The notes under the pieces were generated by a model, which made no database searches, had not been told where the DNA came from, and was given only the letters and a program-made list of their open reading frames with translations. The translations under genes and the position numbers were made by a program. Below, one piece after another: positions 1-64,000 of a DNA stretch of 64,000 nt. The stretch comes from Marinobacter arenosus (GTDB lineage: Bacteria > Pseudomonadota > Gammaproteobacteria > Pseudomonadales > Oleiphilaceae): contig NZ_JAHVAO010000001.1 of NCBI RefSeq assembly GCF_019264345.1, positions 2,666,001 through 2,730,000 on the forward strand, in the 5' to 3' direction. Numbering within the stretch: the first letter of the stretch is position 1; each line of letters starts with the position of its first letter.

Positions 1-1193
1 TCGCCCCGGTAGACCCGGGCCGCGGTCTTCATGTACCAGTCGTCCGACTTGGCTTCCGGAATCTGTCCCCAGCGACGCATCTGCGAGAGGTACCAGATGG
101 CGTCAGACGGGTACGGGTAGGTGGCGTGGTAGCGGAAGAACACGTTGAAGTCGGGCACTTCCCGGACATCGCCTTTCTCGTACTCGAAGGTACCGGTCAT
201 GGAATTGGCGATGACCTCGGCATCGGCGCCAACGTAGCTGGGACGGGCCAGGATCTCGACCGCTTCCTCCCGGTTGGCGTTGTTGTTCTCATCCAGCCAG
301 TGCGCGGCGCGGATCAGTGCCCGCAACAGGTGCAGGTGGGTGTTGGGGTTCTCCTCGGCCCAGGCCTGGGTGACACCAAAGACCTTTTCCGGGTTGTTTG
401 GCCAGATCTCATAGTCGGTGATCACCGGTACCCCGATGCCCTTGAACACGGCCTGCTGGTTCCACGGCTCGCCGACGCAGTAGCCCTGAATCGTCCCGGC
501 TTCCATGGTGGCCGGCATTTGCGGCGGTGGCGTGACCGACAGATGCACGTCGGCCTCCAGGGTACCGCTGGTGTCGCCGCGCTGGGGCGCGTAGTAGCCC
601 GGGTTCAGGCCCCCGGCGGCCAGCCAGTAACGCAGCTCGTAATTGTGGGTGGAGACCGGGAACACCATGCCCATGCGGAACCGCTCGCCCTTGGCCCGGG
701 ATTCCTCCACCACCGGCTTCAGTGCGCTGGCGCTGATCGGGTGAACGGGCTTGCCATCCTGTTCGGGGATGTGCTGGCTCATGGTTTCCCAGACATCGTT
801 GGACACGGTGATGCCGTTGCCGTTGAGGTCCATGCTGAAGGCGGTGATGATGTCGGCCTGGGTGCCGTAGCCGATGGAGGCGCCCAGAGGCTGGCCGGCC
901 AGCATGTGGGCGCCGTCCAGTTCACCGGTGATGACCCGGTCCAGCAGAACTTTCCAATTGGCCTGAGCCTCCAGCTCGACGAACAGGCCCTCGTCCATAA
1001 AGAAGCCCTGTTCCCAGGCGACAGCCAGGGGTGCCATGTCCGTCAGTTTGATGAAGCCCAGTTTCAGGTCCGGCTTCTCCGGCGCGCCAATCTCGGCCTG
1101 GGTCAGGCTGGCACCGGTCAGCAGCGAGACTGCCGTGGCCAGTCCGGCCAGTTGTCGGAGTGTTCCGGTGACGATTGTCAGGGATGTCTTCAT
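1..1193 (-). CDS. nrtA: Nitrate ABC transporter substrate-binding protein (NrtA type), 3' end cut by window edge
   Basis: Read leftward from the ATG at 1191-1193, the frame stays open for 397 codons to the window edge, so the C-terminus is missing. The N-terminus is a signal peptide (MKTSLTIV..., a hydrophobic stretch, then TQAEIG). The body has the NrtA/CmpA/NMT1 pattern: [18 protein letters not shown] near the start, [15 protein letters not shown] and [16 protein letters not shown] further in. This family binds nitrate (or bicarbonate or taurine-like anions) in the periplasm and delivers it to an NrtBC-type permease/ATPase, expected just beyond the left edge. Nitrate is the likely ligand because nasA is divergent and the leader carries nitrate/nitrogen control elements. 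A ribosome site (AAGGA) sits just before the ATG. Confidence 0.9.
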
Positions 1194-1223
1194 GGTTCCT
1201 TACCTCGCGATGTTCTTTCAGGC

Positions 1224-1264
1224 AAAAAAAAAGCGCCTGCCCTCCGTTGCCGGAAAGCAGGCGC
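1224..1264 (-). terminator. Leader terminator (attenuator) upstream of nrtA
   Basis: On the minus strand an 8-bp GC stem (GCGCCTGC/GCAGGCGC), an inner TCCG-GCAA-CGGA stem-loop and a run of nine T form a textbook intrinsic terminator. It lies between the sigma54 promoter and the nrtA ATG, so it can only act as a transcription attenuator of nrtA. Confidence 0.85.
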
Positions 1265-1273
1265 CTATGCCTG
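1258..1273 (-). promoter_or_regulatory. ANTAR-type antiterminator hairpin in the nrtA leader
   Basis: The minus strand reads CAGGC-ATAGGC-GCCTG, a 5-bp stem with a six-base loop having A at position 1 and G at position 4. Those are the conserved loop bases of RNAs bound by ANTAR proteins such as NasR/NasT. Its 3' arm overlaps the 5' arm of the terminator, so the two folds exclude each other. A clear upstream partner hairpin (P1) was not found. Confidence 0.6.
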
Positions 1274-1312
1274 TCGAATCTGTGATGTTCTCGAATGTTC
1301 ACGGAGATAGTC

Positions 1313-1328
1313 TGCACAGCCTGTGCCA
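1313..1328 (-). promoter_or_regulatory. Sigma54 (RpoN) promoter of nrtA
   Basis: The minus strand reads TGGCACAGGCTGTGCA, with GG and GC separated by exactly 10 nt as sigma54 requires. One base differs from TGGCAC-N5-TTGCA. The expected start is near 1302, giving a leader of about 110 nt. Confidence 0.8.
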
Positions 1329-1417
1329 GTGATAAAAAAATGCGTGAAAACAGGAGGTAAGAAAAACCGGCGCAGCTCATGGACGGAGCTTCCGCTGTCT
1401 GGACCGAGTCGTTTTAG

Positions 1418-1450
1418 TGCATCTTGATGGTTTTTTGCACCATTGTGGCC
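1418..1450. promoter_or_regulatory. Candidate NtrC enhancer shared by nrtA and nasA
   Basis: Two imperfect matches to the NtrC site (TGCACY-A-WWW-TGGTGCA) start at 1418 (TGCATCTTGATGGT) and 1436 (TGCACCATTGTGG), 18 bp apart. They lie about 100 bp upstream of both sigma54 promoters. Each site matches only about two thirds of the consensus. Confidence 0.5.
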
Positions 1451-1560
1451 CCGCTGACCCGGGTTTCGGCAAAGACGAACGTCGGGGTTGGTGTCGGGTG
1501 CCGGCCCCGGGGCGGCATGGCCACAGGCCTGGGGCCTCGATCCTCCGATCGGGGACGCAC

Positions 1561-1576
1561 TGGCCCTGTTATTGCA
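1561..1576 (+). promoter_or_regulatory. Sigma54 (RpoN) promoter of nasA
   Basis: TGGCCCTGTTATTGCA has the GG-N10-GC spacing and one mismatch to the sigma54 consensus. The expected start is near 1587, giving a leader of about 110 nt before the nasA start. Confidence 0.8.
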
Positions 1577-1613
1577 CCGTGAATTGCCAGAAACCGACCC
1601 ATTATTGAAACCA

Positions 1614-1625
1614 GGCAACGAAGCC
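1614..1625 (+). promoter_or_regulatory. ANTAR-type hairpin in the nasA leader
   Basis: GGC-AACGAA-GCC: a short stem with a hexaloop carrying A at position 1 and G at position 4, overlapping the 5' arm of the terminator that follows. It mirrors the nrtA leader. The stem is only 3 bp, so taken alone it would be weak. Confidence 0.45.
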
Positions 1626-1671
1626 CCTCCACTGCCCAACGGATCACCCGTGTGCAGTCGAGGGGCTTTTT
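1621..1671 (+). terminator. Leader terminator (attenuator) upstream of nasA
   Basis: AAGCCCCTC pairs with GAGGGGCTT, continued inside by ACTGC/GCAGT, and is followed by five T. It ends 25 nt before the nasA start codon, between promoter and gene, so it is placed to attenuate nasA transcription. Confidence 0.85.
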
Positions 1672-1695
1672 GCTTGTGAGCCAAGAGGATGAAAC

Positions 1696-4392
1696 GTGGA
1701 TACCAAGCTGAACTCCGCAACCGGGATCAAGACCACCTGCCCTTATTGTGGCGTTGGCTGCGGTGTTGCCGCGCGCCCCGATGGGGTTACCGGCGATCAG
1801 GACCATCCGGCGAACCAGGGTCGCCTGTGTGTCAAAGGCTCTGCACTGCATGAAACCCTGGTGCCAACCGGTCGGTTGTTGTCGCCCCGGGTGGCGGGAG
1901 CGGATCGCACCTGGGCGGAAGCTCTGGCCGCTGTGTCCGGGGCCATACGAGAGGTCGTGGCTGAGCACGGGCCCGGGTCCGTGGCCTTCTACCTGTCGGG
2001 CCAGTTGCTGACCGAAGACTATTATGTGGCCAACAAGCTGGCCAAAGGTTTCATCGGTACGCCCCACGTGGATACCAACTCCCGGCTGTGTATGTCCTCG
2101 GCGGTGGCGGCTCACAAACGGGCCTTCGGCGAGGACTGCGTGCCGGGCTGTTACGAGGATGTCGAATTGGCGGACCTGCTGGTGCTGGCCGGGAGCAATG
2201 CGGCCTGGGCCCATCCGGTGCTGTACCAGCGGATGAAGGCCGCGGGCCGGTCGGGGCGGCGGGTGGTGGTGATCGATCCCCGCCGAACGGCAACCGCTGA
2301 ACTGGCGGACCTGCACCTGAAACTGAAGCCGGGCACCGACACCATCCTGTTTAACGGCCTGCTGGTGTGGCTGGCAAAACACCGGGCCGTCGACCATGAC
2401 TACGTGGCGCGACACTGCCAGGGTTATGACGCATCCCTCGAGGCGGCCCTCGAGGCGGCGCCCTCGGTGACTTCCGTTGCCCAACAGTGCGATCTTCCGG
2501 TTGGCGATGTTGAACGCTTCTATCGCTGGTTTGCGCAGACGCCGCGCACGGTCACGGGCTTTTCCCAGGGTATCAACCAGGCGCTGGCGGGTACCGATAA
2601 ATGCAACGCCATCATTAACTGCCACTTGGCGACCGGTCGAGTTGGCTTACCCGGTGCCGGTCCCTTCTCGCTTACGGGGCAACCCAATGCCATGGGTGGC
2701 CGGGAAGTCGGCGGGCTGGCCAACACCCTCGCGGCGCACATGGATTACGACAGCCCGGGAGCCCGGGAACAGGTGGCGCGATTCTGGGGCACCGAAGCCA
2801 TCCCCGAGGGTCCGGGCATGAAGGCGGTGGACCTGTTTGAGGCGGTACACCGGGGCGACATCAAAGTCCTCTGGATCATGGGCACCAATCCGGCGGTCAG
2901 CCTGCCCCGTTCGGCACGGGTGCGCGAAGCACTGGCCCGCTGCCCCACCGTGATCGTGTCCGACTGCGTGGCGGAAACCGACACCACCGAATATGCCGAT
3001 ATTCTGCTCCCCGCCGCCGGCTGGGGTGAGAAGAACGGCACCGTGACCAATTCCGAGCGCTGTATCTCGCGCCAGCGTTCGTTCCTGCCGCTGCCTGGCG
3101 AGGTACGGCCAGACTGGTGGATACTGAGTGCCGTGGCCCGGGAGCTGGGGCATGGCCAGGCCTTTGATTACCAGACGCCGGCGGCGATCTTCCGGGAGCA
3201 TGCGGCGCTGTCCGGTCTGGCGGCCCGCGAGGCCTACGGACAGCGAAAGTTTGACATTGGTGCCCTCAATGACCTCTCGGAAGCCGGGTATGACCTGCTG
3301 GCGCCCGTGCAGTGGCCCCTGGTTGTCGACGCCTCGGGACAGCTGTCCGGCACCCGGCGGCTGTATTCAGACGGTGTCTTTTCGACGCCCGATGGGCGCG
3401 CCCGTCTGGTCCCGGTGTCCACGATTACCTCGGGCCAGGTGCCGACCCCCGTCCACCCGATCGTGGTGAACACCGGGCGGATCCGTGACCAATGGCACAC
3501 GATGACCCGGACCGCTCTGGCGCCGCGGCTGCTGGCGCATCGCCAGGAACCGTTTATCGAGGTGCATCCGGACGATGCCCGGCCGCTAAACCTCCGGGAC
3601 GGCGATTTGGGTCGACTGACCGGTGAAGACTCTGCCGCTTACGTCGGCCGGGTCAGGGTCACCGAGGATCAGCGGCCGGGTGAAGTGTTCGTGCCGATCC
3701 ACTGGAACAGGCGGTTTGCCTCCGAGGCCACCGCGACCAGCTTGATGATGCCGGTCACCGACCCGGTCTCCGGTCAGCCGGAGGGCAAGCACGGCGTTGC
3801 CAGCCTGGCGCCGGAGCCGACCCGGTGGCAGGCGCGACTGATGCGGCGTCCGGGCCACAACTGGCAACCGGACCAGGCCCGCCCGGACGGCTACTGGAGC
3901 CGGCAACCGCTGAGTCACAGTGAAAGCTGGTGGCTGGCGGGACACCAACCGGTGGACTGGGCCCGTGAGGTTGAAGCCTGGCTCGGGGGAGCGCCCCAGG
4001 TGTTGATGGGAGATCCCGCCTGTGGCCGGTTCCGGGCGGCCCGGATTCTGGATGGTAAGTTGCAGGCGGTTTTGTTGGTCGACACAGCCGCCGCCGACTT
4101 GCCGGATCTGGCCTGGCTGGATGAGTGTTTCGGAGCCGAGCGGTTAAGTCGGGAGCAGCGTCAATGCCTGCTCGCCGCCCGATCGGTGGACACCGAAGAC
4201 GTGGGGGACCTGGTGTGCAGTTGCTTCCAGATCGGTGAAAAACAGATCGAGAGTGCCATTCGCGCCGGCCAGCACAGTGTTGAGGCACTGGGCGAGGCGT
4301 TGAAGTGCGGGACCAATTGCGGCTCCTGCGTGCCGGAATTGCGCGGTTTGTTGGAGGACACGCTGCCGCAGCGGGCGACACTGGCTTCCTGA
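1696..4392 (+). CDS. nasA: Assimilatory nitrate reductase, large catalytic subunit
   Basis: This 898-residue cytoplasmic molybdoenzyme reduces nitrate to nitrite for nitrogen assimilation. The N-terminus has the 4Fe-4S motif TCPYCGVGCGV (about residues 15-25) with the fourth cysteine in GRLCVKGSALH. The Mo-bis-PGD domains follow, with the molydopterin dinucleotide-binding domain around residues 590-700. The C-terminus carries a BFD-like 2Fe-2S domain (VCSCFQIG...KCGTNCGSC), typical of the long NasA/NasC form. The start is GTG at 1696, chosen for the AGAGG ribosome site; an ATG at 1689 is out of frame. nirBD is not adjacent inside this window, so nitrite reductase must be encoded elsewhere. 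Confidence 0.95.
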   Translation: MDTKLNSATGIKTTCPYCGVGCGVAARPDGVTGDQDHPANQGRLCVKGSALHETLVPTGRLLSPRVAGADRTWAEALAAVSGAIREVVAEHGPGSVAFYLSGQLLTEDYYVANKLAKGFIGTPHVDTNSRLCMSSAVAAHKRAFGEDCVPGCYEDVELADLLVLAGSNAAWAHPVLYQRMKAAGRSGRRVVVIDPRRTATAELADLHLKLKPGTDTILFNGLLVWLAKHRAVDHDYVARHCQGYDASLEAALEAAPSVTSVAQQCDLPVGDVERFYRWFAQTPRTVTGFSQGINQALAGTDKCNAIINCHLATGRVGLPGAGPFSLTGQPNAMGGREVGGLANTLAAHMDYDSPGAREQVARFWGTEAIPEGPGMKAVDLFEAVHRGDIKVLWIMGTNPAVSLPRSARVREALARCPTVIVSDCVAETDTTEYADILLPAAGWGEKNGTVTNSERCISRQRSFLPLPGEVRPDWWILSAVARELGHGQAFDYQTPAAIFREHAALSGLAAREAYGQRKFDIGALNDLSEAGYDLLAPVQWPLVVDASGQLSGTRRLYSDGVFSTPDGRARLVPVSTITSGQVPTPVHPIVVNTGRIRDQWHTMTRTALAPRLLAHRQEPFIEVHPDDARPLNLRDGDLGRLTGEDSAAYVGRVRVTEDQRPGEVFVPIHWNRRFASEATATSLMMPVTDPVSGQPEGKHGVASLAPEPTRWQARLMRRPGHNWQPDQARPDGYWSRQPLSHSESWWLAGHQPVDWAREVEAWLGGAPQVLMGDPACGRFRAARILDGKLQAVLLVDTAAADLPDLAWLDECFGAERLSREQRQCLLAARSVDTEDVGDLVCSCFQIGEKQIESAIRAGQHSVEALGEALKCGTNCGSCVPELRGLLEDTLPQRATLAS

Positions 4393-4399
4393 TCGGCGG

Positions 4400-5092
4400 T
4401 CAGTTCAGCTTGCGCAGCATCTGGATCGGTACCCGGTAGCGCACGCTCCGGGTACGCCCGATTGCCCGGACGGTGCACGTCTTGCGGTTGACCCGGAGAA
4501 TGCTGCCGCGCACCTCCCGCGCGCCCGAGCCGAAGACGACGGCCTCTCCCACCTGCCAGTTAGACCGTTCGGCCATCGGGTCCGGCATTTCGAATTCGAC
4601 GTCGGACAGGGCCACGCCGGCGTCGGCGGCCCGGTCAGCGAGGGTCTGGCGTGTCGCCTCGGCGCCACCGCTTTCATAGAGCTCATCCAGGATGCCGTAG
4701 AAATGCCGGTTGTGCACCGAGCCCCGATACCGTTGGCCGGCACTTTGTTGCAACAGGTGTGCGAACTCATGGCAGCAGGTGTGGGCCAGCAGATTGAGTG
4801 GGCTCAGTTGCCCGCCGAAGTAGGCCCGTTGACGGATCTCCCGGCTTGAAAGCCAGCCCTGGGCCGTATCGGGGCGGTACTTGGCCTCAACCATGCGAAC
4901 GCCGTAGGTAATCAAGTGCTGTTTCTGCTGGGGATCAAAGCGGTGGTAGGTGGCCTGGCCCGACCCGACCCTGCACGTCAGCGAGCTGCCCGGAGAGCGG
5001 TTTCGAACCCAGTCAGCCGCGGGTTGCCAGAGTACGTCGTAGGTGGTGTCGCACATCAGTTGGCCGAGTTGTCTGGCCTGAGCACTTTTCAT
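4400..5092 (-). CDS. SprT-like zinc metalloprotease-fold protein
   Basis: A 230-residue protein with a zinc-protease motif HEFAH (residues about 108-112, in CCHEFAHLLQQ) and a downstream His (VHNRHFYGIL) that could be the third ligand, as in the SprT/Spartan fold. No signal peptide or membrane segment is seen. The C-terminal 60 residues are basic and beta-rich (VGEAVVFGSG...). SprT relatives act on DNA-protein crosslinks in eukaryotes; bacterial members are poorly understood, so the role here is unknown. It converges on nasA with only 7 bp between stop codons. It separates nasA from the rest of the nitrate genes and looks functionally unrelated to them. Confidence 0.65.
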   Translation of the reverse strand: MKSAQARQLGQLMCDTTYDVLWQPAADWVRNRSPGSSLTCRVGSGQATYHRFDPQQKQHLITYGVRMVEAKYRPDTAQGWLSSREIRQRAYFGGQLSPLNLLAHTCCHEFAHLLQQSAGQRYRGSVHNRHFYGILDELYESGGAEATRQTLADRAADAGVALSDVEFEMPDPMAERSNWQVGEAVVFGSGAREVRGSILRVNRKTCTVRAIGRTRSVRYRVPIQMLRKLN

Positions 5093-5210
5093 CGAGCGGT
5101 TACTTCATTCAAGGACATCGGGTTCCATGATACCCGTTGCCGGCGCAGGGGTAAAAAGCACCACGGCCAGCGCGTCGGCCGACCATGGTGGCGGGATTAC
5201 CCGCGAGCCC

Positions 5211-5729
5211 TCAGCCCTCGATTGGCGAGCGCCAGTCGTCCGCACCGGAGGTGCCGGCCACGGCATGCTCCCAGGTGACTTTGCGGTAGGACAGGGAGGC
5301 CGTCACCAGCTGGGTGAAATCGGCGCTGGCGGCGTCCTGGCAATGCGGCATGTTGCACTGGATGTCGATGATGGTGGCATCTTCGAGGATGGTGGAGAAG
5401 AAGTGTTCCTGCTTGCCTTCCACGGAGGTGCGGTACCACTTCAGTTCAACCTTGGGCAGCATTTCGCCGGAGGCCAGGGCGTTGTACATCAGCGGGGTGG
5501 CCTTGTTCAGCGCCGAGGTGAACTTGAACGGCTTGTGCACCCGCTGACCGGACGGCTGACCGGATTGGGGGTCGGTGGGCACCGTCACAACGTGGCTGAA
5601 TTCCTGGACCAGCACTTCGTCTTCGTGACCTTCCACGTAGATGTTGCCGACGGAATCGGATGTGAACGCACCGGCGGTAATGTTGCCCTGAGTCTGGCCT
5701 TCGATACTGATGTAACAGGGAGTTGGCAT
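5211..5729 (-). CDS. hcp: Hcp family type VI secretion tube protein
   Basis: This 172-residue protein begins MPTPCYISIEG, the usual Hcp start, and continues with EVLVQEFSHVV and HKPFKFTSALNKATP, hallmarks of Hcp. Hcp hexamers stack into the type VI secretion tube and are themselves secreted. The ATG at 5729 is preferred over one four codons upstream because a GGAG lies 8 nt before it. No other type VI genes are in the window, so this is an orphan hcp, a common arrangement away from the main cluster. A sigma54 promoter candidate lies upstream. Confidence 0.9.
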   Translation of the reverse strand: MPTPCYISIEGQTQGNITAGAFTSDSVGNIYVEGHEDEVLVQEFSHVVTVPTDPQSGQPSGQRVHKPFKFTSALNKATPLMYNALASGEMLPKVELKWYRTSVEGKQEHFFSTILEDATIIDIQCNMPHCQDAASADFTQLVTASLSYRKVTWEHAVAGTSGADDWRSPIEG

Positions 5730-5795
5730 AGTCTGCTCCATGACGTGTGAATGAAAACGTGTCCCCGAGGATTTCCCTGGACACCGCTCAACCAG

Positions 5796-5811
5796 TACAA
5801 GTGCCGTGCCA
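5796..5811 (-). promoter_or_regulatory. Candidate sigma54 promoter of hcp
   Basis: The minus strand reads TGGCACGGCACTTGTA. It matches TGGCAC-N5-TTGCA except that the invariant C of the -12 element is T. It sits 67 nt upstream of the hcp ATG. Sigma54 control of orphan hcp operons is known in Vibrio cholerae (VasH). Confidence 0.5.
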
Positions 5812-5940
5812 GCTCGGAAAAAGGCATATAAAACAGTCGCCCACAGAATTTTCAGGAGGTTGGTGGCTGCGCTGAGGCAACCGCGTGCCCGGGGTCCGGG
5901 CCAGACCTTGCTGGCCGGGCAAGAAGTGGCCCGATGAATC

Positions 5941-7668
5941 TCAGTCGAATGCGAGAGACGCCAGCAGTGCCAGAAGCAGCAGTGCAGACACGCTTTGCCA
6001 GAAGGTTACCGGGTGCCGTTCGATCAGGGGTGGCCGATGGCGGTTCTGCCAGTCGGCCCCGGGCTGGCGCAGGTCATGGAGAAACTCGGACAGGGCCGGA
6101 TAGCGTCGGTGGGGTTCCGGGTGCAGGGCCCGACTCAAGGCGTCGTCGACCCACACAGGAATGTCCTCGCGATAGGGGCGGGCAGACTGGTAGGTGAGCC
6201 GGCGCTGCTGAGCGCGGTTGCGGATCTTCGGCACTTCCGCCTCGTAGGGAAGCCGCCCGGTGAACAACTGATAGGTTATGACGGCGAGCGAAAACTGGTC
6301 GGCCCGCCAACTGGCCGGTTCCCCCAGAAACGTTTCCGGGGCGCTGTACAGCGCCGCGCCCCGAGGGTGAGTCGGCGGGTCGCTGTCGCCCAACTCCTGC
6401 AGGCCGGCGACCCGGGTGGCGCCAAAATCGATCAGGGTCACGGTACCCTCGGCGTCCACCAGAATGTTCTCCGGTTTCAGGTCCTGGTGCACCATTTCCA
6501 GCCGGTGGAAGGCTCGCAAGCCGCGCCCCACCTGTTCGACCAGGTTTCGCACGGTCTCCAGGTCCGGGGCCGGATGGTCCAGCATCCACTGTTTCAGGGT
6601 CCGGCCCTCCACGAAGTGCGTCACCAGGTACACGCGACTCCGTGGTCGTTCGGGCGCGAAGGGTCGAACCACGTGGGGGTTGTTGATGCGTTGGGCAATC
6701 CACTCCTCGGCGGCGAACTGTTCCAGGTACTGGCGGTCGTCCCGCAGGTCCATGGACGGAGTCTTGATGACCACCGGCGTCTGGCTGGACTCGTCCCTGG
6801 CTTGGAACACGTGGCTTCGGCCACTGGCATGGAGCTGCCGGGCGATACGGTAGCTGTCGAGCATCTGGCCGGGGGCCAGCTCGGGGGCAAAGGGCAGTTG
6901 CCCCAGCTCCCGGTAAAGCTCACGGGCTTCGCGGGCATCCGGCACGGCATCAATCCGGACGATCTGAACCGTCAGGTTGTCGTCGCTGCCGGCGGCGAAC
7001 GCGGCCCTGGCGATGGCTTCGGCCGTGGCATCGAGGTCGTCGCCCCCGTCTTCGAGCAACCGGAGGATCTCGCTTTCCGACAGGTGCTCGTAGATACCGT
7101 CAGTGGTGAGGAGAAACCGGTCCCCGGCGCGCAGCGGTGCCTCGCGGTAATCGATATCGAGGCGATGTTCCATGCCCATGGCCCGGGTCAGGCAGCTTTC
7201 GGTTCGGGACAGCCAGAGTCGGTGGTCTGTGGTGAGCTGCTCCAGCTCGCGGTCGTGAATCCGGTAAATCCGGGAGTCGCCGACGTTGAAGACGTGGGCC
7301 GTTGTGGACTTGAGCACCATCACGCTCAGGGTGCAGACATAGCCCCGGTCGTGGTCGTATCGATACTGGCTCTGTCGGGTCTGGGCGTGGAGCCAGGCGT
7401 TGGTGGCCCGAAGGACCCGTTGGGCGGACTGTTTGACCGACCAGGTGTCGGGCGTGGAAAAGTAGTCGTTGAGGAAGCCGGCCACCGCCGATTCACTGGC
7501 CACCTGGCTGACATTGCTGGAGCTGATGCCATCCGCAATGGCCACGGCGATGCCCTTGGTCACACGCTGGTGGTTGTCGGGAATCAACAGGCCGTGAAAA
7601 TCCTGGTTCAGGGCCTTGCGGCCCTGATCCGAATACTGGCCGACGGTAACGTCCAGGGTGGCTGACAT
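5941..7668 (-). CDS. PP2C phosphatase / Ser-Thr protein kinase fusion
   Basis: A 575-residue two-domain protein. Residues about 1-235 form a PP2C phosphatase (NQDFHG, IADGISSS, VGDSRIYR, TTDGIYEHLS, GSDDNLTVQ, all metal-binding regions present). Residues about 270-535 form a Hanks-type kinase: Lys in VVIKTPSM, catalytic loop HQDLKPEN, and DFG in LIDFGATR. The usual HRD arginine is Gln. A hydrophobic C-terminal tail (SALLLLALLASLAF) probably anchors it in the inner membrane. A similar kinase lies in the nitrate assimilation cluster of Pseudomonas aeruginosa (PA1782), which together with its position after the nitrite channel suggests a role in nitrate assimilation. Its targets are unknown. Confidence 0.88.
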   Translation of the reverse strand: MSATLDVTVGQYSDQGRKALNQDFHGLLIPDNHQRVTKGIAVAIADGISSSNVSQVASESAVAGFLNDYFSTPDTWSVKQSAQRVLRATNAWLHAQTRQSQYRYDHDRGYVCTLSVMVLKSTTAHVFNVGDSRIYRIHDRELEQLTTDHRLWLSRTESCLTRAMGMEHRLDIDYREAPLRAGDRFLLTTDGIYEHLSESEILRLLEDGGDDLDATAEAIARAAFAAGSDDNLTVQIVRIDAVPDAREARELYRELGQLPFAPELAPGQMLDSYRIARQLHASGRSHVFQARDESSQTPVVIKTPSMDLRDDRQYLEQFAAEEWIAQRINNPHVVRPFAPERPRSRVYLVTHFVEGRTLKQWMLDHPAPDLETVRNLVEQVGRGLRAFHRLEMVHQDLKPENILVDAEGTVTLIDFGATRVAGLQELGDSDPPTHPRGAALYSAPETFLGEPASWRADQFSLAVITYQLFTGRLPYEAEVPKIRNRAQQRRLTYQSARPYREDIPVWVDDALSRALHPEPHRRYPALSEFLHDLRQPGADWQNRHRPPLIERHPVTFWQSVSALLLLALLASLAFD

Positions 7669-7674
7669 AAATCA

Positions 7675-7705
7675 GCCCCCGTCCGGTGGTGACACCGGCG
7701 GGGGC
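7675..7705 (-). promoter_or_regulatory. Hairpin over the kinase gene's ribosome site
   Basis: A near-perfect 13-bp inverted repeat with one bulged base and a 4-nt loop lies between the channel and kinase genes. Its 3' arm on the minus strand (ACGGGGGC) contains the G-rich sequence just before the kinase ATG. There is no T run, so it is not a terminator; it could limit translation or block 3' decay of the channel transcript. Confidence 0.5.
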
Positions 7706-7741
7706 AATCCGGCCTGTGCGGCGGCCGGAGCAGTGCAACGC

Positions 7742-8590
7742 TCAGGCACGATTCGCCAGTGCAGAGTCGTCGTAAGCTGCCGGAGCCGGACGCTTCGGAG
7801 CCGTACGCACGTGGGTGGTGTACAGGGTGAGGCCGGTGAAGGCCAGGCCGCCCACCAGGTTGCCCAGTACGGTCGGGATCTCATTCCACCAGAGGTAGTC
7901 CATGACCGAGAACTCACCGCCCATGATGATGGCCGACGGGAACAGGAACATGTTCACGATGGAATGCTCGAAGCCCATGAAGAAGAACAGCATGATCGGC
8001 ATCCACATGGCCAGTACCTTGCCGCTGACGTTGGTGGAGATCATGGCGCCAACCACGCCCATGGACACCATCCAGTTGCACAGCATGCCGCGGATGAAAA
8101 TGGTGGCCCAGCCAGCCGCGCCGTACTCGGCATACCCCAGGGTGCGGGCTTCGCCGACACTGGCAATTTTGGCGCCGACGGCGCCCGGGTCGGTGTTGAA
8201 ACCGTAGGTAAAGATAAAGGCCATCATGAACGCAACGGTCAGCGCACCACCAAGGTTGCCGAGGAAAACCCAGCCCCAGTTACGCAGGATGGCTTTCGGC
8301 GTGACCCCCGGGCGCTTATCGAGCAGTGCCAGGGGCGTCAGCATGAACACACCGGTCAGCAGGTCGAAGCCCATCAGGTACAACATGCAGAAACCGATCG
8401 GGAACAGGATGGCGCCGATCAGGAAGACGCCGGTCTCTACCGCAATGGTGATGGCAAACGCGGCCGCGAGCGCCAGGATGGCACCGGCCATAAAGGCCCG
8501 GATCAGCGTGTCCCGCGTCGACATGTAAATCTTCGATTCACCGGCGTCCACCATCTTGGTGACGAACTCCGAAGGTAAAATATAAGACAT
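7742..8590 (-). CDS. Formate/nitrite transporter (FNT) family channel
   Basis: A 282-residue inner-membrane protein with about six transmembrane helices and FNT motifs: ILFPIGFCMLYLMGFDLLTG, NWGWVFLGNLGGA, GMLCNWMVSMGVVGA, GFEHSIVNMF. FNT pentamers conduct formate, nitrite or related small anions. Nitrite (or nitrate) handling is inferred because the leader shares the regulatory layout of nrtA and nasA and because the kinase gene that follows is typical of nitrate assimilation loci. NirC is the nearest named functional relative, but substrate cannot be told from sequence, so no symbol is given. Confidence 0.9.
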   Translation of the reverse strand: MSYILPSEFVTKMVDAGESKIYMSTRDTLIRAFMAGAILALAAAFAITIAVETGVFLIGAILFPIGFCMLYLMGFDLLTGVFMLTPLALLDKRPGVTPKAILRNWGWVFLGNLGGALTVAFMMAFIFTYGFNTDPGAVGAKIASVGEARTLGYAEYGAAGWATIFIRGMLCNWMVSMGVVGAMISTNVSGKVLAMWMPIMLFFFMGFEHSIVNMFLFPSAIIMGGEFSVMDYLWWNEIPTVLGNLVGGLAFTGLTLYTTHVRTAPKRPAPAAYDDSALANRA

Positions 8591-8610
8591 AGCTCGTTCC
8601 TCTCGCCCAC

Positions 8611-8671
8611 AAAAAAACGGCGCTACCCACCCGCTGCCACGTTCAAGGATGCAGGGGTGAGCAGACGCCGT
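8611..8671 (-). terminator. Leader terminator (attenuator) upstream of the FNT gene
   Basis: On the minus strand ACGGCG pairs with CGCCGT, with inner CACCC/GGGTG and CTGC/GCAG pairings, and seven T follow. It lies between the sigma54 promoter and the start codon, as in the nrtA and nasA leaders. Confidence 0.8.
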
Positions 8672-8677
8672 CGTCTG
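8662..8677 (-). promoter_or_regulatory. Antiterminator-like hairpin in the FNT leader
   Basis: CAGAC-GACGGC-GTCTG on the minus strand is a perfect 5-bp stem whose 3' arm overlaps the terminator's 5' arm. The hexaloop has G rather than A at position 1 and keeps G at position 4, so it fits the ANTAR rule only in part. Confidence 0.45.
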
Positions 8678-8732
8678 AAAAGTATTCTGTCGCTGTGAAC
8701 AGAGCCGACATTGGCCCCGTTACCGGGAGAGT

Positions 8733-8748
8733 TGCAGAGACCGTGCCA
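8733..8748 (-). promoter_or_regulatory. Sigma54 (RpoN) promoter of the FNT gene
   Basis: The minus strand reads TGGCACGGTCTCTGCA: a perfect -24 element, GG-N10-GC spacing and one mismatch in the -12 box. The predicted start near 8722 gives a leader of about 130 nt. The rest of the 8591-8907 gap holds only regulatory sequence. Confidence 0.8.
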
Positions 8749-8847
8749 GAGTGTGTGGCCGGTTATGAAAGATATTTTATTTCAGAGGCTTGCCGGCATT
8801 TCCTGGGCCAGGCGCGGGTTCCGTTGAGTCCGGGGTCGGAACTGGGC

Positions 8848-8862
8848 GCACCCGTTCAGTGC
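8848..8862. promoter_or_regulatory. NtrC-like binding site upstream of the FNT gene
   Basis: GCACCCGTTCAGTGC has the perfect outer palindrome GCAC-N7-GTGC of NtrC sites. It is about 100 bp upstream of the sigma54 promoter, a usual enhancer distance. Confidence 0.6.
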
Positions 8863-8907
8863 GTTTTTCAGCGACATGCTGCACGCTGGAACAGGTGTTT
8901 GAATGAC

Positions 8908-9644
<737 letters not shown>

Positions 9645-9648
<4 letters not shown>

Positions 9649-10052
9649 GATGCCGGTTCCGTCAGCAGCACGACGTCGGTATACCCGCCCTGCTCAAGGA
9701 CCCGGAACAGCGCTTCGAGGTCCGCCATGGCGATAGAATCGGCGGCGGCGATTGTCAGGGGGCGGTCGGCATTGGGCGCTGGCAGTTGGTCAATCAGGGT
9801 GTTGGCGGTGAGCGTTTCACCGGCTACCTGCCAGACTCCACTGGCGGTGACCAGCAGGTCGGCGTGGGGGGGCTGTTCACTGGAATCCGAGGCGCCGGGA
9901 AGCTCGGGTAACGGCTCATCAGCAATCTGGCCCGCGACAATGAAAAACATCAGCAGCAGGAAAACCAGATTGATCAGGGGCAGCAGCGCGTCTTCCACGC
10001 GTTCCATCAGTGTTTTGCCTGAGGTCGACGGCGGGGGAACCAGTTGGGTCAT
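9645..10052 (-). CDS. exbD: ExbD/TolR family protein lacking the membrane Asp
   Basis: A 135-residue ExbD-type stator subunit: a short cytoplasmic N-terminus, one transmembrane helix (about residues 23-42) and a periplasmic domain. The helix reads [15 protein letters not shown], so the proton-carrying Asp of ExbD (PLIDVVF in the neighbouring copy) is Asn here. The start overlaps the preceding exbD by ATGA and its end overlaps tonB by ATGA. It may act only in a mixed ExbD dimer with the intact copy. The substitution is read directly; the consequence is inferred. Confidence 0.85.
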
Positions 10053-10444
10053 GGTGTCTGCGTGGTCGCACGTTTCCAGTGGGTGTCGATGCCGGCGCTG
10101 TCCAGTCGGCTGAGCGTCCGGGTGAAAGCGCCGAGCTCGGTGTCAGGCCGGGTGGTGAGGTTCACTTCCGAAATGCCGGCGGCTGCCAGGCCGGTCATCA
10201 GGTCCTCGAGGGTGCGGGGCTTATCCTGCCAAAGTACCTCGTCCGGCCCGATCACGGTCAGTTCCGGGATCGACGGACCGGTTGCCGGGGTTCGCTCGGG
10301 CGTGGCGTTGCCGAGTTCCAGAAAGCCCACCGGTAGCAACCGGCTGGTGAGCATGAAGAACACCAGCAGAATGAACACCACATCGATGAGCGGGGTGATC
10401 CGAATGGGGATGGGCCGCCTGGGGCGGGGTTCAACCAGTTGCAT
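10049..10444 (-). CDS. exbD: ExbD/TolR family proton-channel subunit (intact Asp)
   Basis: A 131-residue ExbD with the expected membrane motif ITPLIDVVFILLVFFML. The start at 10444 (MQLVEP) gives the usual 20-odd residues before the helix and overlaps the exbB stop by 14 nt. Starts at 10531 or 10573 remain open in frame but would overlap exbB by 100 bp or more and add a Pro/Arg-rich extension. It forms the ExbB-ExbD proton channel powering TonB. Confidence 0.85.
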   Translation of the reverse strand: MQLVEPRPRRPIPIRITPLIDVVFILLVFFMLTSRLLPVGFLELGNATPERTPATGPSIPELTVIGPDEVLWQDKPRTLEDLMTGLAAAGISEVNLTTRPDTELGAFTRTLSRLDSAGIDTHWKRATTQTP

Positions 10445-11234
10445 GGGCAAAGCGCGGTCGGCCCGGATTCGAATAGCCCGGCGCGTGGTCCGCAGTCGGT
10501 CGGGCGCTGCCGGCGGGGGTTGATTCCGCATCCACGGCCTGCCCCTCGGGTGTGGCCGCTTCCTGGGTGGCAACGTTCAGCACCGTGACAAGGGTGCCGT
10601 CGATGGTTTTGTGGATCCGCCGCAGTCGGAATTCGATCCAGGCGGCCAGTGCCGCAAACGGAATGGCGATGATCAGGCCTGCCGCCGTTGTGGTCAGTGC
10701 TTCGTAGATCCCACCGCTCAGTTGGGCGGCGTTGGCACGGCCTTCCGTTGCGGCCATGGCACCGAATGCGTCCATCATGCCCATGACGGTGCCGAGCAGT
10801 CCGAGCAATGGCGCCAGGGCGGCGATTACCTCAATGATTTTGAGCGGCGCCTCGAACGGCTCCAGGGCGTGTTGGGCATCCCGGGCTACGGTGCTGCGAA
10901 CCCGCTCGATGTCCTGCCGTTGCTGGCAGGCCTCAATGGTGTCTGCGACCAGGTGGAGCATCGGGTTCAGGCGACCGACCGCGCTTACCTGCCGGCGCAG
11001 TTGTGATGGCTGCACTTGCCCGGGCGATTGTTGCCAGATTGTCACAATTTTTTTAAGTCTGGGGGTGAGCCGGGGCGCGTATAACGCGCCCATCAGCATC
11101 AAATAGACGAAGGTAATTGCACCAGCCACAGCGATAGCCACAAGGACCATCATGACCGGGCCACCCATATCGAACAAACGGGAAAGCAGGCCGCCAAAGG
11201 GTTCGGTTGCAGAGAGCGTGGCAGTGTCTGGCAT
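10431..11234 (-). CDS. exbB: ExbB/TolQ/MotA family proton-channel protein
   Basis: A 267-residue inner-membrane protein with three transmembrane helices (about residues 25-50, 134-158, 178-200). It has the family core LAPLLGLLGTVMGMMDAF and GIYEALTTTAAGLIIAIP. The last 40 residues are low-complexity and partly overlap the exbD gene, as often seen for a non-conserved tail. It is the first gene of the TonB operon and drives energy transfer to TonB-dependent iron or vitamin receptors. Confidence 0.9.
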   Translation of the reverse strand: MPDTATLSATEPFGGLLSRLFDMGGPVMMVLVAIAVAGAITFVYLMLMGALYAPRLTPRLKKIVTIWQQSPGQVQPSQLRRQVSAVGRLNPMLHLVADTIEACQQRQDIERVRSTVARDAQHALEPFEAPLKIIEVIAALAPLLGLLGTVMGMMDAFGAMAATEGRANAAQLSGGIYEALTTTAAGLIIAIPFAALAAWIEFRLRRIHKTIDGTLVTVLNVATQEAATPEGQAVDAESTPAGSARPTADHAPGYSNPGRPRFAHATG

Positions 11235-11270
11235 GGTCTACGACTCGGTACTGAAGTTGGTGATCTAAAT

Positions 11271-11289
11271 AATAACGATTATCACTAAG
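11271..11289 (-). promoter_or_regulatory. Candidate Fur box upstream of exbB
   Basis: The minus-strand 19-mer CTTAGTGATAATCGTTATT matches the Fur consensus GATAATGATAATCATTATC at 14 of 19 positions, with 12 of 14 in the right-hand part. It is 37 bp upstream of the exbB ATG. Confidence 0.65.
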
Positions 11290-11441
11290 TTTGCAAGGTG
11301 TAACCTGACATTCCCGAAGGCTCTGTTAAGATTCCTTCAGGGATCCGTGATCAAGACCTGCTGCCATTATGGGTGCGGCGGTCAGGAGGGGAGAGTCTCT
11401 ATTTACCGTAACGCCCCAGTATTTGGAGTTGGAACGCTGCG

Positions 11442-13787
11442 ATGATCAAACGTTGGTTTGGGAGCCTCGTTAATCGCGCGGTGGCCCTGGTGATTGTTGT
11501 CATCCTTCTGTCTGCCTTGGTAGTTACCCTTGTTGGTTCCCTGCTCAGTCAGGGTGAGCTCGAACAACAGGCGCGAGACCAGGTAGAAACCATGGCCCGT
11601 TTGGTGGCGAGTGAACTGGACGACAAACTTGCCCTGCGTCTGGAAACCCTCAGCCATGTCGCCGAAAGCTTCACCATGGACGAGACTGCGCTCAGTGCCC
11701 GCGCGCGCGTGCTCATCCGTCAGCAAACCGCTCTGCAACACCTTTTTGATGGCCTTTATCTGATCGACGCCACCGGCGTGGTCCTGGCCGAGTACCCCGA
11801 GGCGTATGAACAAACCGGTCTTAACGTCAGTGGCCGGGAGTATTTCCAGAACGTATCCCATCACATGACGCCGGTGATCAGCGATCCCTACATCTCGAAT
11901 TACCAGGACAAGCCGGCGGTCATGATCGCGGCGCCCATTTTTGACCATCGGCAAAAGTTCCTCGGCATGATTGGCGGGGCGATCCTCCTCAAGGGCTCCA
12001 ACTTCATGGAAGAGTTTGCCGGACTGCGGGTCGGCAAGACCGGGTATCTCGAAATTGGCACGCGCAGTGGGGTGACCCTGGCCCATGGCGGAAGCGATGA
12101 GGTCATGGTCCCGGTTCGGGTAGGGAATCCGGTGCTTAAGGACGCCATGGGGGGCTTCGAGGGCACCCGGCAGACCCGCGATGGCCAGGGTGAAAGCGCC
12201 ATCATGTCGGTGCAGCAGATGGCGCAGGTGCCCTGGTTCGTGGCGGTGGTGTGGCCGGCCCGTGAAGCCTTCGCTCCGCTAACCCGGATGGCGGATGCGT
12301 TTGGCTGGACCCTGCTTGCCGTCATCGCCGTCATCGGGCCGTTGGCGTTGTGGGTGTTCCAGCGTCTGATGGCGCCGCTGCGAGCACTCGGTCGGCAGAT
12401 CAACGAGCGCCACCTCGGGGTTCGCACCAACCCGGTGGATGTATCCGGCGGACGGGAGATCCGCCAGGTGGCCGAAATCTTCAACACGGTCATGGACGAG
12501 CGTGAGGAGGTCCTGGGTTCGCTGGCCGAACGTGAAGCCTTCTTCCGTTCACTGACCCAGAGTGCCCCGATCGGCATCGTGCAGACCGATGTCCTGGGCC
12601 GGATTGATTTCGTGAACCCCGCGTTCGAGAAGCTGATCGGCCAGCCCGCCTCCGAACTCCAGCACACGCAGTTGATCAACGGTGTTTACGAAGGCGATCG
12701 GGAGACTGTCCGCAACGGATGGCAACAGGCTCTCAGGAATAAGGAAATTTTCCGGGGCCGTTTCCGGATCCCGAGTCGCGGCGAGCGGGAGCTGATCTGG
12801 GGCGATGTGATGACGGCGGTGATCGAAACCCCGGAAAAGGCGCTGGGGAGCATCACGGTGGTACGGGATATTTCCCGCGAGCTCGAAGTCGAGGAAGCGT
12901 TGAGGGAAGAACAGCAGCGGGCGGAACATATTCTCGGTGTGCTGCAGGAGGGGGTTCTGATGGTGGATGTCCAGGGCCGTATCCGCTACGCCAACGAGGC
13001 GGCCTGCGTGTTCCTGGGCACCGAGGGTAACTGCGTCAAACGCAATTTCTTCGATCTGGTGGTCATCGAGGGCAACGACGGGCCCCTTGCCCACACCGAT
13101 TTTCTGACCGGCGACAATGTCGACAGTCTGTACGGTACGCTGCGCAACCAGAAGGACGAGGTTTTCGACATCGACCTGACCATGCTTCACGTGCGTCAGG
13201 GCAAGCACAACGAACGCATGGTGTTTGTGATCCGGGATGACAGCGAACGCCGCCGCGAAGAAGAGCGACTGTCCTGGGAGGCAACCCACGACAGTCTCAC
13301 CCAGCTACTCAATCGCCGGGCGTTCAGTTCCGCGCTCATCAAGTGCATGGCGGACGTGCCTCAGCAGCGCGAGCGCTCGGTGCTGATGTTGATCGACCTG
13401 GACCATTTCAAGCCGGTCAATGACGAGGGCGGCCATCTCCTGGGGGACGATCTGCTGAAACGGCTGGCGGACCTGTTCAAGGATGCGGTGCGCAAGTCCG
13501 ACATCGTGGCCCGGCTGGGGGGAGACGAGTTCGGCATCATTCTTCCGGCCTGTGGCCTCGAACGGGCCGAAGCGCTGGCGGAACGTATCCGTTCGCGGGT
13601 GGCGGAGCTGAGGATCGAGCAGGACGGCAAACATTTCGGGGTCACCGCCAGCATCGGGCTGACCGAACTGACCTCGGGCGACAGCGGGCCCAGGGAAGTG
13701 ATTTCCCGTGCCGACGAGGGTTCCTACATCGCCAAGTCCCGGGGTCGAAATGCGGTCGTGGTGGTTCCGGCACCCTCCGACGACTAG
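11442..13787 (+). CDS. Membrane diguanylate cyclase with Cache, PAS and GGDEF domains
   Basis: A 781-residue sensor making c-di-GMP. Order: helix 1 (residues about 10-33), a periplasmic double-Cache sensor (about 40-275), helix 2 (about 285-307), a HAMP-like linker, two PAS domains (about 365-480 and 490-605) and a GGDEF domain (about 615-775). The active site is intact (LGGDEF at about residue 692), and RKSD five residues before it is a product-inhibition I-site. It is divergent from the TonB operon. The ligand of the Cache domain cannot be predicted. Confidence 0.93.
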   Translation: MIKRWFGSLVNRAVALVIVVILLSALVVTLVGSLLSQGELEQQARDQVETMARLVASELDDKLALRLETLSHVAESFTMDETALSARARVLIRQQTALQHLFDGLYLIDATGVVLAEYPEAYEQTGLNVSGREYFQNVSHHMTPVISDPYISNYQDKPAVMIAAPIFDHRQKFLGMIGGAILLKGSNFMEEFAGLRVGKTGYLEIGTRSGVTLAHGGSDEVMVPVRVGNPVLKDAMGGFEGTRQTRDGQGESAIMSVQQMAQVPWFVAVVWPAREAFAPLTRMADAFGWTLLAVIAVIGPLALWVFQRLMAPLRALGRQINERHLGVRTNPVDVSGGREIRQVAEIFNTVMDEREEVLGSLAEREAFFRSLTQSAPIGIVQTDVLGRIDFVNPAFEKLIGQPASELQHTQLINGVYEGDRETVRNGWQQALRNKEIFRGRFRIPSRGERELIWGDVMTAVIETPEKALGSITVVRDISRELEVEEALREEQQRAEHILGVLQEGVLMVDVQGRIRYANEAACVFLGTEGNCVKRNFFDLVVIEGNDGPLAHTDFLTGDNVDSLYGTLRNQKDEVFDIDLTMLHVRQGKHNERMVFVIRDDSERRREEERLSWEATHDSLTQLLNRRAFSSALIKCMADVPQQRERSVLMLIDLDHFKPVNDEGGHLLGDDLLKRLADLFKDAVRKSDIVARLGGDEFGIILPACGLERAEALAERIRSRVAELRIEQDGKHFGVTASIGLTELTSGDSGPREVISRADEGSYIAKSRGRNAVVVVPAPSDD

Positions 13788-13815
13788 TGCCTGGTCCGTC
13801 CCGGACATGTCAGGC

Positions 13816-14577
13816 TCACCAGCTGCTGGCGCTGCCAGCCTGCCACAGCAGCCGCAACGCCAGCAGCGTCAGGACCACGTTAAAGGTGTGATGGAACCAC
13901 CGGTTGCTCAGTGATCGGAGCAGGTGAAGGCCCAGCCAGGTCCCGGCAAACCCGCTGGCAATCATCGCCAGGATAAACGGCAGCCAATCCGGAAAGACAA
14001 ATCCTGCAACGCTGAACACCAGCGCCTTGGGCGCGTGCTGCAGGGTCATGGCCGTGGCAAAGGTGGCGACCGTGGCGAAACGGTCGATGTGGATCTGCTT
14101 GATGAAGGCCGCCACCAGCGGTCCGGTGGCGCCCACGAACAGGCTGACAAAGCTGGTGAGCCCGGAGGCCAGGAAAATACCGGTGTTGCCGAAGGATCGC
14201 CTGGGCAGCGGTGGCCCCCAGCACAGGTAGAGTACGAACAGGCCGATGGTCAGTTGCCAGACCGGCGCGGGCAGGTCGACCAGCAGCCAGGCGCCCAAAC
14301 CGGCGCCAACCACCACGCCTGGGGCGAACGCAGCGATCACCTTCCAGTCCACCTGTTTGCGGGTCAGCAAGGCGCGCCCGCCGTTGGAACCGAGCTGGAT
14401 CATGCCGTGCACCGGAATAATGGCGGCAGGCGGCATCCAGGTCGCCATCACCACCAGCAGCAAAACGCCGCCCCCGGCACCGAGACTGGCGGTGATCATG
14501 GAGGTCAGAACCGAGCAGGCCAGCAGAAAGGTCGCGACAGGTACGCTCAGGCTGTCCGGCAGCAGGGTCAGTTCCAT
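13816..14577 (-). CDS. TSUP (TauE/SafE) family permease
   Basis: A 253-residue inner-membrane protein with seven or eight hydrophobic helices. It has the family's glycine-rich stretch SMITASLGAGGGVLLL and the second-half repeat LTSFVSLFVGATGPLVAAFI. TSUP proteins export sulfite, sulfoacetate or other small organic acids, and the substrate here is unknown. The start overlaps the end of the upstream transglycosylase gene by 10 bp, so the two are translationally coupled although no shared function is obvious. Confidence 0.88.
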   Translation of the reverse strand: MELTLLPDSLSVPVATFLLACSVLTSMITASLGAGGGVLLLVVMATWMPPAAIIPVHGMIQLGSNGGRALLTRKQVDWKVIAAFAPGVVVGAGLGAWLLVDLPAPVWQLTIGLFVLYLCWGPPLPRRSFGNTGIFLASGLTSFVSLFVGATGPLVAAFIKQIHIDRFATVATFATAMTLQHAPKALVFSVAGFVFPDWLPFILAMIASGFAGTWLGLHLLRSLSNRWFHHTFNVVLTLLALRLLWQAGSASSW

Positions 14578-15695
14578 TCACAGAATTCCGTGGTGGCCAG
14601 CCGAGGAGACCGGCACAGGGCTTCCGTTGCCAGTTGCACGTCGGCGACGTAGTACAGCGAGGCCAGCCCCAGGCGATCACGGCCCAGATTGTGGAAGACC
14701 ATGCCGAACGCGATGTCGCCCGCGGTGAAACGCTGGTGGTGCTCGGCAAAATAGGCGGCGGGCTTCGACAGCTCGTCATCCACCAGCAGCGCTTCAACGC
14801 GCCCGGCGCCGCCGTGGTAGGCCTGCACCAGCAGGAGCGTGAACAGGCGTTGTTGTTTGGCGTCGGGCAGATTGCCAAACCGTTGCTCGAAGACCGGCCG
14901 GAGATTGCTGGCGTTCTGGTCCATCAGACGGAGTGCACAGTCAATCTGCGCCAGCCGGTGCCAGTAGTTGCGGGGTTTGATCCGGCAGTCCGACAGCGCC
15001 GACGGTGACAGTTGCAGGATGCCGCGGGCATTGGCGCCGGAATGGGCCCGGACCTGACCACCGCTTTCGATCAGGAGCTGGCCGGCGAGGTAGCGTGGCA
15101 GGGCCTGGGGCAGGTCCAGCCGGTCCTGAGCCATACGGGTCTGGTACACATACATCAGGGCCTCATGCAACGAGCCTGGCTGCTCGCCGGACGCGAACGA
15201 GAGATCGTCCCAGGCGCCCCAGAGGCGATCAGCGGGCAGGGTGCCGAGGTAGCGGGCCACTGCTTCATCCAGATTGACGTGGGGCTGGTTGCAGGCGAGC
15301 GCGAACGGGTAGCCGGTCTGGTCGGTTTTTCCGGGGAGCCAGGTGTCGGTACGCGTCTTCTCATGCAAGGAGCGGCGGGTGTCGTTGAGGCGTTGCTGGG
15401 TTTCGTCGCGGTCTGAACCGTCTGAAATCCAGGCCAGGAACTGACCGCGCATGTCGAACAGGATGTGGCGCTCGGTTTCGGCGCAGTAGCCGGATTCCCG
15501 CAGTACCCAGCCGCGGATGGTCAGGATGTTGCTGTACACCCCCTGGCTCGCCCAGTAGGGTGTATCCCGCACCACCCGGGTCCAGTCAGCCGGGGTAGTT
15601 GGCGGGTTTGCGTCGGCACTGGCCTGGCTCAGGCCTGTGCACGCCAGGATGAAAATCAGGCAGAGCTGTCGTAAGCTCGTCAGTCTCCAGTTCAT
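14568..15695 (-). CDS. Secreted lytic transglycosylase (SLT domain) protein
   Basis: A 375-residue exported protein starting at the ATG at 15695. Its signal peptide (MNWRLTSLRQLCLIFILACT...QASA) marks this start over the longer open frame. The C-terminal half holds an SLT-type motif, LIESGGQVRAHSGANARGILQL, where the Glu of ESGG is the likely catalytic acid. The family cleaves peptidoglycan between MurNAc and GlcNAc. The N-terminal 200 residues are unfamiliar. Several cysteines (YCAETE, ALACNQP, SDCRIK, IDCALR) suggest periplasmic disulfides. Confidence 0.82.
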   Translation of the reverse strand: MNWRLTSLRQLCLIFILACTGLSQASADANPPTTPADWTRVVRDTPYWASQGVYSNILTIRGWVLRESGYCAETERHILFDMRGQFLAWISDGSDRDETQQRLNDTRRSLHEKTRTDTWLPGKTDQTGYPFALACNQPHVNLDEAVARYLGTLPADRLWGAWDDLSFASGEQPGSLHEALMYVYQTRMAQDRLDLPQALPRYLAGQLLIESGGQVRAHSGANARGILQLSPSALSDCRIKPRNYWHRLAQIDCALRLMDQNASNLRPVFEQRFGNLPDAKQQRLFTLLLVQAYHGGAGRVEALLVDDELSKPAAYFAEHHQRFTAGDIAFGMVFHNLGRDRLGLASLYYVADVQLATEALCRSPRLATTEFCEWN

Positions 15696-15744
15696 ACACG
15701 TAACGTCCGTGACCTTCCCGATAACACAATAACAAACGGAACCT

Positions 15745-17241
15745 ATGATGAAGCAATCAGAATATCTGAGGTATGACGCCACCGCACTGGCCGATCTGAT
15801 CCGGCGAGGGGAGGTTACCTCACGTGAAATCTGCGAGGCGGCGACGGAGCGGGCCACCCGGGTGAACGGCACCCTGAATGCTATCTGTTACCCGCAGTTT
15901 TCTGAAGCACCCGGCCAGGAATTTCCCAGGGAGGCGACCTTCGCAGGTGTTCCCCTGCTGCTCAAGGACCTGGCCCAGGAACAGGCCGGTCACCCCTGTA
16001 CCTATGGCAGTCGGGGCCTCACCCGAAATGTGGCGACCCAGGATTCCGAGTTTGTCCGGCGTGCCCGGGACGGTGGCCTGGTGTTTCTGGGCCGTACGGC
16101 AACGCCCGAATTCGGCCTGAAAGCGGTCACGGAGTCCGAGCTCTGGGGCCCGTCCCGCAACCCGTGGAATACCGACCTTACCCCCGGCGGGTCCAGTGGC
16201 GGCTCCGGAGCGGCCGTGGCCGCGGGCATCGTGCCCATGGCCGGAGCCAACGACGGTGGCGGATCCATTCGTATCCCGGCCGCCTACAATGGCCTGTTCG
16301 GCCTGAAGCCTTCCCGGGGCAGGATTTCCAGCGGCCCGCTGGTTGGTGAGGCCTGGACCGGTGCCTCCACCGATCACGTGGTCAGCCGGACCGTGCGGGA
16401 CAGCGCGGCGATGCTGGACATCCTCAGCGGTCCGGCCTCCGGCGACCCCTTCGCCATTCCCGCGCCGCCGGCGCCTTTTTCCCAGTTGAGCCAGCAATCG
16501 CCGGGTACCCTGAAAATCGGTGTGTTCACCTCCTCGCCCTACGATACCGAGGTTGCGCCAGACTGTGTGGCCGCAGTGGAGGCGACGGCCCGGGTGCTGG
16601 AAAACCTGGGTCACAAGGTGGAATACGCCCGGCCGGAATTCGATGGTATGGCGCTGGCCCGCTGTTACCTGGGGTTGTATTTCGGTGAAGTATCGGCGCT
16701 GATGGCGCAGGCCCGGGAACGCTTCGGGGCCCGGGACGAAGACTTCGAGCTGGATACCCGACTGATCGGCATGCTGGGCAATTCCATGCCCCTGTCCGAT
16801 TACGTTCGGCGCCGGCAGCAGTGGAACGACTTTGCCCGTGCGCTCGGCGCGTTTTTCGGCAGCTACGATCTGTATCTGTGCCCCACCACCGGCCAGCTTC
16901 CGGCTCGCATCGGGGAGCTGGAGACCCCGGCCCACCTGAAGATTGCCGCCCGACTGATGCTGGCGCTGAAAGCGGGCAAGCTGGTGCACCGTACCGGCCA
17001 GGTTGATCAGATGGCGCTGGAAAGCCTGGCCCGTACGCCCTTTACCCAACTGGCGAACCTGACCGGGACTCCCGCCATGTCGGTCCCGATGCACTGGACG
17101 GCGTCCGGCCTGCCCGTGGGCGTTCAGTTCGGTGGGCGTCATGGGGACGAAGTCCGGCTGCTGCAACTGGCGGCCCAGTTGGAGGAAGCGAACCCCTGGT
17201 TCGGTCAGTATGAGCGCCTGGAGAACGCCTTCGATGGGTAG
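15745..17241 (+). CDS. Amidase-signature family hydrolase
   Basis: A 498-residue amidase. The Ser-cisSer-Lys triad is visible: Lys in [10 protein letters not shown] (about residue 75), the [12 protein letters not shown] core (about 150) and [10 protein letters not shown] (about 171-180) with the nucleophile Ser. No signal peptide, so it is cytoplasmic. Members hydrolyse amides ranging from short aliphatic or aryl amides to oligomers; the substrate is not predictable. The start could be either of two consecutive ATGs. It diverges from the transglycosylase gene. Confidence 0.88.
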
Positions 17242-17363
17242 GGCTTGTGATCCGCTTGCCAAAACTCCACGTTTATCTTTGTGTGCGGAACAGGCTATGC
17301 TGTTTGTCAGGGAGACCCATTCTTCCTGACAGACCCTGATGGCATCGAGGAGGCGAGCGTATT

Positions 17364-17975
17364 ATGAACCAACCGATGGCAATCGATGATCTGGTATCAG
17401 TAGCACAGGCCGAGGCCATGGGGGAGCTGGATGCCCCGATGATGGCAATCGTCCTGTCCAGCGAACAAAGCTACGACTTGCCCATTAATTCCCTTGAAAC
17501 CGATGCCGACAAGGCCCGCTGGGGGTTGATCCTCCGCGCTGCCCGCGAGCATGTGGAAGCGGATGCGGTGGCGGTGCTGTACCCGGCCTGGACCACCATC
17601 CGTCAGAAGAAACCCGAACCGGAGGCGGAACAACGCTCGGAGGATGCGGCGGAGAGCCCTGGAGAGGGCGAGAGCAGCCCGATCGACACCCTGTTTGTCC
17701 AGTTGCACACCCGTGATCACGTGTACTGGCGAGGGTTCGAGCAGATTCGGGATCCAAAACACCAGCGCATCATCGGCTTCCGCCGGATCAAGGCGCTGTC
17801 CACCGACTACAAACGGGACGAAGCGCCGTCCGTCACGGCCTGGCTCAGCACCTTGTTTGAGCCATTACCGGATGAAGGCGAGGAAACCGCGGTCGACCGG
17901 GAACTGGCCGACCTGTTGGAAGAGCCGGAAGTGACCGCCGCACTCTACCCGCGTCAGATGCGCGCCCTGCACTGA
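17364..17975 (+). CDS. Unrecognised cytoplasmic protein
   Basis: A 203-residue acidic protein without signal peptide or membrane segment. It has an ordered N-terminal part (about 1-75), a charged Glu/Ser-rich linker (about 80-105) and a second ordered part (about 107-200) starting IDTLFVQLHTRDHVYWRGFEQI. A strong ribosome site (GAGGAGG) precedes the ATG. No family is recognised and the neighbours do not help. Confidence 0.75.
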   Translation: MNQPMAIDDLVSVAQAEAMGELDAPMMAIVLSSEQSYDLPINSLETDADKARWGLILRAAREHVEADAVAVLYPAWTTIRQKKPEPEAEQRSEDAAESPGEGESSPIDTLFVQLHTRDHVYWRGFEQIRDPKHQRIIGFRRIKALSTDYKRDEAPSVTAWLSTLFEPLPDEGEETAVDRELADLLEEPEVTAALYPRQMRALH

Positions 17976-17985
17976 TCCTCCTACA

Positions 17986-18012
17986 GCCGCCGGGGCTCCG
18001 TGCGCCGGCGGC
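17986..18012. other. Hairpin between convergent genes
   Basis: GCCGCCGG and CCGGCGGC form an 8-bp GC stem between two convergent stop codons. No T run follows on either strand, so it is a possible mRNA 3'-end stabiliser rather than an intrinsic terminator. Confidence 0.4.
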
Positions 18013-18034
18013 GTTGACGATCCACCTCGGGTCC

Positions 18035-19162
18035 TCAGATGGAGGCCGCCCGTTCGATCACCCACATCAGACTGATCCCCCCGACGCCAGCCAGCATGGC
18101 GGGCACCAGGGCGCGCTGGTAGACCCGGAATCGCGCCAATAGGTAAAGCACCGGGAAGCCCAGGATCAGCAGGCCCAGCTGCCCTGCCTCGACGCCCAGG
18201 TTGAAACCGGCCAGGGCAATGGCCAGATTGGCCTCGCCGCCGGTCAGGTCGCCGAGGACGCTGGCAAAGCCGAAACCATGCACAAGCCCGAAGCCGAACG
18301 CCAGTTTCCAGGTCTTCCGGCCCAGGACCGGCCAGAGCACGTTCAGAGCAGCCAGGGCAATGGACAGGGCAATCACGGTTTCCACCCAGGCAATGGGCAG
18401 GCGGACAATCTCCAGGGCGGCCAGGGCCAGGGTGACCGAGTGGGCCAGGGTAAACGCCGTGACAATGCCGGCGAGTTGGATCAGCCGTGGCCGCAGGCCG
18501 GGCGACTCACTCCTGCCCGGTGAAGCGGTCATCAGGCTGGCGGGCAAGACCAGCACCAGAAGGAACAGGATGTGGTCCAGGCCGATCAGGAGGTGGATGA
18601 CCCCTTCGCGGAGAAAGGTCGTGAAGGTGCGCCAGCGCCCGGGTGCCGACCCGGGCAGGAGATCGACTTGGCGCTGGTCCGGCGACAGTACTGCCAGGGT
18701 TTCTCGATCGCCCGAGTCGATGCGGACAAGGCCACGGTGCAGGCTATCGCGGTCGAACAGCAGCTGGTAACTCAAGGTTGCCGGCGGTTCGCCGTTCGGA
18801 CAGTCCAGTCGGTACCTGGCGGCACCGTAGTGACCGTCGCTGTGGGTGCTGATGCCCCAGTCCGCTCCGGCCAGGGCACAGGTCCCGGAGGCGCTGGCCA
18901 CCGTGACGCCCGATTCCAGGATTCGGGTCATGCCGGCTCGCTGGGCCCGAATCTCGCGGCCCGACACCTGTTGATCGCCGTTCTGGTCCAGCGGAAGAAG
19001 CAGGGCAAGGTCGCGAAGGGCCACGTCAATCCTGAGCTCCGACCGGCCGGTGTCGACGTACAGGAAGCTGTCGCTGGCCTTGTGGGCGTGGGCCTGGCTG
19101 GCCAGAACCATCATCAGACACAGGGTCAGGGTCAGCCGCAGGCAGGGTTCGGGCCGTCTCAT
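18035..19162 (-). CDS. HupE/UreJ family membrane protein (first copy)
   Basis: A 375-residue protein: signal peptide (to AHAHKAS), a periplasmic domain (about 28-185) and a C-terminal membrane domain of six or seven helices. The latter has the HupE/UreJ-2 motifs GLDHILFLL, TAFTLAHSVTLALA and GFGLVHGFGFAS, rich in His. HupE/UreJ proteins are thought to move metals such as nickel, but these long secreted-domain versions are uncharacterised. Its start overlaps the TPR gene stop by ATGA, so it is the last gene of the DUF4331 operon. A paralogue lies at 62071-63090. Confidence 0.85.
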   Translation of the reverse strand: MRRPEPCLRLTLTLCLMMVLASQAHAHKASDSFLYVDTGRSELRIDVALRDLALLLPLDQNGDQQVSGREIRAQRAGMTRILESGVTVASASGTCALAGADWGISTHSDGHYGAARYRLDCPNGEPPATLSYQLLFDRDSLHRGLVRIDSGDRETLAVLSPDQRQVDLLPGSAPGRWRTFTTFLREGVIHLLIGLDHILFLLVLVLPASLMTASPGRSESPGLRPRLIQLAGIVTAFTLAHSVTLALAALEIVRLPIAWVETVIALSIALAALNVLWPVLGRKTWKLAFGFGLVHGFGFASVLGDLTGGEANLAIALAGFNLGVEAGQLGLLILGFPVLYLLARFRVYQRALVPAMLAGVGGISLMWVIERAASI

Positions 19163-20373
19163 GGCACCTCCGGATAGCGTGCGTCGGACTGATTGGTGGT
19201 CGTCAGCCAGCGTTGTAGCGTGCTGAGGGCGGCTCGGTCGCCAGCGGCAAGCGCCGCCCGGATCGCCAGCGCCGTGTCGAGAGGTTCACGCTGTGTCTGC
19301 CAGTTCGCCATGGCGTATCGGAGCGCGATGTCCGGTTGCGCCTCAATGGCCAGCTGGAACCGGGCGAAGTCCCGCTTATGCAGCAACGCGCCGCGCCACT
19401 GGGCTTCCTCGAATCGCTCCCGCAGCCGGTCGGCGAGCGCCTCCTTACCGGGATGCCCGGCCTCGTGCATGGCAATCGCCCGCAACACGGCAAGGGCGTC
19501 GACCTGCTCGTAACCACGGGTCAGTGCCAGGACCGATTCGAGCTGTTGGTCCCTCAGGTACCAATCGGCCAGTTGTGTGCGCACATAGAGATCCTCCGGG
19601 TTGCCGGCGAGAACCGCTTGCCAGTGTCTCTCGGCCGAGGCCAGCCCCAGCTGCGCGGCGATGTCGCCCAGAGTGCCTTGCGCCCAGAGATGGCCAACCG
19701 ACTCCCTGTTCCCGGAGGCCAGAAGCCGGTCTGCCAGACGCTCATAGGCCGCCCGGGCATCGCCGGAACGGGCATCCACCTGGGCCAGGCAACTGGCGGC
19801 TATCAGGCCGGGGTAGGCCATTGACAGGCGCTGGCAATGTGTCCGGGCCGGGTCATAGCGCCCCTGAACAGTCTCCAGGTTGGCCAGGGTCAGCCGGGCC
19901 TGGAGGCGTTGCCGGCGATCGGTGCTCTGGTCGATCACGGTGGTCAGATCCTGTCGGGCCTCGTCGAAGCGGTGGAGGCTCTGGGCCAGGGTGGCCCGCA
20001 AAACCCGCAGACGATCGGTCATGGCCTCGTCCGGCCATTGCTGGAGGCGACGTTCGGCGTAGCCGAGGAAGCGCGGGTCGCCGGTTCCCCGCGCCTGGTC
20101 GATGAGGGTCTGGACCTCGTCGGCCATGGCACCTGCGTTCGATGGCACCTGAGTGGCGCGGGGGACGGCGTCGGGCAGACGGGCGAGAATCGCGTCGTCT
20201 GCGAAATCGGTACGGATCGGGGCTGGCGCCGAAACGGCCGGGAACGGCCAGGCCATCAGGCTGGCCAGCCCGATCCAGAAACAAAAAGCCCTGCCCCGGA
20301 GGGCAGGGAGCGTCGACGCCGGAGACAGGCCCGTGTGGGTCCGGCGACGCGGTGGGTTACCGCAGCAGCTCAT
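19159..20373 (-). CDS. Exported TPR-like repeat protein
   Basis: About 404 residues: a basic start, a hydrophobic signal segment (FCFWIGLASLMAWPF) with cleavage near AVSA, then helical repeats of about 34 residues with TPR character (for example YAERRLQQWPDEAMTDRLRVL and ARLTLANLETVQGRYDPA). It is probably periplasmic and a scaffold. The start is uncertain: the ATG at 20373 overlaps the upstream lipoprotein gene by 17 bp and has a weak ribosome site. The next in-frame ATG (20256) would truncate the signal. An intrinsic terminator sequence lies inside its first 50 codons. Confidence 0.75.
   Translation of the reverse strand: MSCCGNPPRRRTHTGLSPASTLPALRGRAFCFWIGLASLMAWPFPAVSAPAPIRTDFADDAILARLPDAVPRATQVPSNAGAMADEVQTLIDQARGTGDPRFLGYAERRLQQWPDEAMTDRLRVLRATLAQSLHRFDEARQDLTTVIDQSTDRRQRLQARLTLANLETVQGRYDPARTHCQRLSMAYPGLIAASCLAQVDARSGDARAAYERLADRLLASGNRESVGHLWAQGTLGDIAAQLGLASAERHWQAVLAGNPEDLYVRTQLADWYLRDQQLESVLALTRGYEQVDALAVLRAIAMHEAGHPGKEALADRLRERFEEAQWRGALLHKRDFARFQLAIEAQPDIALRYAMANWQTQREPLDTALAIRAALAAGDRAALSTLQRWLTTTNQSDARYPEVP
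20283..20309 (-). terminator. Terminator-like hairpin within the 5' part of the TPR gene
   Basis: On the minus strand CCCTGCC-CTCCGG-GGCAGGG followed by CTTTTTG forms an intrinsic terminator 50 nt after the lipoprotein stop. It would cut DUF4331-lipoprotein transcripts from those continuing into TPR and HupE. Confidence 0.7.
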
Positions 20374-20593
20374 CGAACGCCTGCGGGTTGTTCTGGTCGT
20401 TAAAGCTGAACTCGATTCGATCAAGACGCTCGGGAGCCGTCGTGTCCGCCGTGGCCTTGACCTGCGCCGTGACGAACGAGGTGAAATCGAGAGTCAGGAC
20501 CGGGCCCTGTCCGGAATTGCCGGAATCGCTGAAACAGCCTGACAGGGCAACCGCCGTGAGGAACGCCAGTCCGATTTTACCGATGGAAAGCAT
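20357..20593 (-). CDS. Small lipoprotein
   Basis: A 78-residue protein with a lipoprotein signal peptide ending in the lipobox LSGC (Cys at residue 20), followed by a 58-residue mature part with no recognised domain (SDSGNSGQGPVLTLDFTSF...). It lies 12 bp after the DUF4331 gene and overlaps the TPR gene, so it is part of that operon. It is probably anchored in the outer membrane because the residue after Cys is Phe, not Asp. Confidence 0.8.
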   Translation of the reverse strand: MLSIGKIGLAFLTAVALSGCFSDSGNSGQGPVLTLDFTSFVTAQVKATADTTAPERLDRIEFSFNDQNNPQAFDELLR

Positions 20594-20605
20594 ACACAGT
20601 CCCCC

Positions 20606-22081
20606 TTACAGACCGTTCGGTGAACCCGGGATCGGGGTCGCCAGGTACGGGAAGGTGGTTCTGAGCTCAGCGGGATCCAGCTGAACGCCATCGGTGAACG
20701 GAACATCTCGGTTCGGTGCGTCTTCGGTGAGCGCGCCCATCGCGACTCGCAGCGCCGCATCGACAACGTCATCGACCGGGCGCCGGCCATTCGGGAAGCC
20801 GGCGTTGTCGCCGCCGAGGACACCCAGGTCATTCTGGGAACCTGCCGGGGTTGCCGCGATGGTCGGATTGAGTCGCAGCATTTCCGAGGTGGTAACGCCC
20901 ACCGGCATGTTGACGCCGGGCACACCGGTCAGGAAGGCGGTGACGAGATCGGTCCGCGGGAAGTTGTTGGGCGCGACAGCGCCGGCATCCCCGAACAGGA
21001 TTTCCAGCAGTTCCGGCAGGGTCGGATGGGTCACGTAGGTCGCGAACTGGCCGTCGTCCTTCGGCTCGCTGGCGTTAAACTGGTCCTTGTCCTTCAGGCC
21101 GATCACCACCTCGTTGACCAGTGGCATGCCGAGTCGGGAAACCTGGGTGTAGGCACCGCCCTCCACGGTGGCGCCCTTGCCATTGGAGGACGGGCCGGGG
21201 TTGATGATCCGGGCCTGGCGAACGCTGGCCGTCGTCCAGGCGCCAATGACCGGCTGGCCGTTGGAGTTGGCGGCCGTGCCAGTCAGGCAGTCGGTGGGGA
21301 TTTCGAGGGCGAACGAGGTCACGTTCTTGTTGGCCAGGTCACCCGGGCCTTCGCCATCGCGCGGGCCCAGCGGGTTGGTGTTGACCAGGTCGAAGATCTC
21401 ACCCAGGTTGACCGCGAACGCTTCCTTGCGCTGGCCGACGAAGACCCGGCCGTCGGTGCTGCAGCCCGGAATGGTCAGGCCGAAGATATGCTGGTCGGCG
21501 TAGCTGGCGTAGTCCGCGAAGGACTTGTCGCCGATGTTGTCCAGGGGCTTGCTGAAGCTGCCCGTTCCGGTGGTGACGTTGGTGGAGGCAAAGGACCGTC
21601 CGTTCCGGCGGTCGCCCCGGATCACTGACACGGTGTACTGCTGCTGCAACTGCACGTTGCCAGCCACCGTGGCGTCGCCGATGTTTTTCAGCGGCACGGA
21701 GACCATTTCCTGGCTGCCTTCGTCACCCACCGGTAACTGGATGTCATTGAGCTGGTCTTCAAAGCTGAACTGGAAGGTGATGTCTTCCTGGGCATCGCCA
21801 TTGTTGTCCACGTGGATCTCGTAGACCGCGTCGTCGTCCAGATCGAAGTAGTTGGGGCCGCCGTAGGCGTCCTGCAGGGGCAGATAATTGGCAATAAGGG
21901 TCACATAATCCGCACGACCGGACTCGTAGCTGCGGAACATGTAAAAATCGGTGCCATCAACCTTCGGGATTTCGGTGATGAAAGGTGCTTCCCGGTGACT
22001 CGATGCGTGGCCGCTGCTGGCACTCAGACAGAAGCCTGCGACAGCAATGGCCAGGCCGGAGCGTTTCAGAATCGTGTTCAT
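20606..22081 (-). CDS. DUF4331 family secreted protein
   Basis: A 491-residue exported protein. The signal peptide (MNTILKRSGLAIAVAGFCLS...GHA) is followed directly by the DUF4331 hallmark SSHREAPFI and DGTDFYMFRSYE. Acidic stretches (FDLDDDAVYE, HVDNNGDAQED) might bind metal ions. The start at 22081 is fixed by an AGGA ribosome site and the signal peptide. Function of DUF4331 is unknown. It heads the operon DUF4331-lipoprotein-TPR-HupE and diverges from an ECF sigma factor that probably controls it. Confidence 0.88.
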   Translation of the reverse strand: MNTILKRSGLAIAVAGFCLSASSGHASSHREAPFITEIPKVDGTDFYMFRSYESGRADYVTLIANYLPLQDAYGGPNYFDLDDDAVYEIHVDNNGDAQEDITFQFSFEDQLNDIQLPVGDEGSQEMVSVPLKNIGDATVAGNVQLQQQYTVSVIRGDRRNGRSFASTNVTTGTGSFSKPLDNIGDKSFADYASYADQHIFGLTIPGCSTDGRVFVGQRKEAFAVNLGEIFDLVNTNPLGPRDGEGPGDLANKNVTSFALEIPTDCLTGTAANSNGQPVIGAWTTASVRQARIINPGPSSNGKGATVEGGAYTQVSRLGMPLVNEVVIGLKDKDQFNASEPKDDGQFATYVTHPTLPELLEILFGDAGAVAPNNFPRTDLVTAFLTGVPGVNMPVGVTTSEMLRLNPTIAATPAGSQNDLGVLGGDNAGFPNGRRPVDDVVDAALRVAMGALTEDAPNRDVPFTDGVQLDPAELRTTFPYLATPIPGSPNGL

Positions 22082-22119
22082 TCCGTTGTCCTTTTCTTGT
22101 GTGGTTGGTTCACAGGAGG

Positions 22120-22145
22120 AAACGGAAGCCTTCGAAGGAAAGATG
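22120..22145 (-). promoter_or_regulatory. Candidate ECF-sigma promoter of the DUF4331 operon
   Basis: The minus strand reads CATCT-N16-CGTTT, ending 39 nt before the DUF4331 ATG. The same pattern with the same spacing precedes the sigma gene on the other strand. Confidence 0.55.
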
Positions 22146-22180
22146 CAGGTCGGTGAAAAAATAATCTTTGCCGCGTCTGG

Positions 22181-22206
22181 CATCCCGAGATCGATTCGGG
22201 GCGTAT
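22181..22206 (+). promoter_or_regulatory. Candidate ECF-sigma promoter of the sigma/anti-sigma operon
   Basis: CATCC-N16-CGTAT lies 33 nt before the sigma ATG. It resembles the CATCC/CGAAT type promoters of SigK-like ECF factors, which also pair with RskA-type anti-sigma proteins. Confidence 0.6.
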
Positions 22207-22238
22207 CAGAACCAGAGCCAATAAAAAACGGAGATGTT

Positions 22239-22796
22239 ATGAACCCTGGCCAGACCGATCAGGAGGATCTGATGCGTTTACTGTTTCAGGTAGCGCACCA
22301 GGACCGCAAAGCCTTCGAACAGCTGTACCAAGCGATCGCAGCGCGGATGTTCGGATTGTGTATGAAACTGGCGGGCCAGCGGGAGCTGGCGGAGGAAGCC
22401 CTGCAGGAAGCGTTCATTCAAATCTGGCATCACGCCGGCGAATACCATGACGGTCGGGGCACGCCGATGGGCTGGATGATGACCATCGCCCGATATCGGA
22501 CGCTGGACCTGATCCGGTCCCGGAAAGTCAGGCAGACCTCCGGTGATGATCACCTCGAACACGTGGAAGACCAGCGAGCTGGCCCCCTGGATGACTCCTT
22601 GCGCCACGCGGGCTCAGCCCAGTTGAACGGTTGCCTGGAAGAACTCACGGAGGTTCAGCGGGACAGCATTCTGCTGTCATACTATCGGGGATTCACCCAC
22701 GAGGAGCTGGCGCAGGCGCTGAGTTCGCCGATCGGAACGGTCAAAAGCTGGATCCGGCGTGGTTTGCTGGCGCTGAAGAGGTGCCTGGAACAATGA
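22239..22796 (+). CDS. ECF RNA polymerase sigma factor
   Basis: A 185-residue sigma-70 family protein with only regions 2 and 4. Region 2 (about residues 20-90) includes LAEEALQEAFIQIWHHA and GWMMTIARYRTLDLIRSRK; region 4 (about 125-185) includes a helix-turn-helix (YYRGFTHEELAQALSSPIGTVKSWIRRG). The ATG at 22239 follows GGAG, so the longer open frame upstream is not used. It overlaps the anti-sigma gene by ATGA. It probably directs its own operon and the divergent DUF4331 operon. Confidence 0.92.
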   Translation: MNPGQTDQEDLMRLLFQVAHQDRKAFEQLYQAIAARMFGLCMKLAGQRELAEEALQEAFIQIWHHAGEYHDGRGTPMGWMMTIARYRTLDLIRSRKVRQTSGDDHLEHVEDQRAGPLDDSLRHAGSAQLNGCLEELTEVQRDSILLSYYRGFTHEELAQALSSPIGTVKSWIRRGLLALKRCLEQ

Positions 22797-23491
22797 AAAA
22801 GACACCGGAACGTATCGAAAGCCTGGCTGCGGAGTATGTGCTGGGCTCATTGAAGGGGCAGGCTCGGGCGCGGTTTGAGCGCTGGATGATGGAGTCATCC
22901 CGGGTTCGACAGGAGGTCTGGTTCTGGGAAGAGAAGCTGGGCCAGCTGTCCTCGGAAGTGCCGCCAGTGACGCCTCCCCGCTCTGCCTGGCAAGCCATTG
23001 AGCGCCGACTCTGGCCGAAGGCCGACCCGGCCAGCGCGAGCGCCGGCCAGGGCGTGCGCTGGTTGTGGCCGGGTTGGAGCCTGGCGGCGACGGCCGCCGC
23101 CGTGGTGTTGGCGGTGTTGCTGGTTCAGCAGCCAGTGCAGACGCCCACGCCACAGTTGTCCGGTGCGATTGTGCAGGCGGACATCAGTGATCCGCTCTGG
23201 CTGGTCAGTGAGTCCGGGCGGGACAATCTGCTGAAATTGCGATCGGTCGCCGCGAGCGCTGCCGACGCCGGCAAGGACTACGAACTGTGGATTGTGCCGG
23301 AGGACGGCCAGCCGTTGTCCCTGGGGGTCATCCCCGCCGGTGGCGTGCACCAGGTGACGCTGAGCGATGAGGCCCGGACGGCACTGTCGCAAAGCCGAAC
23401 CCTGGCAATCAGCCTCGAGCCGAGGGGCGGGTCGCCGACCGGCGCGCCCACCGGCCCTATTCTGCACGTGACCAAACTCTACGAGCTCTGA
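22793..23491 (+). CDS. Anti-sigma factor, RskA family
   Basis: A 232-residue membrane protein. The cytoplasmic N-terminus (about 1-85; RIESLAAEYVLGSLKGQARARFERW) is the sigma-binding anti-sigma domain without a zinc motif. A single helix follows (about 96-115). The periplasmic RskA domain (about 130-232) contains DYELWIVPEDGQPLSLGVI. It should hold the ECF sigma factor inactive until a periplasmic signal, perhaps by regulated proteolysis. Start overlaps the sigma stop. Confidence 0.88.
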   Translation: MKKTPERIESLAAEYVLGSLKGQARARFERWMMESSRVRQEVWFWEEKLGQLSSEVPPVTPPRSAWQAIERRLWPKADPASASAGQGVRWLWPGWSLAATAAAVVLAVLLVQQPVQTPTPQLSGAIVQADISDPLWLVSESGRDNLLKLRSVAASAADAGKDYELWIVPEDGQPLSLGVIPAGGVHQVTLSDEARTALSQSRTLAISLEPRGGSPTGAPTGPILHVTKLYEL

Positions 23492-23498
23492 GGCGGCC

Positions 23499-24920
23499 CT
23501 ATTTGGCGGCGATCAGGGTCAGGCACAGCTGGGCGTTCTGGATGAAGTGTCCGAACGCCGACAGCTGCTGGTCCGATGGGGTGTAGTCGCCGGCCGCGTT
23601 GTCGGCGTAGAACAGCCCGACCAGCCGTCCATTGGCCCGGAGGGGGCCCACCAGGGCCGGTACCCGGCCGAGCCAGCGGTCGTAACCGGTCGGGCTGGCG
23701 TCGGCATCGGGCCGGTAGATAAAGCAGCCGGCCTCGGGCAACAGCTTGGCCAGCGGGCCGGACCCGTCCCTCGGGATGGTGAGCTGGTCCCGCCAGTCCT
23801 CCGTGCCGCGTCCGCTCAGTTTCCTTGGCACCAGTTCCCGGCCGCTGCGATCGCCCATCAGCAGGGCGACCCGCTGCATGCCGATGGCCCGGTGGATGCC
23901 CTCGATCACCAGTTGACAGACTTCGTTGATGTCCGGTTTTTCCGCCAGGCTTTCGGTCAGATCGCGAAGGATCTGAAGTTGCAGGTTCGGGTCCATGTCC
24001 GGTGCCTTCGCCGCCGCCTTATCGCCGTCCTGCTGGTTGCCGGGCATCAGCGCGGTGACTTGCGGAATGCCCAGAGAAACGGCAACGCGGGCGGCCTCGG
24101 CGGCATTGACCTTGATCCGGTCACGAACCGTGGCCGGGTTTTCATCGATATCCTTGCCCAGTTGCTCGAGCAATTTGTCCATCTCGGTGCCGCGCCAGCC
24201 GAGCTCGGACAGCCGCGCCATTTCCACCGAATGCCGCACCAGGCTGGCGTTGGGTGAGTTGGGCTGGCCGGGTGCGACCACGTCCTTGATAAACGGCCCC
24301 AGTGACCAGGCGTCTACCAGGCCCCGGGTGATTTCCGTAAAGGTGGTGTGCAGAACCGCTTTCTGGGCCTCCACCGGCGGTTCTTCCAGGCGCAACCGCT
24401 GCTCGAGTTCGGTGGCCTGCTCGGTTTCGCAGGACCAGAACGCCAGCTCCCCGATGTTCATCAGCAGGGCCCCGATAAACACCTCTTCCAGTGCGGTTTC
24501 GTTGCGCTTGGGCATCAGACACCGGGCCTGGACCGCGGCATGGATGGCCCTCGCCAGGCACCGCAGCAGGTGGGGACGGTCGTTGCGTTGCAGCAACGAG
24601 TCGACGATCAGCGAGGAGATGGCCATGGATTTCACGGCATCGAACCCGATCAGGGTAATGGCTCGGCTGACCGTGCTGACCTGGGTCCGGGTCTGGTTAT
24701 AGAACACCGTATTGGACAGCCGCAGGACCTGCGACGTGAGCTGGGCATCGTTGAGAATCACGTTGGCCAGTTCGTTAACCGTGCTGTTGCGGCTGTCGGT
24801 CAGCTCATTGATCCGCCGGAGGGTGTTGGCCAGGACCGGCAGTTCCACTTTGCTCAGGTAGGTGACCCATGCCTGGGTCGTGGTCATCCGCACGGGCGTC
24901 GTATCGTTCTCGGTGGTCAC
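23499..24920 (-). CDS. HDOD domain protein with C-terminal GAF-like domain
   Basis: About 473 residues. The HDOD domain (SKVELPVLANTLRRINEL... through LLMNIGELAFWSCE, first 240 residues) is an HD-related output domain common in c-di-GMP and motility signalling. A GAF-like domain fills the last 150 residues (LQILRDLTESLAEKPDINEVC...VALLMGDRSG...GLFYADN). The GTG at 24920 is chosen for its GAGG ribosome site 8 nt upstream; ATGs at 24887, 25001 and 25028 are in frame. It converges with the anti-sigma gene. The partner is unknown. Confidence 0.82.
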   Translation of the reverse strand: MTTENDTTPVRMTTTQAWVTYLSKVELPVLANTLRRINELTDSRNSTVNELANVILNDAQLTSQVLRLSNTVFYNQTRTQVSTVSRAITLIGFDAVKSMAISSLIVDSLLQRNDRPHLLRCLARAIHAAVQARCLMPKRNETALEEVFIGALLMNIGELAFWSCETEQATELEQRLRLEEPPVEAQKAVLHTTFTEITRGLVDAWSLGPFIKDVVAPGQPNSPNASLVRHSVEMARLSELGWRGTEMDKLLEQLGKDIDENPATVRDRIKVNAAEAARVAVSLGIPQVTALMPGNQQDGDKAAAKAPDMDPNLQLQILRDLTESLAEKPDINEVCQLVIEGIHRAIGMQRVALLMGDRSGRELVPRKLSGRGTEDWRDQLTIPRDGSGPLAKLLPEAGCFIYRPDADASPTGYDRWLGRVPALVGPLRANGRLVGLFYADNAAGDYTPSDQQLSAFGHFIQNAQLCLTLIAAK

Positions 24921-25079
24921 TTGGGTAGCCTCGGGCAGCGGGCTTCGGGAAGCATGGAGGTTATTGTTTAGCGTCCAGTTTAGTCCACGGCCCGATGCCA
25001 TGTCAGGTAACCGTTTGTGTAAGGGCATTTACCCACGGTGATCCGCGCCTGCGGATTCGGGTTTGGCGAGGGAATGGGC

Positions 25080-25085
25080 TATAAT
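25080..25085 (+). promoter_or_regulatory. -10 element of the metNIQ promoter
   Basis: A perfect TATAAT 36 bp before the metN GTG. The -35 region is weak. No SAM riboswitch or MetJ-like repeat is visible upstream. Confidence 0.55.
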
Positions 25086-25120
25086 CGCCGGTTTTAACGC
25101 TGCACCCACAAGGCGCTACC

Positions 25121-26128
25121 GTGATTGTATTTGACCAGGTACAGAAGTCGTATCAGGTGGACGGCCGGGCGATCCCCGCACTGCACCCCACCGATATGAC
25201 CATTGAAACCGGCGAGGTGTTTGGCATCGTCGGTCACTCCGGCGCGGGTAAATCCACGCTGGTGCGTCTGATCAACCTGCTCGAGCCACCCACCGGCGGC
25301 CGGATTCTGATCGACGACGAAAACATCACCCATTACAACGCTGCGGAGTTGCGGGCTTTCCGGCGCAAGGTCGGGATGATTTTCCAGCACTTCAATCTGC
25401 TGTCGTCCAAGACCGTGGCGGACAACATTGCCTTTCCCATGAAGCTGGCGGGCATCTACTCGAAAACCGAGATCCGTGACCGGGTGCAGGAACTGCTGGC
25501 CCGGGTCAGCCTGACCGATCACGCCAACAAGTACCCGTCCCAGTTGTCCGGTGGGCAGAAGCAGCGGGTCGGAATCGCCCGCGCCCTGGCCTGCCGGCCG
25601 ACCATTCTGCTGTGCGACGAGGCCACCAGTGCGCTGGATCCGCAAACCACCCAATCCGTGCTGAAACTGCTGGCGGACATCAACCGTGAGCTGGGCCTGA
25701 CCATTGTCCTGATTACCCATGAAATGGATGTGGTGCGCCGGGTCTGCGACCGGGTGGCGGTGATGGACGCCGGTCGTGTGGTGGAAATGGGGCCGGTCAG
25801 TGAGGTGTTTCTGCATCCCCAGCATCCGACCACCCGGGATTTCGTGTTCGAAAGCGAAAGCATCGACAGTGAGGAGCTTCAGGAAGATCTGCAGAAGGCC
25901 GATGGCCGTATCATGCGCCTCACCTTCAAGGGTGACGCCACTTACAAGCCGCTGCTGGGCAGCGTGGCCCGGGAGTCCGGCGTGGATTTCAGCATCCTGT
26001 CGGGCCGCATCGACCACATCAAGGACACGCCCTACGGGCAGCTGACCCTGTCGCTGGTCGGTGGCGATCTGGAGGTGGCCATGAACGCCCTTAAGGCTGC
26101 CGACGTTCACGTGGAGGTGCTGCGCTGA
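25121..26128 (+). CDS. metN: Methionine ABC transporter ATPase
   Basis: A 335-residue ATPase powering D/L-methionine import. Walker [10 protein letters not shown] (about residues 38-46), signature LSGGQKQR and Walker [13 protein letters not shown] are intact. The C-terminal domain (about 260-335) is the NIL domain that senses methionine and causes trans-inhibition in MetN. The start is GTG. It overlaps metI by one base (TGATG), giving the classic metN-metI-metQ order. Confidence 0.96.
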
Positions 26129-26793
26129 TGGACGCCCTGTTGAGCAATGTAGACTGGAGCGAAATCGGCTGGGCCAGCTGGGACACCCTGGTCATGGTGG
26201 GTATGTCCCTGCTGTTCAGTGTGTTGATCGGCCTGCCCGTCGGCGTGTTGCTGTTCCTTTTCGGCAAGCGCCAGCTGCTGGAGCAGCCGGTGGCCTACGC
26301 CGTGTTGTCGTTTGTGGTGAACGTGTTGCGGTCGGTGCCCTTTATCATCCTGCTGATCGTGATGATTCCGTTCACGGTGCTGCTGATCGGTACCTCCCTG
26401 GGGGTGGCCGGCGCGATTCCGCCCCTGGTGGCGGGCGGCGCGCCGTTCTTTGCCCGGCTGGTGGAAACCTCGTTGCGGGAAGTGGACCGTGGCATCATCG
26501 AGGCAACGCAGGCGATGGGCGCGAGCGTCAAACAGATCATCTTCGGCGCCCTGCTGCCTGAGGCACTCCCCGGCATCATTGCCGGTATCACCGTTACTGC
26601 GATCACCCTGGTTTCCTACGCCGCCATGTCCGGTGTCATCGGTGGTGGCGGCCTTGGCGATCTGGCCATCCGCTTCGGATATCAACGATTCCAGACCGAT
26701 GTCATGGTCATTACCGTGGCGTTGCTGGTGATTTTCGTTCAGGTGCTGCAGATGGTTGGTGACCGTCTGGTGCTCTATTTCAGCCGTAAATAA
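26128..26793 (+). CDS. metI: Methionine ABC transporter permease
   Basis: A 221-residue inner-membrane permease with five helices. The ATPase-contacting EAA loop is visible (EATQAMGASVKQIIFGALLPEALPG in outline, about residues 125-150). It dimerises and pairs with MetN. The gene starts within the metN stop codon and is followed after 20 bp by metQ. Confidence 0.96.
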   Translation: MDALLSNVDWSEIGWASWDTLVMVGMSLLFSVLIGLPVGVLLFLFGKRQLLEQPVAYAVLSFVVNVLRSVPFIILLIVMIPFTVLLIGTSLGVAGAIPPLVAGGAPFFARLVETSLREVDRGIIEATQAMGASVKQIIFGALLPEALPGIIAGITVTAITLVSYAAMSGVIGGGGLGDLAIRFGYQRFQTDVMVITVALLVIFVQVLQMVGDRLVLYFSRK

Positions 26794-26813
26794 TTCAAAC
26801 AGGAGAACGTAGA

Positions 26814-27596
26814 ATGAATCTCAAGAAATCCCTGGTGGCGCTGGCTGCCGCTGTAACTGTTTCTGCCGCTGCCTCCGCCGAGGAGCTCTCGGTGGCGGCA
26901 ACGCCGGTTCCCCACGCGGAAATCCTGGAATTTGTGAAGCCGACCCTGGCGGAACAGGGCGTGGAACTGGATGTGAAGGTATTCACCGACTACATCCAGC
27001 CGAACATCCAGGTGGACCAGAAGCGGATGGACGCCAACTTCTTCCAGCACAAGCCGTACCTCGATGAGTTCAATGCCGGCCGCGGCACCAACCTGGTGAC
27101 GGTCACCGGCGTCCACGTGGAACCGTTTGGCGCCTACTCCAGCAAGATCGATTCCCTGGAGGCACTGGAAGACGGCGCGGTCGTGGCCATTCCCAACGAC
27201 CCCACCAATGGCGGACGTGCCCTGCTGCTGCTCCAGAAAGCCGGGCTGATCACGCTCAAGGATGCCAGCAAGATCACGGCGACGCCCCGTGACATCGCCG
27301 AAAACCCGAAGAATCTGGACTTCAAGGAACTGGAAGCGGCGACCCTGCCGCGGATCCTGAACCAGGTCGATATCGCGCTGATCAACACCAACTACGCCCT
27401 GGAAGCGGGACTGAACCCCACCGAAGACGCGCTGGTGATCGAAGGTTCCGATTCACCCTACGTGAACATCCTGGTGGCCCGTCCGGACAACAAGGACAGC
27501 GAAGCCATGAAGAAGCTGTCTGCGGCCCTGACCTCCGACGCGGTCAAGGCGTTCATCAAGGAGAACTACGAGGGCGCCGTGGTTCCTGCATTCTGA
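26814..27596 (+). CDS. metQ: Methionine ABC transporter substrate-binding protein
   Basis: A 260-residue NlpA/MetQ family periplasmic protein (AATPVPHAEILEFVKP, QPNIQVDQKRMDANFFQHKPY, NTNYALEAGL). The signal peptide ends ASAEE with no lipobox cysteine, so it appears soluble in the periplasm rather than lipid-anchored as in E. coli. Ribosome site AGGAG upstream. Transcription ends at the strong terminator 33 bp after the stop. Confidence 0.95.
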   Translation: MNLKKSLVALAAAVTVSAAASAEELSVAATPVPHAEILEFVKPTLAEQGVELDVKVFTDYIQPNIQVDQKRMDANFFQHKPYLDEFNAGRGTNLVTVTGVHVEPFGAYSSKIDSLEALEDGAVVAIPNDPTNGGRALLLLQKAGLITLKDASKITATPRDIAENPKNLDFKELEAATLPRILNQVDIALINTNYALEAGLNPTEDALVIEGSDSPYVNILVARPDNKDSEAMKKLSAALTSDAVKAFIKENYEGAVVPAF

Positions 27597-27628
27597 GGTA
27601 AACCGGCCCGCGGGCCGGAACACGGGAT

Positions 27629-27666
27629 AAAAAAAGGCCGGGCAGATCAGCTGCCCGGCCTTTTTT
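27629..27666. terminator. Bidirectional terminator between metQ and peroxiredoxin
   Basis: Seven A, GGCCGGGCAG, loop ATCAG, CTGCCCGGCC, six T. The 10-bp GC stem has T runs on both strands and serves both convergent genes. Confidence 0.93.
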
Positions 27667-27686
27667 GTGGGTCGCCTCGGGGGCGA

Positions 27687-28340
27687 TCAATCGCCGCTCC
27701 AGTTGGCCTTGGGGTCCGGTGTCATCCGGAGGTAGGACTTCACCGCCTTGTAGCCCTGGGGGAAGCGCTGCTTGATTTCATCCTCGTCCTGCAACGATGG
27801 CACAATCACCACATCGCCGCCGCGCTCCCAGTTTCCGGGGGTGGCGACCTTGTGATCGTCGGTGAGTTGCAGGGAGTCCACCACCCGCAGCACTTCGTTG
27901 AAGTTGCGACCGGTGCTGGCCGGGTAGGTGATGATCAGGCGCACCTTCTTGTTCGGATCGATCACGAACAGGGAGCGAACCGTCAGACTGCTGTCGGCAT
28001 TGGGATGGATCATGTCGTACAGTTCGGACACTTTCCGGTCCTGGTCTGCGATGATCGGAAAGTTGACCGAGCAGCCCTGGGTTTCATTGATATCCTGGAT
28101 CCACTCCTTGTGGGATTCGACCGGGTCCACGCTCAGGGCAATGGCCTTGACGTTGCGCTTGGCGAATTCGTCCTTGAGCTTCGCAGTCAAGCCCAGCTCG
28201 GTCGTGCATACCGGAGTAAAGTCGGCCGGGTGCGAGAACAGGATGCCCCAGCTATCGCCAAGCCAGTCGTAGAACGAGATTCTCCCTTCACTTGAATCCT
28301 GCTCGAAATCCGGTGCGGTATCTCCAAGACGTAAACTCAT
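27687..28340 (-). CDS. 1-Cys peroxiredoxin (Prx6 family)
   Basis: A 217-residue thiol peroxidase that reduces H2O2 and organic hydroperoxides. The peroxidatic Cys lies in HPADFTPVCTTELG (about residue 45), with Arg in the conserved RSLFVIDP region. The longer C-terminal dimerisation arm (WERGGDVVIVPS...) is typical of the Prx6 class. The other Cys (TQGCSVNFP) is not at a standard resolving position. It is a stand-alone gene ending at the shared terminator. Confidence 0.93.
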   Translation of the reverse strand: MSLRLGDTAPDFEQDSSEGRISFYDWLGDSWGILFSHPADFTPVCTTELGLTAKLKDEFAKRNVKAIALSVDPVESHKEWIQDINETQGCSVNFPIIADQDRKVSELYDMIHPNADSSLTVRSLFVIDPNKKVRLIITYPASTGRNFNEVLRVVDSLQLTDDHKVATPGNWERGGDVVIVPSLQDEDEIKQRFPQGYKAVKSYLRMTPDPKANWSGD

Positions 28341-28459
28341 AAGCTACTCTCCTTTTCCTGCAAGGTTCGGCAGTTTTCGTTGACCGGCCGCGTATCCGCC
28401 GGAATGTTTACTCAGTCTATACAACAAACGTGGGTCGTGTTGGGGCGGAAAACAAGGCC

Positions 28460-29824
28460 CTAGGCGTTGCCCACGGTTTTCTGCTGGTCAAAGTGCTCCC
28501 GGGTCAGCCTGAACACCACCGGGCTGAGCAACAGCAGCGCGATCAGGTTGGGCAGGGCCATCATGGCATTCAGGGTGTCCGCCACCAGCCACACGAATCC
28601 CAGGTTCAGGGTCGCGCCGACCGGGATGGCCACGATCCAGGCGATTCGATAGGGCACAATCGCCTTCACACCGAACAGAAACTCGATGCAGCGTTCACCA
28701 TAGAAGGACCAGCCGAGAATGGTGGTGAACGCGAAGACCGCCAGGGCGATGGCCACCACGTAATTGCCGACGCCGGGCAGGGCCTCGGCAAAGGCCATGG
28801 AGGTCAGTTCAGCGCCGGAAACACCGGCGGTCCAGGTACCGGAGGTAATGATGACCAGCCCGGTGATGCTGCAGATGATGATGGTATCGATGAAGGTGCC
28901 CAGCATCGCAACCATGCCCTGGTTGATGGGGTTCTTGGTCTGGGCGGCGGCGTGGGCGATGGGCGCCGATCCGAGGCCGGCTTCGTTGGAGAAAATGCCT
29001 CGCGCTACCCCGAAGCGAATCGCGGCCCATACGGCGGCGCCGGCAAAGCCACCCTGGGCGGCGATCGGGCTGAAGGCGTGTTCGAACACCAGCGCCAGGG
29101 CCGCCGGGATTTCGGCGGCGTTGATGGCCAGCACCAGCAGCCCGGCGGTCAGGTAGGACAGCGCCATCAGCGGCACCAGGGCACTGGCAACGTGCCCGAT
29201 CCGGCGGATGCCGCCGATCAGCACCGCACCGACCAGCACCATCAGAATCAGGCCGGTCACCCAGTGGGGTATATCAAAGCTGGCTTCCATCACGTCGGCC
29301 ACCGAGTTCGCCTGCACCGTGTTGCCGATGCCAAAGGCCGCGATGGCCGCGAACACGGCGAACAACACACCCAGCCAGGCCCACTTGGCGCCCAGGCCGT
29401 TGCGAATGTAGTACATCGGGCCACCGACGTGGGCACCCCGTTCATCCACTTCGCGGAATCGCACCGCCAACACCGCTTCCGAGTACTTGGTTGCCATCCC
29501 CACCAGGGCGGTCAGCCACATCCACAGCAAGGCCCCGGGACCGCCCAGGAATACGGCAGTGGCCACGCCGGCGATGTTGCCGGTGCCCACCGTGGCCGAG
29601 AGTGCGGTCATCAATGCCTGAAACGGCGGTATCTCGCCCTCGGTCTCGGCACCGGTGGCCTTGCGGCCCTGCCACATCAGCCGGAACCCGGCACCCAGTT
29701 TCAGGATGGGCATCAACTTCAGGCCGAGACTCAGAAACAGTCCGACCCCGAGAATGAGAACCAGCATGGGTGGACCCCACACCAGTGAATTGATTTGTCC
29801 GACGAACGAGGATATGGCTTCCAT
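28460..29824 (-). CDS. Alanine/glycine:cation symporter (AGCS family)
   Basis: A 454-residue inner-membrane symporter of about 11 helices importing alanine or glycine with Na+. AGCS signatures are present: LSATVGTGNIAGVATAVFLGGPGALLWMW (in outline, about residues 73-101), GVARGIFSNEAGLGSAPIAHAAA and GWSFYGERCIEFLFG. Single gene with its own ribosome site. Substrate preference between Ala, Gly and related amino acids cannot be told. Confidence 0.93.
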   Translation of the reverse strand: MEAISSFVGQINSLVWGPPMLVLILGVGLFLSLGLKLMPILKLGAGFRLMWQGRKATGAETEGEIPPFQALMTALSATVGTGNIAGVATAVFLGGPGALLWMWLTALVGMATKYSEAVLAVRFREVDERGAHVGGPMYYIRNGLGAKWAWLGVLFAVFAAIAAFGIGNTVQANSVADVMEASFDIPHWVTGLILMVLVGAVLIGGIRRIGHVASALVPLMALSYLTAGLLVLAINAAEIPAALALVFEHAFSPIAAQGGFAGAAVWAAIRFGVARGIFSNEAGLGSAPIAHAAAQTKNPINQGMVAMLGTFIDTIIICSITGLVIITSGTWTAGVSGAELTSMAFAEALPGVGNYVVAIALAVFAFTTILGWSFYGERCIEFLFGVKAIVPYRIAWIVAIPVGATLNLGFVWLVADTLNAMMALPNLIALLLLSPVVFRLTREHFDQQKTVGNA

Positions 29825-30013
29825 GGGGATCTCCCGTAGTTAGCAGTGGGTGCCCTTTTGAGGCTTAACCGTATGAGTTTAAGTGATAAATTTGATCTGT
29901 AAACGGTTGAGGCCTTTTTCGGTTTTCCTTTCTGTGTTGCATTGCCTATGGTTATAGAAAGGGGCTCCATCTGGGAGCCACTGCAATCAGATTCAGCGGG
30001 AGGAGACCTGTCC

Positions 30014-30445
30014 ATGCGCTCACTGAAAGTCTCTGATGTCATGTGGAATCACATTGAACCCGTTCGGTGTGGCACGCCGTTGACTCGAGTGGTGAAAACC
30101 CTTCTCCAGAACCATGTGACGGGATTGCCCGTCGTCGACGATCAGCGGCACGTACTGGGCTTTGTGTCGGAACAGGACTGCATCCATTCCCTGTTGGTCA
30201 GCAGTTACCACTGTGAGGGGGATCCCATTGTTGACGACGTGATGTTCCGCGAGCCGGTCACGATCTCGCCGGAGATGGCCGTTGTGGATCTCGCTCAGAA
30301 CCTCGGGGCCGGCAAGCCCAAAGTTTTCCCGGTTGTGGATCATGGCAAACTGATTGGTATTGTGACGCGTACGGCTATCCTGGCGGAACTGGCGCGGGCA
30401 GGTTGCGGAATCGAGCTGCCCAAGTTCGTCAGTGCTGACGACTGA
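30014..30445 (+). CDS. Two-CBS-domain protein
   Basis: A 143-residue protein made almost entirely of a CBS pair (about residues 7-62 and 75-130: DVMWNHIEPV...TGLPVVDDQRHVLGFVSEQD; DDVMFREPVTIS...FPVVDHGKLIGIVTR). CBS pairs bind adenine nucleotides and regulate partner proteins. Start at 30014 is set by GGGAGGAG upstream, dropping 24 codons of the longer open frame. In the 30013-29825 gap upstream, a weak stem followed by TTTTT (about 29861-29920) could be a leader hairpin. No partner is evident. Confidence 0.82.
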   Translation: MRSLKVSDVMWNHIEPVRCGTPLTRVVKTLLQNHVTGLPVVDDQRHVLGFVSEQDCIHSLLVSSYHCEGDPIVDDVMFREPVTISPEMAVVDLAQNLGAGKPKVFPVVDHGKLIGIVTRTAILAELARAGCGIELPKFVSADD

Positions 30446-30473
30446 TACCAACTTTCTCCAAGCCGAGGACGCT

Positions 30474-31319
30474 ATGGAACTCCTATCCACCAATCTCTGT
30501 TTCGACGGCGAGCACCGTCGTTACCGGCACCACTCAGCCACGCTCGAATGCGATATGGAGTTTGCGGTGTTCCTGCCGCCGCGGGCCGTGGCTCGGGAAC
30601 CGCGCAAAGTACCGGTGATGTACTGGCTGTCGGGGCTGACCTGCACCGACCAGAACTTCATGCAGAAGGCCGGGGCCATGAAACGGGCGGCCGAGCTGGG
30701 CCTTGCCATCGTCTGCCCGGACACCAGCCCTCGCGGCCTCAATCTCCCCGGAGAGGACGACGAATACGACTTCGGCACCGGCGCCGGGTTTTACATCAAT
30801 GCCACGCAACAACCCTGGGCGCCTCATTACCGGATGTACGATTACGTGGTCAAGGAACTGCCACAACTGGTCGAAAATGAACTGCCGGTGACCGATCAGC
30901 GGTCCATCAGTGGCCACTCCATGGGTGGCCACGGCGCGCTCATTGCGGCCCTCAAGAACCCGGGGCGCTATGCCTCGGTCTCAGCCTTTGCGCCCATTGC
31001 CAATCCGTCCGAGTGCCCCTGGGGCCAGAAAGCCTTCACGGGGTATCTCGGGGACGATGTCTCGGCCTGGGAGGAATGGGATGCCACGCTGCTGATCCCG
31101 ACGGCGCGGGAACGATTGCCGCTGTTGGTTGACCAGGGCACCGCCGACGATTTCCTGGATACCCAGCTCAATCCGGAGGCGCTTGCGGAGGTCTGTGAAA
31201 CCTTTCATCACCACATCAACCTGCGCATGCACCGCGGCTACGACCACAGCTATTTCTTCATTGCCTCGTTCATTGACGACCACCTGACCTATCACGCCCA
31301 GGCCCTGGGGCTTCGGTGA
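30474..31319 (+). CDS. fghA: S-formylglutathione hydrolase
   Basis: A 281-residue esterase-D family enzyme hydrolysing S-formylglutathione to formate and glutathione in formaldehyde detoxification. The nucleophile is in GHSMGGHGAL (Ser about 148). Other family marks are YWLSGLTCTDQNFMQKAGA, CPDTSPRG and the catalytic His region HRGYDHSYFF. The start at 30474 follows GAGGA. The usual partner, glutathione-dependent formaldehyde dehydrogenase, is not in the window. Confidence 0.93.
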   Translation: MELLSTNLCFDGEHRRYRHHSATLECDMEFAVFLPPRAVAREPRKVPVMYWLSGLTCTDQNFMQKAGAMKRAAELGLAIVCPDTSPRGLNLPGEDDEYDFGTGAGFYINATQQPWAPHYRMYDYVVKELPQLVENELPVTDQRSISGHSMGGHGALIAALKNPGRYASVSAFAPIANPSECPWGQKAFTGYLGDDVSAWEEWDATLLIPTARERLPLLVDQGTADDFLDTQLNPEALAEVCETFHHHINLRMHRGYDHSYFFIASFIDDHLTYHAQALGLR

Positions 31320-31337
31320 CCGCGGGCCGACGCGGAT

Positions 31338-32462
31338 TCAGGACTGGAAGCCCCAGATCCGGCTGAAATCCATCGACGGCATGATTTCGGGCTCCTCGAG
31401 AGCCCGGATATTGAACTCCAGAATGCTGGTGTCCCGTTCGAAGGTGCCGCTGTAGCGGTTGCCCCGGGGACCGAAGATGGCCTTCACGAAGGGGCCGCGG
31501 GCCCGGACCGGTCGGCCCGTGACCACCCCGACTTCGTTGTTGTCGAGCCGGACCAGAATGCCGGGCGGGTAGTCCCCCAGTACCTGAAGCAGTGCCCTGG
31601 GAATGGCCGGGCGGAACTTGCCGTCTGCAAGCGTGGCGATGAGCCGCCGGGCATTCGCGACGTTCATGCGGGGCCGGTAAGCCCGTTTGGTGATCATCGC
31701 CACGTAACGCTCCGACAGTGCCAGGATTTCCGCCTCTGGACGAATATCGGTTCCGCTCAGCCCCAGGGGGTAGCCCGAACCGTCCGCCTGCTCGTGGTGC
31801 TGGGCGATGATCGTGTTCATCAGCCGGTTATCGATGCCGGCGGCCTGAAGGGCCTGGACGCTGCGTTCCGGGTGCTTCTGGATCACGGTGCGTTGCTGGT
31901 CGCTCAATACCTTGTTGGAGGCATTGAGCTGATCGGCGACCGGCACCAGTGCCAGGTTAGCGGTCAGGGCGGCGGCGGTGAGCACGCTGAGACGTTTCTC
32001 TTCCAGCCCGAACTGACGTGCGATGAACTGGCTGAGGATGGCGTAGAACAGGGTCTGTTCCAGGATGGTCGGGCCGATTGAATAGAGGTGAATCAGTGCC
32101 AGGCTGGCATCGGGCGCTTCGGTGCAGGTTCGCTCGATCATCCGCGTGAGCCCCATCAACCGTTTCTGGGCCGAGGGGTCGCCTTCGGTGATGGCGTTCA
32201 GCGTGGTTTCCAGCGCGTGAAGCAGGTCGGGGTAATCGGCAAACGGATTGCGTTCGCGAGCATCCTCGAAGATCTCCTCGTGGGGACGTTCGATCTTCCT
32301 CGGTTTGAACCGGCCTCGTTCGAACAGCTGCTCCAGCTGGGAATTGGTCTGTATCACATAGCCCTGGCGCAGCAGTACGTTGCCGTCGGCGTCATAGACA
32401 TTCCAGGGCAGGGGGCGTCCCAGCTCAAGGGCGCCGGGTGCGATTCGGACCAGATTGTGCAC
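31338..32462 (-). CDS. Degenerate HD-GYP domain protein
   Basis: A 374-residue cytoplasmic protein. The second half of an HD-GYP domain is clear: HHEQADGSGYPLGL (about residues 224-237) and QKHPERSVQAL. Where active c-di-GMP phosphodiesterases have LLHDIGK, this protein has ALTANLALVPVADQL, so the HD metal ligands are missing. The N-terminal 60 residues look like a small beta domain (VYDADGNVLLRQGYVI). It may bind c-di-GMP without cleaving it, or act through protein contacts. The start is GTG at 32462. The adjacent divergent gene is a diguanylate cyclase, supporting a c-di-GMP link. Confidence 0.8.
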   Translation of the reverse strand: MHNLVRIAPGALELGRPLPWNVYDADGNVLLRQGYVIQTNSQLEQLFERGRFKPRKIERPHEEIFEDARERNPFADYPDLLHALETTLNAITEGDPSAQKRLMGLTRMIERTCTEAPDASLALIHLYSIGPTILEQTLFYAILSQFIARQFGLEEKRLSVLTAAALTANLALVPVADQLNASNKVLSDQQRTVIQKHPERSVQALQAAGIDNRLMNTIIAQHHEQADGSGYPLGLSGTDIRPEAEILALSERYVAMITKRAYRPRMNVANARRLIATLADGKFRPAIPRALLQVLGDYPPGILVRLDNNEVGVVTGRPVRARGPFVKAIFGPRGNRYSGTFERDTSILEFNIRALEEPEIMPSMDFSRIWGFQS

Positions 32463-32726
32463 GATGGTGTGTCCTGCTGGCAGAGTTTACGGAGGTTCAG
32501 TTTACCCCTGAATGTGCTCCGGCCTCTATATCTGCTTGATGCGGGAGCTTGTTTTGCCCAATTTGACTGCGCGGGCGTTGGAATTCGATGACGCGACTGG
32601 GCGCGGGTTCGCGTTTTGTGACGCTGCGTCACGGATTTGTAAAATCTCGTCCGGGTATAGAGAACCTCCAACCGCCTTGAGCTATGCTACCGGATCAAAC
32701 AACTACGTCGTCGGTCCACGCCCTAG

Positions 32727-33755
32727 ATGTTCTACCGCCTGAAGACGGATTTCCGTCTGTCGATCATCACCCTGCTCGGTGCCAGTGCCATTCTGGGCAT
32801 CACGCCGTTCGCGGTGTTCCGGTTCATGCAGGGAAACCATCTGGCCGGCCTGGTCGACGTCACCATACTGGTCGGTATTGTGGCCAGCGTGAGCCACGCC
32901 TGGTTGACGGGCCGAACCGAGCGCAGTGGCCTGTTCATGGCAGTCATGACGTCCTCCAGTGCCGTCGTGGTGGGCGCAGTGACCGGCGAGCCGGGGCTGT
33001 TCTGGGTATTTCCCTGCCTGGTCACCAGTTTCTTCCTGGCCCGTCCGCGGCTGGCCATCGTGATTAATCTGGGCGCCATCCTTGCCTTGATGGCCCAGGT
33101 CGACATTTTCCGGTCACTGGTTCAGATGTGGTCGTTCGCGGCGGGCGCGGTGGTCGTCAGTGCCTGTGCCTACGTGTTCGCCCACCGGAACGAAAGTCAG
33201 CGGGAAAGGCTGGAACACCTGGCGACCATTGATCCTCTCACCGGCGTGCGCAACCGGCGGTCCATGGACCAGGAGCTGGCCCTGGCGGTCGCCAATGCCG
33301 ATCGTACCGGACTGCCCTACTCGGTGGCCTTGCTGGATCTCGATCACTTCAAGAAAATCAACGACGAGTATGGTCACAGCGTGGGTGACGACGTGCTGGT
33401 GGACATGGTTGCCCTGACCCAGCAGAACACCCGGCGAACGGATCACCTGTTTCGCTACGGGGGTGAAGAATTCGTGCTGTTGTTACCCGGTACCTACGGC
33501 GACGGCCTGAAAACGGTACTGGGCAACCTCCAGCAGATTCTCCGGAAACACCTGAAACATCCGGGTGGTCCGGTCACGGCCTCGTTCGGCGTGGCTCAGC
33601 TCGCGCTTGGTGAGAACGTCGACAGTTGGCTGGCGCGCGCCGACGCGGCCCTGTACCAGGCGAAAGCGTCGGGGCGCGATTGCATCATCTATGCAGATCC
33701 GGCTCCGGTGCGAAGCGAAACAGCCGCCAGCCGAGAAGAATGCTCGCTGACGTAA
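32727..33755 (+). CDS. Membrane diguanylate cyclase (GGDEF)
   Basis: A 342-residue c-di-GMP synthase. The first 155 residues form about five or six transmembrane helices with no recognised sensor domain. The GGDEF domain (about 165-325) keeps DLDHFKKIND and the active-site variant GGEEF (about residue 244), and has an I-site RRTD five residues before it. The ribosome site is poor. Its 3' end overlaps the convergent MATE gene by 71 bp. It diverges from the degenerate HD-GYP gene. Confidence 0.92.
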   Translation: MFYRLKTDFRLSIITLLGASAILGITPFAVFRFMQGNHLAGLVDVTILVGIVASVSHAWLTGRTERSGLFMAVMTSSSAVVVGAVTGEPGLFWVFPCLVTSFFLARPRLAIVINLGAILALMAQVDIFRSLVQMWSFAAGAVVVSACAYVFAHRNESQRERLEHLATIDPLTGVRNRRSMDQELALAVANADRTGLPYSVALLDLDHFKKINDEYGHSVGDDVLVDMVALTQQNTRRTDHLFRYGGEEFVLLLPGTYGDGLKTVLGNLQQILRKHLKHPGGPVTASFGVAQLALGENVDSWLARADAALYQAKASGRDCIIYADPAPVRSETAASREECSLT

Positions 33756-35082
33756 GCCCCCCGGTCAGTCCTACCCAGAAGCCGGCTGCCCCCATGGCCG
33801 GTCTGATCACGTCGGTGAACGTGAGCAGGTACCCCAGAGGCAGACCCACGCCCCAGAACGAAAACAGCATGATGAACATCGGAATCCGGGTGTCCTTGTA
33901 GCCCCGCAAGGCGCTGATGCAGGTCACCTGGATAACGTCCGCAATCTGGAACAGGGCGGCAAACAGCAACAGCCGGATGGTGACCTGTTGCACCTCGGCT
34001 TCACTGGTGTAGAGCGCTGCAATGCCCTCGGAAAAGCCCCAGAGCATGACGGCGAAGACCAGCGCGGTGGCTGCCGCCAGGATCAGCGAACTGCGCGAAA
34101 TCAGCCGGGCGGTGTCCGGTGTTCCCGCCCCCATGAGGAAGCTGACCCGCAGGGTCAGAGCCATGCCAATGCTCAGGGGCAGCATGAACAGCAGCGAGAC
34201 CACGTTCAGCGCGATCTGGTGGCCGGCCACGACCACCGGCCCGAGGGGTGCCAGGAACAGGGCGATGATCGAGAACATACTGGCTTCCACGAAAATCGTG
34301 AAGCCGATGGGTACGCCGATTCTGAGGATGTAGACCAGGCCGGCAAGGTCCGGTTTGGCGCGGTCAGCAAGCAGGTGAAAACGCCGGTAGGCGGCGCTGC
34401 GATTGAGGTACACCAGCAGGGCGATGGCCGCGACGCCGTTGGACAGGGAGGTGGCCCAGCCGCAGCCCACGCCACCCATGGCCGGCAGCCCCAGCTTGCC
34501 GTAGATGAAGATGTAGTTGAGTGGCAGGTTGATCAGGGTGCTCAGGACCGAAAACGCCATGATCACGCGGGTATGGCCCAGTCCATCGGTGAGTCCACGC
34601 AGTGCGGTCATCAGCAGCATGGCCGGAACGCCCCAGGCAAAGGCGTTCAGGTATCCCTGGGTGATCCCGGCGGTGTGGGCTTCCAGGTTCAGCAGATCGA
34701 GGACCGGATGCACGTGGGTCAGCAACAGGATCATCACCACCGAGCCGGCGGCGGCCAGGTACAGGCCCTGCCAGGTCGCCGGCATGATCCGGTCCAGCAG
34801 CCGGGCACCGTTGTAGCCGGAAATGATCGGTTGCAGGGCACCCAGAAGGCCCATGAAAAACAGGAACAGCGGCATCCACAGGCTGCTGCCGATGCCCACT
34901 GCCGCCAGGTCTTCGGCACTGGCGTGGCCGGCCATGACGGTGTCGATCACGCCATTGGCCATCTGGGCGACCTGGGCAATCAGGATGGGGCCGCCGAGGG
35001 TCGCCAGGGTTCGCCACTCGCCCAGGGTCTGGCGTACCAGCGGCTGGCGGGTCTCCGGTAGGGGCTGGTGGATTTCATCCAT
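33685..35082 (-). CDS. MATE family multidrug efflux transporter
   Basis: A 465-residue, 12-helix inner-membrane antiporter of the NorM type. Family motifs are seen in LGGPILIAQVAQMANGVIDTVMAGHAS and the second-half repeat FTIFVEASMFSIIALFLAPLG. It likely exports cationic drugs or metabolites using Na+ or H+. The last 24 codons overlap the convergent diguanylate cyclase gene; both frames appear genuine there. Confidence 0.92.
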   Translation of the reverse strand: MDEIHQPLPETRQPLVRQTLGEWRTLATLGGPILIAQVAQMANGVIDTVMAGHASAEDLAAVGIGSSLWMPLFLFFMGLLGALQPIISGYNGARLLDRIMPATWQGLYLAAAGSVVMILLLTHVHPVLDLLNLEAHTAGITQGYLNAFAWGVPAMLLMTALRGLTDGLGHTRVIMAFSVLSTLINLPLNYIFIYGKLGLPAMGGVGCGWATSLSNGVAAIALLVYLNRSAAYRRFHLLADRAKPDLAGLVYILRIGVPIGFTIFVEASMFSIIALFLAPLGPVVVAGHQIALNVVSLLFMLPLSIGMALTLRVSFLMGAGTPDTARLISRSSLILAAATALVFAVMLWGFSEGIAALYTSEAEVQQVTIRLLLFAALFQIADVIQVTCISALRGYKDTRIPMFIMLFSFWGVGLPLGYLLTFTDVIRPAMGAAGFWVGLTGGLTSASILLGWRLFRFAPEPDLHR

Positions 35083-35270
35083 AGTGTGGCGGGTCCGGGT
35101 GGTCGTTCCTGATGGTGGCGTTCCCTGCCCTCAGTTGGCAGGGCTGGCATGGTACCGCATTCGTGCCGGCGGCGGGCATCCGGGTTTCTGCGTCTGGACC
35201 TCTGTCGGGCCTGAAAATTTCCGACAAAACGGGTAAAGTACGCGCCTTGGTTTTCAGGGGTGCGGTCACA

Positions 35271-36143
35271 ATGGGTTTACTGGTTTTCGTTACGGTTCTT
35301 TGGGCATTTTCGTTCAGCCTGATCGGCGAATTCCTGGCCGGTCGGGTCGACAGTGATTTTGCGGTACTCAGCCGGGTCCTGCTGGGGGCGCTGGTGTTCC
35401 TGCCGTTTACCCGCTGGCGCGGTGTGCCTTCCGGAATGAAACTGGGCATCCTGGTGACCGGCATGCTGCAGTTCGGGATCACTTACCTGTGCCTGTATCG
35501 GTCCTTCAGTTATCTGTCCGTTCCGGAAGTCTTGCTGTTCACCATCTTCACGCCCCTCTACGTGACGCTCATTGACGATGCCCTGTTCCGGCGATTTTCG
35601 CCGATGGCGCTGGTGGCGGCTGGCATTGCAACCCTGGGCGCGGGCATCATCCGGTACGATGGCCTGAGCGAGGACTTCATCACAGGCTTCCTGCTGCTGC
35701 AGGTGGCAAACTTCACCTTCGCCGCAGGCCAGGTGGGGTACAAACACATCATGCGGCATTTCCCGCTGGAACTGCCCGCGTATCGCACATTTGGCTACTT
35801 CTTCTTCGGGGCGCTGCTCATTGCCCTGCCGTCGTTCCTCATTTTCGGCAATGCCGAGCGCCTGCCGACCACGTCCCTGCAATGGGGCATCCTGGCCTGG
35901 TTGGGGCTGGCTGCCTCGGGGCTGGGTCTGTTCCTGTGGAATCGCGGTGCCTGCTATGTGGATGCCGGCACCCTGGCGATCATGAACAATGCCCTGGTGC
36001 CCGCGGGCTTGTTCGTTAACCTGCTGATCTGGAACCGGGACGCAGACCTCATGCGTCTGGCCATTGGGGGCGGTGTCATCGCGTTTTCCCTGTGGGTCAA
36101 CGCCCGCTTCCATCCCCGAGCCCGCCTCGTGGCCTCGACGTAA
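35271..36143 (+). CDS. EamA/DMT family transporter
   Basis: A 290-residue, 10-helix membrane protein with two EamA repeats. It starts MGLLVFVTVLWAFSFSLIGE at 35271; the upstream open frame is not hydrophobic and contains promoter-like sequence. The family includes amino-acid, carboxylate and metabolite exporters; the substrate is unknown. It is divergent from the MATE gene. Confidence 0.87.
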   Translation: MGLLVFVTVLWAFSFSLIGEFLAGRVDSDFAVLSRVLLGALVFLPFTRWRGVPSGMKLGILVTGMLQFGITYLCLYRSFSYLSVPEVLLFTIFTPLYVTLIDDALFRRFSPMALVAAGIATLGAGIIRYDGLSEDFITGFLLLQVANFTFAAGQVGYKHIMRHFPLELPAYRTFGYFFFGALLIALPSFLIFGNAERLPTTSLQWGILAWLGLAASGLGLFLWNRGACYVDAGTLAIMNNALVPAGLFVNLLIWNRDADLMRLAIGGGVIAFSLWVNARFHPRARLVAST

Positions 36144-36292
36144 GTATTTCCCTCTACTCAGGATTTTCGCGGCCTGGCCGTTACCGATCGGATTGCAGGA
36201 TCGTGCCCGACAACTACCCTGAGTAGCGTGGGCGCGGATTTCCCGTGGTCCGCCGTTACGTGTTTCGGCCCGAATCAGAGAGCAGCGAAGGT

Positions 36293-37867
36293 ATGCGACA
36301 AAATCTCCCGGTTACCCAGCGTGAAATCAGGATGCGTCAGGGTGGGCGACTGATCACCACCACCGACCTCAAAGGGGTGATTACCTACTGCAACGAGGAA
36401 TTCGTTGAGATCAGCGGGTTTTCCCGAGAGGAGCTGATCGGACAGGCCCACAACATCATTCGTCACCCGGACATGCCGGGGCCAGTGTTCCAGGGTATGT
36501 GGGACTACCTCAAGGCGGGTCAAGCCTGGATGGGCGTCGTCAAGAACCGGGCCAAGAGCGGTGACCATTACTGGGTCAGCGCCTACGTGACGCCGATCCG
36601 TGAAAACGGTCGAACGGTGGGTTACGAGTCGGTTCGGGTTGAACCGACCCGGGAACAGGTGGCTCGGGCTGAAGCCCTGTATGCCCGCATCTCCGCCGGC
36701 AAATCGGTGCAGAGTGCCGGCAGCAGGGTGGCCGCGGCGCTCAGGTCCGGGTGGCCAATGTTGCTGTCCCTGGTGCTGAGTCTGGTAGCCCTCGGCTTCG
36801 ACCACACCTGGCTGGCGGCGGCGCTGGTGGTGATTGGCCATGCGCTTGGTGCCGGCCTGATCCTGAAGTCCGTGACCGGACGCCTTAATCGATTGCTTGA
36901 TCTGCGCCCCGATGCCTTCCGGGATCCGGTGGTTGCGCGCACCTACAGCAATGAAGATGGATTGTTCTCCCAAATGGGCCTGGTGCTGAAGAGCGAGGAG
37001 GCCCGAATCCGGACGGCACTGGCCCGCATCGACGACCAGGCCGAGCTGCTGTACGAGCAGGCCCGGGCCTCCTATGGCTACATCAGTGAGGGTGCCTCAG
37101 CCATCGCCCGTCAGCGCGCGGAAACCGATCAAACAGCGTCGGCCATCAATGAGATGACGGCCTCGATCCAGGAGGTTACGGAATCGGTTACCAACAACGC
37201 CCGGGAGGCGGAGGAAGCCAATCGCCTGGCCGGGGTCGGTAGCCAGCGCAGCTCCGAGGCCCTGGTGGCCATCGAGCAACTGGTTGGCCGGGTAAACGGG
37301 ATTGGGCAGAGCATCAGCAAGCTGGGGGAATCCACCAACAGCATTGGCGAGGCCGCGAGCCTGATCTCCGAGATTGCCGATCAGACCAACCTGCTGGCGC
37401 TGAACGCCGCCATCGAGGCGGCCCGTGCCGGCGAACAGGGTCGGGGCTTTGCCGTGGTGGCGGACGAAGTGCGCTCCCTTGCCCGTCGAACCCGGGAATC
37501 CACGGTTCGCATCCAGGACGTGATTGACGATTTTCGCCGACAGGTCGACTCGGCCGTGCAGGCAACACGGGATGGCGAAGCCGTGGCCAGTCAAGGCCTG
37601 GAAAAAGTTCGCGGGGCGGAGAGCTCCCTACGGGACATCGTGACTTCGATTGAAACCATCTCGGACAGCTTCATCAGCATGTCGGCGGCGTTCGAAGAGC
37701 AAAGTCAGGTGTCCGATGAGATCAATCAGCAGATCACCAACATTGCCGAGTTGGCGGATCACAGCGAGGAGCAGGCCGATGCGGCGAAAAAGAGCAGCGA
37801 TCACCTCAGCGGCATGTCCCGCGGCCTGAAAGACCTGGTCGCTCGCTTTATTAGCAAAAACGGCTAG
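36293..37867 (+). CDS. Aer-like methyl-accepting chemoreceptor with PAS domain
   Basis: A 524-residue chemoreceptor without a periplasmic domain. The N-terminal PAS domain (about residues 10-115) has the Aer pattern [19 protein letters not shown] and NIIRHPDMP, likely binding FAD and sensing redox or oxygen. Two short helices (about 148-195) anchor it. The signalling domain (about 250-520) has the conserved tip [20 protein letters not shown]. The start at 36293 follows GAAGG. It would feed CheA/CheW for energy taxis. Confidence 0.92.
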
Positions 37868-38031
37868 TTAGCTTTAACAGCTTTTAGCCGGGTCTCGGGT
37901 GGCCCGGCCCGATGCCCGGCCAGCGCTGGCATCATGCCGCCAGTGCTGGCAGAATCGCGCTCCAACAGGCTGGGATAACCCGGCCTTGGTCTTCATCTTC
38001 GATTCCTCAGACACACCCACAGGAAGCAATC

Positions 38032-39429
38032 ATGACTCAGTCCAATTCGGCTTCGGGCAATGGCGCAGGGGCTTCTCGCGGTCTCTGGTCATCCCGGTTG
38101 GCGTTCATTCTGGCCGCGACCGGTTCCGCGGTTGGTCTCGGCAACATCTGGAAGTTTCCCTACGTCACCGGTGAGAACGGCGGTGGTGCTTTCGTCCTGG
38201 TGTACCTGCTGTGCATTGCGGTGATCGGTATTCCGATCATGATGGCGGAAGTCTTCATTGGCCGGAACGGCCGGCACAACCCCATCACCAGTATGCGTCT
38301 GGTGGCCGAGCGCAATCTGAAGTCGCCGCTCTGGCGGGCATCGGCCGTCATCGGCATGATCGCCGCGTTTGTCATTCTGTCGTTCTATTCGGTAATCGGC
38401 GGCTGGTCAGCGTCTTACATTGAGCACGCCGCCATGGGCGACTTCACCGACGGTACCGCCGAATCCATCGGCGAACTGTTCGGTGGCCTGCTGGCCAGCC
38501 CCGGCCAGTTACTGATCTGGCACACCATCTTCATGGCGCTGGTGGTCTTGGTAGTGTCCCGTGGCCTCAAGGGTGGTCTGGAACGGGCGGCCACCATCCT
38601 GATGCCGGCGCTGTTCCTTCTGCTGCTGGCGGCGGTGGGCTACGCCACCACCACCGGGCATTTCGGCGAGGCGGTGAGCTTCCTGTTTACCCCGGACTTT
38701 GGCGCCTTGTCGATCAGCGGCGTGTTGATTGCCCTCGGCCATGCCTTCTTTACCCTGAGCCTGGGTATGGCCATCATGATGGCGTACGGATCCTACCTGG
38801 GCCGGGATGTGTCCATTGCCCGCACGGCGGTCAGTGTTGCGATCATGGACACCGCGGTCGCGCTGCTGGCGGGGCTGGCCATCTTCCCGGTGGTATTTGC
38901 CAACGGTCTGGAAGCCGGTGCCGGCCCGGGCCTGATTTTCCAGACCCTGCCCCTGGCGTTCGGCAACATGCCCATGGGCGGCCTGTTCGGCACGCTGTTC
39001 TTCGTGTTGCTGCTGTTTGCCGCCTGGACCTCCGGTATTTCCCTGCTGGAGCCCGTGGTTGAATGGGTGGAAGAGCGAACCAGCCTGGGTCGTTCCGGCA
39101 GCGCCGTTCTGGTGGGGGTGCTGTGCTGGTCCCTGGGCATTGCCTCGATTCTCTCGCTGAACATCTGGTCGGACGTGGCGCCACTGGGCATGTTCGAGCG
39201 GTTTGAGGGCAAGACCATTTTCGACCTGCTCGATTACGTCACCGCCAACATCATGCTGCCGCTGTCCGGCCTGCTCACCGCGGTCTTTGTCGGCTGGTTT
39301 GTCGCGAAAGAATCCCTCAAGCTGGATCTGTCGCTGGGGGGCGGTGCGTTTACCCTCTGGTACAACCTGATTCGTTTCGTCACCCCGGTTGCGGTCATCA
39401 TCGTGTTTGCCTATAACCTGATGGCCTGA
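38032..39429 (+). CDS. Neurotransmitter:sodium symporter (NSS) family transporter
   Basis: A 465-residue, 11- or 12-helix Na+-coupled symporter. The family signature is in helix 1 (ATGSAVGLGNIWKFPYVTGENGGGAFVLVY in outline, about residues 28-57), whose unwound centre binds Na+ and substrate. Bacterial members import amino acids. Start at 38032 follows AGGA. The 165-bp gap upstream holds overlapping inverted repeats around GCCAGCGCTGGC. It ends at a clear terminator. Confidence 0.93.
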   Translation: MTQSNSASGNGAGASRGLWSSRLAFILAATGSAVGLGNIWKFPYVTGENGGGAFVLVYLLCIAVIGIPIMMAEVFIGRNGRHNPITSMRLVAERNLKSPLWRASAVIGMIAAFVILSFYSVIGGWSASYIEHAAMGDFTDGTAESIGELFGGLLASPGQLLIWHTIFMALVVLVVSRGLKGGLERAATILMPALFLLLLAAVGYATTTGHFGEAVSFLFTPDFGALSISGVLIALGHAFFTLSLGMAIMMAYGSYLGRDVSIARTAVSVAIMDTAVALLAGLAIFPVVFANGLEAGAGPGLIFQTLPLAFGNMPMGGLFGTLFFVLLLFAAWTSGISLLEPVVEWVEERTSLGRSGSAVLVGVLCWSLGIASILSLNIWSDVAPLGMFERFEGKTIFDLLDYVTANIMLPLSGLLTAVFVGWFVAKESLKLDLSLGGGAFTLWYNLIRFVTPVAVIIVFAYNLMA

Positions 39430-39454
39430 CCCGGCGGAGGTTGTCGCCAGACAC

Positions 39455-39486
39455 AAACCCGGCTCCTGGTGAGCCGGGTTTTTTTT
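39455..39486 (+). terminator. Intrinsic terminator after the NSS gene
   Basis: AAACCCGGCTC, loop CTGGT, GAGCCGGGTTTTTTTT: a strong stem with a long T run on the plus strand. Confidence 0.93.
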
Positions 39487-39495
39487 ATGGCGGGC

Positions 39496-40092
39496 CTACG
39501 GTGACTGCGAGAAGGATCTCAGCAAGTCGAGGTGCGGCCGGACGGCCTCGATATCTTCCCTGGGGGCGTCCTTGGCACTCTCCATGGCGCTCATGGCGTT
39601 CTCCATCATGGCCCGCATCTGGGCTTTCTGGGCCTCGGTCAGGTGGGGGCTGTTATCGATCTCCTCCAGGGCCGAGGCTATCTCCTGCCGGGCCTGCGGG
39701 TTTTGCTGCTCCAGTTCAATCGCCATCCACGCCCGGTAGATCCGATCACCGGTGGTGCCCCATTCCTCGAGGTCGCTGAAGCCGTGCTCCTGGGCGATAT
39801 CCTCCAGTCGGGTATAGACAGGTTCGCCTTCCATCGACGACAGGGTGTCGGAAAAGATATGGGCGAAATCCGGCATCTCCGACTCCTGGTCGGCGGCCAT
39901 CTCATCGGTGAGTGCTTCGAACTCGGGTTCCAGGGACTCCGCGGCTTTCATGGTGTCAACGAACGCCTGGATGGTCTGTTCAGACAGATCGCGGGCCTGG
40001 GCAGGCAGGGACGCCAGCGTCAGAACAGCAATCAGTAACGGGGTCAGCAGGTGGGCCAGCGGGCTCTGGCGGTCGGGGTAGGGTTGAATCAT
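39496..40092 (-). CDS. Exported protein of unknown function
   Basis: A 198-residue protein with a signal peptide (LAHLLTPLLIAVLTLASLPAQARD). The mature part is acidic and helical, with Met-rich stretches (TEAQKAQMRAMMENAMSAMES). The ATG at 40092 follows GGAGAG, so 28 codons of the open frame upstream are dropped. No family is recognised. It is transcribed alone between the NSS symporter and the TRAP genes. Confidence 0.78.
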   Translation of the reverse strand: MIQPYPDRQSPLAHLLTPLLIAVLTLASLPAQARDLSEQTIQAFVDTMKAAESLEPEFEALTDEMAADQESEMPDFAHIFSDTLSSMEGEPVYTRLEDIAQEHGFSDLEEWGTTGDRIYRAWMAIELEQQNPQARQEIASALEEIDNSPHLTEAQKAQMRAMMENAMSAMESAKDAPREDIEAVRPHLDLLRSFSQSP

Positions 40093-40208
40093 GGGGACTC
40101 TCCTTGTTGGTCGGCCCCGGTTCCTTGAGTCCGGGGCCGTGACCTGAGAGTAATGCGTAGTTCGGAAATCTGCCACCCATAGGGGGACGGGGTGGCAGAT
40201 TCAGACCG

Positions 40209-41519
40209 TCAAAAGAACAGATCCGGTAACCAGGTCGCGATTTCCGGGAACACCATGATCAGTCCAAGCCCAACGATTTCCACGATGACGAACGGAATGA
40301 TCGACTTGTAGATGTCGGTCATGGTGATACCCGGCGGCACGATGCCTTTCAGGTAAAACAGGTTGAAGCCGAAGGGCGGTGTCATGTAGCCGATTTCCAT
40401 GTTGATCACGAACAGGATGCCGAACCAGATCGGATCGAACCCCAGGTTCTCCACGATGGGCATGAACACCGGCAGGGTGATCAGCATGATGCCGACCGGG
40501 TCCAGAACCATGGCCAGCAGGAACACGATCACCATCATCGCGATAATGATGCCCCAGGGTCCGCCCGGGATCAGGTTCATCAGGCTTTCAATCAGTTCCT
40601 GCGCGCCCATGCTCTGGTAGGCCGCACTGAACGCATGGGCGGCGAACAGAATCCACATGATCATGCCGGTGAGCTTGAAGGTGCGGATGGCCGCTTCCTG
40701 CATCACGCTCCACTTGAACTGGCGATAGACCGCGGCGGAAATGAGCGCCCCGAGTACGCCCATGGCAGCGGCCTCGGTCGGTGTGGTGATGCCGCCGATG
40801 ATGGAGCCAAGGACCATGATCACCACGCCGATGGGCAACAGAACCGCCCGCAGGGCGCGCAATTTCTCCGGCCAGCTCGCGCGTTCCTCTTCCGGCAGTG
40901 CGGGCGCCAGTTCCGGCTGCAGCTGGCAGCGCACCAGGATGTAAATGGCGGTGAGCACCATCAGCAGTATCCCGGGCATGATGCCGGCGGCGAACATCTG
41001 GCCGACCGACACACCGGTGATCAGGGCGTACAGGATCATCAGGATGCTGGGCGGGATCAGGATGCCCCAGCCACCGCCGGTGTTGATCACGCCCAGGGCC
41101 ATGCTGCGGTCATAGCCGCGCTCCAGCATCGATGGCAGGGCGATCGTGCCCATGGCGACCACGGCCGCGCCACTGATGCCCACCATGGCAGCAAACACCG
41201 CGCAGATAATCAGGGTACCCAGCGCCAGTCCGCCCCGGAGGCCGCCGCACCAGAGGTGCATCATGCGATACAGGTCCCGGGCTACCCCGGTGCGTTCCAG
41301 CACCATGGCCATGAACACGAACAGCGGGATGGCCACCAGCGTAAAGCTGCCCATGGTGCCCCAGATCTGGGAGGCCACCATATAGAAGGAGTCAAAGCCC
41401 CAGGTGAAATACAGGAACACCACGGAGACGCCACCCAGCACGAATGCCAGTGGCAGTCCCAGCAGCAGGAAAAACAGCAGGGCGCCAAAGAACAGCAGGG
41501 TCAGGACTTCAATGCTCAC
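40209..41519 (-). CDS. dctM: TRAP transporter large permease (DctM/SiaM type)
   Basis: A 436-residue, about 12-helix membrane subunit that carries the substrate across with Na+. TRAP-M features are seen: LLGLPLAFVLGGVSVVFLY, SGAAVVAMGTIALPSML, NTGGGWGILIPPSILMILYA and PVGIMLITLPVFMPI. The start is GTG overlapping the dctQ stop (GTGA). With dctQ and dctP it forms a complete high-affinity carboxylate importer, placed beside the acyl-CoA genes. Confidence 0.93.
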   Translation of the reverse strand: MSIEVLTLLFFGALLFFLLLGLPLAFVLGGVSVVFLYFTWGFDSFYMVASQIWGTMGSFTLVAIPLFVFMAMVLERTGVARDLYRMMHLWCGGLRGGLALGTLIICAVFAAMVGISGAAVVAMGTIALPSMLERGYDRSMALGVINTGGGWGILIPPSILMILYALITGVSVGQMFAAGIMPGILLMVLTAIYILVRCQLQPELAPALPEEERASWPEKLRALRAVLLPIGVVIMVLGSIIGGITTPTEAAAMGVLGALISAAVYRQFKWSVMQEAAIRTFKLTGMIMWILFAAHAFSAAYQSMGAQELIESLMNLIPGGPWGIIIAMMVIVFLLAMVLDPVGIMLITLPVFMPIVENLGFDPIWFGILFVINMEIGYMTPPFGFNLFYLKGIVPPGITMTDIYKSIIPFVIVEIVGLGLIMVFPEIATWLPDLFF

Positions 41520-42061
41520 AGCTGTTCTCCTTCGGACTCACCCGCGTCCGGCGTGTAGTAATCCAGGTCGAACGCCACGGCTATGTCTTCCAGCAGCTTG
41601 ACCAACCCCTGCAGGACCAGCAGGCCAGTGCCCAGGGGGATGGCGAGCTTCACCGGCCAGATCGGCGGATTCCAGGCCGAGTAGGAGGTTTCCCAGCTGG
41701 ACATGGATTCCTGGGCCATGTCGATCCCGAACCACAGCAGGGCCAGGGTAAAAATGAAGAACACCAGTGACGTGAACATATCCATGAGCGCCCGCTTGCG
41801 CGGCGTCAGGTGGGAATGCAGCAGGTCGACGTTCACGTGCCCGCGATGGGCCATGATGTAACCGCCGGACATCACCGCGTAGATTCCGAACAGCATCTGG
41901 GTCAGCTCGTTGGTCCAGACCGTGGGCGAGTTGAGCAGGTAGCGAAAGCCAACCTCCAGCAACAGAAACGCGAACATGGCGAAAATGAGGAGGGCTATCC
42001 ATCGCCCGACGAAATCATTGAGACGGGTGACCCCTCTCATGAATGCGGTCAACACACCCAT
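41516..42061 (-). CDS. dctQ: TRAP transporter small permease (DctQ type)
   Basis: A 181-residue protein with four helices. Family marks are WTNELTQMLFGIYAVMSGGYIMAHRGHVNVDLL in outline (about residues 48-80). The ATG at 42061 has GGAG 8 nt upstream; a TTG 13 codons earlier is rejected because it lies inside the terminator stem-loop. It pairs with DctM. Confidence 0.92.
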   Translation of the reverse strand: MGVLTAFMRGVTRLNDFVGRWIALLIFAMFAFLLLEVGFRYLLNSPTVWTNELTQMLFGIYAVMSGGYIMAHRGHVNVDLLHSHLTPRKRALMDMFTSLVFFIFTLALLWFGIDMAQESMSSWETSYSAWNPPIWPVKLAIPLGTGLLVLQGLVKLLEDIAVAFDLDYYTPDAGESEGEQL

Positions 42062-42098
42062 GGCTTTCTCCAGAAGGACGGTGATTGTAATCGGAGGC

Positions 42099-42127
42099 AA
42101 AAAAGCCGGAGACGCGATGCTCCGGCC
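42099..42127 (-). terminator. Internal terminator between dctP and dctQ
   Basis: GCCGGAG-CATCGCGT-CTCCGGC-TTTTTT on the minus strand. It should stop many transcripts after dctP, so that binding protein is made in excess over the permease. Confidence 0.85.
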
Positions 42128-42151
42128 TGTTTTGTGCTCGGTGCGCGGGGC

Positions 42152-43198
42152 TTACAGGTAGCCCAGCTCGGCCAGGTAGTCTTTCAGCATGGCCAGCGCC
42201 TTCTTGGCGTTGTCGCTGCGCTTGGCTTCCTCGTCCCACATTTTCTGGGCGGTCTGCACCAGCTTGTCCTGAACGTCGTCCGGCAGCACATTGACTTCAA
42301 CGCCTTGCTCGGCAATCGCCTTGGCCAGAGTGATGCGTTCCTTGTACTGGTACTCGTTGGTGCGGATCCAGAACTGCTCCTGCAGAGTGTCCTTGACGAT
42401 TTTCTGCATGTCTTCCGGCAGCTTGTCGAGCGCTTTCTGGCTGACAATGATCGCGTCGGTGCCGGCGATGTTCAGGGCCGGCTGGACGTGGTACTTGGCG
42501 ACTTCGTAAAGCCCCATGCTGAACGCGCCCTGTGAGGCTCCCCAGTGGGCGCCGTCGACAATGCCGGAATCCAGCGCGGAGTAGAGCTCACCACCCGGTA
42601 TGTAGGAGGCGGCCGCACCCGCTTCGGTCAGGAAGGTCTGCAGTGCGCCGGACGAACGGATCTTCAGGCTGGTGAAGTCGTCCCAGCTATTGATCGGCTT
42701 CTTCACCACCATCTCGGTCGGGTAGACCTTGTCAGTGGCCCAGTAGACACCATGCTCGGCAGCCTCTTCCCGAAGCATTTGCTCGAAGCCCAGGTTCTGG
42801 TGGAAGTAAGCGGCCTCCCAGACATTGCGGAAGGCGAACGGCAGACCGGAGGCAATGCCGGCAAGGGAAACCTTGTCCTGGGCGTAGGCCGGAGAAATGG
42901 TGCCCATCTCGAGAATGCCGCGGCTGACGGCGTTAAAGGTTTCCTTGGCCTTGAACAGGGCGCCGGCTTCGTAAAGCTTGAGCTTCAGGCGTCCGTCGGT
43001 GCGCTCATCCAGAACCCGCTGAAGCCGTTCGAGGCTGTCGGTGTAGGAGCTGCTGGAGCCCGGCCAGTGGGATTGCACCTTCCAGGTATAGGTGTCCTGG
43101 GCAACGGCCGGGCCGGCGCTCAGGGCAGCGGAAAGTCCCAGGGTCAGGGCCGACGCGTAAACGGTCAGGGTTTTGCGGGCATGTGCAAAAAGAGTCAT
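42152..43198 (-). CDS. dctP: TRAP transporter substrate-binding protein (DctP type)
   Basis: A 348-residue periplasmic binding protein. The signal peptide ends AVAQD. The mature part has the DctP fold with YTWKVQSHWPGSSSSYTDSLERL, the region around KIRSSG with the Arg that holds the ligand carboxylate, and ALDSGIVDGAHWG. The SHWP-type start resembles TRAP proteins for keto or aromatic acids, but the ligand is unknown. The ATG at 43198 follows GAGG. Placement next to an enoyl-CoA hydratase and acyl-CoA ligase suggests an organic acid that is then activated to its CoA ester. Confidence 0.9.
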   Translation of the reverse strand: MTLFAHARKTLTVYASALTLGLSAALSAGPAVAQDTYTWKVQSHWPGSSSSYTDSLERLQRVLDERTDGRLKLKLYEAGALFKAKETFNAVSRGILEMGTISPAYAQDKVSLAGIASGLPFAFRNVWEAAYFHQNLGFEQMLREEAAEHGVYWATDKVYPTEMVVKKPINSWDDFTSLKIRSSGALQTFLTEAGAAASYIPGGELYSALDSGIVDGAHWGASQGAFSMGLYEVAKYHVQPALNIAGTDAIIVSQKALDKLPEDMQKIVKDTLQEQFWIRTNEYQYKERITLAKAIAEQGVEVNVLPDDVQDKLVQTAQKMWDEEAKRSDNAKKALAMLKDYLAELGYL

Positions 43199-43361
43199 GA
43201 CGGGCCTCATTCGTTGTTGTAGTGGAGTCTTTTTGAGTTTCACTGTGCAGAATTGATAACTGCATGGTGAATTTATGTTCTCTGAATCTATCACAAGATT
43301 GGTCGTTTGCAATAGGATGTTTGGCGGCGACAACCCAAAACTGTGTCAGAAGGATAGCCCA

Positions 43362-44102
43362 ATGATCGATGTCCAGCAGGCCGACGGCGTTCTCCATCTC
43401 GTGATCAACCGTCCGGACAAGAAGAACGCGCTGACCCGCAGCATGTATGAGGCTCTGGCCACTGCCGTGAACGGTGCCAACGAGGATTCGCAGGTCAGTG
43501 CCATGGTTATTTCGGGGGCCGGAGCCGTGTTCACCGCCGGTAACGATCTGGATGATTTTCGCGCCCGCGCCACGGATGACAACCCCAGGCCGTCGGCGGG
43601 ACTGGCGTTCATCGAAACCCTCATGAACTGCGATATCCCGGTGATTGCCGCCGTTGAAGGGCTGGCCATTGGTATCGGCACCACCATGCTGCTGCATTGC
43701 GATACCGTAATCTCGGCCCGGAGCGCCACCTACAAGACCGCGTTCGTTGATCTCGGGCTGGTGCCGGAAGCGGCGTCGACGGTGACCATGACGCTGCATC
43801 TGGGCGCCCGTCGGGCGGCCGACCTGTTATTGCTCGGTGAAGTGCTCAACGGTGACGAGGCCCGGGAGTGCGGGCTGGCCAGCCGGGTGGTGGAGGATGG
43901 CACCGCTGTGGCAGAAGCGCTGGCGCTGGCCCAACGGCTCGCCAGCAAGCCGCGGGAGGCCCTGAGGGCCAGCAAACGCCTGATGCGCGCGCCCTGGCGG
44001 GAACAGATCAAGGCGGCGCTGGAACGGGAGCGGGCCGTATTCTCCGAGCGACTCCGGTCGGACGACTGCCGGGCCGCACTGGACCGACTGGCCCGACGGT
44101 GA
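43362..44102 (+). CDS. Enoyl-CoA hydratase/isomerase family protein
   Basis: A 246-residue crotonase-fold enzyme. Oxyanion-hole segments are NKKNALT-like NRPDKKNALT (about 19-28) and SGAGAVFTAGNDLDDF (about 50-65). In the second hydratase Glu region it reads FVDLGLVPEAAS, so one acidic residue is kept (Glu in VPEAA). It could be a hydratase or a delta3-delta2 isomerase. The start at 43362 follows AGGA, dropping 29 codons. It is convergent with the acyl-CoA ligase gene (3 bp apart). Confidence 0.88.
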   Translation: MIDVQQADGVLHLVINRPDKKNALTRSMYEALATAVNGANEDSQVSAMVISGAGAVFTAGNDLDDFRARATDDNPRPSAGLAFIETLMNCDIPVIAAVEGLAIGIGTTMLLHCDTVISARSATYKTAFVDLGLVPEAASTVTMTLHLGARRAADLLLLGEVLNGDEARECGLASRVVEDGTAVAEALALAQRLASKPREALRASKRLMRAPWREQIKAALERERAVFSERLRSDDCRAALDRLARR

Positions 44103-44105
44103 CCG

Positions 44106-45707
44106 TCAGTGCGTGTTTCTGTCCCAGTAAGGAGCGCGCAGCTCCCGTTTGAGCACCTTGCCGATGGTTGAGCGCGGCAGCTCCTCCCGGAACTCGAGGC
44201 GGGCCAGACGCTGGGACTTGCCCAGCCGTTCATTGGCCCAGTCGAGGATGTCGGCCACGCTCTCGGTGTACCCGGGGCGCCTTACCACCAGTCCCAGCGG
44301 GGTTTCGCCCCAGTGCTCACTGGGAATCCCGATGACCGCGGCATCCGCCACGGCCGGATGGGTCAGGAGCACGTTCTCCAGATCCACCGCGTAGATGTTG
44401 AACCCCCCGGAAATGATCATGTCCTTGCGACGGTCGAGAATGTAGACGAAGCCGTCCTCGTCTATGCGTCCCATATCGCCGCTGCGGTAGAAAATCTCGC
44501 CTTCCGGGCTGGTCCACAGCATCTCCTGCGTCTGTTCGGGCCGGTTGATGTAGCCGCGCATCATCGAGATGGCGCGCCCGACAATCTCGCCAATCTCGCC
44601 CTGCCCCAGTTCCCGGCCTGCCTCGTCAATCACTCGTACCTCGGCGCCTTCGGTGGGCGTTCCTACCGACTCCCACTTGTCCGGGTGGGCGGCACAGTCC
44701 AGACAGGTGGAAATGCCGCCCTCGGTCAGGCCATAGACTTCCCGGATGTTGCCGGGCCAGCGGGCCATGGCATCGGCGATGATCTCGGCCCGTAAGGGCG
44801 CACTGGTGCAGAGTTTCAAGCGGTAGCTGGACAGGTCAAACCGGTCGAAATCCGGTTCGGCCAGGATGCGCTGGTACTGCACCGGGACCAGCATGGCGTG
44901 GGTGACCCGGTGCTGCTCCGACAGCTCCAGGAACCGGTGCGCGTTGAATTTCGCCATCAGGACCAGGGTGCCGCCGTAGAAGAGGGTCGGCAACACCGAC
45001 ACCAGGGTGGTGTTGGAGTACAGCGGGGTGGAAACCAGGTTGATGGCATCGCCGTCCAGACCGAACCGGCTCATGCGCCGGATCTGGCGCTGGCGGAACC
45101 GGTAGTCGTGCAGGATGCCCTTGGGCGTGCCGGTGGTGCCGGAGCTGTAGATGATATTGAAGGGATCGTCCAGGGTGACGGGCGCCGGCGCAGGGGTTGC
45201 AGAGGCGCCGTTCAGCCACTCAGTGAGACCGGGACCGATGCCCTCACCGTTGCCGCAGAGCGCCAGAATGCGACTGTCGTCCAGGCTCGTCAGCTGGGAC
45301 CGAAAGGCCTGCAACAGCTCGGCATTTTTGGGGGAGACGAACAGGAACCGGGCCTCGCAGTCCGCCAGCATCAGGGTCAGCGAGTCTGAACTCGCCATGC
45401 CGGACAGCGGCACCATACACCCGCCCGCCACCAATGTGCCCAGGTACAGCGCGACATAGTCCGCGCTGTTCTCGGACAGGGCCGCGACCGACTGGCCCGG
45501 TTCGAGCCCGGCCTCCCGGAGGCGGTTGGCAATCCGGTTGACCCGGTCCATCAGGTCGCGCCAACTGACGGTCTCCCGCTCGTCAATGAGCGCGGGTTGG
45601 TCGCCCCGCTGCGTGGCGTGCGTCTGAATCTGGTGTCCGATGGGGGTCAGGGTTTCCCCGGCCTCCGCGGGTGCATAGACGGGCATCGATTGCATGTTGT
45701 TTTTCAT
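44106..45707 (-). CDS. AMP-dependent acyl-CoA ligase (first)
   Basis: A 533-residue ANL-family enzyme that activates a carboxylic acid with ATP and CoA. P-loop YSSGTTGTPKG (about residues 189-199), YGLTEGG, SGDMG and the C-terminal hinge DRRKDMIISGGFNIYAVDLE are intact, and the catalytic Lys is in STIGKVLKREL near the end. No membrane segment. Diverges from the SDR operon at 45853; substrate not predictable, but the TRAP importer next door may supply it. Confidence 0.92.
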   Translation of the reverse strand: MKNNMQSMPVYAPAEAGETLTPIGHQIQTHATQRGDQPALIDERETVSWRDLMDRVNRIANRLREAGLEPGQSVAALSENSADYVALYLGTLVAGGCMVPLSGMASSDSLTLMLADCEARFLFVSPKNAELLQAFRSQLTSLDDSRILALCGNGEGIGPGLTEWLNGASATPAPAPVTLDDPFNIIYSSGTTGTPKGILHDYRFRQRQIRRMSRFGLDGDAINLVSTPLYSNTTLVSVLPTLFYGGTLVLMAKFNAHRFLELSEQHRVTHAMLVPVQYQRILAEPDFDRFDLSSYRLKLCTSAPLRAEIIADAMARWPGNIREVYGLTEGGISTCLDCAAHPDKWESVGTPTEGAEVRVIDEAGRELGQGEIGEIVGRAISMMRGYINRPEQTQEMLWTSPEGEIFYRSGDMGRIDEDGFVYILDRRKDMIISGGFNIYAVDLENVLLTHPAVADAAVIGIPSEHWGETPLGLVVRRPGYTESVADILDWANERLGKSQRLARLEFREELPRSTIGKVLKRELRAPYWDRNTH

Positions 45708-45763
45708 TTTCTGCCGCTCCGGTGCTATGGTGTTTTATCTAGTGAAATTACCTTTCGAATATA

Positions 45764-45792
45764 TTGACTCAAAACCGGAAGGCGTGACAAAT
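45764..45792 (+). promoter_or_regulatory. Candidate sigma70 promoter of the SDR-ACAD operon
   Basis: TTGACT, a 17-bp spacer and ACAAAT lie about 60 bp before the first SDR start codon. The -35 is good and the -10 is weak. Confidence 0.45.
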
Positions 45793-45852
45793 TAATGAGC
45801 AAGCTAAAACCGCCAAGACAAAAACAATGCAGACACATGAGGGGTAAGTGGC

Positions 45853-46647
45853 ATGGCGCGTTTTGATAACCGGACGGCCATCGTGACCGGTGCCGGCAGC
45901 GGAATTGGTCGGGCAACCGCGCTGCGTCTGGCCCGGGAAGGGGCCCGCGTGGTGATGGCAGATACCTCCGAAGCGGGACTGGTGGAAACCGAAAACAGCC
46001 TGCCCGAGGGCTCGGAATGCCTGCGCCGTGTGGTGGACGTAGCCGACGAAGCGCAGGTGGCGGCTCTCGTGGACGAGACCCTGGCCAGCTTCGGCAAGAT
46101 CGATGTCCTGTGCAACATCGCCGGCATCGCCAGCACCACGGGCAACCACCCGCCGGTGACGGGCAATGAGCGGGAGGAGTGGGACAAGGTCCTGTCGGTA
46201 AACCTGGTGGGTACCATGCTCCTGATCAAGCACGTGGCGCCACACATGCAGGCCCGCAAGCTGGGTTCGATCGTCAATACGGCGTCGGTAGCGGGCATTC
46301 GCTCCGGCGCCGGCGGTAACGCCTACAGTGCCTCCAAGGCGGGTGTGATCAACCTCACCATGACCGCGGCCTGCGATCTGGGCGCCGACAATGTCCGGGT
46401 GAACGCGGTCTGCCCCGGCCTGGTCGAGAGTGGCATGACCCGGGCGGTGTTCGATTACGCCCGCGCCAACGAAAAAGCCCACAAGCTGGGCTCCCGCTGC
46501 GAACTGCGGCGCTACGGCGACCCCGAGGAAATTGCGGCGGCCATCCTGTTTCTGGCCAGTGACGACGCCAGTTACATCACCGGCCAGGCCTTGGCGGTGG
46601 ATGGTGGCAACACCGCGTCACTCAACCTGCCGGGGATGAAAGTCTGA
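45853..46647 (+). CDS. SDR family oxidoreductase (first)
   Basis: A 264-residue NAD(P)-dependent dehydrogenase/reductase. Cofactor motif TGAGSGIGRAT (about residues 12-22), NIAGIAS, catalytic YSASK (Tyr about 158) and the C-terminal GQALAVDGG are intact. It opens an operon of about eight genes up to 53750 and overlaps the thioesterase gene (TGATG). By context it likely interconverts a hydroxy- and keto-acyl-CoA. Confidence 0.9.
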   Translation: MARFDNRTAIVTGAGSGIGRATALRLAREGARVVMADTSEAGLVETENSLPEGSECLRRVVDVADEAQVAALVDETLASFGKIDVLCNIAGIASTTGNHPPVTGNEREEWDKVLSVNLVGTMLLIKHVAPHMQARKLGSIVNTASVAGIRSGAGGNAYSASKAGVINLTMTAACDLGADNVRVNAVCPGLVESGMTRAVFDYARANEKAHKLGSRCELRRYGDPEEIAAAILFLASDDASYITGQALAVDGGNTASLNLPGMKV

Positions 46648-47087
46648 TGGGCGATCACGATTCCGAGTTCCTCCATGGCACCGAGCTGCCAGGCTTCCAC
46701 AGCCTGCTGGGTTATCAACAGGCGGAATGGGGCGAGGGCGAGGCGGTCATTGCGCTGGAACTCCAGCCCCGGCACCTGAACCTCGCCGGCGTGATTCACG
46801 GCGGCGTACTGACCTCGCTGCTGGACATCGCCATGGCGCAGGCCGGCACCTATTGCCCCTATCCCGGTCGAATGCGCAAGGCCATCACCCTGTCGCTGAC
46901 CACCACGTTCACCGGCCAGTGTTCGGGCGGAACCATCCGCGTGACGGGCCGCAAGCGTGCCGGTGGTTCCCGGATTTTCAACAGCACCGGTGAAGTCCAC
47001 GATGACCAGGGCAACCTGCTGGCCATTGCCGAAGGCACCTTCCGGATCCGGTCTGGCAGCGACAAGCCGGAAGGTGTCCCGATCTGA
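46647..47087 (+). CDS. PaaI-type hotdog thioesterase
   Basis: A 146-residue hotdog-fold protein. The PaaI motif is LNLAGVIHGGVLTSLLDIAMAQA (about residues 46-68) with HGG and the following Asp. It would hydrolyse an acyl-CoA, releasing CoA from stalled or side-product intermediates. It starts inside the SDR stop codon and is 32 bp before the acyl-CoA dehydrogenase. Confidence 0.9.
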   Translation: MGDHDSEFLHGTELPGFHSLLGYQQAEWGEGEAVIALELQPRHLNLAGVIHGGVLTSLLDIAMAQAGTYCPYPGRMRKAITLSLTTTFTGQCSGGTIRVTGRKRAGGSRIFNSTGEVHDDQGNLLAIAEGTFRIRSGSDKPEGVPI

Positions 47088-47119
47088 ATTTTTGACAAGA
47101 CCAACAAGAGGAAGCGGGC

Positions 47120-48322
<1,203 letters not shown>

Positions 48323-48340
48323 GTCGAGTATGAGGATCGA

Positions 48341-49111
48341 ATGATGAACAACCCGCTTTTTGACATGACCGGCAAGGTGGCCCTGATTACTGGCTCCACC
48401 AAGGGTATTGGCCGTTCCATTGCGGAAGAAATGGCGCGCCTGGGCGCGAAAGTCGTCATCTCCAGCCGCAAGGCCGACGCCTGCGAGCAGGTGGCCAACG
48501 AGCTGAAGGAGCAGGGCTTCGAGGCCCTCGCCATTCCCTGCCATGTCGGTAAGAAAGAAGACCTGCAGAACCTGGTCGAGAAAACCAACGCAACCTGGGG
48601 TGCCATCGATGTCCTGGTGTGCAACGCCGCCACCAACCCGGTCTACGGCCCGACGTCGGAAATGACCGACGAGGCCTGGGACAAGATCATGGACACCAAC
48701 GTCAAGGGGACCTTCTGGCTCACCAACATGGTGCTGCCGCAGATGGCCGAGAAAGGCGAAGGCGCCGTGGTACTGCTGTCCAGCATCGCCGGTATCCGGG
48801 GCAACACCACCATCGGCACCTACGGCGTGTCGAAGGCCGCGGAAGCGGCGCTGGCCCGGAACCTGGCGGTGGAGTGGGGCCCGAAGGGCATCCGCATCAA
48901 CAGCATCGCCCCCGGCCTGATCAAGACCGACTTCGCCAAGGCGCTGTGGGAAGACCCGGTTCGGGTCAAGCGCGCGGAAGACAAGACGCCGCTTCGGAGA
49001 ATCGGCGATCCGGTCGACATCGCCGGGCTGGCGGTGTTTTTGTCCACCAAGGCCAGTGCCTATATCACCGGGCAGGTGATTGTCGCTGACGGTGGTGAAA
49101 CCATTTGTTGA
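48341..49111 (+). CDS. SDR family oxidoreductase (second)
   Basis: A 256-residue SDR resembling DHRS4/FabG-type carbonyl reductases. TGSTKGIGRS (about residues 15-24), the NADPH-favouring SSRK after beta2, CNAATNP, YGVSKAA (Tyr about 160) and GQVIVADGG are intact. A plausible role is reducing a 4-oxoacyl-CoA to the 4-hydroxy form ahead of the kinase, like LvaD in levulinate breakdown; this is inferred. Good ribosome site GAGGAT. Confidence 0.9.
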   Translation: MMNNPLFDMTGKVALITGSTKGIGRSIAEEMARLGAKVVISSRKADACEQVANELKEQGFEALAIPCHVGKKEDLQNLVEKTNATWGAIDVLVCNAATNPVYGPTSEMTDEAWDKIMDTNVKGTFWLTNMVLPQMAEKGEGAVVLLSSIAGIRGNTTIGTYGVSKAAEAALARNLAVEWGPKGIRINSIAPGLIKTDFAKALWEDPVRVKRAEDKTPLRRIGDPVDIAGLAVFLSTKASAYITGQVIVADGGETIC

Positions 49112-49140
49112 GGCAGGGCCTTTTGATTGGCGGTGGGCCG

Positions 49141-49224
49141 GCGAGTGGGTTGCCTTTCTTCCGGGAAAAAGAACTCGCTGCGCTCAGACACCTTTGTTCC
49201 CTGCAGAAAGGCAACCCACCCGCC
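49141..49224. repeat. Long inverted repeat between SDR and kinase genes
   Basis: A perfect 14-bp repeat (GTGGGTTGCCTTTC at 49145-49158 and its complement at 49206-49219), extended outward with one mismatch, encloses about 47 nt containing CTCGCTGCGCTCAGAC. It is an intergenic element of REP-like type; no transposase is nearby. Confidence 0.75.
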
Positions 49225-49280
49225 GTCCGCTGAATCCGTTGCGGGCTGCGGTACGCAAAGAGTTAAAGAAGGCTGAGACG

Positions 49281-50345
49281 ATGAGTATTGAGCCGGAGTT
49301 GGTGGAGGTTCTGCCAGCGCACAAATTTGACGAGTCCGGGCTTTTGGTTTGGCTGCAACAGGAGTTGCCGGAGATTGGTAGCCGCTTGGAGGTCAAACAA
49401 TTTCAGGGTGGCCAGTCCAATCCCACGTTCCTGCTGGATACCGACAGTGGCCGTTACGTCCTGCGCAAAAAACCGCCTGGAAAGACGCTGCCCTCCGCCC
49501 ACATGGTGGAGCGCGAATATAAGGTGATGCGCGCCCTGTCCGAGCACACCGACGTGCCGGTTCCCAGGGTTCGGTTGCTGTGCGAGGACAGCGAGGTCAT
49601 CGGCACGCCGTTTTACGTCATGGACTACCTGGAAGGCCGGATCGTCAGCCATTCGGCCTTGCGGGCGCTGGACCGTCATGAACGACTGCCGGCCCATCAC
49701 TCTGCCATCGACACCCTGGCGAAACTGCATTCGGTGGACGTCAACGCTGTCGGCCTGGGCGACTTTGGCCGGCCCGAGGGTTACGTGGCCCGTCAGGTGT
49801 CGCGCTGGACCAAGCAATATCTGGCCTCCAAGACTGACGATATGCCGGCCATGGACCAGTTGATGGCGTGGCTGCCCGAAAACCTCCCTGCCAATGATGA
49901 GTGCGCCATCGCGCACGGGGACTACCGGTTCGGCAACCTGATGCTGGCGCCGGATAAGCCCGAGGTGATCGCGATCCTGGACTGGGAGCTGTCCACCCTT
50001 GGGCATCCGCTGGCGGACCTCGCCTATTACTGCCTGCCTTATTACCTGCCCTCGGATATGGAAGGGATGCGGGGGTTGCAGGGGGAGGACCTTGAAGCGC
50101 TGGGGATTCCCGACGAGCAGGAAACCATCGCCCGCTACTGCGCCCAGACCGGTCGCGACGGCATTGAGGACTGGCACGTGTACCTGGCGTTCTCGCTGTT
50201 CCGTCTCGCGGCAATCCTGCAGGGGGTCTACAAACGGGCCCTGGATGGTAACGCCGCGAACGCCAATGCCCTGGATGTGGGTAAACGGGCCAGTCTGCTT
50301 GCCCAGGTGGGCTGGAAGATTGCCAGCGAAGGAGCAAAGCGATGA
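49281..50345 (+). CDS. APH-fold small-molecule kinase, ACAD10/ACAD11 kinase-domain type
   Basis: A 354-residue kinase of the aminoglycoside phosphotransferase fold: Lys in YVLRKKPPG, catalytic HGDYRFGNLM (about residues 210-219) and metal-binding ILDWELSTLGHP (about 230-241). In animals this domain is fused to the ACAD10/11 dehydrogenase and in Pseudomonas putida the comparable LvaA phosphorylates 4-hydroxyvaleryl-CoA. Here kinase and dehydrogenase are separate genes in one operon. Start at 49281 is chosen by ribosome site AAGG and homology. It overlaps the surE-like gene by ATGA. Confidence 0.88.
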   Translation: MSIEPELVEVLPAHKFDESGLLVWLQQELPEIGSRLEVKQFQGGQSNPTFLLDTDSGRYVLRKKPPGKTLPSAHMVEREYKVMRALSEHTDVPVPRVRLLCEDSEVIGTPFYVMDYLEGRIVSHSALRALDRHERLPAHHSAIDTLAKLHSVDVNAVGLGDFGRPEGYVARQVSRWTKQYLASKTDDMPAMDQLMAWLPENLPANDECAIAHGDYRFGNLMLAPDKPEVIAILDWELSTLGHPLADLAYYCLPYYLPSDMEGMRGLQGEDLEALGIPDEQETIARYCAQTGRDGIEDWHVYLAFSLFRLAAILQGVYKRALDGNAANANALDVGKRASLLAQVGWKIASEGAKR

Positions 50346-51121
50346 CCGGACCCATTGTTCAACGCATCCTGATCACCAACGACGACGGCATCAACGCACC
50401 GGGGTTGGCGGTACTGGAAGCGATTGCCGGGAACCTGGCCGAGGAGGTCTGGGTGGTGGCGCCGGAGCACGATCGCAGTGGCGCCGGGCAGAGCATTTCC
50501 ATTCACGACCCGCTGCGGGTGTACGAAACCGGCCCGAAACGCTATGCGGTGTCTGGTACGCCGGCGGACTGCGTGCTCTATTCCCTGGCCAAGTGGTTTG
50601 AAGAGACCCCGCCGGACCTCGTGTTGTCAGGTGTGAACTGTGGCGCCAACATCAGTGATTCGGTGCAGTACTCCGGCACGGTCGGGGCGGTGCTGAGCGC
50701 GGTGCACATGAACATCCCCGCCATTGCCCTCAGCCAGGCGTTCCTGTCCCGCGAGGGGATCCGGTGGGACCCGGTGCAGCGCTTTGGCGAGGCTGTGATT
50801 CGCATGCTCTGGCAGCCGGATACGGTTCGGGCCTGGAACGTCAATTTTCCGGCCTGCGAGGCCGGTGCCATTGACCGGGCGCGCTGGTGCCGGCAATCCA
50901 CCGGTTCGATTCAGCGAGCCCGCCTGATGGCGGGCCGGGATGCCCGGAGTCTTCCTTATTGGTGGCTGGGGTTTGACCGCAACTCCCAACACATCGTTGC
51001 CCCGGACGCCGACGTGACCGTGCTGCGGAACCAGGCCATCGCCATCACCCCCCTACGACACGAAGACCCCCTGCCCGGGGGCGTCAACGAATTCGATCTG
51101 TCCGCATTGGCGGCTGACTGA
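50342..51121 (+). CDS. surE: SurE family phosphatase
   Basis: A 259-residue SurE-fold enzyme. The metal site is visible: ILITNDDGINAPGL (about residues 9-22), the PEHDRSGAGQSIS loop and SGVNCGANISDSVQYSGTVGA with the Asn ligand. Classical SurE is a 5'/3'-nucleotidase next to pcm and rpoS; this copy instead overlaps the kinase gene in an acyl-CoA operon and is presumably a specialised paralogue. It might remove phosphate from dead-end phosphoacyl products or salvage nucleotides; neither is shown. Confidence 0.88.
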   Translation: MTGPIVQRILITNDDGINAPGLAVLEAIAGNLAEEVWVVAPEHDRSGAGQSISIHDPLRVYETGPKRYAVSGTPADCVLYSLAKWFEETPPDLVLSGVNCGANISDSVQYSGTVGAVLSAVHMNIPAIALSQAFLSREGIRWDPVQRFGEAVIRMLWQPDTVRAWNVNFPACEAGAIDRARWCRQSTGSIQRARLMAGRDARSLPYWWLGFDRNSQHIVAPDADVTVLRNQAIAITPLRHEDPLPGGVNEFDLSALAAD

Positions 51122-51141
51122 TTAAAACCTGGAGAACAACA

Positions 51142-52818
51142 ATGATGTTCACGCGCCATTACAAGGTCTGGCCCCACGAACTGCCCAAGACCATGACCCT
51201 GCCGAAGACCAGTGTGTTCACCAATCTGGAGATCTCGGCCCAACGGTTTCCGGACCACACGGCGATCATTTTCTACGATGCACCGATCACCTACCGTCGG
51301 CTGCTGGATGAGGTCGAGGCCATGGCGGGCTACCTGCAGGCCCAGGGCGTCAAGAAGGGTGACCGGGTGCTGCTGTACATGCAGAACTCGCCCCAGTACG
51401 TCATTGCCTACTACGCCATTCTCCGTGCGGATGCCGTGGTGATTCCGGTCAACCCGATGAACCGGGCGGCGGAACTGGAGCATTACATCGCCGATACGGG
51501 GGCTTCCGTGTGCCTCGCCGGCCAGGAGCTGGCCGGATTTATTTCGCCGTTGCTGATGGAAACCGATCTTGAACAGGTGGTGGTGGCGTCCTACAGCGCT
51601 TACATCAAGCCAGATACCGATCTGGACCTGCCGGCGGAAGTGGCGGCGCCGGTGTGGTCCGAAGAGCGCCCCGGCATGGTGAGCTGGGAAGCGGCCATGG
51701 CCGCTCATCACACGCCGGCGCCCCACACCGCGACGCCGGAGGACCTGGCGGTCATTCCCTACAGCTCCGGAACCACCGGTGCGCCCAAGGGCTGCATGCA
51801 CACCCACCGGTCGGTGATGGCCACGGCCGTCCATCGGGTGTTCTGGAATCTGAGCACCCCGGACAGCGTGCAGCTGGCCACCCTGCCGTTCTTCCACGTG
51901 ACGGGCATGACCGGCTCCATGAACGGTCCCATTTACAGCGGTTCGACATCCGTGATCATGACCCGCTGGGAGCGCACCACGGCGGCGCGCCTCATTGAGC
52001 GCTACAGCGTCACCGGCTGGACCAACATCGTGACCATGGCGGTGGACTTCCTGTCCAATCCGGACATCGGCAAGTACGACCTTTCCAGCCTCAACATGAT
52101 CGGGGGCGGCGGCGCCGCCATGCCGGTTGCGGTGGCTGAAAAACTGAAAGCGATGACCGGGCTGGACTACATCGAAGGCTATGGCCTGTCCGAGACCATG
52201 GCAGCGACCCACATCAATCCGAACGCCAACCCCAAACCCCAGTGCCTGGGCATCCCGGTGTTCGACGTGGACAGCCGCATCATCGATGTGGAAACCCTGG
52301 AAGAAAAGGCCCCGGGCGAGACCGGCGAGATTGTCTCCTGTGGCCCCCAGGTCACGATCGGCTACTGGAACCGACCGGCGGAGACCGAGGCGGCCTTTGT
52401 GGAAATCGACGGCAAACGCTTCTTCCGCACCGGAGATCTGGGTTACTACGACGAGGATGGCTATTTCTTCATGGTCGATCGGGTCAAGCGCATGATCAAC
52501 GCCTCGGGCTTCAAGGTCTGGCCGTCCGAGGTGGAAGGTCTCATGTACCGGCACCCGGCCATCCATGAGGTCTGCATCATTTCCTCGCCCGATCCCAAGC
52601 GGGGCGAGACCGTGAAGGCCTGCATCGTGCTGACTCCGGAGGCGGACGGCAAGACCACGGTCGAGGACATCACCGGCTGGTGCAAAGAGCAGATGGCTGC
52701 CTACAAGGTGCCCACGCTGGTCGAGTTTGTCGACTCGCTACCGAAGTCCCCTACGGGTAAGCTGATGTGGCGAGCTCTGCAGGAAGAGGAATGGCAGAAA
52801 GAGGAACGACGGGCATGA
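51142..52818 (+). CDS. AMP-dependent acyl-CoA ligase (second)
   Basis: A 558-residue ANL ligase with P-loop YSSGTTGAPKG (about residues 208-218), YGLSETM, TGDLGYYDEDGYFFMVDR, the hinge KRMINASGFKVWPSEVE and the catalytic Lys in SPTGKLMWR. It resembles long/medium-chain fatty acyl-CoA ligases. It follows surE by 20 bp with a good ribosome site and overlaps the next gene by ATGA. It likely activates the acid degraded by this operon. Confidence 0.93.
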   Translation: MMFTRHYKVWPHELPKTMTLPKTSVFTNLEISAQRFPDHTAIIFYDAPITYRRLLDEVEAMAGYLQAQGVKKGDRVLLYMQNSPQYVIAYYAILRADAVVIPVNPMNRAAELEHYIADTGASVCLAGQELAGFISPLLMETDLEQVVVASYSAYIKPDTDLDLPAEVAAPVWSEERPGMVSWEAAMAAHHTPAPHTATPEDLAVIPYSSGTTGAPKGCMHTHRSVMATAVHRVFWNLSTPDSVQLATLPFFHVTGMTGSMNGPIYSGSTSVIMTRWERTTAARLIERYSVTGWTNIVTMAVDFLSNPDIGKYDLSSLNMIGGGGAAMPVAVAEKLKAMTGLDYIEGYGLSETMAATHINPNANPKPQCLGIPVFDVDSRIIDVETLEEKAPGETGEIVSCGPQVTIGYWNRPAETEAAFVEIDGKRFFRTGDLGYYDEDGYFFMVDRVKRMINASGFKVWPSEVEGLMYRHPAIHEVCIISSPDPKRGETVKACIVLTPEADGKTTVEDITGWCKEQMAAYKVPTLVEFVDSLPKSPTGKLMWRALQEEEWQKEERRA

Positions 52819-53750
52819 GCGAACACCCGAGCATTCTGATTGTCGGCGCCGGTGCTATCGGCGGTTTTTACGGTGCCATTCTCAAGCAGGCCGGCTGTCC
52901 GGTCAGCACGGTACTGCGCTCGGAATACGACGTGGTGAAAGCACAGGGTATCCGGATCAGCAGTCCGCTCGGGGATCTGTCCTATCGTCCCGATCATGTC
53001 TACCGTGACGGCGACACGCCGGAGGTACCGCCGGATTACCTGATCCTGTGCGTCAAGGTGTTACCCGGTGTCGACCGGGCAGAACTGGTGCGGCCCTGGA
53101 TGGGACCGCACACCCGCCTGGTGCTGATCGAGAACGGTCTGGACATTGAGCGGGAGCTGGCGGAGGCGTTCCCGGACAACCCCATCATCAGCTGCCTGGC
53201 GTTCATTGCCGCCAGCCGCACCGAACCGGGCGTGGTGGAGCACAAGGCCTACGGCAAGCTGGTCATGGGGCGTTACCCCGAGGGCATCGATGAGGATTGT
53301 CGGCGACTTTCCGAGCGGTTTGTCGAGGGCGGCATCAAGGTCGACCTGACCGAAGCCGTGGTGGGGGAGCGCTGGCGCAAATGCCTGTGGAATACCCCGT
53401 TCAATCCGCTGTCGGTCATCGCCAACGGCGCGGACACCCGAACCATCCTCGACACCGAGGGTGGCGAAGCACTGATCCGGGCGATGATTGCCGAGGTGAT
53501 GGCGGTGGCTGCAGCGGAGGGCTACCCCATGGACGAGTCGCTGATTGACCAGAACATCGACGGCACCCGCAAGATGCCGCCCTACAAGAACAGCATGGCC
53601 CTGGACTACCTGAACGATCGTCCCATTGAGCGCGATGCCGTACTCGGTAACGTGGTCGCCATCGCCGAGCGTCATGGCATCGCCGTTCCCCACCTGAACA
53701 CCGTGCTGGTTACGCTGAAGATGCGTGCCGCGCTGGAGGGCCGGGCCTGA
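52815..53750 (+). CDS. Ketopantoate reductase (PanE/ApbA) family protein
   Basis: A 311-residue NADPH-dependent reductase with the Rossmann motif ILIVGAGAIGGFYG (about residues 7-20), the LCVKV segment, the catalytic-Lys region WRKCLWNTPFNPLSV and the C-terminal domain PPYKNSMALDYLNDRPIE. True PanE makes pantoate for CoA synthesis. In this operon it more likely reduces another 2-keto or beta-keto acid; that is inferred from context. Start at 52815 overlaps the ligase stop. Confidence 0.85.
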   Translation: MSEHPSILIVGAGAIGGFYGAILKQAGCPVSTVLRSEYDVVKAQGIRISSPLGDLSYRPDHVYRDGDTPEVPPDYLILCVKVLPGVDRAELVRPWMGPHTRLVLIENGLDIERELAEAFPDNPIISCLAFIAASRTEPGVVEHKAYGKLVMGRYPEGIDEDCRRLSERFVEGGIKVDLTEAVVGERWRKCLWNTPFNPLSVIANGADTRTILDTEGGEALIRAMIAEVMAVAAAEGYPMDESLIDQNIDGTRKMPPYKNSMALDYLNDRPIERDAVLGNVVAIAERHGIAVPHLNTVLVTLKMRAALEGRA

Positions 53751-53766
53751 GGGCCCGGACTGCCAG

Positions 53767-54222
53767 TCAGATTACGTACATCACCAGGTTTTCCGCGACA
53801 CAGGCAGGCTTGTCCTCGCCCTTGATCTCCACGGTGGTGTGGTAGCTGGCCAGATACCGGTGCTCGTCCACCTGACTGACGTCCAGCAGTTCGACCCGGG
53901 TGCGGATGTCCGAGCCGGCTTTCACGGCCGAGGGAAACCGGAGCTTGTTCATGCCGTAGTTGATGCTGGCGGTGGTGCCGCTTACCTGCAAAACCTGGGT
54001 GTTGAGCTGGGGAATCAGCGACACGGTCAGGAAACCGTGGGCCACCGGGCTCTTCCAGGGGGCTTCCCGGCGAGCCCGCTCCACATCCACGTGAATCCAC
54101 TGGTGATCCCCGGTGGCGTCGGCGAACGCCTGGATCATCGCCTGGGAGATGGTGTGCCAGGGGCTGTGGCCGATGACCTTGCCTGTGTAGCGGTTCAGTT
54201 CGTCGAGTGACGGGGTGAGCAT
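53767..54222 (-). CDS. MaoC-like hotdog dehydratase
   Basis: A 151-residue MaoC/R-hydratase family protein. The hydratase motif is present: FADATGDHQWIHVDVERA (Asp and His about residues 36-44) and SPVAHGFLTVSL. It would hydrate an enoyl-CoA to an (R)-3-hydroxyacyl-CoA. It lies 10 bp after the class II aldolase gene and is convergent with the ketopantoate-reductase-like gene. Confidence 0.9.
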   Translation of the reverse strand: MLTPSLDELNRYTGKVIGHSPWHTISQAMIQAFADATGDHQWIHVDVERARREAPWKSPVAHGFLTVSLIPQLNTQVLQVSGTTASINYGMNKLRFPSAVKAGSDIRTRVELLDVSQVDEHRYLASYHTTVEIKGEDKPACVAENLVMYVI

Positions 54223-54232
54223 GGCATTCTCC

Positions 54233-54994
54233 TTAAACCGCGTAGCCCGGATTCTTGCTGTCGAGCAGGCGCAACAGTGCCGGCCAGGTGAGTTTGGCCG
54301 CCGCGCCCAGGTTCTGTGATTGCTCGGCGGTGGTCTGAACAGCCTGTTCCGACGGCATCCAGGTGGGGCCGCAGCTTTGCGCCTTGACCTGAATTTCGCA
54401 GGCCTTCATCAGGAAGTACAGGTAGGTGAAGGTTTCCGGCACGGTCTGGCCGGCGGTCAGTACGCCGTGATTGCGCAACAGCATCATTGACTTGTCGCCC
54501 AGGTCCCGGATCAGCCGTTCCCGCTCGTCCAGGTTCAGGGCAACGCCCTCGTAATCGTGGTAGCTGAGGTGGTCCAGGCACAGCATGGCGGTCTGGCTCA
54601 GGGGCAGCAGGCCATCCCGGTGCGCCGACACGGCCACGCCGTCGGCAGCGTGCAGGTGCATGACCGCACCGGCATCCTCGCGTCCCATATGGACGGCGCT
54701 GTGGATGGTGAACCCGGCCGGATTGACCCGGGCAAGACCGCCGGCCGCCACCACCTCGCCCTCGCGATCCACCTTCACCAGCGACGACGCCGTGATCTCA
54801 TGGAACAGCAGGCCATAGGGGTTGATCAGGAATTGATGGTCGGGGCCGGGCACCCGCGCCGACAGGTGGGTAAAGACCAGGTCGTCCCAGCCGAACAGCG
54901 CCACCAGCCGGTAGGCGGCCGCCAGTTCGGTACGTACCTGCCATTCCGCTTTGTTCAGGGTGTCGGTGTTGGTGCGTTGGGTGTCTGTTGTCAT
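54233..54994 (-). CDS. Class II aldolase/adducin family protein
   Basis: A 253-residue protein of the fuculose-aldolase/adducin fold. The zinc-binding His residues are seen in FTHLSARVPG, HLHAADGVAVSAH (MHLHA, about residues 112-116) and LLRNHGVLTAG. No signal peptide. The start at 54994 follows GAGG; the longer frame would begin inside the terminator upstream. Possible role: retro-aldol cleavage of a hydroxyacyl intermediate, which the neighbouring MaoC and dehydrogenase pair could generate. The substrate is unknown. Confidence 0.87.
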   Translation of the reverse strand: MTTDTQRTNTDTLNKAEWQVRTELAAAYRLVALFGWDDLVFTHLSARVPGPDHQFLINPYGLLFHEITASSLVKVDREGEVVAAGGLARVNPAGFTIHSAVHMGREDAGAVMHLHAADGVAVSAHRDGLLPLSQTAMLCLDHLSYHDYEGVALNLDERERLIRDLGDKSMMLLRNHGVLTAGQTVPETFTYLYFLMKACEIQVKAQSCGPTWMPSEQAVQTTAEQSQNLGAAAKLTWPALLRLLDSKNPGYAV

Positions 54995-55021
54995 TGTGAT
55001 CACCTCAGTTGGTCCGGAACC

Positions 55022-55052
55022 AAAAAAAGGGGGTGGCCTGAAGGGCACCCCC
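55022..55052 (-). terminator. Terminator between the dehydrogenase pair and the aldolase gene
   Basis: GGGGGTG-CCCTTCAGGC-CACCCCC-TTTTTTT on the minus strand. A second stem (GGACCTCT/AGAGGTCC) lies just upstream. Aldolase and MaoC transcription is thus partly or fully uncoupled from the dehydrogenases. Confidence 0.88.
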
Positions 55053-55105
55053 GAACAGGACCTCTGACTGGAAGGAGAGAGGTCCCAGGCTCACTATCGA
55101 AGGGG

Positions 55106-56248
55106 TTAGCTGGCCTGTAACAGACTGGCGTACCGTTCCAGGTGGAAATCATCGTCGCCCAGCTGATGGTTGATCATGATCAGCCGCTTGGCGTAGTGGG
55201 CGAAGTTGTATTCCCAGGTCATGCCGATGCCGCCGTGGGACTGGATGCCGTTCTCGGAGATGAACTGGCCACTGCGGCCAATCACGTTCTTCGCGGCCGC
55301 CAGAATCCGGCGCCGCTCGTCGCTCTGCTCCGCGTCGGCAACGCTGGCCGCCAGGATGGCCATCGAGCGGGCCTGTTCCAGCTCGGACATCATGTCCACC
55401 ATGCGGTGCTGGAGGACCTGGAATTTGCCGATGGGCACGCCGAACTGCTTGCGCTGCTTCAGGTAATCCAGGGTCAGCTCGTTGGCCATTTCCATGACGC
55501 CCACGGCTTCGGCGCACAGGGCCGCAATGGCGCGGCCACTCTGGTATTCAATCACCTCGCCAGCCTCGCCTGCCGCTCCCAGCAGGGCGTCGGCGCCAAC
55601 CTTGACGTTGGTCAGGGTGATGTCGCAGCCCCTGGAACCGTCGATCGTTGGGTAGGTCCGGCGCTCGACACCGTCGGTGTCCGGGCTCAGGGCGAACAGG
55701 CTGATGCCGTCGGTATCGCGGCTGTCACCGGAGGTGCGGGCGGACACCAAGATCAAGTCGGCACAGTGGCCGCCGATCACCACGGCCTTGCGGCCATTGA
55801 GTACGTAGCCGTCACCGGATTTTTCGGCGCGGGTCTCCACATCGTTCAGGTTGTAGAAGCTCTGCGGCTCCTGCAGTGCCACGGCGGCCCTGAGCTCGCC
55901 ACTGGCAATACCGGCCAGCCATTGTTCTTCCTGGCTGTCGTTGCCGGCGTGGGCAATCAGGCCGCCGCCCAGAATCACGGATTGCAGGTACGGTTCAAGG
56001 CACAGGCCACGGCCGAGCTCAGTCATGACCGACTGGACCTCGACGCCGCCTCCGCCGAAGCCGCCCAGTTCCTCGGAGAAGGGAACGGCGGTCAGGCCGA
56101 GTTCGCTCAGCTGTTTCCAGAAATCCTCGCTGAACCCGGCCTCGGTTTCGCTGAATTCCAGGCGCTTCTCAAAACTGTATTCACCGCGCACCAGGCGGGC
56201 CACGGTGTCCTGCAGCATCTGCTGCTCTTCGTTCAGTCGGAAATCCAT
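55106..56248 (-). CDS. Acyl-CoA dehydrogenase, likely one subunit of a heteromeric enzyme
   Basis: A 380-residue acyl-CoA dehydrogenase (MDFRLNEEQQMLQDTVARL, AVALQEPQSFYNLNDV, IGKFQVLQHRMVDMMSE, IQSHGGIGMTWEYNFAHYAKRL). The FAD/substrate contact MTEPxxGSD of ordinary members is replaced by LQEPQSFY. Pairing of a short divergent and a standard member is typical of the alpha2beta2 dehydrogenases that act on bulky, cyclic or steroid side chains. It follows the other subunit gene by 10 bp. Confidence 0.9.
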   Translation of the reverse strand: MDFRLNEEQQMLQDTVARLVRGEYSFEKRLEFSETEAGFSEDFWKQLSELGLTAVPFSEELGGFGGGGVEVQSVMTELGRGLCLEPYLQSVILGGGLIAHAGNDSQEEQWLAGIASGELRAAVALQEPQSFYNLNDVETRAEKSGDGYVLNGRKAVVIGGHCADLILVSARTSGDSRDTDGISLFALSPDTDGVERRTYPTIDGSRGCDITLTNVKVGADALLGAAGEAGEVIEYQSGRAIAALCAEAVGVMEMANELTLDYLKQRKQFGVPIGKFQVLQHRMVDMMSELEQARSMAILAASVADAEQSDERRRILAAAKNVIGRSGQFISENGIQSHGGIGMTWEYNFAHYAKRLIMINHQLGDDDFHLERYASLLQAS

Positions 56249-56258
56249 GGTCGCCTCC

Positions 56259-57455
56259 TTAAAGCCCGAGAATCATTTTCGACACGATGTTCTTCTGGAT
56301 CTCGTTGGACCCGCCGAAAATCGAGAGCTTGCGATTGTTGAAGTACTGGGCGGAAAGCGGTGCTGCGTTCTCGTCCGACAGGAAGTCACCGTCGTAGTCG
56401 AGGTTGAGTTCTTCCTCCACGAACGGGATGGCGTAGGGACCAATGGCCCGGCGCGCCAGGTCATTGATCGACTGACGGATTTCCGTGCCCTTCACTTTCA
56501 GCATGGAGCTTTCGGCACCGGGTACACCGCCACCCTCGACCGACGCAATGATGCGCAGGTTACTGATGGCGGCGGCCGTCAGGTCGATCTCGACCTTGGC
56601 AATGCGCTGGCTGAAGGATGGATCCTCGATAAGCGGGCGACCGTTCTTGATACGGCGCGAGGCCAGCTGCTTCAGGTGCGCCAGCGCCGCCTTGGACATG
56701 CCGATCCCGGCCAGCCCGGTCCGCTCGTAGGTGAGCAGGTACTTGGCGTAGGTCCAGCCCTTGTCTTCCTCGCCGACCAGGTTCTCCACCGGGACCTTCA
56801 CGTCCTCAAAGAAGACCTCGTTCACCTCGTGCTCACCGTCAAGAGTGATGATCGGCCGCACGGTGATGCCCGGCGTATTCATGTCGATCAGCAGGAAGGA
56901 TATGCCTTCCTGGGCCTTCACCTCGGTGTTGGTGCGAACCAGGCAGAAAATCATGTTGGCGTGCTGGCCCAGGGTGGTCCAGGTCTTCTGGCCATTCACG
57001 ATGTAATGGTCACCGTCGCGCACGGCGCGGGTTTTCAACGAGGCCAGGTCAGAACCGGCGCCCGGCTCGGAATACCCCTGGCACCACCAGTGTTCGCCAC
57101 TGAGGATGCGTGGCAGGTAATGCTGCTTCTGTTCATCATTGCCGAACTTGATGATGACCGGCGCCACCATGTTAACCCCGAATGGAATGGAGCGGGGCAC
57201 CCCGTAGCGGCAGGACTCCTCGTCCCAGATGTGTTTCTGCACCGGGGTCCATTTGACGCCGCCGTATTCTTCCGGCCAGTGGGTGGCATACCAGCCCTGA
57301 GTCACGAGAATCTTCTGCCACCGCTGATGGTCCTCTTTGGACAGGCGGCGGAAGCCTTTCACTTTGGCGGCGATGTCTGCCGGCAGCTTCTCATCCAGGA
57401 ACGCGCGCACTTCATCACGAAAAGCGAGTTCCTCGGCTGTGTAGTTCATGTTCAT
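56259..57455 (-). CDS. Acyl-CoA dehydrogenase, likely partner subunit
   Basis: A 398-residue acyl-CoA dehydrogenase (NYTAEELAFRDEVRAFLDEKLP, GYSEPGAGSDLASLKT, VNGQKTWTT, YERTGLAGIG, IFGGSNEIQKNIVSK). The EPGAGSD flavin loop is intact. The start is the ATG at 57455 preceded by GAGG; a TTG two codons upstream is less likely. It heads the leftward operon with the second dehydrogenase. The two together probably introduce a 2,3-double bond in a bulky acyl-CoA. Confidence 0.91.
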   Translation of the reverse strand: MNMNYTAEELAFRDEVRAFLDEKLPADIAAKVKGFRRLSKEDHQRWQKILVTQGWYATHWPEEYGGVKWTPVQKHIWDEESCRYGVPRSIPFGVNMVAPVIIKFGNDEQKQHYLPRILSGEHWWCQGYSEPGAGSDLASLKTRAVRDGDHYIVNGQKTWTTLGQHANMIFCLVRTNTEVKAQEGISFLLIDMNTPGITVRPIITLDGEHEVNEVFFEDVKVPVENLVGEEDKGWTYAKYLLTYERTGLAGIGMSKAALAHLKQLASRRIKNGRPLIEDPSFSQRIAKVEIDLTAAAISNLRIIASVEGGGVPGAESSMLKVKGTEIRQSINDLARRAIGPYAIPFVEEELNLDYDGDFLSDENAAPLSAQYFNNRKLSIFGGSNEIQKNIVSKMILGL

Positions 57456-57664
57456 GGGCAACCTCGTTTTGCATCACAGCGAAAATATATACCGCATAGC
57501 AGAATTACCTAATGATCGGTCACCGACAGCGTGTCTGTCAATGTCAATGAAACACAAAACCCGAAACCTGGCCGTACGCATTCCTGAAATTTACTTTGAT
57601 GGGTTGTGCTGACAAAAACCTTCATTTAACCTTCGGTTCTCGGAAATTAGTACTGCTTAGTGAA

Positions 57665-57707
57665 ACCGAATATGTTCCGTGTACCGCTTGGCGGAATAAT
57701 ATTCGGT
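57665..57707. promoter_or_regulatory. Inverted repeat upstream of the DcaP-like porin gene
   Basis: ACCGAATATGTTCCG and CGGAATAATATTCGGT form a near-perfect repeat with a 12-nt centre, about 70 bp before the porin ATG. No T run follows, so an operator is more likely than a terminator. The rest of the 57456-57774 gap is AT-rich promoter DNA with no other clear signal. Confidence 0.5.
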
Positions 57708-57774
57708 AATCGAAGCCACTGCTGCTCCGAAGGTTCCAACAATAATCACCAACCCACGCTGTTAGAGGTTTGAG

Positions 57775-59082
57775 ATGACAACAACAAGACTGCCCTTGAG
57801 TAATCGCCGGCCTGCGGCCCTGGCCGCCCTGGCTGCGCTTCCGGTGCTGTGGATGGGCGCCCAGACGGCGTCCGCACAGGACGCCGAGCTACAGGAATTG
57901 CGCGATCGGATCGAGATGTTGGAGTCTCGTCTGGGCACCGGCACCGCCCTGGAGCTCCAAACCGAGAACGACTACCTGCTTCGTGATGGCCGCGGCATCC
58001 GCATCGGTGACACCACCGTTACCATTGGCGGGTTTATCAAGGCCGACGTGCTCGCCGGTTCCAACGGCAACGGCTGGAAAAATGGCTATTCGGTGGGCTT
58101 GCCCCGGACCTTCGCGACCGCTGCGCGGGATGGCGAGAGTGACTGGAAGACCGGCTTCAGTGCCCGCGAAAGTCGCTTTAGCATCGGCACCAAAACCCTG
58201 GATGTCGTCGGCCACGACCTGAACACCTACCTCGAGATGGACTTTAACCAGGGCGCAAACGCCGATGGCAACGAGGTGGTGTCCAACAGTTACGCGCCGC
58301 GTCTGCGCCAGGCCTACGGCGCCTGGAACGACTGGCTGTTCGGGCAGACTTACACCACCTTTACCGACCTGGCGGCCATGCCGGAAATTCTCGACCAGGG
58401 CAAACAGGCCGCGTTTATCTTCCTGCGCCAGCCCATGATCCGGTATACCATGGCCGCCCCGGGCGGTAAGCTGATGCTGGCCCTGGAAAACCCGGAAGAC
58501 GGCTTTGGCACCACCTCCTATGACGACCAGTCCTACCCGGACCTGGTGGCTCGTTACCAGGTGCGTAGCGACCTGGGCATCTACTCGGTGGCAGGTGTGG
58601 TACGTCATCTGGAAGACGACGCCGCCGACGACACCGTCACCACCGGTGCCGTCTCGGTCAGCGCCCGCATTCCCACCATTGGCAAGGACGATCTCCGGCT
58701 GCAGTACAGCTACGGCGCGCTGGGCCGCTACATGGGCCTGTTTACTTACCCGGACGTCGATCTCGCTGCGCAGGCCGGAGGCCAGGTCGAGCCGCTGAAG
58801 ACCTTCGGTGCAACTGCTGCCTACCGGCATTTCTGGAGCCCCAACTGGCGCTCAAACCTGTCGGTCTCCCACGCTGAACTTGCCGACGACCTGACGGCTT
58901 CCCCGGCGGGAACCCTGAGCTACTTCGACGCCTCCACGTCGGTACACGCCAACCTGTTGTGGTCCGCCCACCCCAAACTGACCCTGGGCCTGGAATACGC
59001 CTATTGGAACTTTGGCGAGATTGCCAGCAGTGGCAGCAAGAAGTACGAGCAGGTGATGGCCTCGGCGAAGTTGAGTTTCTGA
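57775..59082 (+). CDS. DcaP-like trimeric outer-membrane porin
   Basis: A 435-residue outer-membrane protein. The signal peptide (to TASAQD) is followed by a short coiled coil (AELQELRDRIEMLESRLG, about 36-53) and a beta-barrel ending in Phe (MASAKLSF), as outer-membrane proteins do. GGFIKADVLAGSNGNGW near the start is the DcaP pattern. DcaP takes up dicarboxylates and similar acids in Acinetobacter. It probably admits the substrate of the acyl-CoA genes. Ribosome site AGAGG; ends at a strong terminator. Confidence 0.88.
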   Translation: MTTTRLPLSNRRPAALAALAALPVLWMGAQTASAQDAELQELRDRIEMLESRLGTGTALELQTENDYLLRDGRGIRIGDTTVTIGGFIKADVLAGSNGNGWKNGYSVGLPRTFATAARDGESDWKTGFSARESRFSIGTKTLDVVGHDLNTYLEMDFNQGANADGNEVVSNSYAPRLRQAYGAWNDWLFGQTYTTFTDLAAMPEILDQGKQAAFIFLRQPMIRYTMAAPGGKLMLALENPEDGFGTTSYDDQSYPDLVARYQVRSDLGIYSVAGVVRHLEDDAADDTVTTGAVSVSARIPTIGKDDLRLQYSYGALGRYMGLFTYPDVDLAAQAGGQVEPLKTFGATAAYRHFWSPNWRSNLSVSHAELADDLTASPAGTLSYFDASTSVHANLLWSAHPKLTLGLEYAYWNFGEIASSGSKKYEQVMASAKLSF

Positions 59083-59135
59083 GTGCCAGGAGAAGCACCA
59101 GAATTGAGTTAACCAGATTTCACTTTGCATCTTCA

Positions 59136-59170
59136 GCCCCGGTAACGTCCCCCGTGCCGGGGCTTTTTTG
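59136..59170 (+). terminator. Intrinsic terminator after the porin gene
   Basis: AGCCCCGG, loop, CCGGGGCT and six T form a strong plus-strand terminator 54 bp after the stop codon. Confidence 0.92.
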
Positions 59171-59322
59171 TGCCCGGACGGCGGTGCCTGACCGGGGGGG
59201 CGGTTGTCGGTTCGAGGGTCAGAAAGTGAGCTATAGTAATGAGTGCCTTGTAACTGCAGGTATGACCAAGGATGGCGGTCTGGTCTAAGCGAGTACCAGA
59301 ATTCAGGATCAGGAGGTCCCCG

Positions 59323-61224
59323 ATGAACCGAAGAGGTTGGCACTGTTGTTTGTTGGCCCTTGCCCTGGGTTTCATGGCCCAGGGAACACACGGCCAGGAT
59401 CTGAGCATCAGCGAAGATGAATACGCCGCGCCGGCGACCCCATATTCCCCCTACGTCGACGATCACTTCCCCCAGAATGTCTATTTTGGTGATACCCATC
59501 TGCACACCGCCTGGTCCGCCGACGCTGGCATGGGCGGAGCAAAACCGGGGCCGGACGTCGCCTACCGCGCCGCGCGCGGCGAGGTGGTCCAAAGCCAGAC
59601 TGCGGGCCCGTTCAAGCTGATTCGACCCCTGGATTTCGTGGTCGTCGCCGACCACGCCGAGAATCTGGGGCTATCGGATTACCTGGAACGCGGTGATCCG
59701 CTCGTGCGCCGCACCGAAGGTGGCGAGCGTTGGTACCAGATGTTCAAGGCCGGGGATGGTTACGATGCGTTCATCGAATGGATCGCGGCCAACGGGCGTG
59801 GTGAGGACATGATCAAGAGTCCGGAGATGGTGGCGGCGGTCTGGCAAAAGGTGATCGACAACGCCGAGAATTATTATGAACCGGGCGTGTTCACCACCTT
59901 TATCGGCTACGAATGGACCTCCGGCCCGGACGGCAACAACCTGCACCGGAATGTGATTTTCCGGGACGGCGCCGACCGGACACGCCAGATCGTGCCATTT
60001 TCCGCACTGGACAGCGACGACCCCGAAGACCTCTGGGACTACCTCGAGGCCTATGAAAAGGACACGGGCGGCCAGGTGCTGGCCATTCCCCACAACGGCA
60101 ACCTGTCCAACGGCATGATGTTCATGCTGGAAACCTTCGACGGTGACGCCTTTGACGAGGCCTACGCCCGGCGGCGAGCCAACTTTGAGCCGGTGGTCGA
60201 GGTGACCCAGCCGAAGGGCACCGGGGAAACTCACCCGTTCCTCTCACCGGATGATGCTTTTGCCGACCACGAGATTATCGACACCTCCAACCTGGCCGGT
60301 TCTGCGGCCAAGGAGCAGGAGATGCTCCGCACCGAATACGCCCGTTCTGCGTTGAAGTTAGGGCTCGCCGAAGCCGAACGGTTGGGTGTGAATCCCTTCA
60401 AATTCGGCATGATCGGTGCCACCGATGCCCACAACGCGCTGCCTTCGACCCGGGAGGAGAACTGGTTCGGCAAGGCCTACATCGTCGAACCCTCGCCCCA
60501 CCGTAAGGAAGGCGTGCTGATCGAAAGCACCGTGGATCCGGAGCTGTCCATTTACGACATTGACCTGGGGGCCTCGGGCCTGGCCGGGGTCTGGGCCACG
60601 GAAAACACCCGGGAAGCCATCTGGGATGCTTTCGCCCGGCGCGAGGTGTTCGCCACCTCGGGCAGTCGGTTGCGGGTGCGGGTGTTCGGAGGCTGGGATT
60701 TCCAGCCGGAAGAGGTGCTGCGCCCGGACTTTGCCGATGCCGGCTACTCACGGGGTGTGCCCATGGGCGGCGATTTGCGGCCGGCGCCCGAAGGCACGGA
60801 TGCGCCGACCTTCATGGTCCGCGCCCTGCGGGATCCGGACGGCGCCAACCTGGACCGGATTCAGATCATCAAGGGCTGGGTTGATGGCGACGGCGAGACT
60901 CAGGAGACGATCTGGGATGTCGCCTGTGCCGGGCGCGACATCGTGGAGGGGGCTTGCGACGGTGACGTCGGCAATACCGTGAACGTGGCCAACGCCAGCT
61001 ACACCAACAACATTGGCAGCGCCGCGTTGGCTGGCCACTGGGCCGACCCCGAGTTCAATCCGGACCAGCGGGCCTTCTACTACGTGCGTGTGCTGGAGAT
61101 CCCGACCCCACGGTGGACGGCCTACGACGCAAAATATTTCCAGATCAAGATGCCGGAAGGGACGCCCATGGAAGTGATCGACCGGGCCTATACCTCACCG
61201 ATCTGGTACACACCGGAGGGCTGA
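59323..61224 (+). CDS. DUF3604 secreted PHP-like protein
   Basis: A 633-residue exported protein. Signal peptide (MNRRGWHCCLLALALGFMAQGTHGQD), then FGDTHLHTAWSADA (about residues 59-72), whose His and Asp residues resemble the metal site of PHP-type phosphoesterases. DFVVVADHAENLGLSDYL, IPHNGNLSNGM and GATDAHNALPS are further likely metal-binding segments. DUF3604 has no established substrate. The ATG at 59323 follows AGGAGG. It leads the operon DUF3604-PpiC-HupE. Confidence 0.88.
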   Translation: MNRRGWHCCLLALALGFMAQGTHGQDLSISEDEYAAPATPYSPYVDDHFPQNVYFGDTHLHTAWSADAGMGGAKPGPDVAYRAARGEVVQSQTAGPFKLIRPLDFVVVADHAENLGLSDYLERGDPLVRRTEGGERWYQMFKAGDGYDAFIEWIAANGRGEDMIKSPEMVAAVWQKVIDNAENYYEPGVFTTFIGYEWTSGPDGNNLHRNVIFRDGADRTRQIVPFSALDSDDPEDLWDYLEAYEKDTGGQVLAIPHNGNLSNGMMFMLETFDGDAFDEAYARRRANFEPVVEVTQPKGTGETHPFLSPDDAFADHEIIDTSNLAGSAAKEQEMLRTEYARSALKLGLAEAERLGVNPFKFGMIGATDAHNALPSTREENWFGKAYIVEPSPHRKEGVLIESTVDPELSIYDIDLGASGLAGVWATENTREAIWDAFARREVFATSGSRLRVRVFGGWDFQPEEVLRPDFADAGYSRGVPMGGDLRPAPEGTDAPTFMVRALRDPDGANLDRIQIIKGWVDGDGETQETIWDVACAGRDIVEGACDGDVGNTVNVANASYTNNIGSAALAGHWADPEFNPDQRAFYYVRVLEIPTPRWTAYDAKYFQIKMPEGTPMEVIDRAYTSPIWYTPEG

Positions 61225-61228
61225 CAGG

Positions 61229-62074
61229 ATGCTGAGTCCATCCATGAAACGACTGGTGCGAGAACCCTTTGTCCACTTCCTGCTGATCGGGGTGGCGCTT
61301 TTCGGACTCTATGGCGGGCTGAACGATGCGCCAGACGAGGTCTCGGGCCAGAACCTCGTGATTACCGAAAGTGACGTCGCCCAACTGGCGAGCAGTTTCC
61401 GGCAGGTCTGGCAGCGACCGCCAACCCGTGATGAGCTGCAGCGCCTGGTTGACAAGTACGTGCAGGAAGAAATCCTGGTCCGGGAGGCCCTGGCCATGGG
61501 GCTCGACACCGGTGATGCGGTGATTCGTCAGCGTCTGAGGCAAAAGATGGAATTTATCCTCGACGGTGCCGTTGCGTCGCTCGAGCCCTCTGACCAGACT
61601 CTGCGAGAGTATTACCGGGCCAATGCGGAACGGTTTACCACCTTACCCAAGGTTGGCTTCCGGCACGTTTTCCTGGGCAAGGCCATGGACGAGACCACGG
61701 TCGGTTCGGCACTGCGAGCGCTCAAGTCCGGTGCGGCTCTGGAGGAGGTTGGGCAGCCAACCCTCCTGCCGCCGGAACTCGGGGCCAGTGTGCGGACCAC
61801 GGTGGATTCGAACTTCGGTGCGGGTTTTTTTGACCAGCTTGTTGCCCTGCCACCGGGTGACTGGGCCGGGCCGGTTGAGTCGGCATTCGGATGGCATCTG
61901 GTCAATGTGACCGGGAAAACCGGAGGCACGCTCCCCGAGTTCGAGCTCATTCGGGACCGGGTGGAAGACGCCTGGCGTCGTGACGCCTCCGAACGGCTGG
62001 GTGAGGAACAGCTTCTGGCCCTGAAGTCTGATTACCGGATCTCGGTGCCGGATGTGGACGGGATATCGCGATGA
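61229..62074 (+). CDS. Membrane-anchored PpiC-type peptidyl-prolyl isomerase
   Basis: A 281-residue protein: an N-terminal anchor helix (FVHFLLIGVALFGLYGGL, about 14-31), a SurA-like helical chaperone segment (about 45-125) and a parvulin domain (about 130-235) ending GPVESAFGWHLVNVTGK, the conserved parvulin end. It likely helps fold the neighbouring secreted DUF3604 or HupE proteins in the periplasm. It overlaps the HupE gene by ATGA and lies 4 bp after DUF3604. Confidence 0.88.
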   Translation: MLSPSMKRLVREPFVHFLLIGVALFGLYGGLNDAPDEVSGQNLVITESDVAQLASSFRQVWQRPPTRDELQRLVDKYVQEEILVREALAMGLDTGDAVIRQRLRQKMEFILDGAVASLEPSDQTLREYYRANAERFTTLPKVGFRHVFLGKAMDETTVGSALRALKSGAALEEVGQPTLLPPELGASVRTTVDSNFGAGFFDQLVALPPGDWAGPVESAFGWHLVNVTGKTGGTLPEFELIRDRVEDAWRRDASERLGEEQLLALKSDYRISVPDVDGISR

Positions 62075-63090
62075 ACACAGTGGTATCGGCGCTTCTTCTG
62101 ACCATCCTCATGGGCATGCCTGCCCTGCTGAAGGCGCACGCGCTGGAACCCGGCTTTCTGAGCCTGGCGCCGGCCGGAAACGACAGCTGGCAGGTGGTCT
62201 GGCGGGTGCCCCAGGTCGGTGGGCAGCCCATGCAGATTGACGCGGTGCTGCCCGAAACCTGCACACCCCGGGTGGCGCCCGGCCCGATGAAGTTTGACGG
62301 GCGTGCCTTTGTCAGCCGCTGGCTGGCCTCCTGCACTGAGGGCCTGGACGGCGGAGTAGTGGCGGTTCGAGGTCTTGACGCCACACGAACGGATGTCCTG
62401 GTTCGTTACAGCCCGGAGCCGGACGCGGAACCCGTGGTTACCCGCCTGACGCCGGACACCATTTCGTTCCAGATTGCCCCGGGTGGCCCGGAGGGATCGG
62501 TGCTGTCCAGCTATTTCGTGCTGGGCGTTGAGCACATCCTCGAGGGCTTTGATCACCTGCTGTTCGTCTTTGCCCTGCTGCTCCTGATTCCGAGCTTCAA
62601 GATGCTGATTGCCGCCCTGACCTCGTTCACAATCGCCCACAGTCTTACCATGGCCGGGGTGACGCTCGGTATGTTCACGCTCCCGGCGCCACCGGTGGAA
62701 GCGGTCATCGCGCTGTCGATTGTGTTCCTTGCCACGGAGCTGGCCCGCCCGGCGGATGACCAGCGCCTGACAGCCCGATATCCCTGGTTGGTGTCGTTTT
62801 CGTTTGGTCTCCTGCACGGCTTCGGCTTTGCCGGGGCACTGCGGGAAATCGGTCTCCCTGAGGGCGATGTTCCCATGGCGCTGCTGAGCTTCAATCTGGG
62901 GGTCGAGGCCGGGCAGATCGCCTTTGTCTGTGGGGTGCTGCTGTGCGGTTACGTGGCGGGACTTGCCATCCGGCACCGGGAGGGCGTCGTGCAATGGTTT
63001 GAGTACACCGGCAGGCGCCTGGCCAGCTACGGCATCGGCGGCCTTGCGTCCTTCTGGCTGGTGGAGCGGGTGGCCGGATTCTGGGTGTAG
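62071..63090 (+). CDS. HupE/UreJ family membrane protein (second copy)
   Basis: A 339-residue paralogue of the protein at 18035-19162: signal peptide (to AHALEPG), periplasmic domain (about 25-145) and a six- or seven-helix His-rich membrane domain with GFDHLLFVFALLLL, SFTIAHSLTMAG and FGLLHGFGFAGAL. The two share the membrane domain closely and the soluble part poorly. HupE/UreJ proteins are linked to metal transport; the cargo here is unknown. Start overlaps ppiC. Confidence 0.87.
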   Translation: MNTVVSALLLTILMGMPALLKAHALEPGFLSLAPAGNDSWQVVWRVPQVGGQPMQIDAVLPETCTPRVAPGPMKFDGRAFVSRWLASCTEGLDGGVVAVRGLDATRTDVLVRYSPEPDAEPVVTRLTPDTISFQIAPGGPEGSVLSSYFVLGVEHILEGFDHLLFVFALLLLIPSFKMLIAALTSFTIAHSLTMAGVTLGMFTLPAPPVEAVIALSIVFLATELARPADDQRLTARYPWLVSFSFGLLHGFGFAGALREIGLPEGDVPMALLSFNLGVEAGQIAFVCGVLLCGYVAGLAIRHREGVVQWFEYTGRRLASYGIGGLASFWLVERVAGFWV

Positions 63091-63199
63091 TACATCGAGA
63101 AAAACTGATATTTACACTCAAAAAGACGATCATAGTTGTGAATTTACTTGTGGTAGAACTGAGCGACCTTGGGCGTTAGAGCCCGCCAAAAGGATGTTC

Positions 63200-63523
63200 A
63201 TGGCTCAACTGCGAGTGTCGCAAAACCGGAATCGTCTCTGCCTGATAATGTTGATGGCACTGATGGTGGTCTATGGAGCAACGGGTTCAGGCCTGTTAGC
63301 AGCTGACCATCCCTTTGATGAACCCGGTTCGTTTCAACCTGCGCTTCTGGATGCCTCCGGGGACTCGCCTTTCGGTGAACCCGGTTCGACCGATCCAGAC
63401 GCCTCGGGCCGCTTCCTGCTTCCCGGATATTCGGGTCACTCGCCGAACCTGTTTTTCATTGAGCCGCCGGCTCGCCTCTTGAGTTTTCCCACCCTGCCGC
63501 AAGGCCCTCCACTCTTCGCCTGA
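63200..63523 (+). CDS. Small exported protein with PF(D/G)EPGS repeats
   Basis: A 107-residue protein with a hydrophobic export signal (LCLIMLMALMVVYGATGSGLLA, cleavage near LAAD). The mature part is short, Pro/Gly-rich, with two copies of a motif (HPFDEPGS, SPFGEPGS) and no cysteines. The ATG at 63200 has AGGA upstream. No family recognised. It follows HupE by 109 bp and may belong to that module. Confidence 0.6.
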   Translation: MAQLRVSQNRNRLCLIMLMALMVVYGATGSGLLAADHPFDEPGSFQPALLDASGDSPFGEPGSTDPDASGRFLLPGYSGHSPNLFFIEPPARLLSFPTLPQGPPLFA

Positions 63524-63627
63524 GTGTCCTTCGTCTGAGTGTCGGCTGAAACCAGTCGGTGCACAGCACTGCTAAGACCAATCCGGTCCATCACAACCAA
63601 CCAAACTTAAGTCTGGAGGTATCATCC

Positions 63628-64000
63628 ATGGCTATAAGGAAGCTGCTGATTGCCAATCGCGGTGAGATTGCAGTCAGAATTGCCCGGGCCTGTAGCGAAC
63701 TGGGTATACGCTCGGTCGCCATTTATTCGAAGGCGGACGAGTATTCCCTGCATGTCAAAAAGGCCGACGAGTCCTATCAGATCAGTCAGGACCCGCTATC
63801 CGGGTACCTGAACCCCCATCACATCGTCAATCTGGCGGTCGAAACCGGCTGCGATGCGCTGCACCCCGGCTACGGATTTCTCTCGGAAAACGCCGAGCTG
63901 CCGGCGATCTGCAAACAGCGGGGGATCACCTTTGTCGGTCCGTCTTCCGAGGCGATTGCCTCCATGGGCGACAAAACCCAGGCCCGGCAGACGGCAGAGG
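63628..64000 (+). CDS. Biotin carboxylase subunit, 5' part only
   Basis: The first 124 codons of a biotin carboxylase: IRKLLIANRGEIAVRIARAC, SVAIYSKAD, and HPGYGFLSENAELP followed by FVGPSSEAIASMGDK are diagnostic of the ATP-grasp carboxylase N-terminal domain. It could be the AccC-like subunit of a two-subunit pyruvate carboxylase or of an acyl-CoA carboxylase; the fragment does not decide. A GGAGGT ribosome site precedes the ATG. The gene runs off the window. Confidence 0.92.
   Translation, partial: MAIRKLLIANRGEIAVRIARACSELGIRSVAIYSKADEYSLHVKKADESYQISQDPLSGYLNPHHIVNLAVETGCDALHPGYGFLSENAELPAICKQRGITFVGPSSEAIASMGDKTQARQTAE

Follow-up and report, generated by a model that had tools for sequence, protein, structure and literature searches.

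A Marinobacter operon of ACAD10/11 type, predicted to degrade 4-hydroxy fatty acids, and the linkage of its kinase to phosphatase genes

A Marinobacter genome carries an operon that, judged from its encoded proteins, very probably degrades 4-hydroxy fatty acids by phosphate addition and then elimination, as do mammalian ACAD10 and ACAD11. That its core chemistry is the catabolism of 4-hydroxy (or 4-oxo) carboxylic acids can be predicted with high confidence. It was not until 2024-2025 that the 4-hydroxy-acid pathway was attributed to ACAD10 and ACAD11. The ACAD10/11 chemistry itself is already known, and what is new here is a gene link between the kinase and phosphatases, in which the presence of a phosphatase gene follows that of the kinase and not that of the ligase.

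The operon spans 45853-53750 of the window (the whole 64,000-nucleotide stretch analysed) and includes eight co-directional genes in the order SDR, hotdog thioesterase, acyl-CoA dehydrogenase (ACAD), SDR, APH kinase, SurE, acyl-CoA ligase and PanE-like reductase. All open reading frames are at or very near the coordinates given by an earlier sequence-only reading, and the gene families that it named agree with the matches to Pfam and NCBIfam, by which they were checked. The operon and its neighbours comprise:

44106..45707, minus strand: second AMP-forming ligase, divergent from SDR1 (PF00501, 4.3e-75)
45853..46647, plus strand: SDR1, short-chain dehydrogenase/reductase, accessory (PF13561, 3.8e-67)
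46647..47087, plus strand: hotdog-fold thioesterase (PaaI-like), accessory (TIGR00369, 54.6 bits, cut-off 36.6)
47120..48322, plus strand: ACAD10/11/LvaC-type acyl-CoA dehydrogenase, predicted 4-phosphoacyl-CoA phosphate-eliminating enzyme (residues and tree)
48341..49111, plus strand: SDR2, candidate 4-oxoacyl-CoA reductase, with a putative LvaD role (PF13561, 5.1e-66)
49112..49280, plus strand: intergenic hairpin, a repeat copy (16 copies of the repeat in the genome)
49281..50345, plus strand: APH-fold kinase, predicted 4-hydroxyacyl-CoA kinase (PF01636, 3.1e-54)
50342..51121, plus strand: SurE-family phosphatase of a kinase-linked subfamily (PF01975, 5.3e-55; NF001490, 245.5 bits, cut-off 233)
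51142..52818, plus strand: AMP-forming acyl-CoA ligase (PRK08314 type), predicted to activate the substrate (NF006181, 880 bits, cut-off 705)
52815..53750, plus strand: PanE/ApbA-like reductase, occasional, not core (PF02558, PF08546)
53767..54222, minus strand: MaoC-like hydratase of a convergent neighbour operon (PF01575, 5e-24)
55106..56248, minus strand: PimD-like acyl-CoA dehydrogenase of the neighbour operon (TIGR03203, 402 bits, below the cut-off of 653)
56259..57461, minus strand: PimC-like acyl-CoA dehydrogenase of the neighbour operon (TIGR03204, 496 bits, below the cut-off of 624)

The genes are closely packed. SDR1 and the thioesterase have base 46647 in common, gaps of 32 bp and 18 bp separate the thioesterase from the ACAD and the ACAD from SDR2, the kinase and SurE overlap by 4 bp, SurE and the ligase are 20 bp apart, and the ligase and PanE overlap by 4 bp (with the PanE start taken as 52815). 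The widest gap, 169 bp between SDR2 and the kinase, holds the hairpin, which probably has no role in the pathway. The kinase begins at 49281, with an ATG that lies inside a longer mechanical reading frame (49080-50345). No sigma-70 promoter was found in 45600-45900, and no regulator gene, of the sigma54-type LvaR kind or any other, was found among the operon genes and neighbours scanned, a subset of the genes of the window. At this locus no gene of lvaB size lies beside the kinase, which is flanked by SDR2 and SurE; the absence of an lvaB-like gene there was counted against the core reading.

The ACAD is 59% identical to mouse ACAD11 and belongs, by sequence, with ACAD10/11. The motifs quoted as ACAD10/11 signatures ([19 protein letters not shown]) are found in its translation, and R254, R259, H262, R265 and D381 correspond to R626, R631, H634, R637 and D753 of mouse ACAD11, all of which are kept (the roles of these ACAD11 residues are given in the accessible part of PMC12440821). 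Among solved structures, the closest are those of ACAD11 (8v3u, 1e-149; 2wbi, 1.4e-148) and of a bacterial relative (4hr3, 9.9e-138), after which the matches fall to 2.8e-41 (short-chain ACAD). The residues R626/H634/R637/D753, which cover an upstream Arg, the HCMR motif and the catalytic Asp, are present in 56/56 ACADs of kinase loci vs 0/10 ordinary ACADs of this genome. In a quick tree, one branch (SH-aLRT 99) separates 31 rows of ACAD10/11 type, among them the window ACAD and mouse ACAD11, from 10 ordinary ACADs that this genome encodes; the check that had been proposed against ordinary dehydrogenases thus places the enzyme with ACAD11. An ordinary beta-oxidation operon is ruled out by the structure matches, the kept residues and the tree.

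The kinase, which had been likened to the APH domain fused to the ACAD in animals, does match the ACAD11 kinase domain (3.4e-87), with 3dxp as its best structure (4.7e-106). Its R171, D214 and N219 correspond to R176, D220 and N225 of mouse ACAD11, such that the catalytic Asp and Asn and the CoA-binding Arg are kept. An Arg beside the alpha-C Glu is also kept (R78, E79), at position 84 in the numbering used here vs the published R86, the exact equivalence not being fixed. The genome encodes another such kinase, in an lva-like cluster (L023); the window kinase shares 33% identity with it and 45% with the kinase of ACAD11, its closer relative of the two. The core reading is supported because the ACAD and the kinase match ACAD11 far better than they match ordinary ACADs or other APH-fold enzymes.

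With kinase, ACAD, SDR and ligase all in one operon, a pathway can be proposed. The ligase would form the CoA thioester, and SDR2 would reduce the 4-oxo group where one is present. The APH kinase is predicted, by its residues and its homology to ACAD10/11 and bacterial orthologues, to phosphorylate the 4-hydroxyl of the acyl-CoA. With FAD and the Arg/His cluster that binds phosphate, the ACAD would then eliminate the phosphate, leaving 2-enoyl-CoA for beta-oxidation. According to the accessible part of PMC11342911, the domains of ACAD10 have been replaced by bacterial orthologues of the kinase and the ACAD.

All roles matching the lva pathway (ligase, SDR, kinase, dehydrogenase) are indeed present, as the sequence-only reading had claimed, and the operon could be taken for a dedicated levulinate (C5) lva operon with counterparts of lvaA, lvaC, lvaD and lvaE (role list from the part of PMC6692424 available). 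This reading is improbable. The second copy in the genome, L023, includes an ACAD, SDR, kinase, histidine phosphatase and SDR, together with LysR, and its gene make-up resembles the published lva cluster of P. citronellolis (kinase, histidine phosphatase, ACAD and SDR; PMC6692424, same part) more closely than that of the operon does. The kinase of the window is only 33% identical to that of this second cluster vs 45% to the ACAD11 kinase, the ligase belongs to the 'long-chain' PRK08314 type, and there is no gene of lvaB size between the kinase and SurE. The main proposal of the sequence-only reading is supported with this qualification.

The association of SurE with the kinase extends well beyond the window. 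Among the named loci, the best 80 of at least 531 candidates, SurE accompanies this kinase in 75, from five families and at less than 1 kb; in four Ectothiorhodospiraceae it is kept by the kinase despite changed gene order and strand. The named set overlaps the other sets, and L071, L081, L092, L102 and L140 coincide with L032, L034, L035, L270 and L038. An order-wide survey covered 106 of 121 ACAD10/11-type matches, omitting that of the window and 14 more; L036, taken for its SurE, is excluded from the counts. A phosphatase gene was found in 41/56 of these loci with the kinase (36 histidine phosphatase, 5 SurE) vs 0/50 without it (Fisher 4e-17, a value that overstates independence as the rows are related), and phosphatase presence shows no association with the ligase (p = 1). 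The link is weaker outside the order, where a phosphatase occurs in 9/37 kinase loci; this phylum survey took 40 of 107 kinase matches picked by hand for spread, 3 of them from the same order, and in two of its 10 histidine phosphatase loci (L258, L260) the distance to the kinase is 2.3 and 3.6 kb. As the profile for histidine phosphatases derives from the subfamily linked to the kinase, others of this family could be missed. As neither phosphatase is present in 15/56 kinase loci of the order and 28/37 outside it, the phosphatase is not obligatory. SurE also occurs with the kinase in 12 loci with no such ACAD in the stretch (6 with more than 8 kb of upstream sequence, 6 near contig ends), as does the histidine phosphatase in 3. 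No kinase-phosphatase fusion was found in the 7 scanned of 19 over-long frames (five frames of kinase or of SurE show just the domain expected of them, and two ACAD frames nothing but ACAD domains), and no other phosphatase was recognised by eye beside kinases lacking both families, in the gene lists and the starts of 16 adjacent frames.

One kinase is thus linked to two unrelated bacterial phosphatases, SurE and the histidine phosphatase, as well as to the degenerate HAD domain that ACAD10 carries. A tentative explanation is that kinase-driven catabolism of 4-hydroxy acids needs a counter-acting phosphatase, a SurE or histidine phosphatase being recruited into the operon with the ACAD10 HAD domain as the animal echo, which may clear stranded 4-phospho-acids or set the level of 4-phosphoacyl-CoA. 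In the operon, the likeliest role of SurE, still a guess, would be to dephosphorylate 4-phospho-acyl compounds left unturned-over, as repair or as a limit on their build-up, with candidate targets in the hydrolysed free phospho-acid, a slow isomer or excess phospho-acyl-CoA. Free 4-phospho-hydroxyhexanoate is observed in cells (PMC11342911, accessible part), so a stranded phospho-acid does arise. The sole earlier printed mention found of a phosphatase beside an lvaA-type kinase, in literature largely without subscription journals, is that of P. citronellolis in the available part of PMC6692424.

SurE is a known nucleotidase, and its action on AMP is possible. With the core pathway the same, SurE may instead clear the AMP made by the ligase and pull activation forward; its family members are named 5'/3'-nucleotidases, and SurE and the ligase adjoin in the window. 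This is unlikely, however, as the phosphatase tracks the kinase rather than the ligase (41/56 vs 0/50; p = 1 for the ligase), 18 named loci (of the best 80 of at least 531) have SurE with no ligase in the stretch, some on short contigs, and a histidine phosphatase takes the place of SurE in the sister cluster. Alternatively, the phosphatase might regulate the kinase through contact instead of catalysis. Such a role has been proposed for the ACAD10 HAD domain, which restrains the kinase and has negligible phosphatase activity (accessible part of PMC11342911). The linked histidine phosphatases fit such a role, being without the second catalytic His: in 36/36 sequences a Ser (S166) replaces this residue, and their activity is therefore uncertain. 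By contrast, the linked SurE proteins keep D14, D15, S46 and N99, the Asp-Asp/Ser/Asn active site (each conserved in 90% or more of the 76 rows aligned), and regulation by contact is hence judged rather unlikely. The linked SurE proteins are also a distinct group: 83/83 kinase-linked rows (the window included, in overlapping sets) match the window SurE with a higher score than they do the other SurE of the genome, to which the window SurE is 31-33% identical. As general background, the genome has 5 PF00300 matches and 2 SurE.

The remaining genes vary in constancy. In the same 80 named loci (best of at least 531), SDR2 is found in 77, the ligase in 60, SDR1 and the thioesterase in 41 each, and PanE in 9 (10 by a looser listing), a scatter that rules out PanE as a core step. 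Of the thioesterase, SurE and PanE noted earlier as additions to the lva set, SurE is almost always present (75/80) and PanE is an occasional neighbour (9/80). The neighbour operon raises the question of whether the substrate is instead a bulky, branched or dicarboxylic acid, with the PimC/PimD-like operon in the same route. This is possible but doubtful. The PimC/PimD-like pair and MaoC adjoin the locus in many Marinobacter (a MaoC-like hydratase is in 24/36 Marinobacteraceae stretches), the pair recurs nearby in 3/6 Ectothiorhodospiraceae and in Tepidiphilus, and many relatives have a branched-chain-amino-acid-type ABC transporter after the ligase. However, neither Pim-like ACAD reaches its family cut-off, 25 Pseudomonadaceae and 11 Alcanivoracaceae stretches yielded no such pair, and here the pair lies on the opposite strand.

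A kinase/dehydrogenase pair this close to ACAD11 offers a starting point for studies of 4-hydroxy acids and gamma-lactones. The separate phosphatase gene by the same kinase makes the question of the ACAD10 HAD domain testable with purified proteins, including whether the pathway needs a phosphatase and on which intermediate.

Compared to known systems, the operon shares with mammalian ACAD11/ACAD10 the kinase, the phosphate-eliminating ACAD and the functional residues (59% and 45% identity to mouse ACAD11 for ACAD and kinase), but has these as two separate genes along with a ligase, SDRs, a thioesterase and SurE. While ACAD10 carries a degenerate HAD phosphatase domain, the operon has a SurE gene. 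The P. putida lva operon (LvaA-E), compared by role list (PMC6692424, available part), shares the roles of kinase, ACAD, SDR and ligase; the window differs in having no gene of lvaB size (12 kDa) by the kinase and in the extra SurE, thioesterase and PanE. The P. citronellolis lva cluster similarly groups kinase, phosphatase, ACAD, SDR and ligase (same part of PMC6692424), with a phosphatase of the histidine family as in L023, in contrast to the SurE of the window. With the canonical SurE nucleotidase, the window protein shares family and catalytic residues; the kinase-linked SurE rows resemble it more than they do the other SurE of the genome.

The operon under study lies on contig C1 of the 4.11-Mb Marinobacter arenosus genome and comprises eight genes, separated by short gaps or (n = 2) sharing 4-bp overlaps:

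45853..46647 (+), SDR1
46647..47087 (+), thioesterase
47120..48322 (+), acyl-CoA dehydrogenase (ACAD)
48341..49111 (+), SDR2
49281..50345 (+), APH kinase
50342..51121 (+), SurE
51142..52818 (+), ligase
52815..53750 (+), PanE-like

Pfam and NCBIfam assign the families concordantly, and all eight genes are found on the strand and in the order that the sequence-only reading had described.

The window ACAD matches the solved structure of ACAD11 (1e-149) and a bacterial relative, 4hr3 (9.9e-138), far ahead of the next structure class, short-chain ACAD (2.8e-41). In ACAD11, structure, modelling and substitutions assign phosphate binding to R626, H634 and R637, help in positioning the acyl chain to R631 and the role of catalytic base to D753 (accessible text of PMC12440821). 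All five residues are present in the window ACAD (R254, H262, R265, R259 and D381, respectively) and likewise in the second-copy ACAD of the genome. Across the order, R626, H634, R637 and D753 are kept in 56/56 ACADs of kinase-bearing loci and in 49/52 of kinase-less loci; they occur in 0/10 ordinary ACADs of the window genome. At 50 loci of this survey (e.g., L149, L151 and L161), ACAD10/11-type dehydrogenases were noted in stretches that lack a kinase of this type.

The window kinase is matched by a bacterial structure, 3dxp (4.7e-106), and by the ACAD11 kinase domain (3.4e-87), and retains the catalytic residues D214 and N219 together with R171, which binds CoA. Its identity is 45% with the kinase of ACAD11 and 33% with a second kinase of the same genome, which itself shares 28% with the ACAD11 kinase. 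This second kinase belongs to L023 (G000:C2:236001-252000), a second 4-hydroxy-acid cluster with genes for LysR, ACAD, SDR, kinase, histidine phosphatase (PF00300, 6.8e-24) and SDR, the layout of which is close to that of the Pseudomonas citronellolis lva cluster as seen in the accessible part of PMC6692424. From the 29% identity of LvaA to the ACAD10/11 kinases (available text of PMC11342911), through which LvaA is placed, we infer that the LvaA-like kinase is probably that of the second copy rather than that of the window. The same paper showed that the ACAD10 domains can be replaced by bacterial kinase and ACAD orthologues. The sequence-only reading of a split ACAD10/ACAD11 pathway, with an ACAD11-type APH kinase, is upheld: the kinase and an ACAD with the functional residues share one operon, and in a quick tree one branch (SH-aLRT 99) separates 31 ACAD10/11-type rows, including the window ACAD and mouse ACAD11, from the 10 ordinary ACADs.

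Conservation was examined in the best 80 of at least 531 named loci, each fetched with its kinase alignment; those of at least 74% kinase identity are Marinobacter throughout. Among these best 80, SurE is present in 75, SDR2 in 77, ACAD in 67, ligase in 60, SDR1 and thioesterase in 41 each, LivH-type and LivK-type transporter genes in 29 each, and PanE in 9. Of the five loci lacking SurE, L112, L136 and L147 are on short contigs, and L090 and L111 are seemingly without it. SurE accompanies the kinase in five families of this set (Marinobacteraceae, Pseudomonadaceae, Alcanivoracaceae, Ectothiorhodospiraceae and Hydrogenophilaceae); it is on the opposite strand in four Ectothiorhodospiraceae loci and overlaps the kinase in Tepidiphilus (Hydrogenophilaceae). 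Thus, SurE is retained beside the kinase while the other genes vary. In one Marinobacter (L032:11677-13794), a VgrG gene (TIGR03361, 616 bits) lies immediately 3' of the operon ligase.

The linkage extends to a second phosphatase type. Of 121 ACAD10/11-type loci in the order, 106 were examined; the 56 whose stretch has a kinase include 36 with histidine phosphatase, 5 with SurE and 15 with neither, and the 50 without a kinase include 0 with either phosphatase (Fisher 4e-17, a value that overstates independence because the survey rows are related). The phosphatase gene adjoins the kinase or is about 1.2 to 1.4 kb away, the length of one ACAD gene, in three layouts: kinase-SurE, kinase-histidine phosphatase and histidine phosphatase-ACAD-kinase. 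In a quick tree of 117 kinases, the 27 SurE-linked rows fall within one clade of 32 (support 98), while the 41 histidine phosphatase-linked rows fall in clades of 29 (19 rows) and 26 (21 rows; 99 each), with 1 elsewhere. Phylum-wide, 40 of 107 kinase matches were taken (3 from the same order), giving 10 with histidine phosphatase, 1 with SurE and 29 with neither. Outside the order, a phosphatase occurs with the kinase in 9/37, a weaker linkage than within it; the pattern is therefore common in this part of Gammaproteobacteria, not general. The phosphatase tracks the kinase even where the ACAD is absent: SurE and kinase occur without such an ACAD in the stretch at 12 of the best 80 named loci (6 with more than 8 kb of upstream sequence, the other 6 near contig ends and little informative), as do histidine phosphatase and kinase at 3 phylum loci.

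In an alignment of 76 SurE rows linked to the kinase, N13, D14, D15, S46 and N99 are each retained by 90% or more of the rows. The linked histidine phosphatases retain R8, H9, G10, R53 and E80 and have Ser in 36/36 at position 166, the usual place of the second catalytic His in this family. Judged by these residues, SurE is likely to be catalytically active, and the activity of the histidine phosphatases is uncertain. The linkage of three unrelated phosphatase folds (SurE, histidine phosphatase and the degenerate HAD domain of ACAD10) to one kinase points to a common need. The phosphatase might clear phospho-acid released by a thioesterase, reverse phosphorylation of a slow isomer or keep the intermediate level low; that it serves one of these roles is a tentative joint reading, to which we give a little less than even chances. 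Removal of AMP is a weaker explanation, since the phosphatase goes with the kinase rather than the ligase, the presence of which is unrelated to that of the phosphatase in the order survey (p = 1).

Three features suggest a substrate longer or bulkier than levulinate: the ligase is of a long-chain type, the kinase resembles that of ACAD11, and the genome has a separate lva-like cluster. A neighbouring operon is convergent with the locus:

53767-57461 (-), MaoC, class II aldolase-like, PimD-like ACAD and PimC-like ACAD

This operon may be part of the same route, as many Marinobacter and a few less closely related genomes also have it together with the locus.

The gap before the kinase holds a hairpin of a repeat family:

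49112-49280, window copy of the hairpin, loop at 49172-49188; 15 further copies in the genome (L293-L308 are all 16)

The 16 copies, of about 100 nt, share the conserved tip TCTGAGCGCAGCGAGTT (at most 1 mismatch; 0 hits for a control pattern), and the lower arms are long and variable between copies, yet self-pairing. Twelve copies lie inside a 224-kb span of a single contig, and several of them form close pairs that face in opposite directions. In 18 relatives the same gap has hairpins with different arms or is short. An Rfam search with the window copy gave no family at cut-off, and the tip string was not found in the literature searched.

The window pathway is a new member of the class defined by lva and ACAD10/11, and the fixed SurE and broader kinase-phosphatase link make it a variant of that class. 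In the portions of the literature searched, this variant was not found described except for a remark on P. citronellolis (accessible part of PMC6692424). There, a histidine phosphatase adjoins the lvaA homologue, and the authors suggest that it may strip the phosphate group from 4-phosphovaleryl-CoA.
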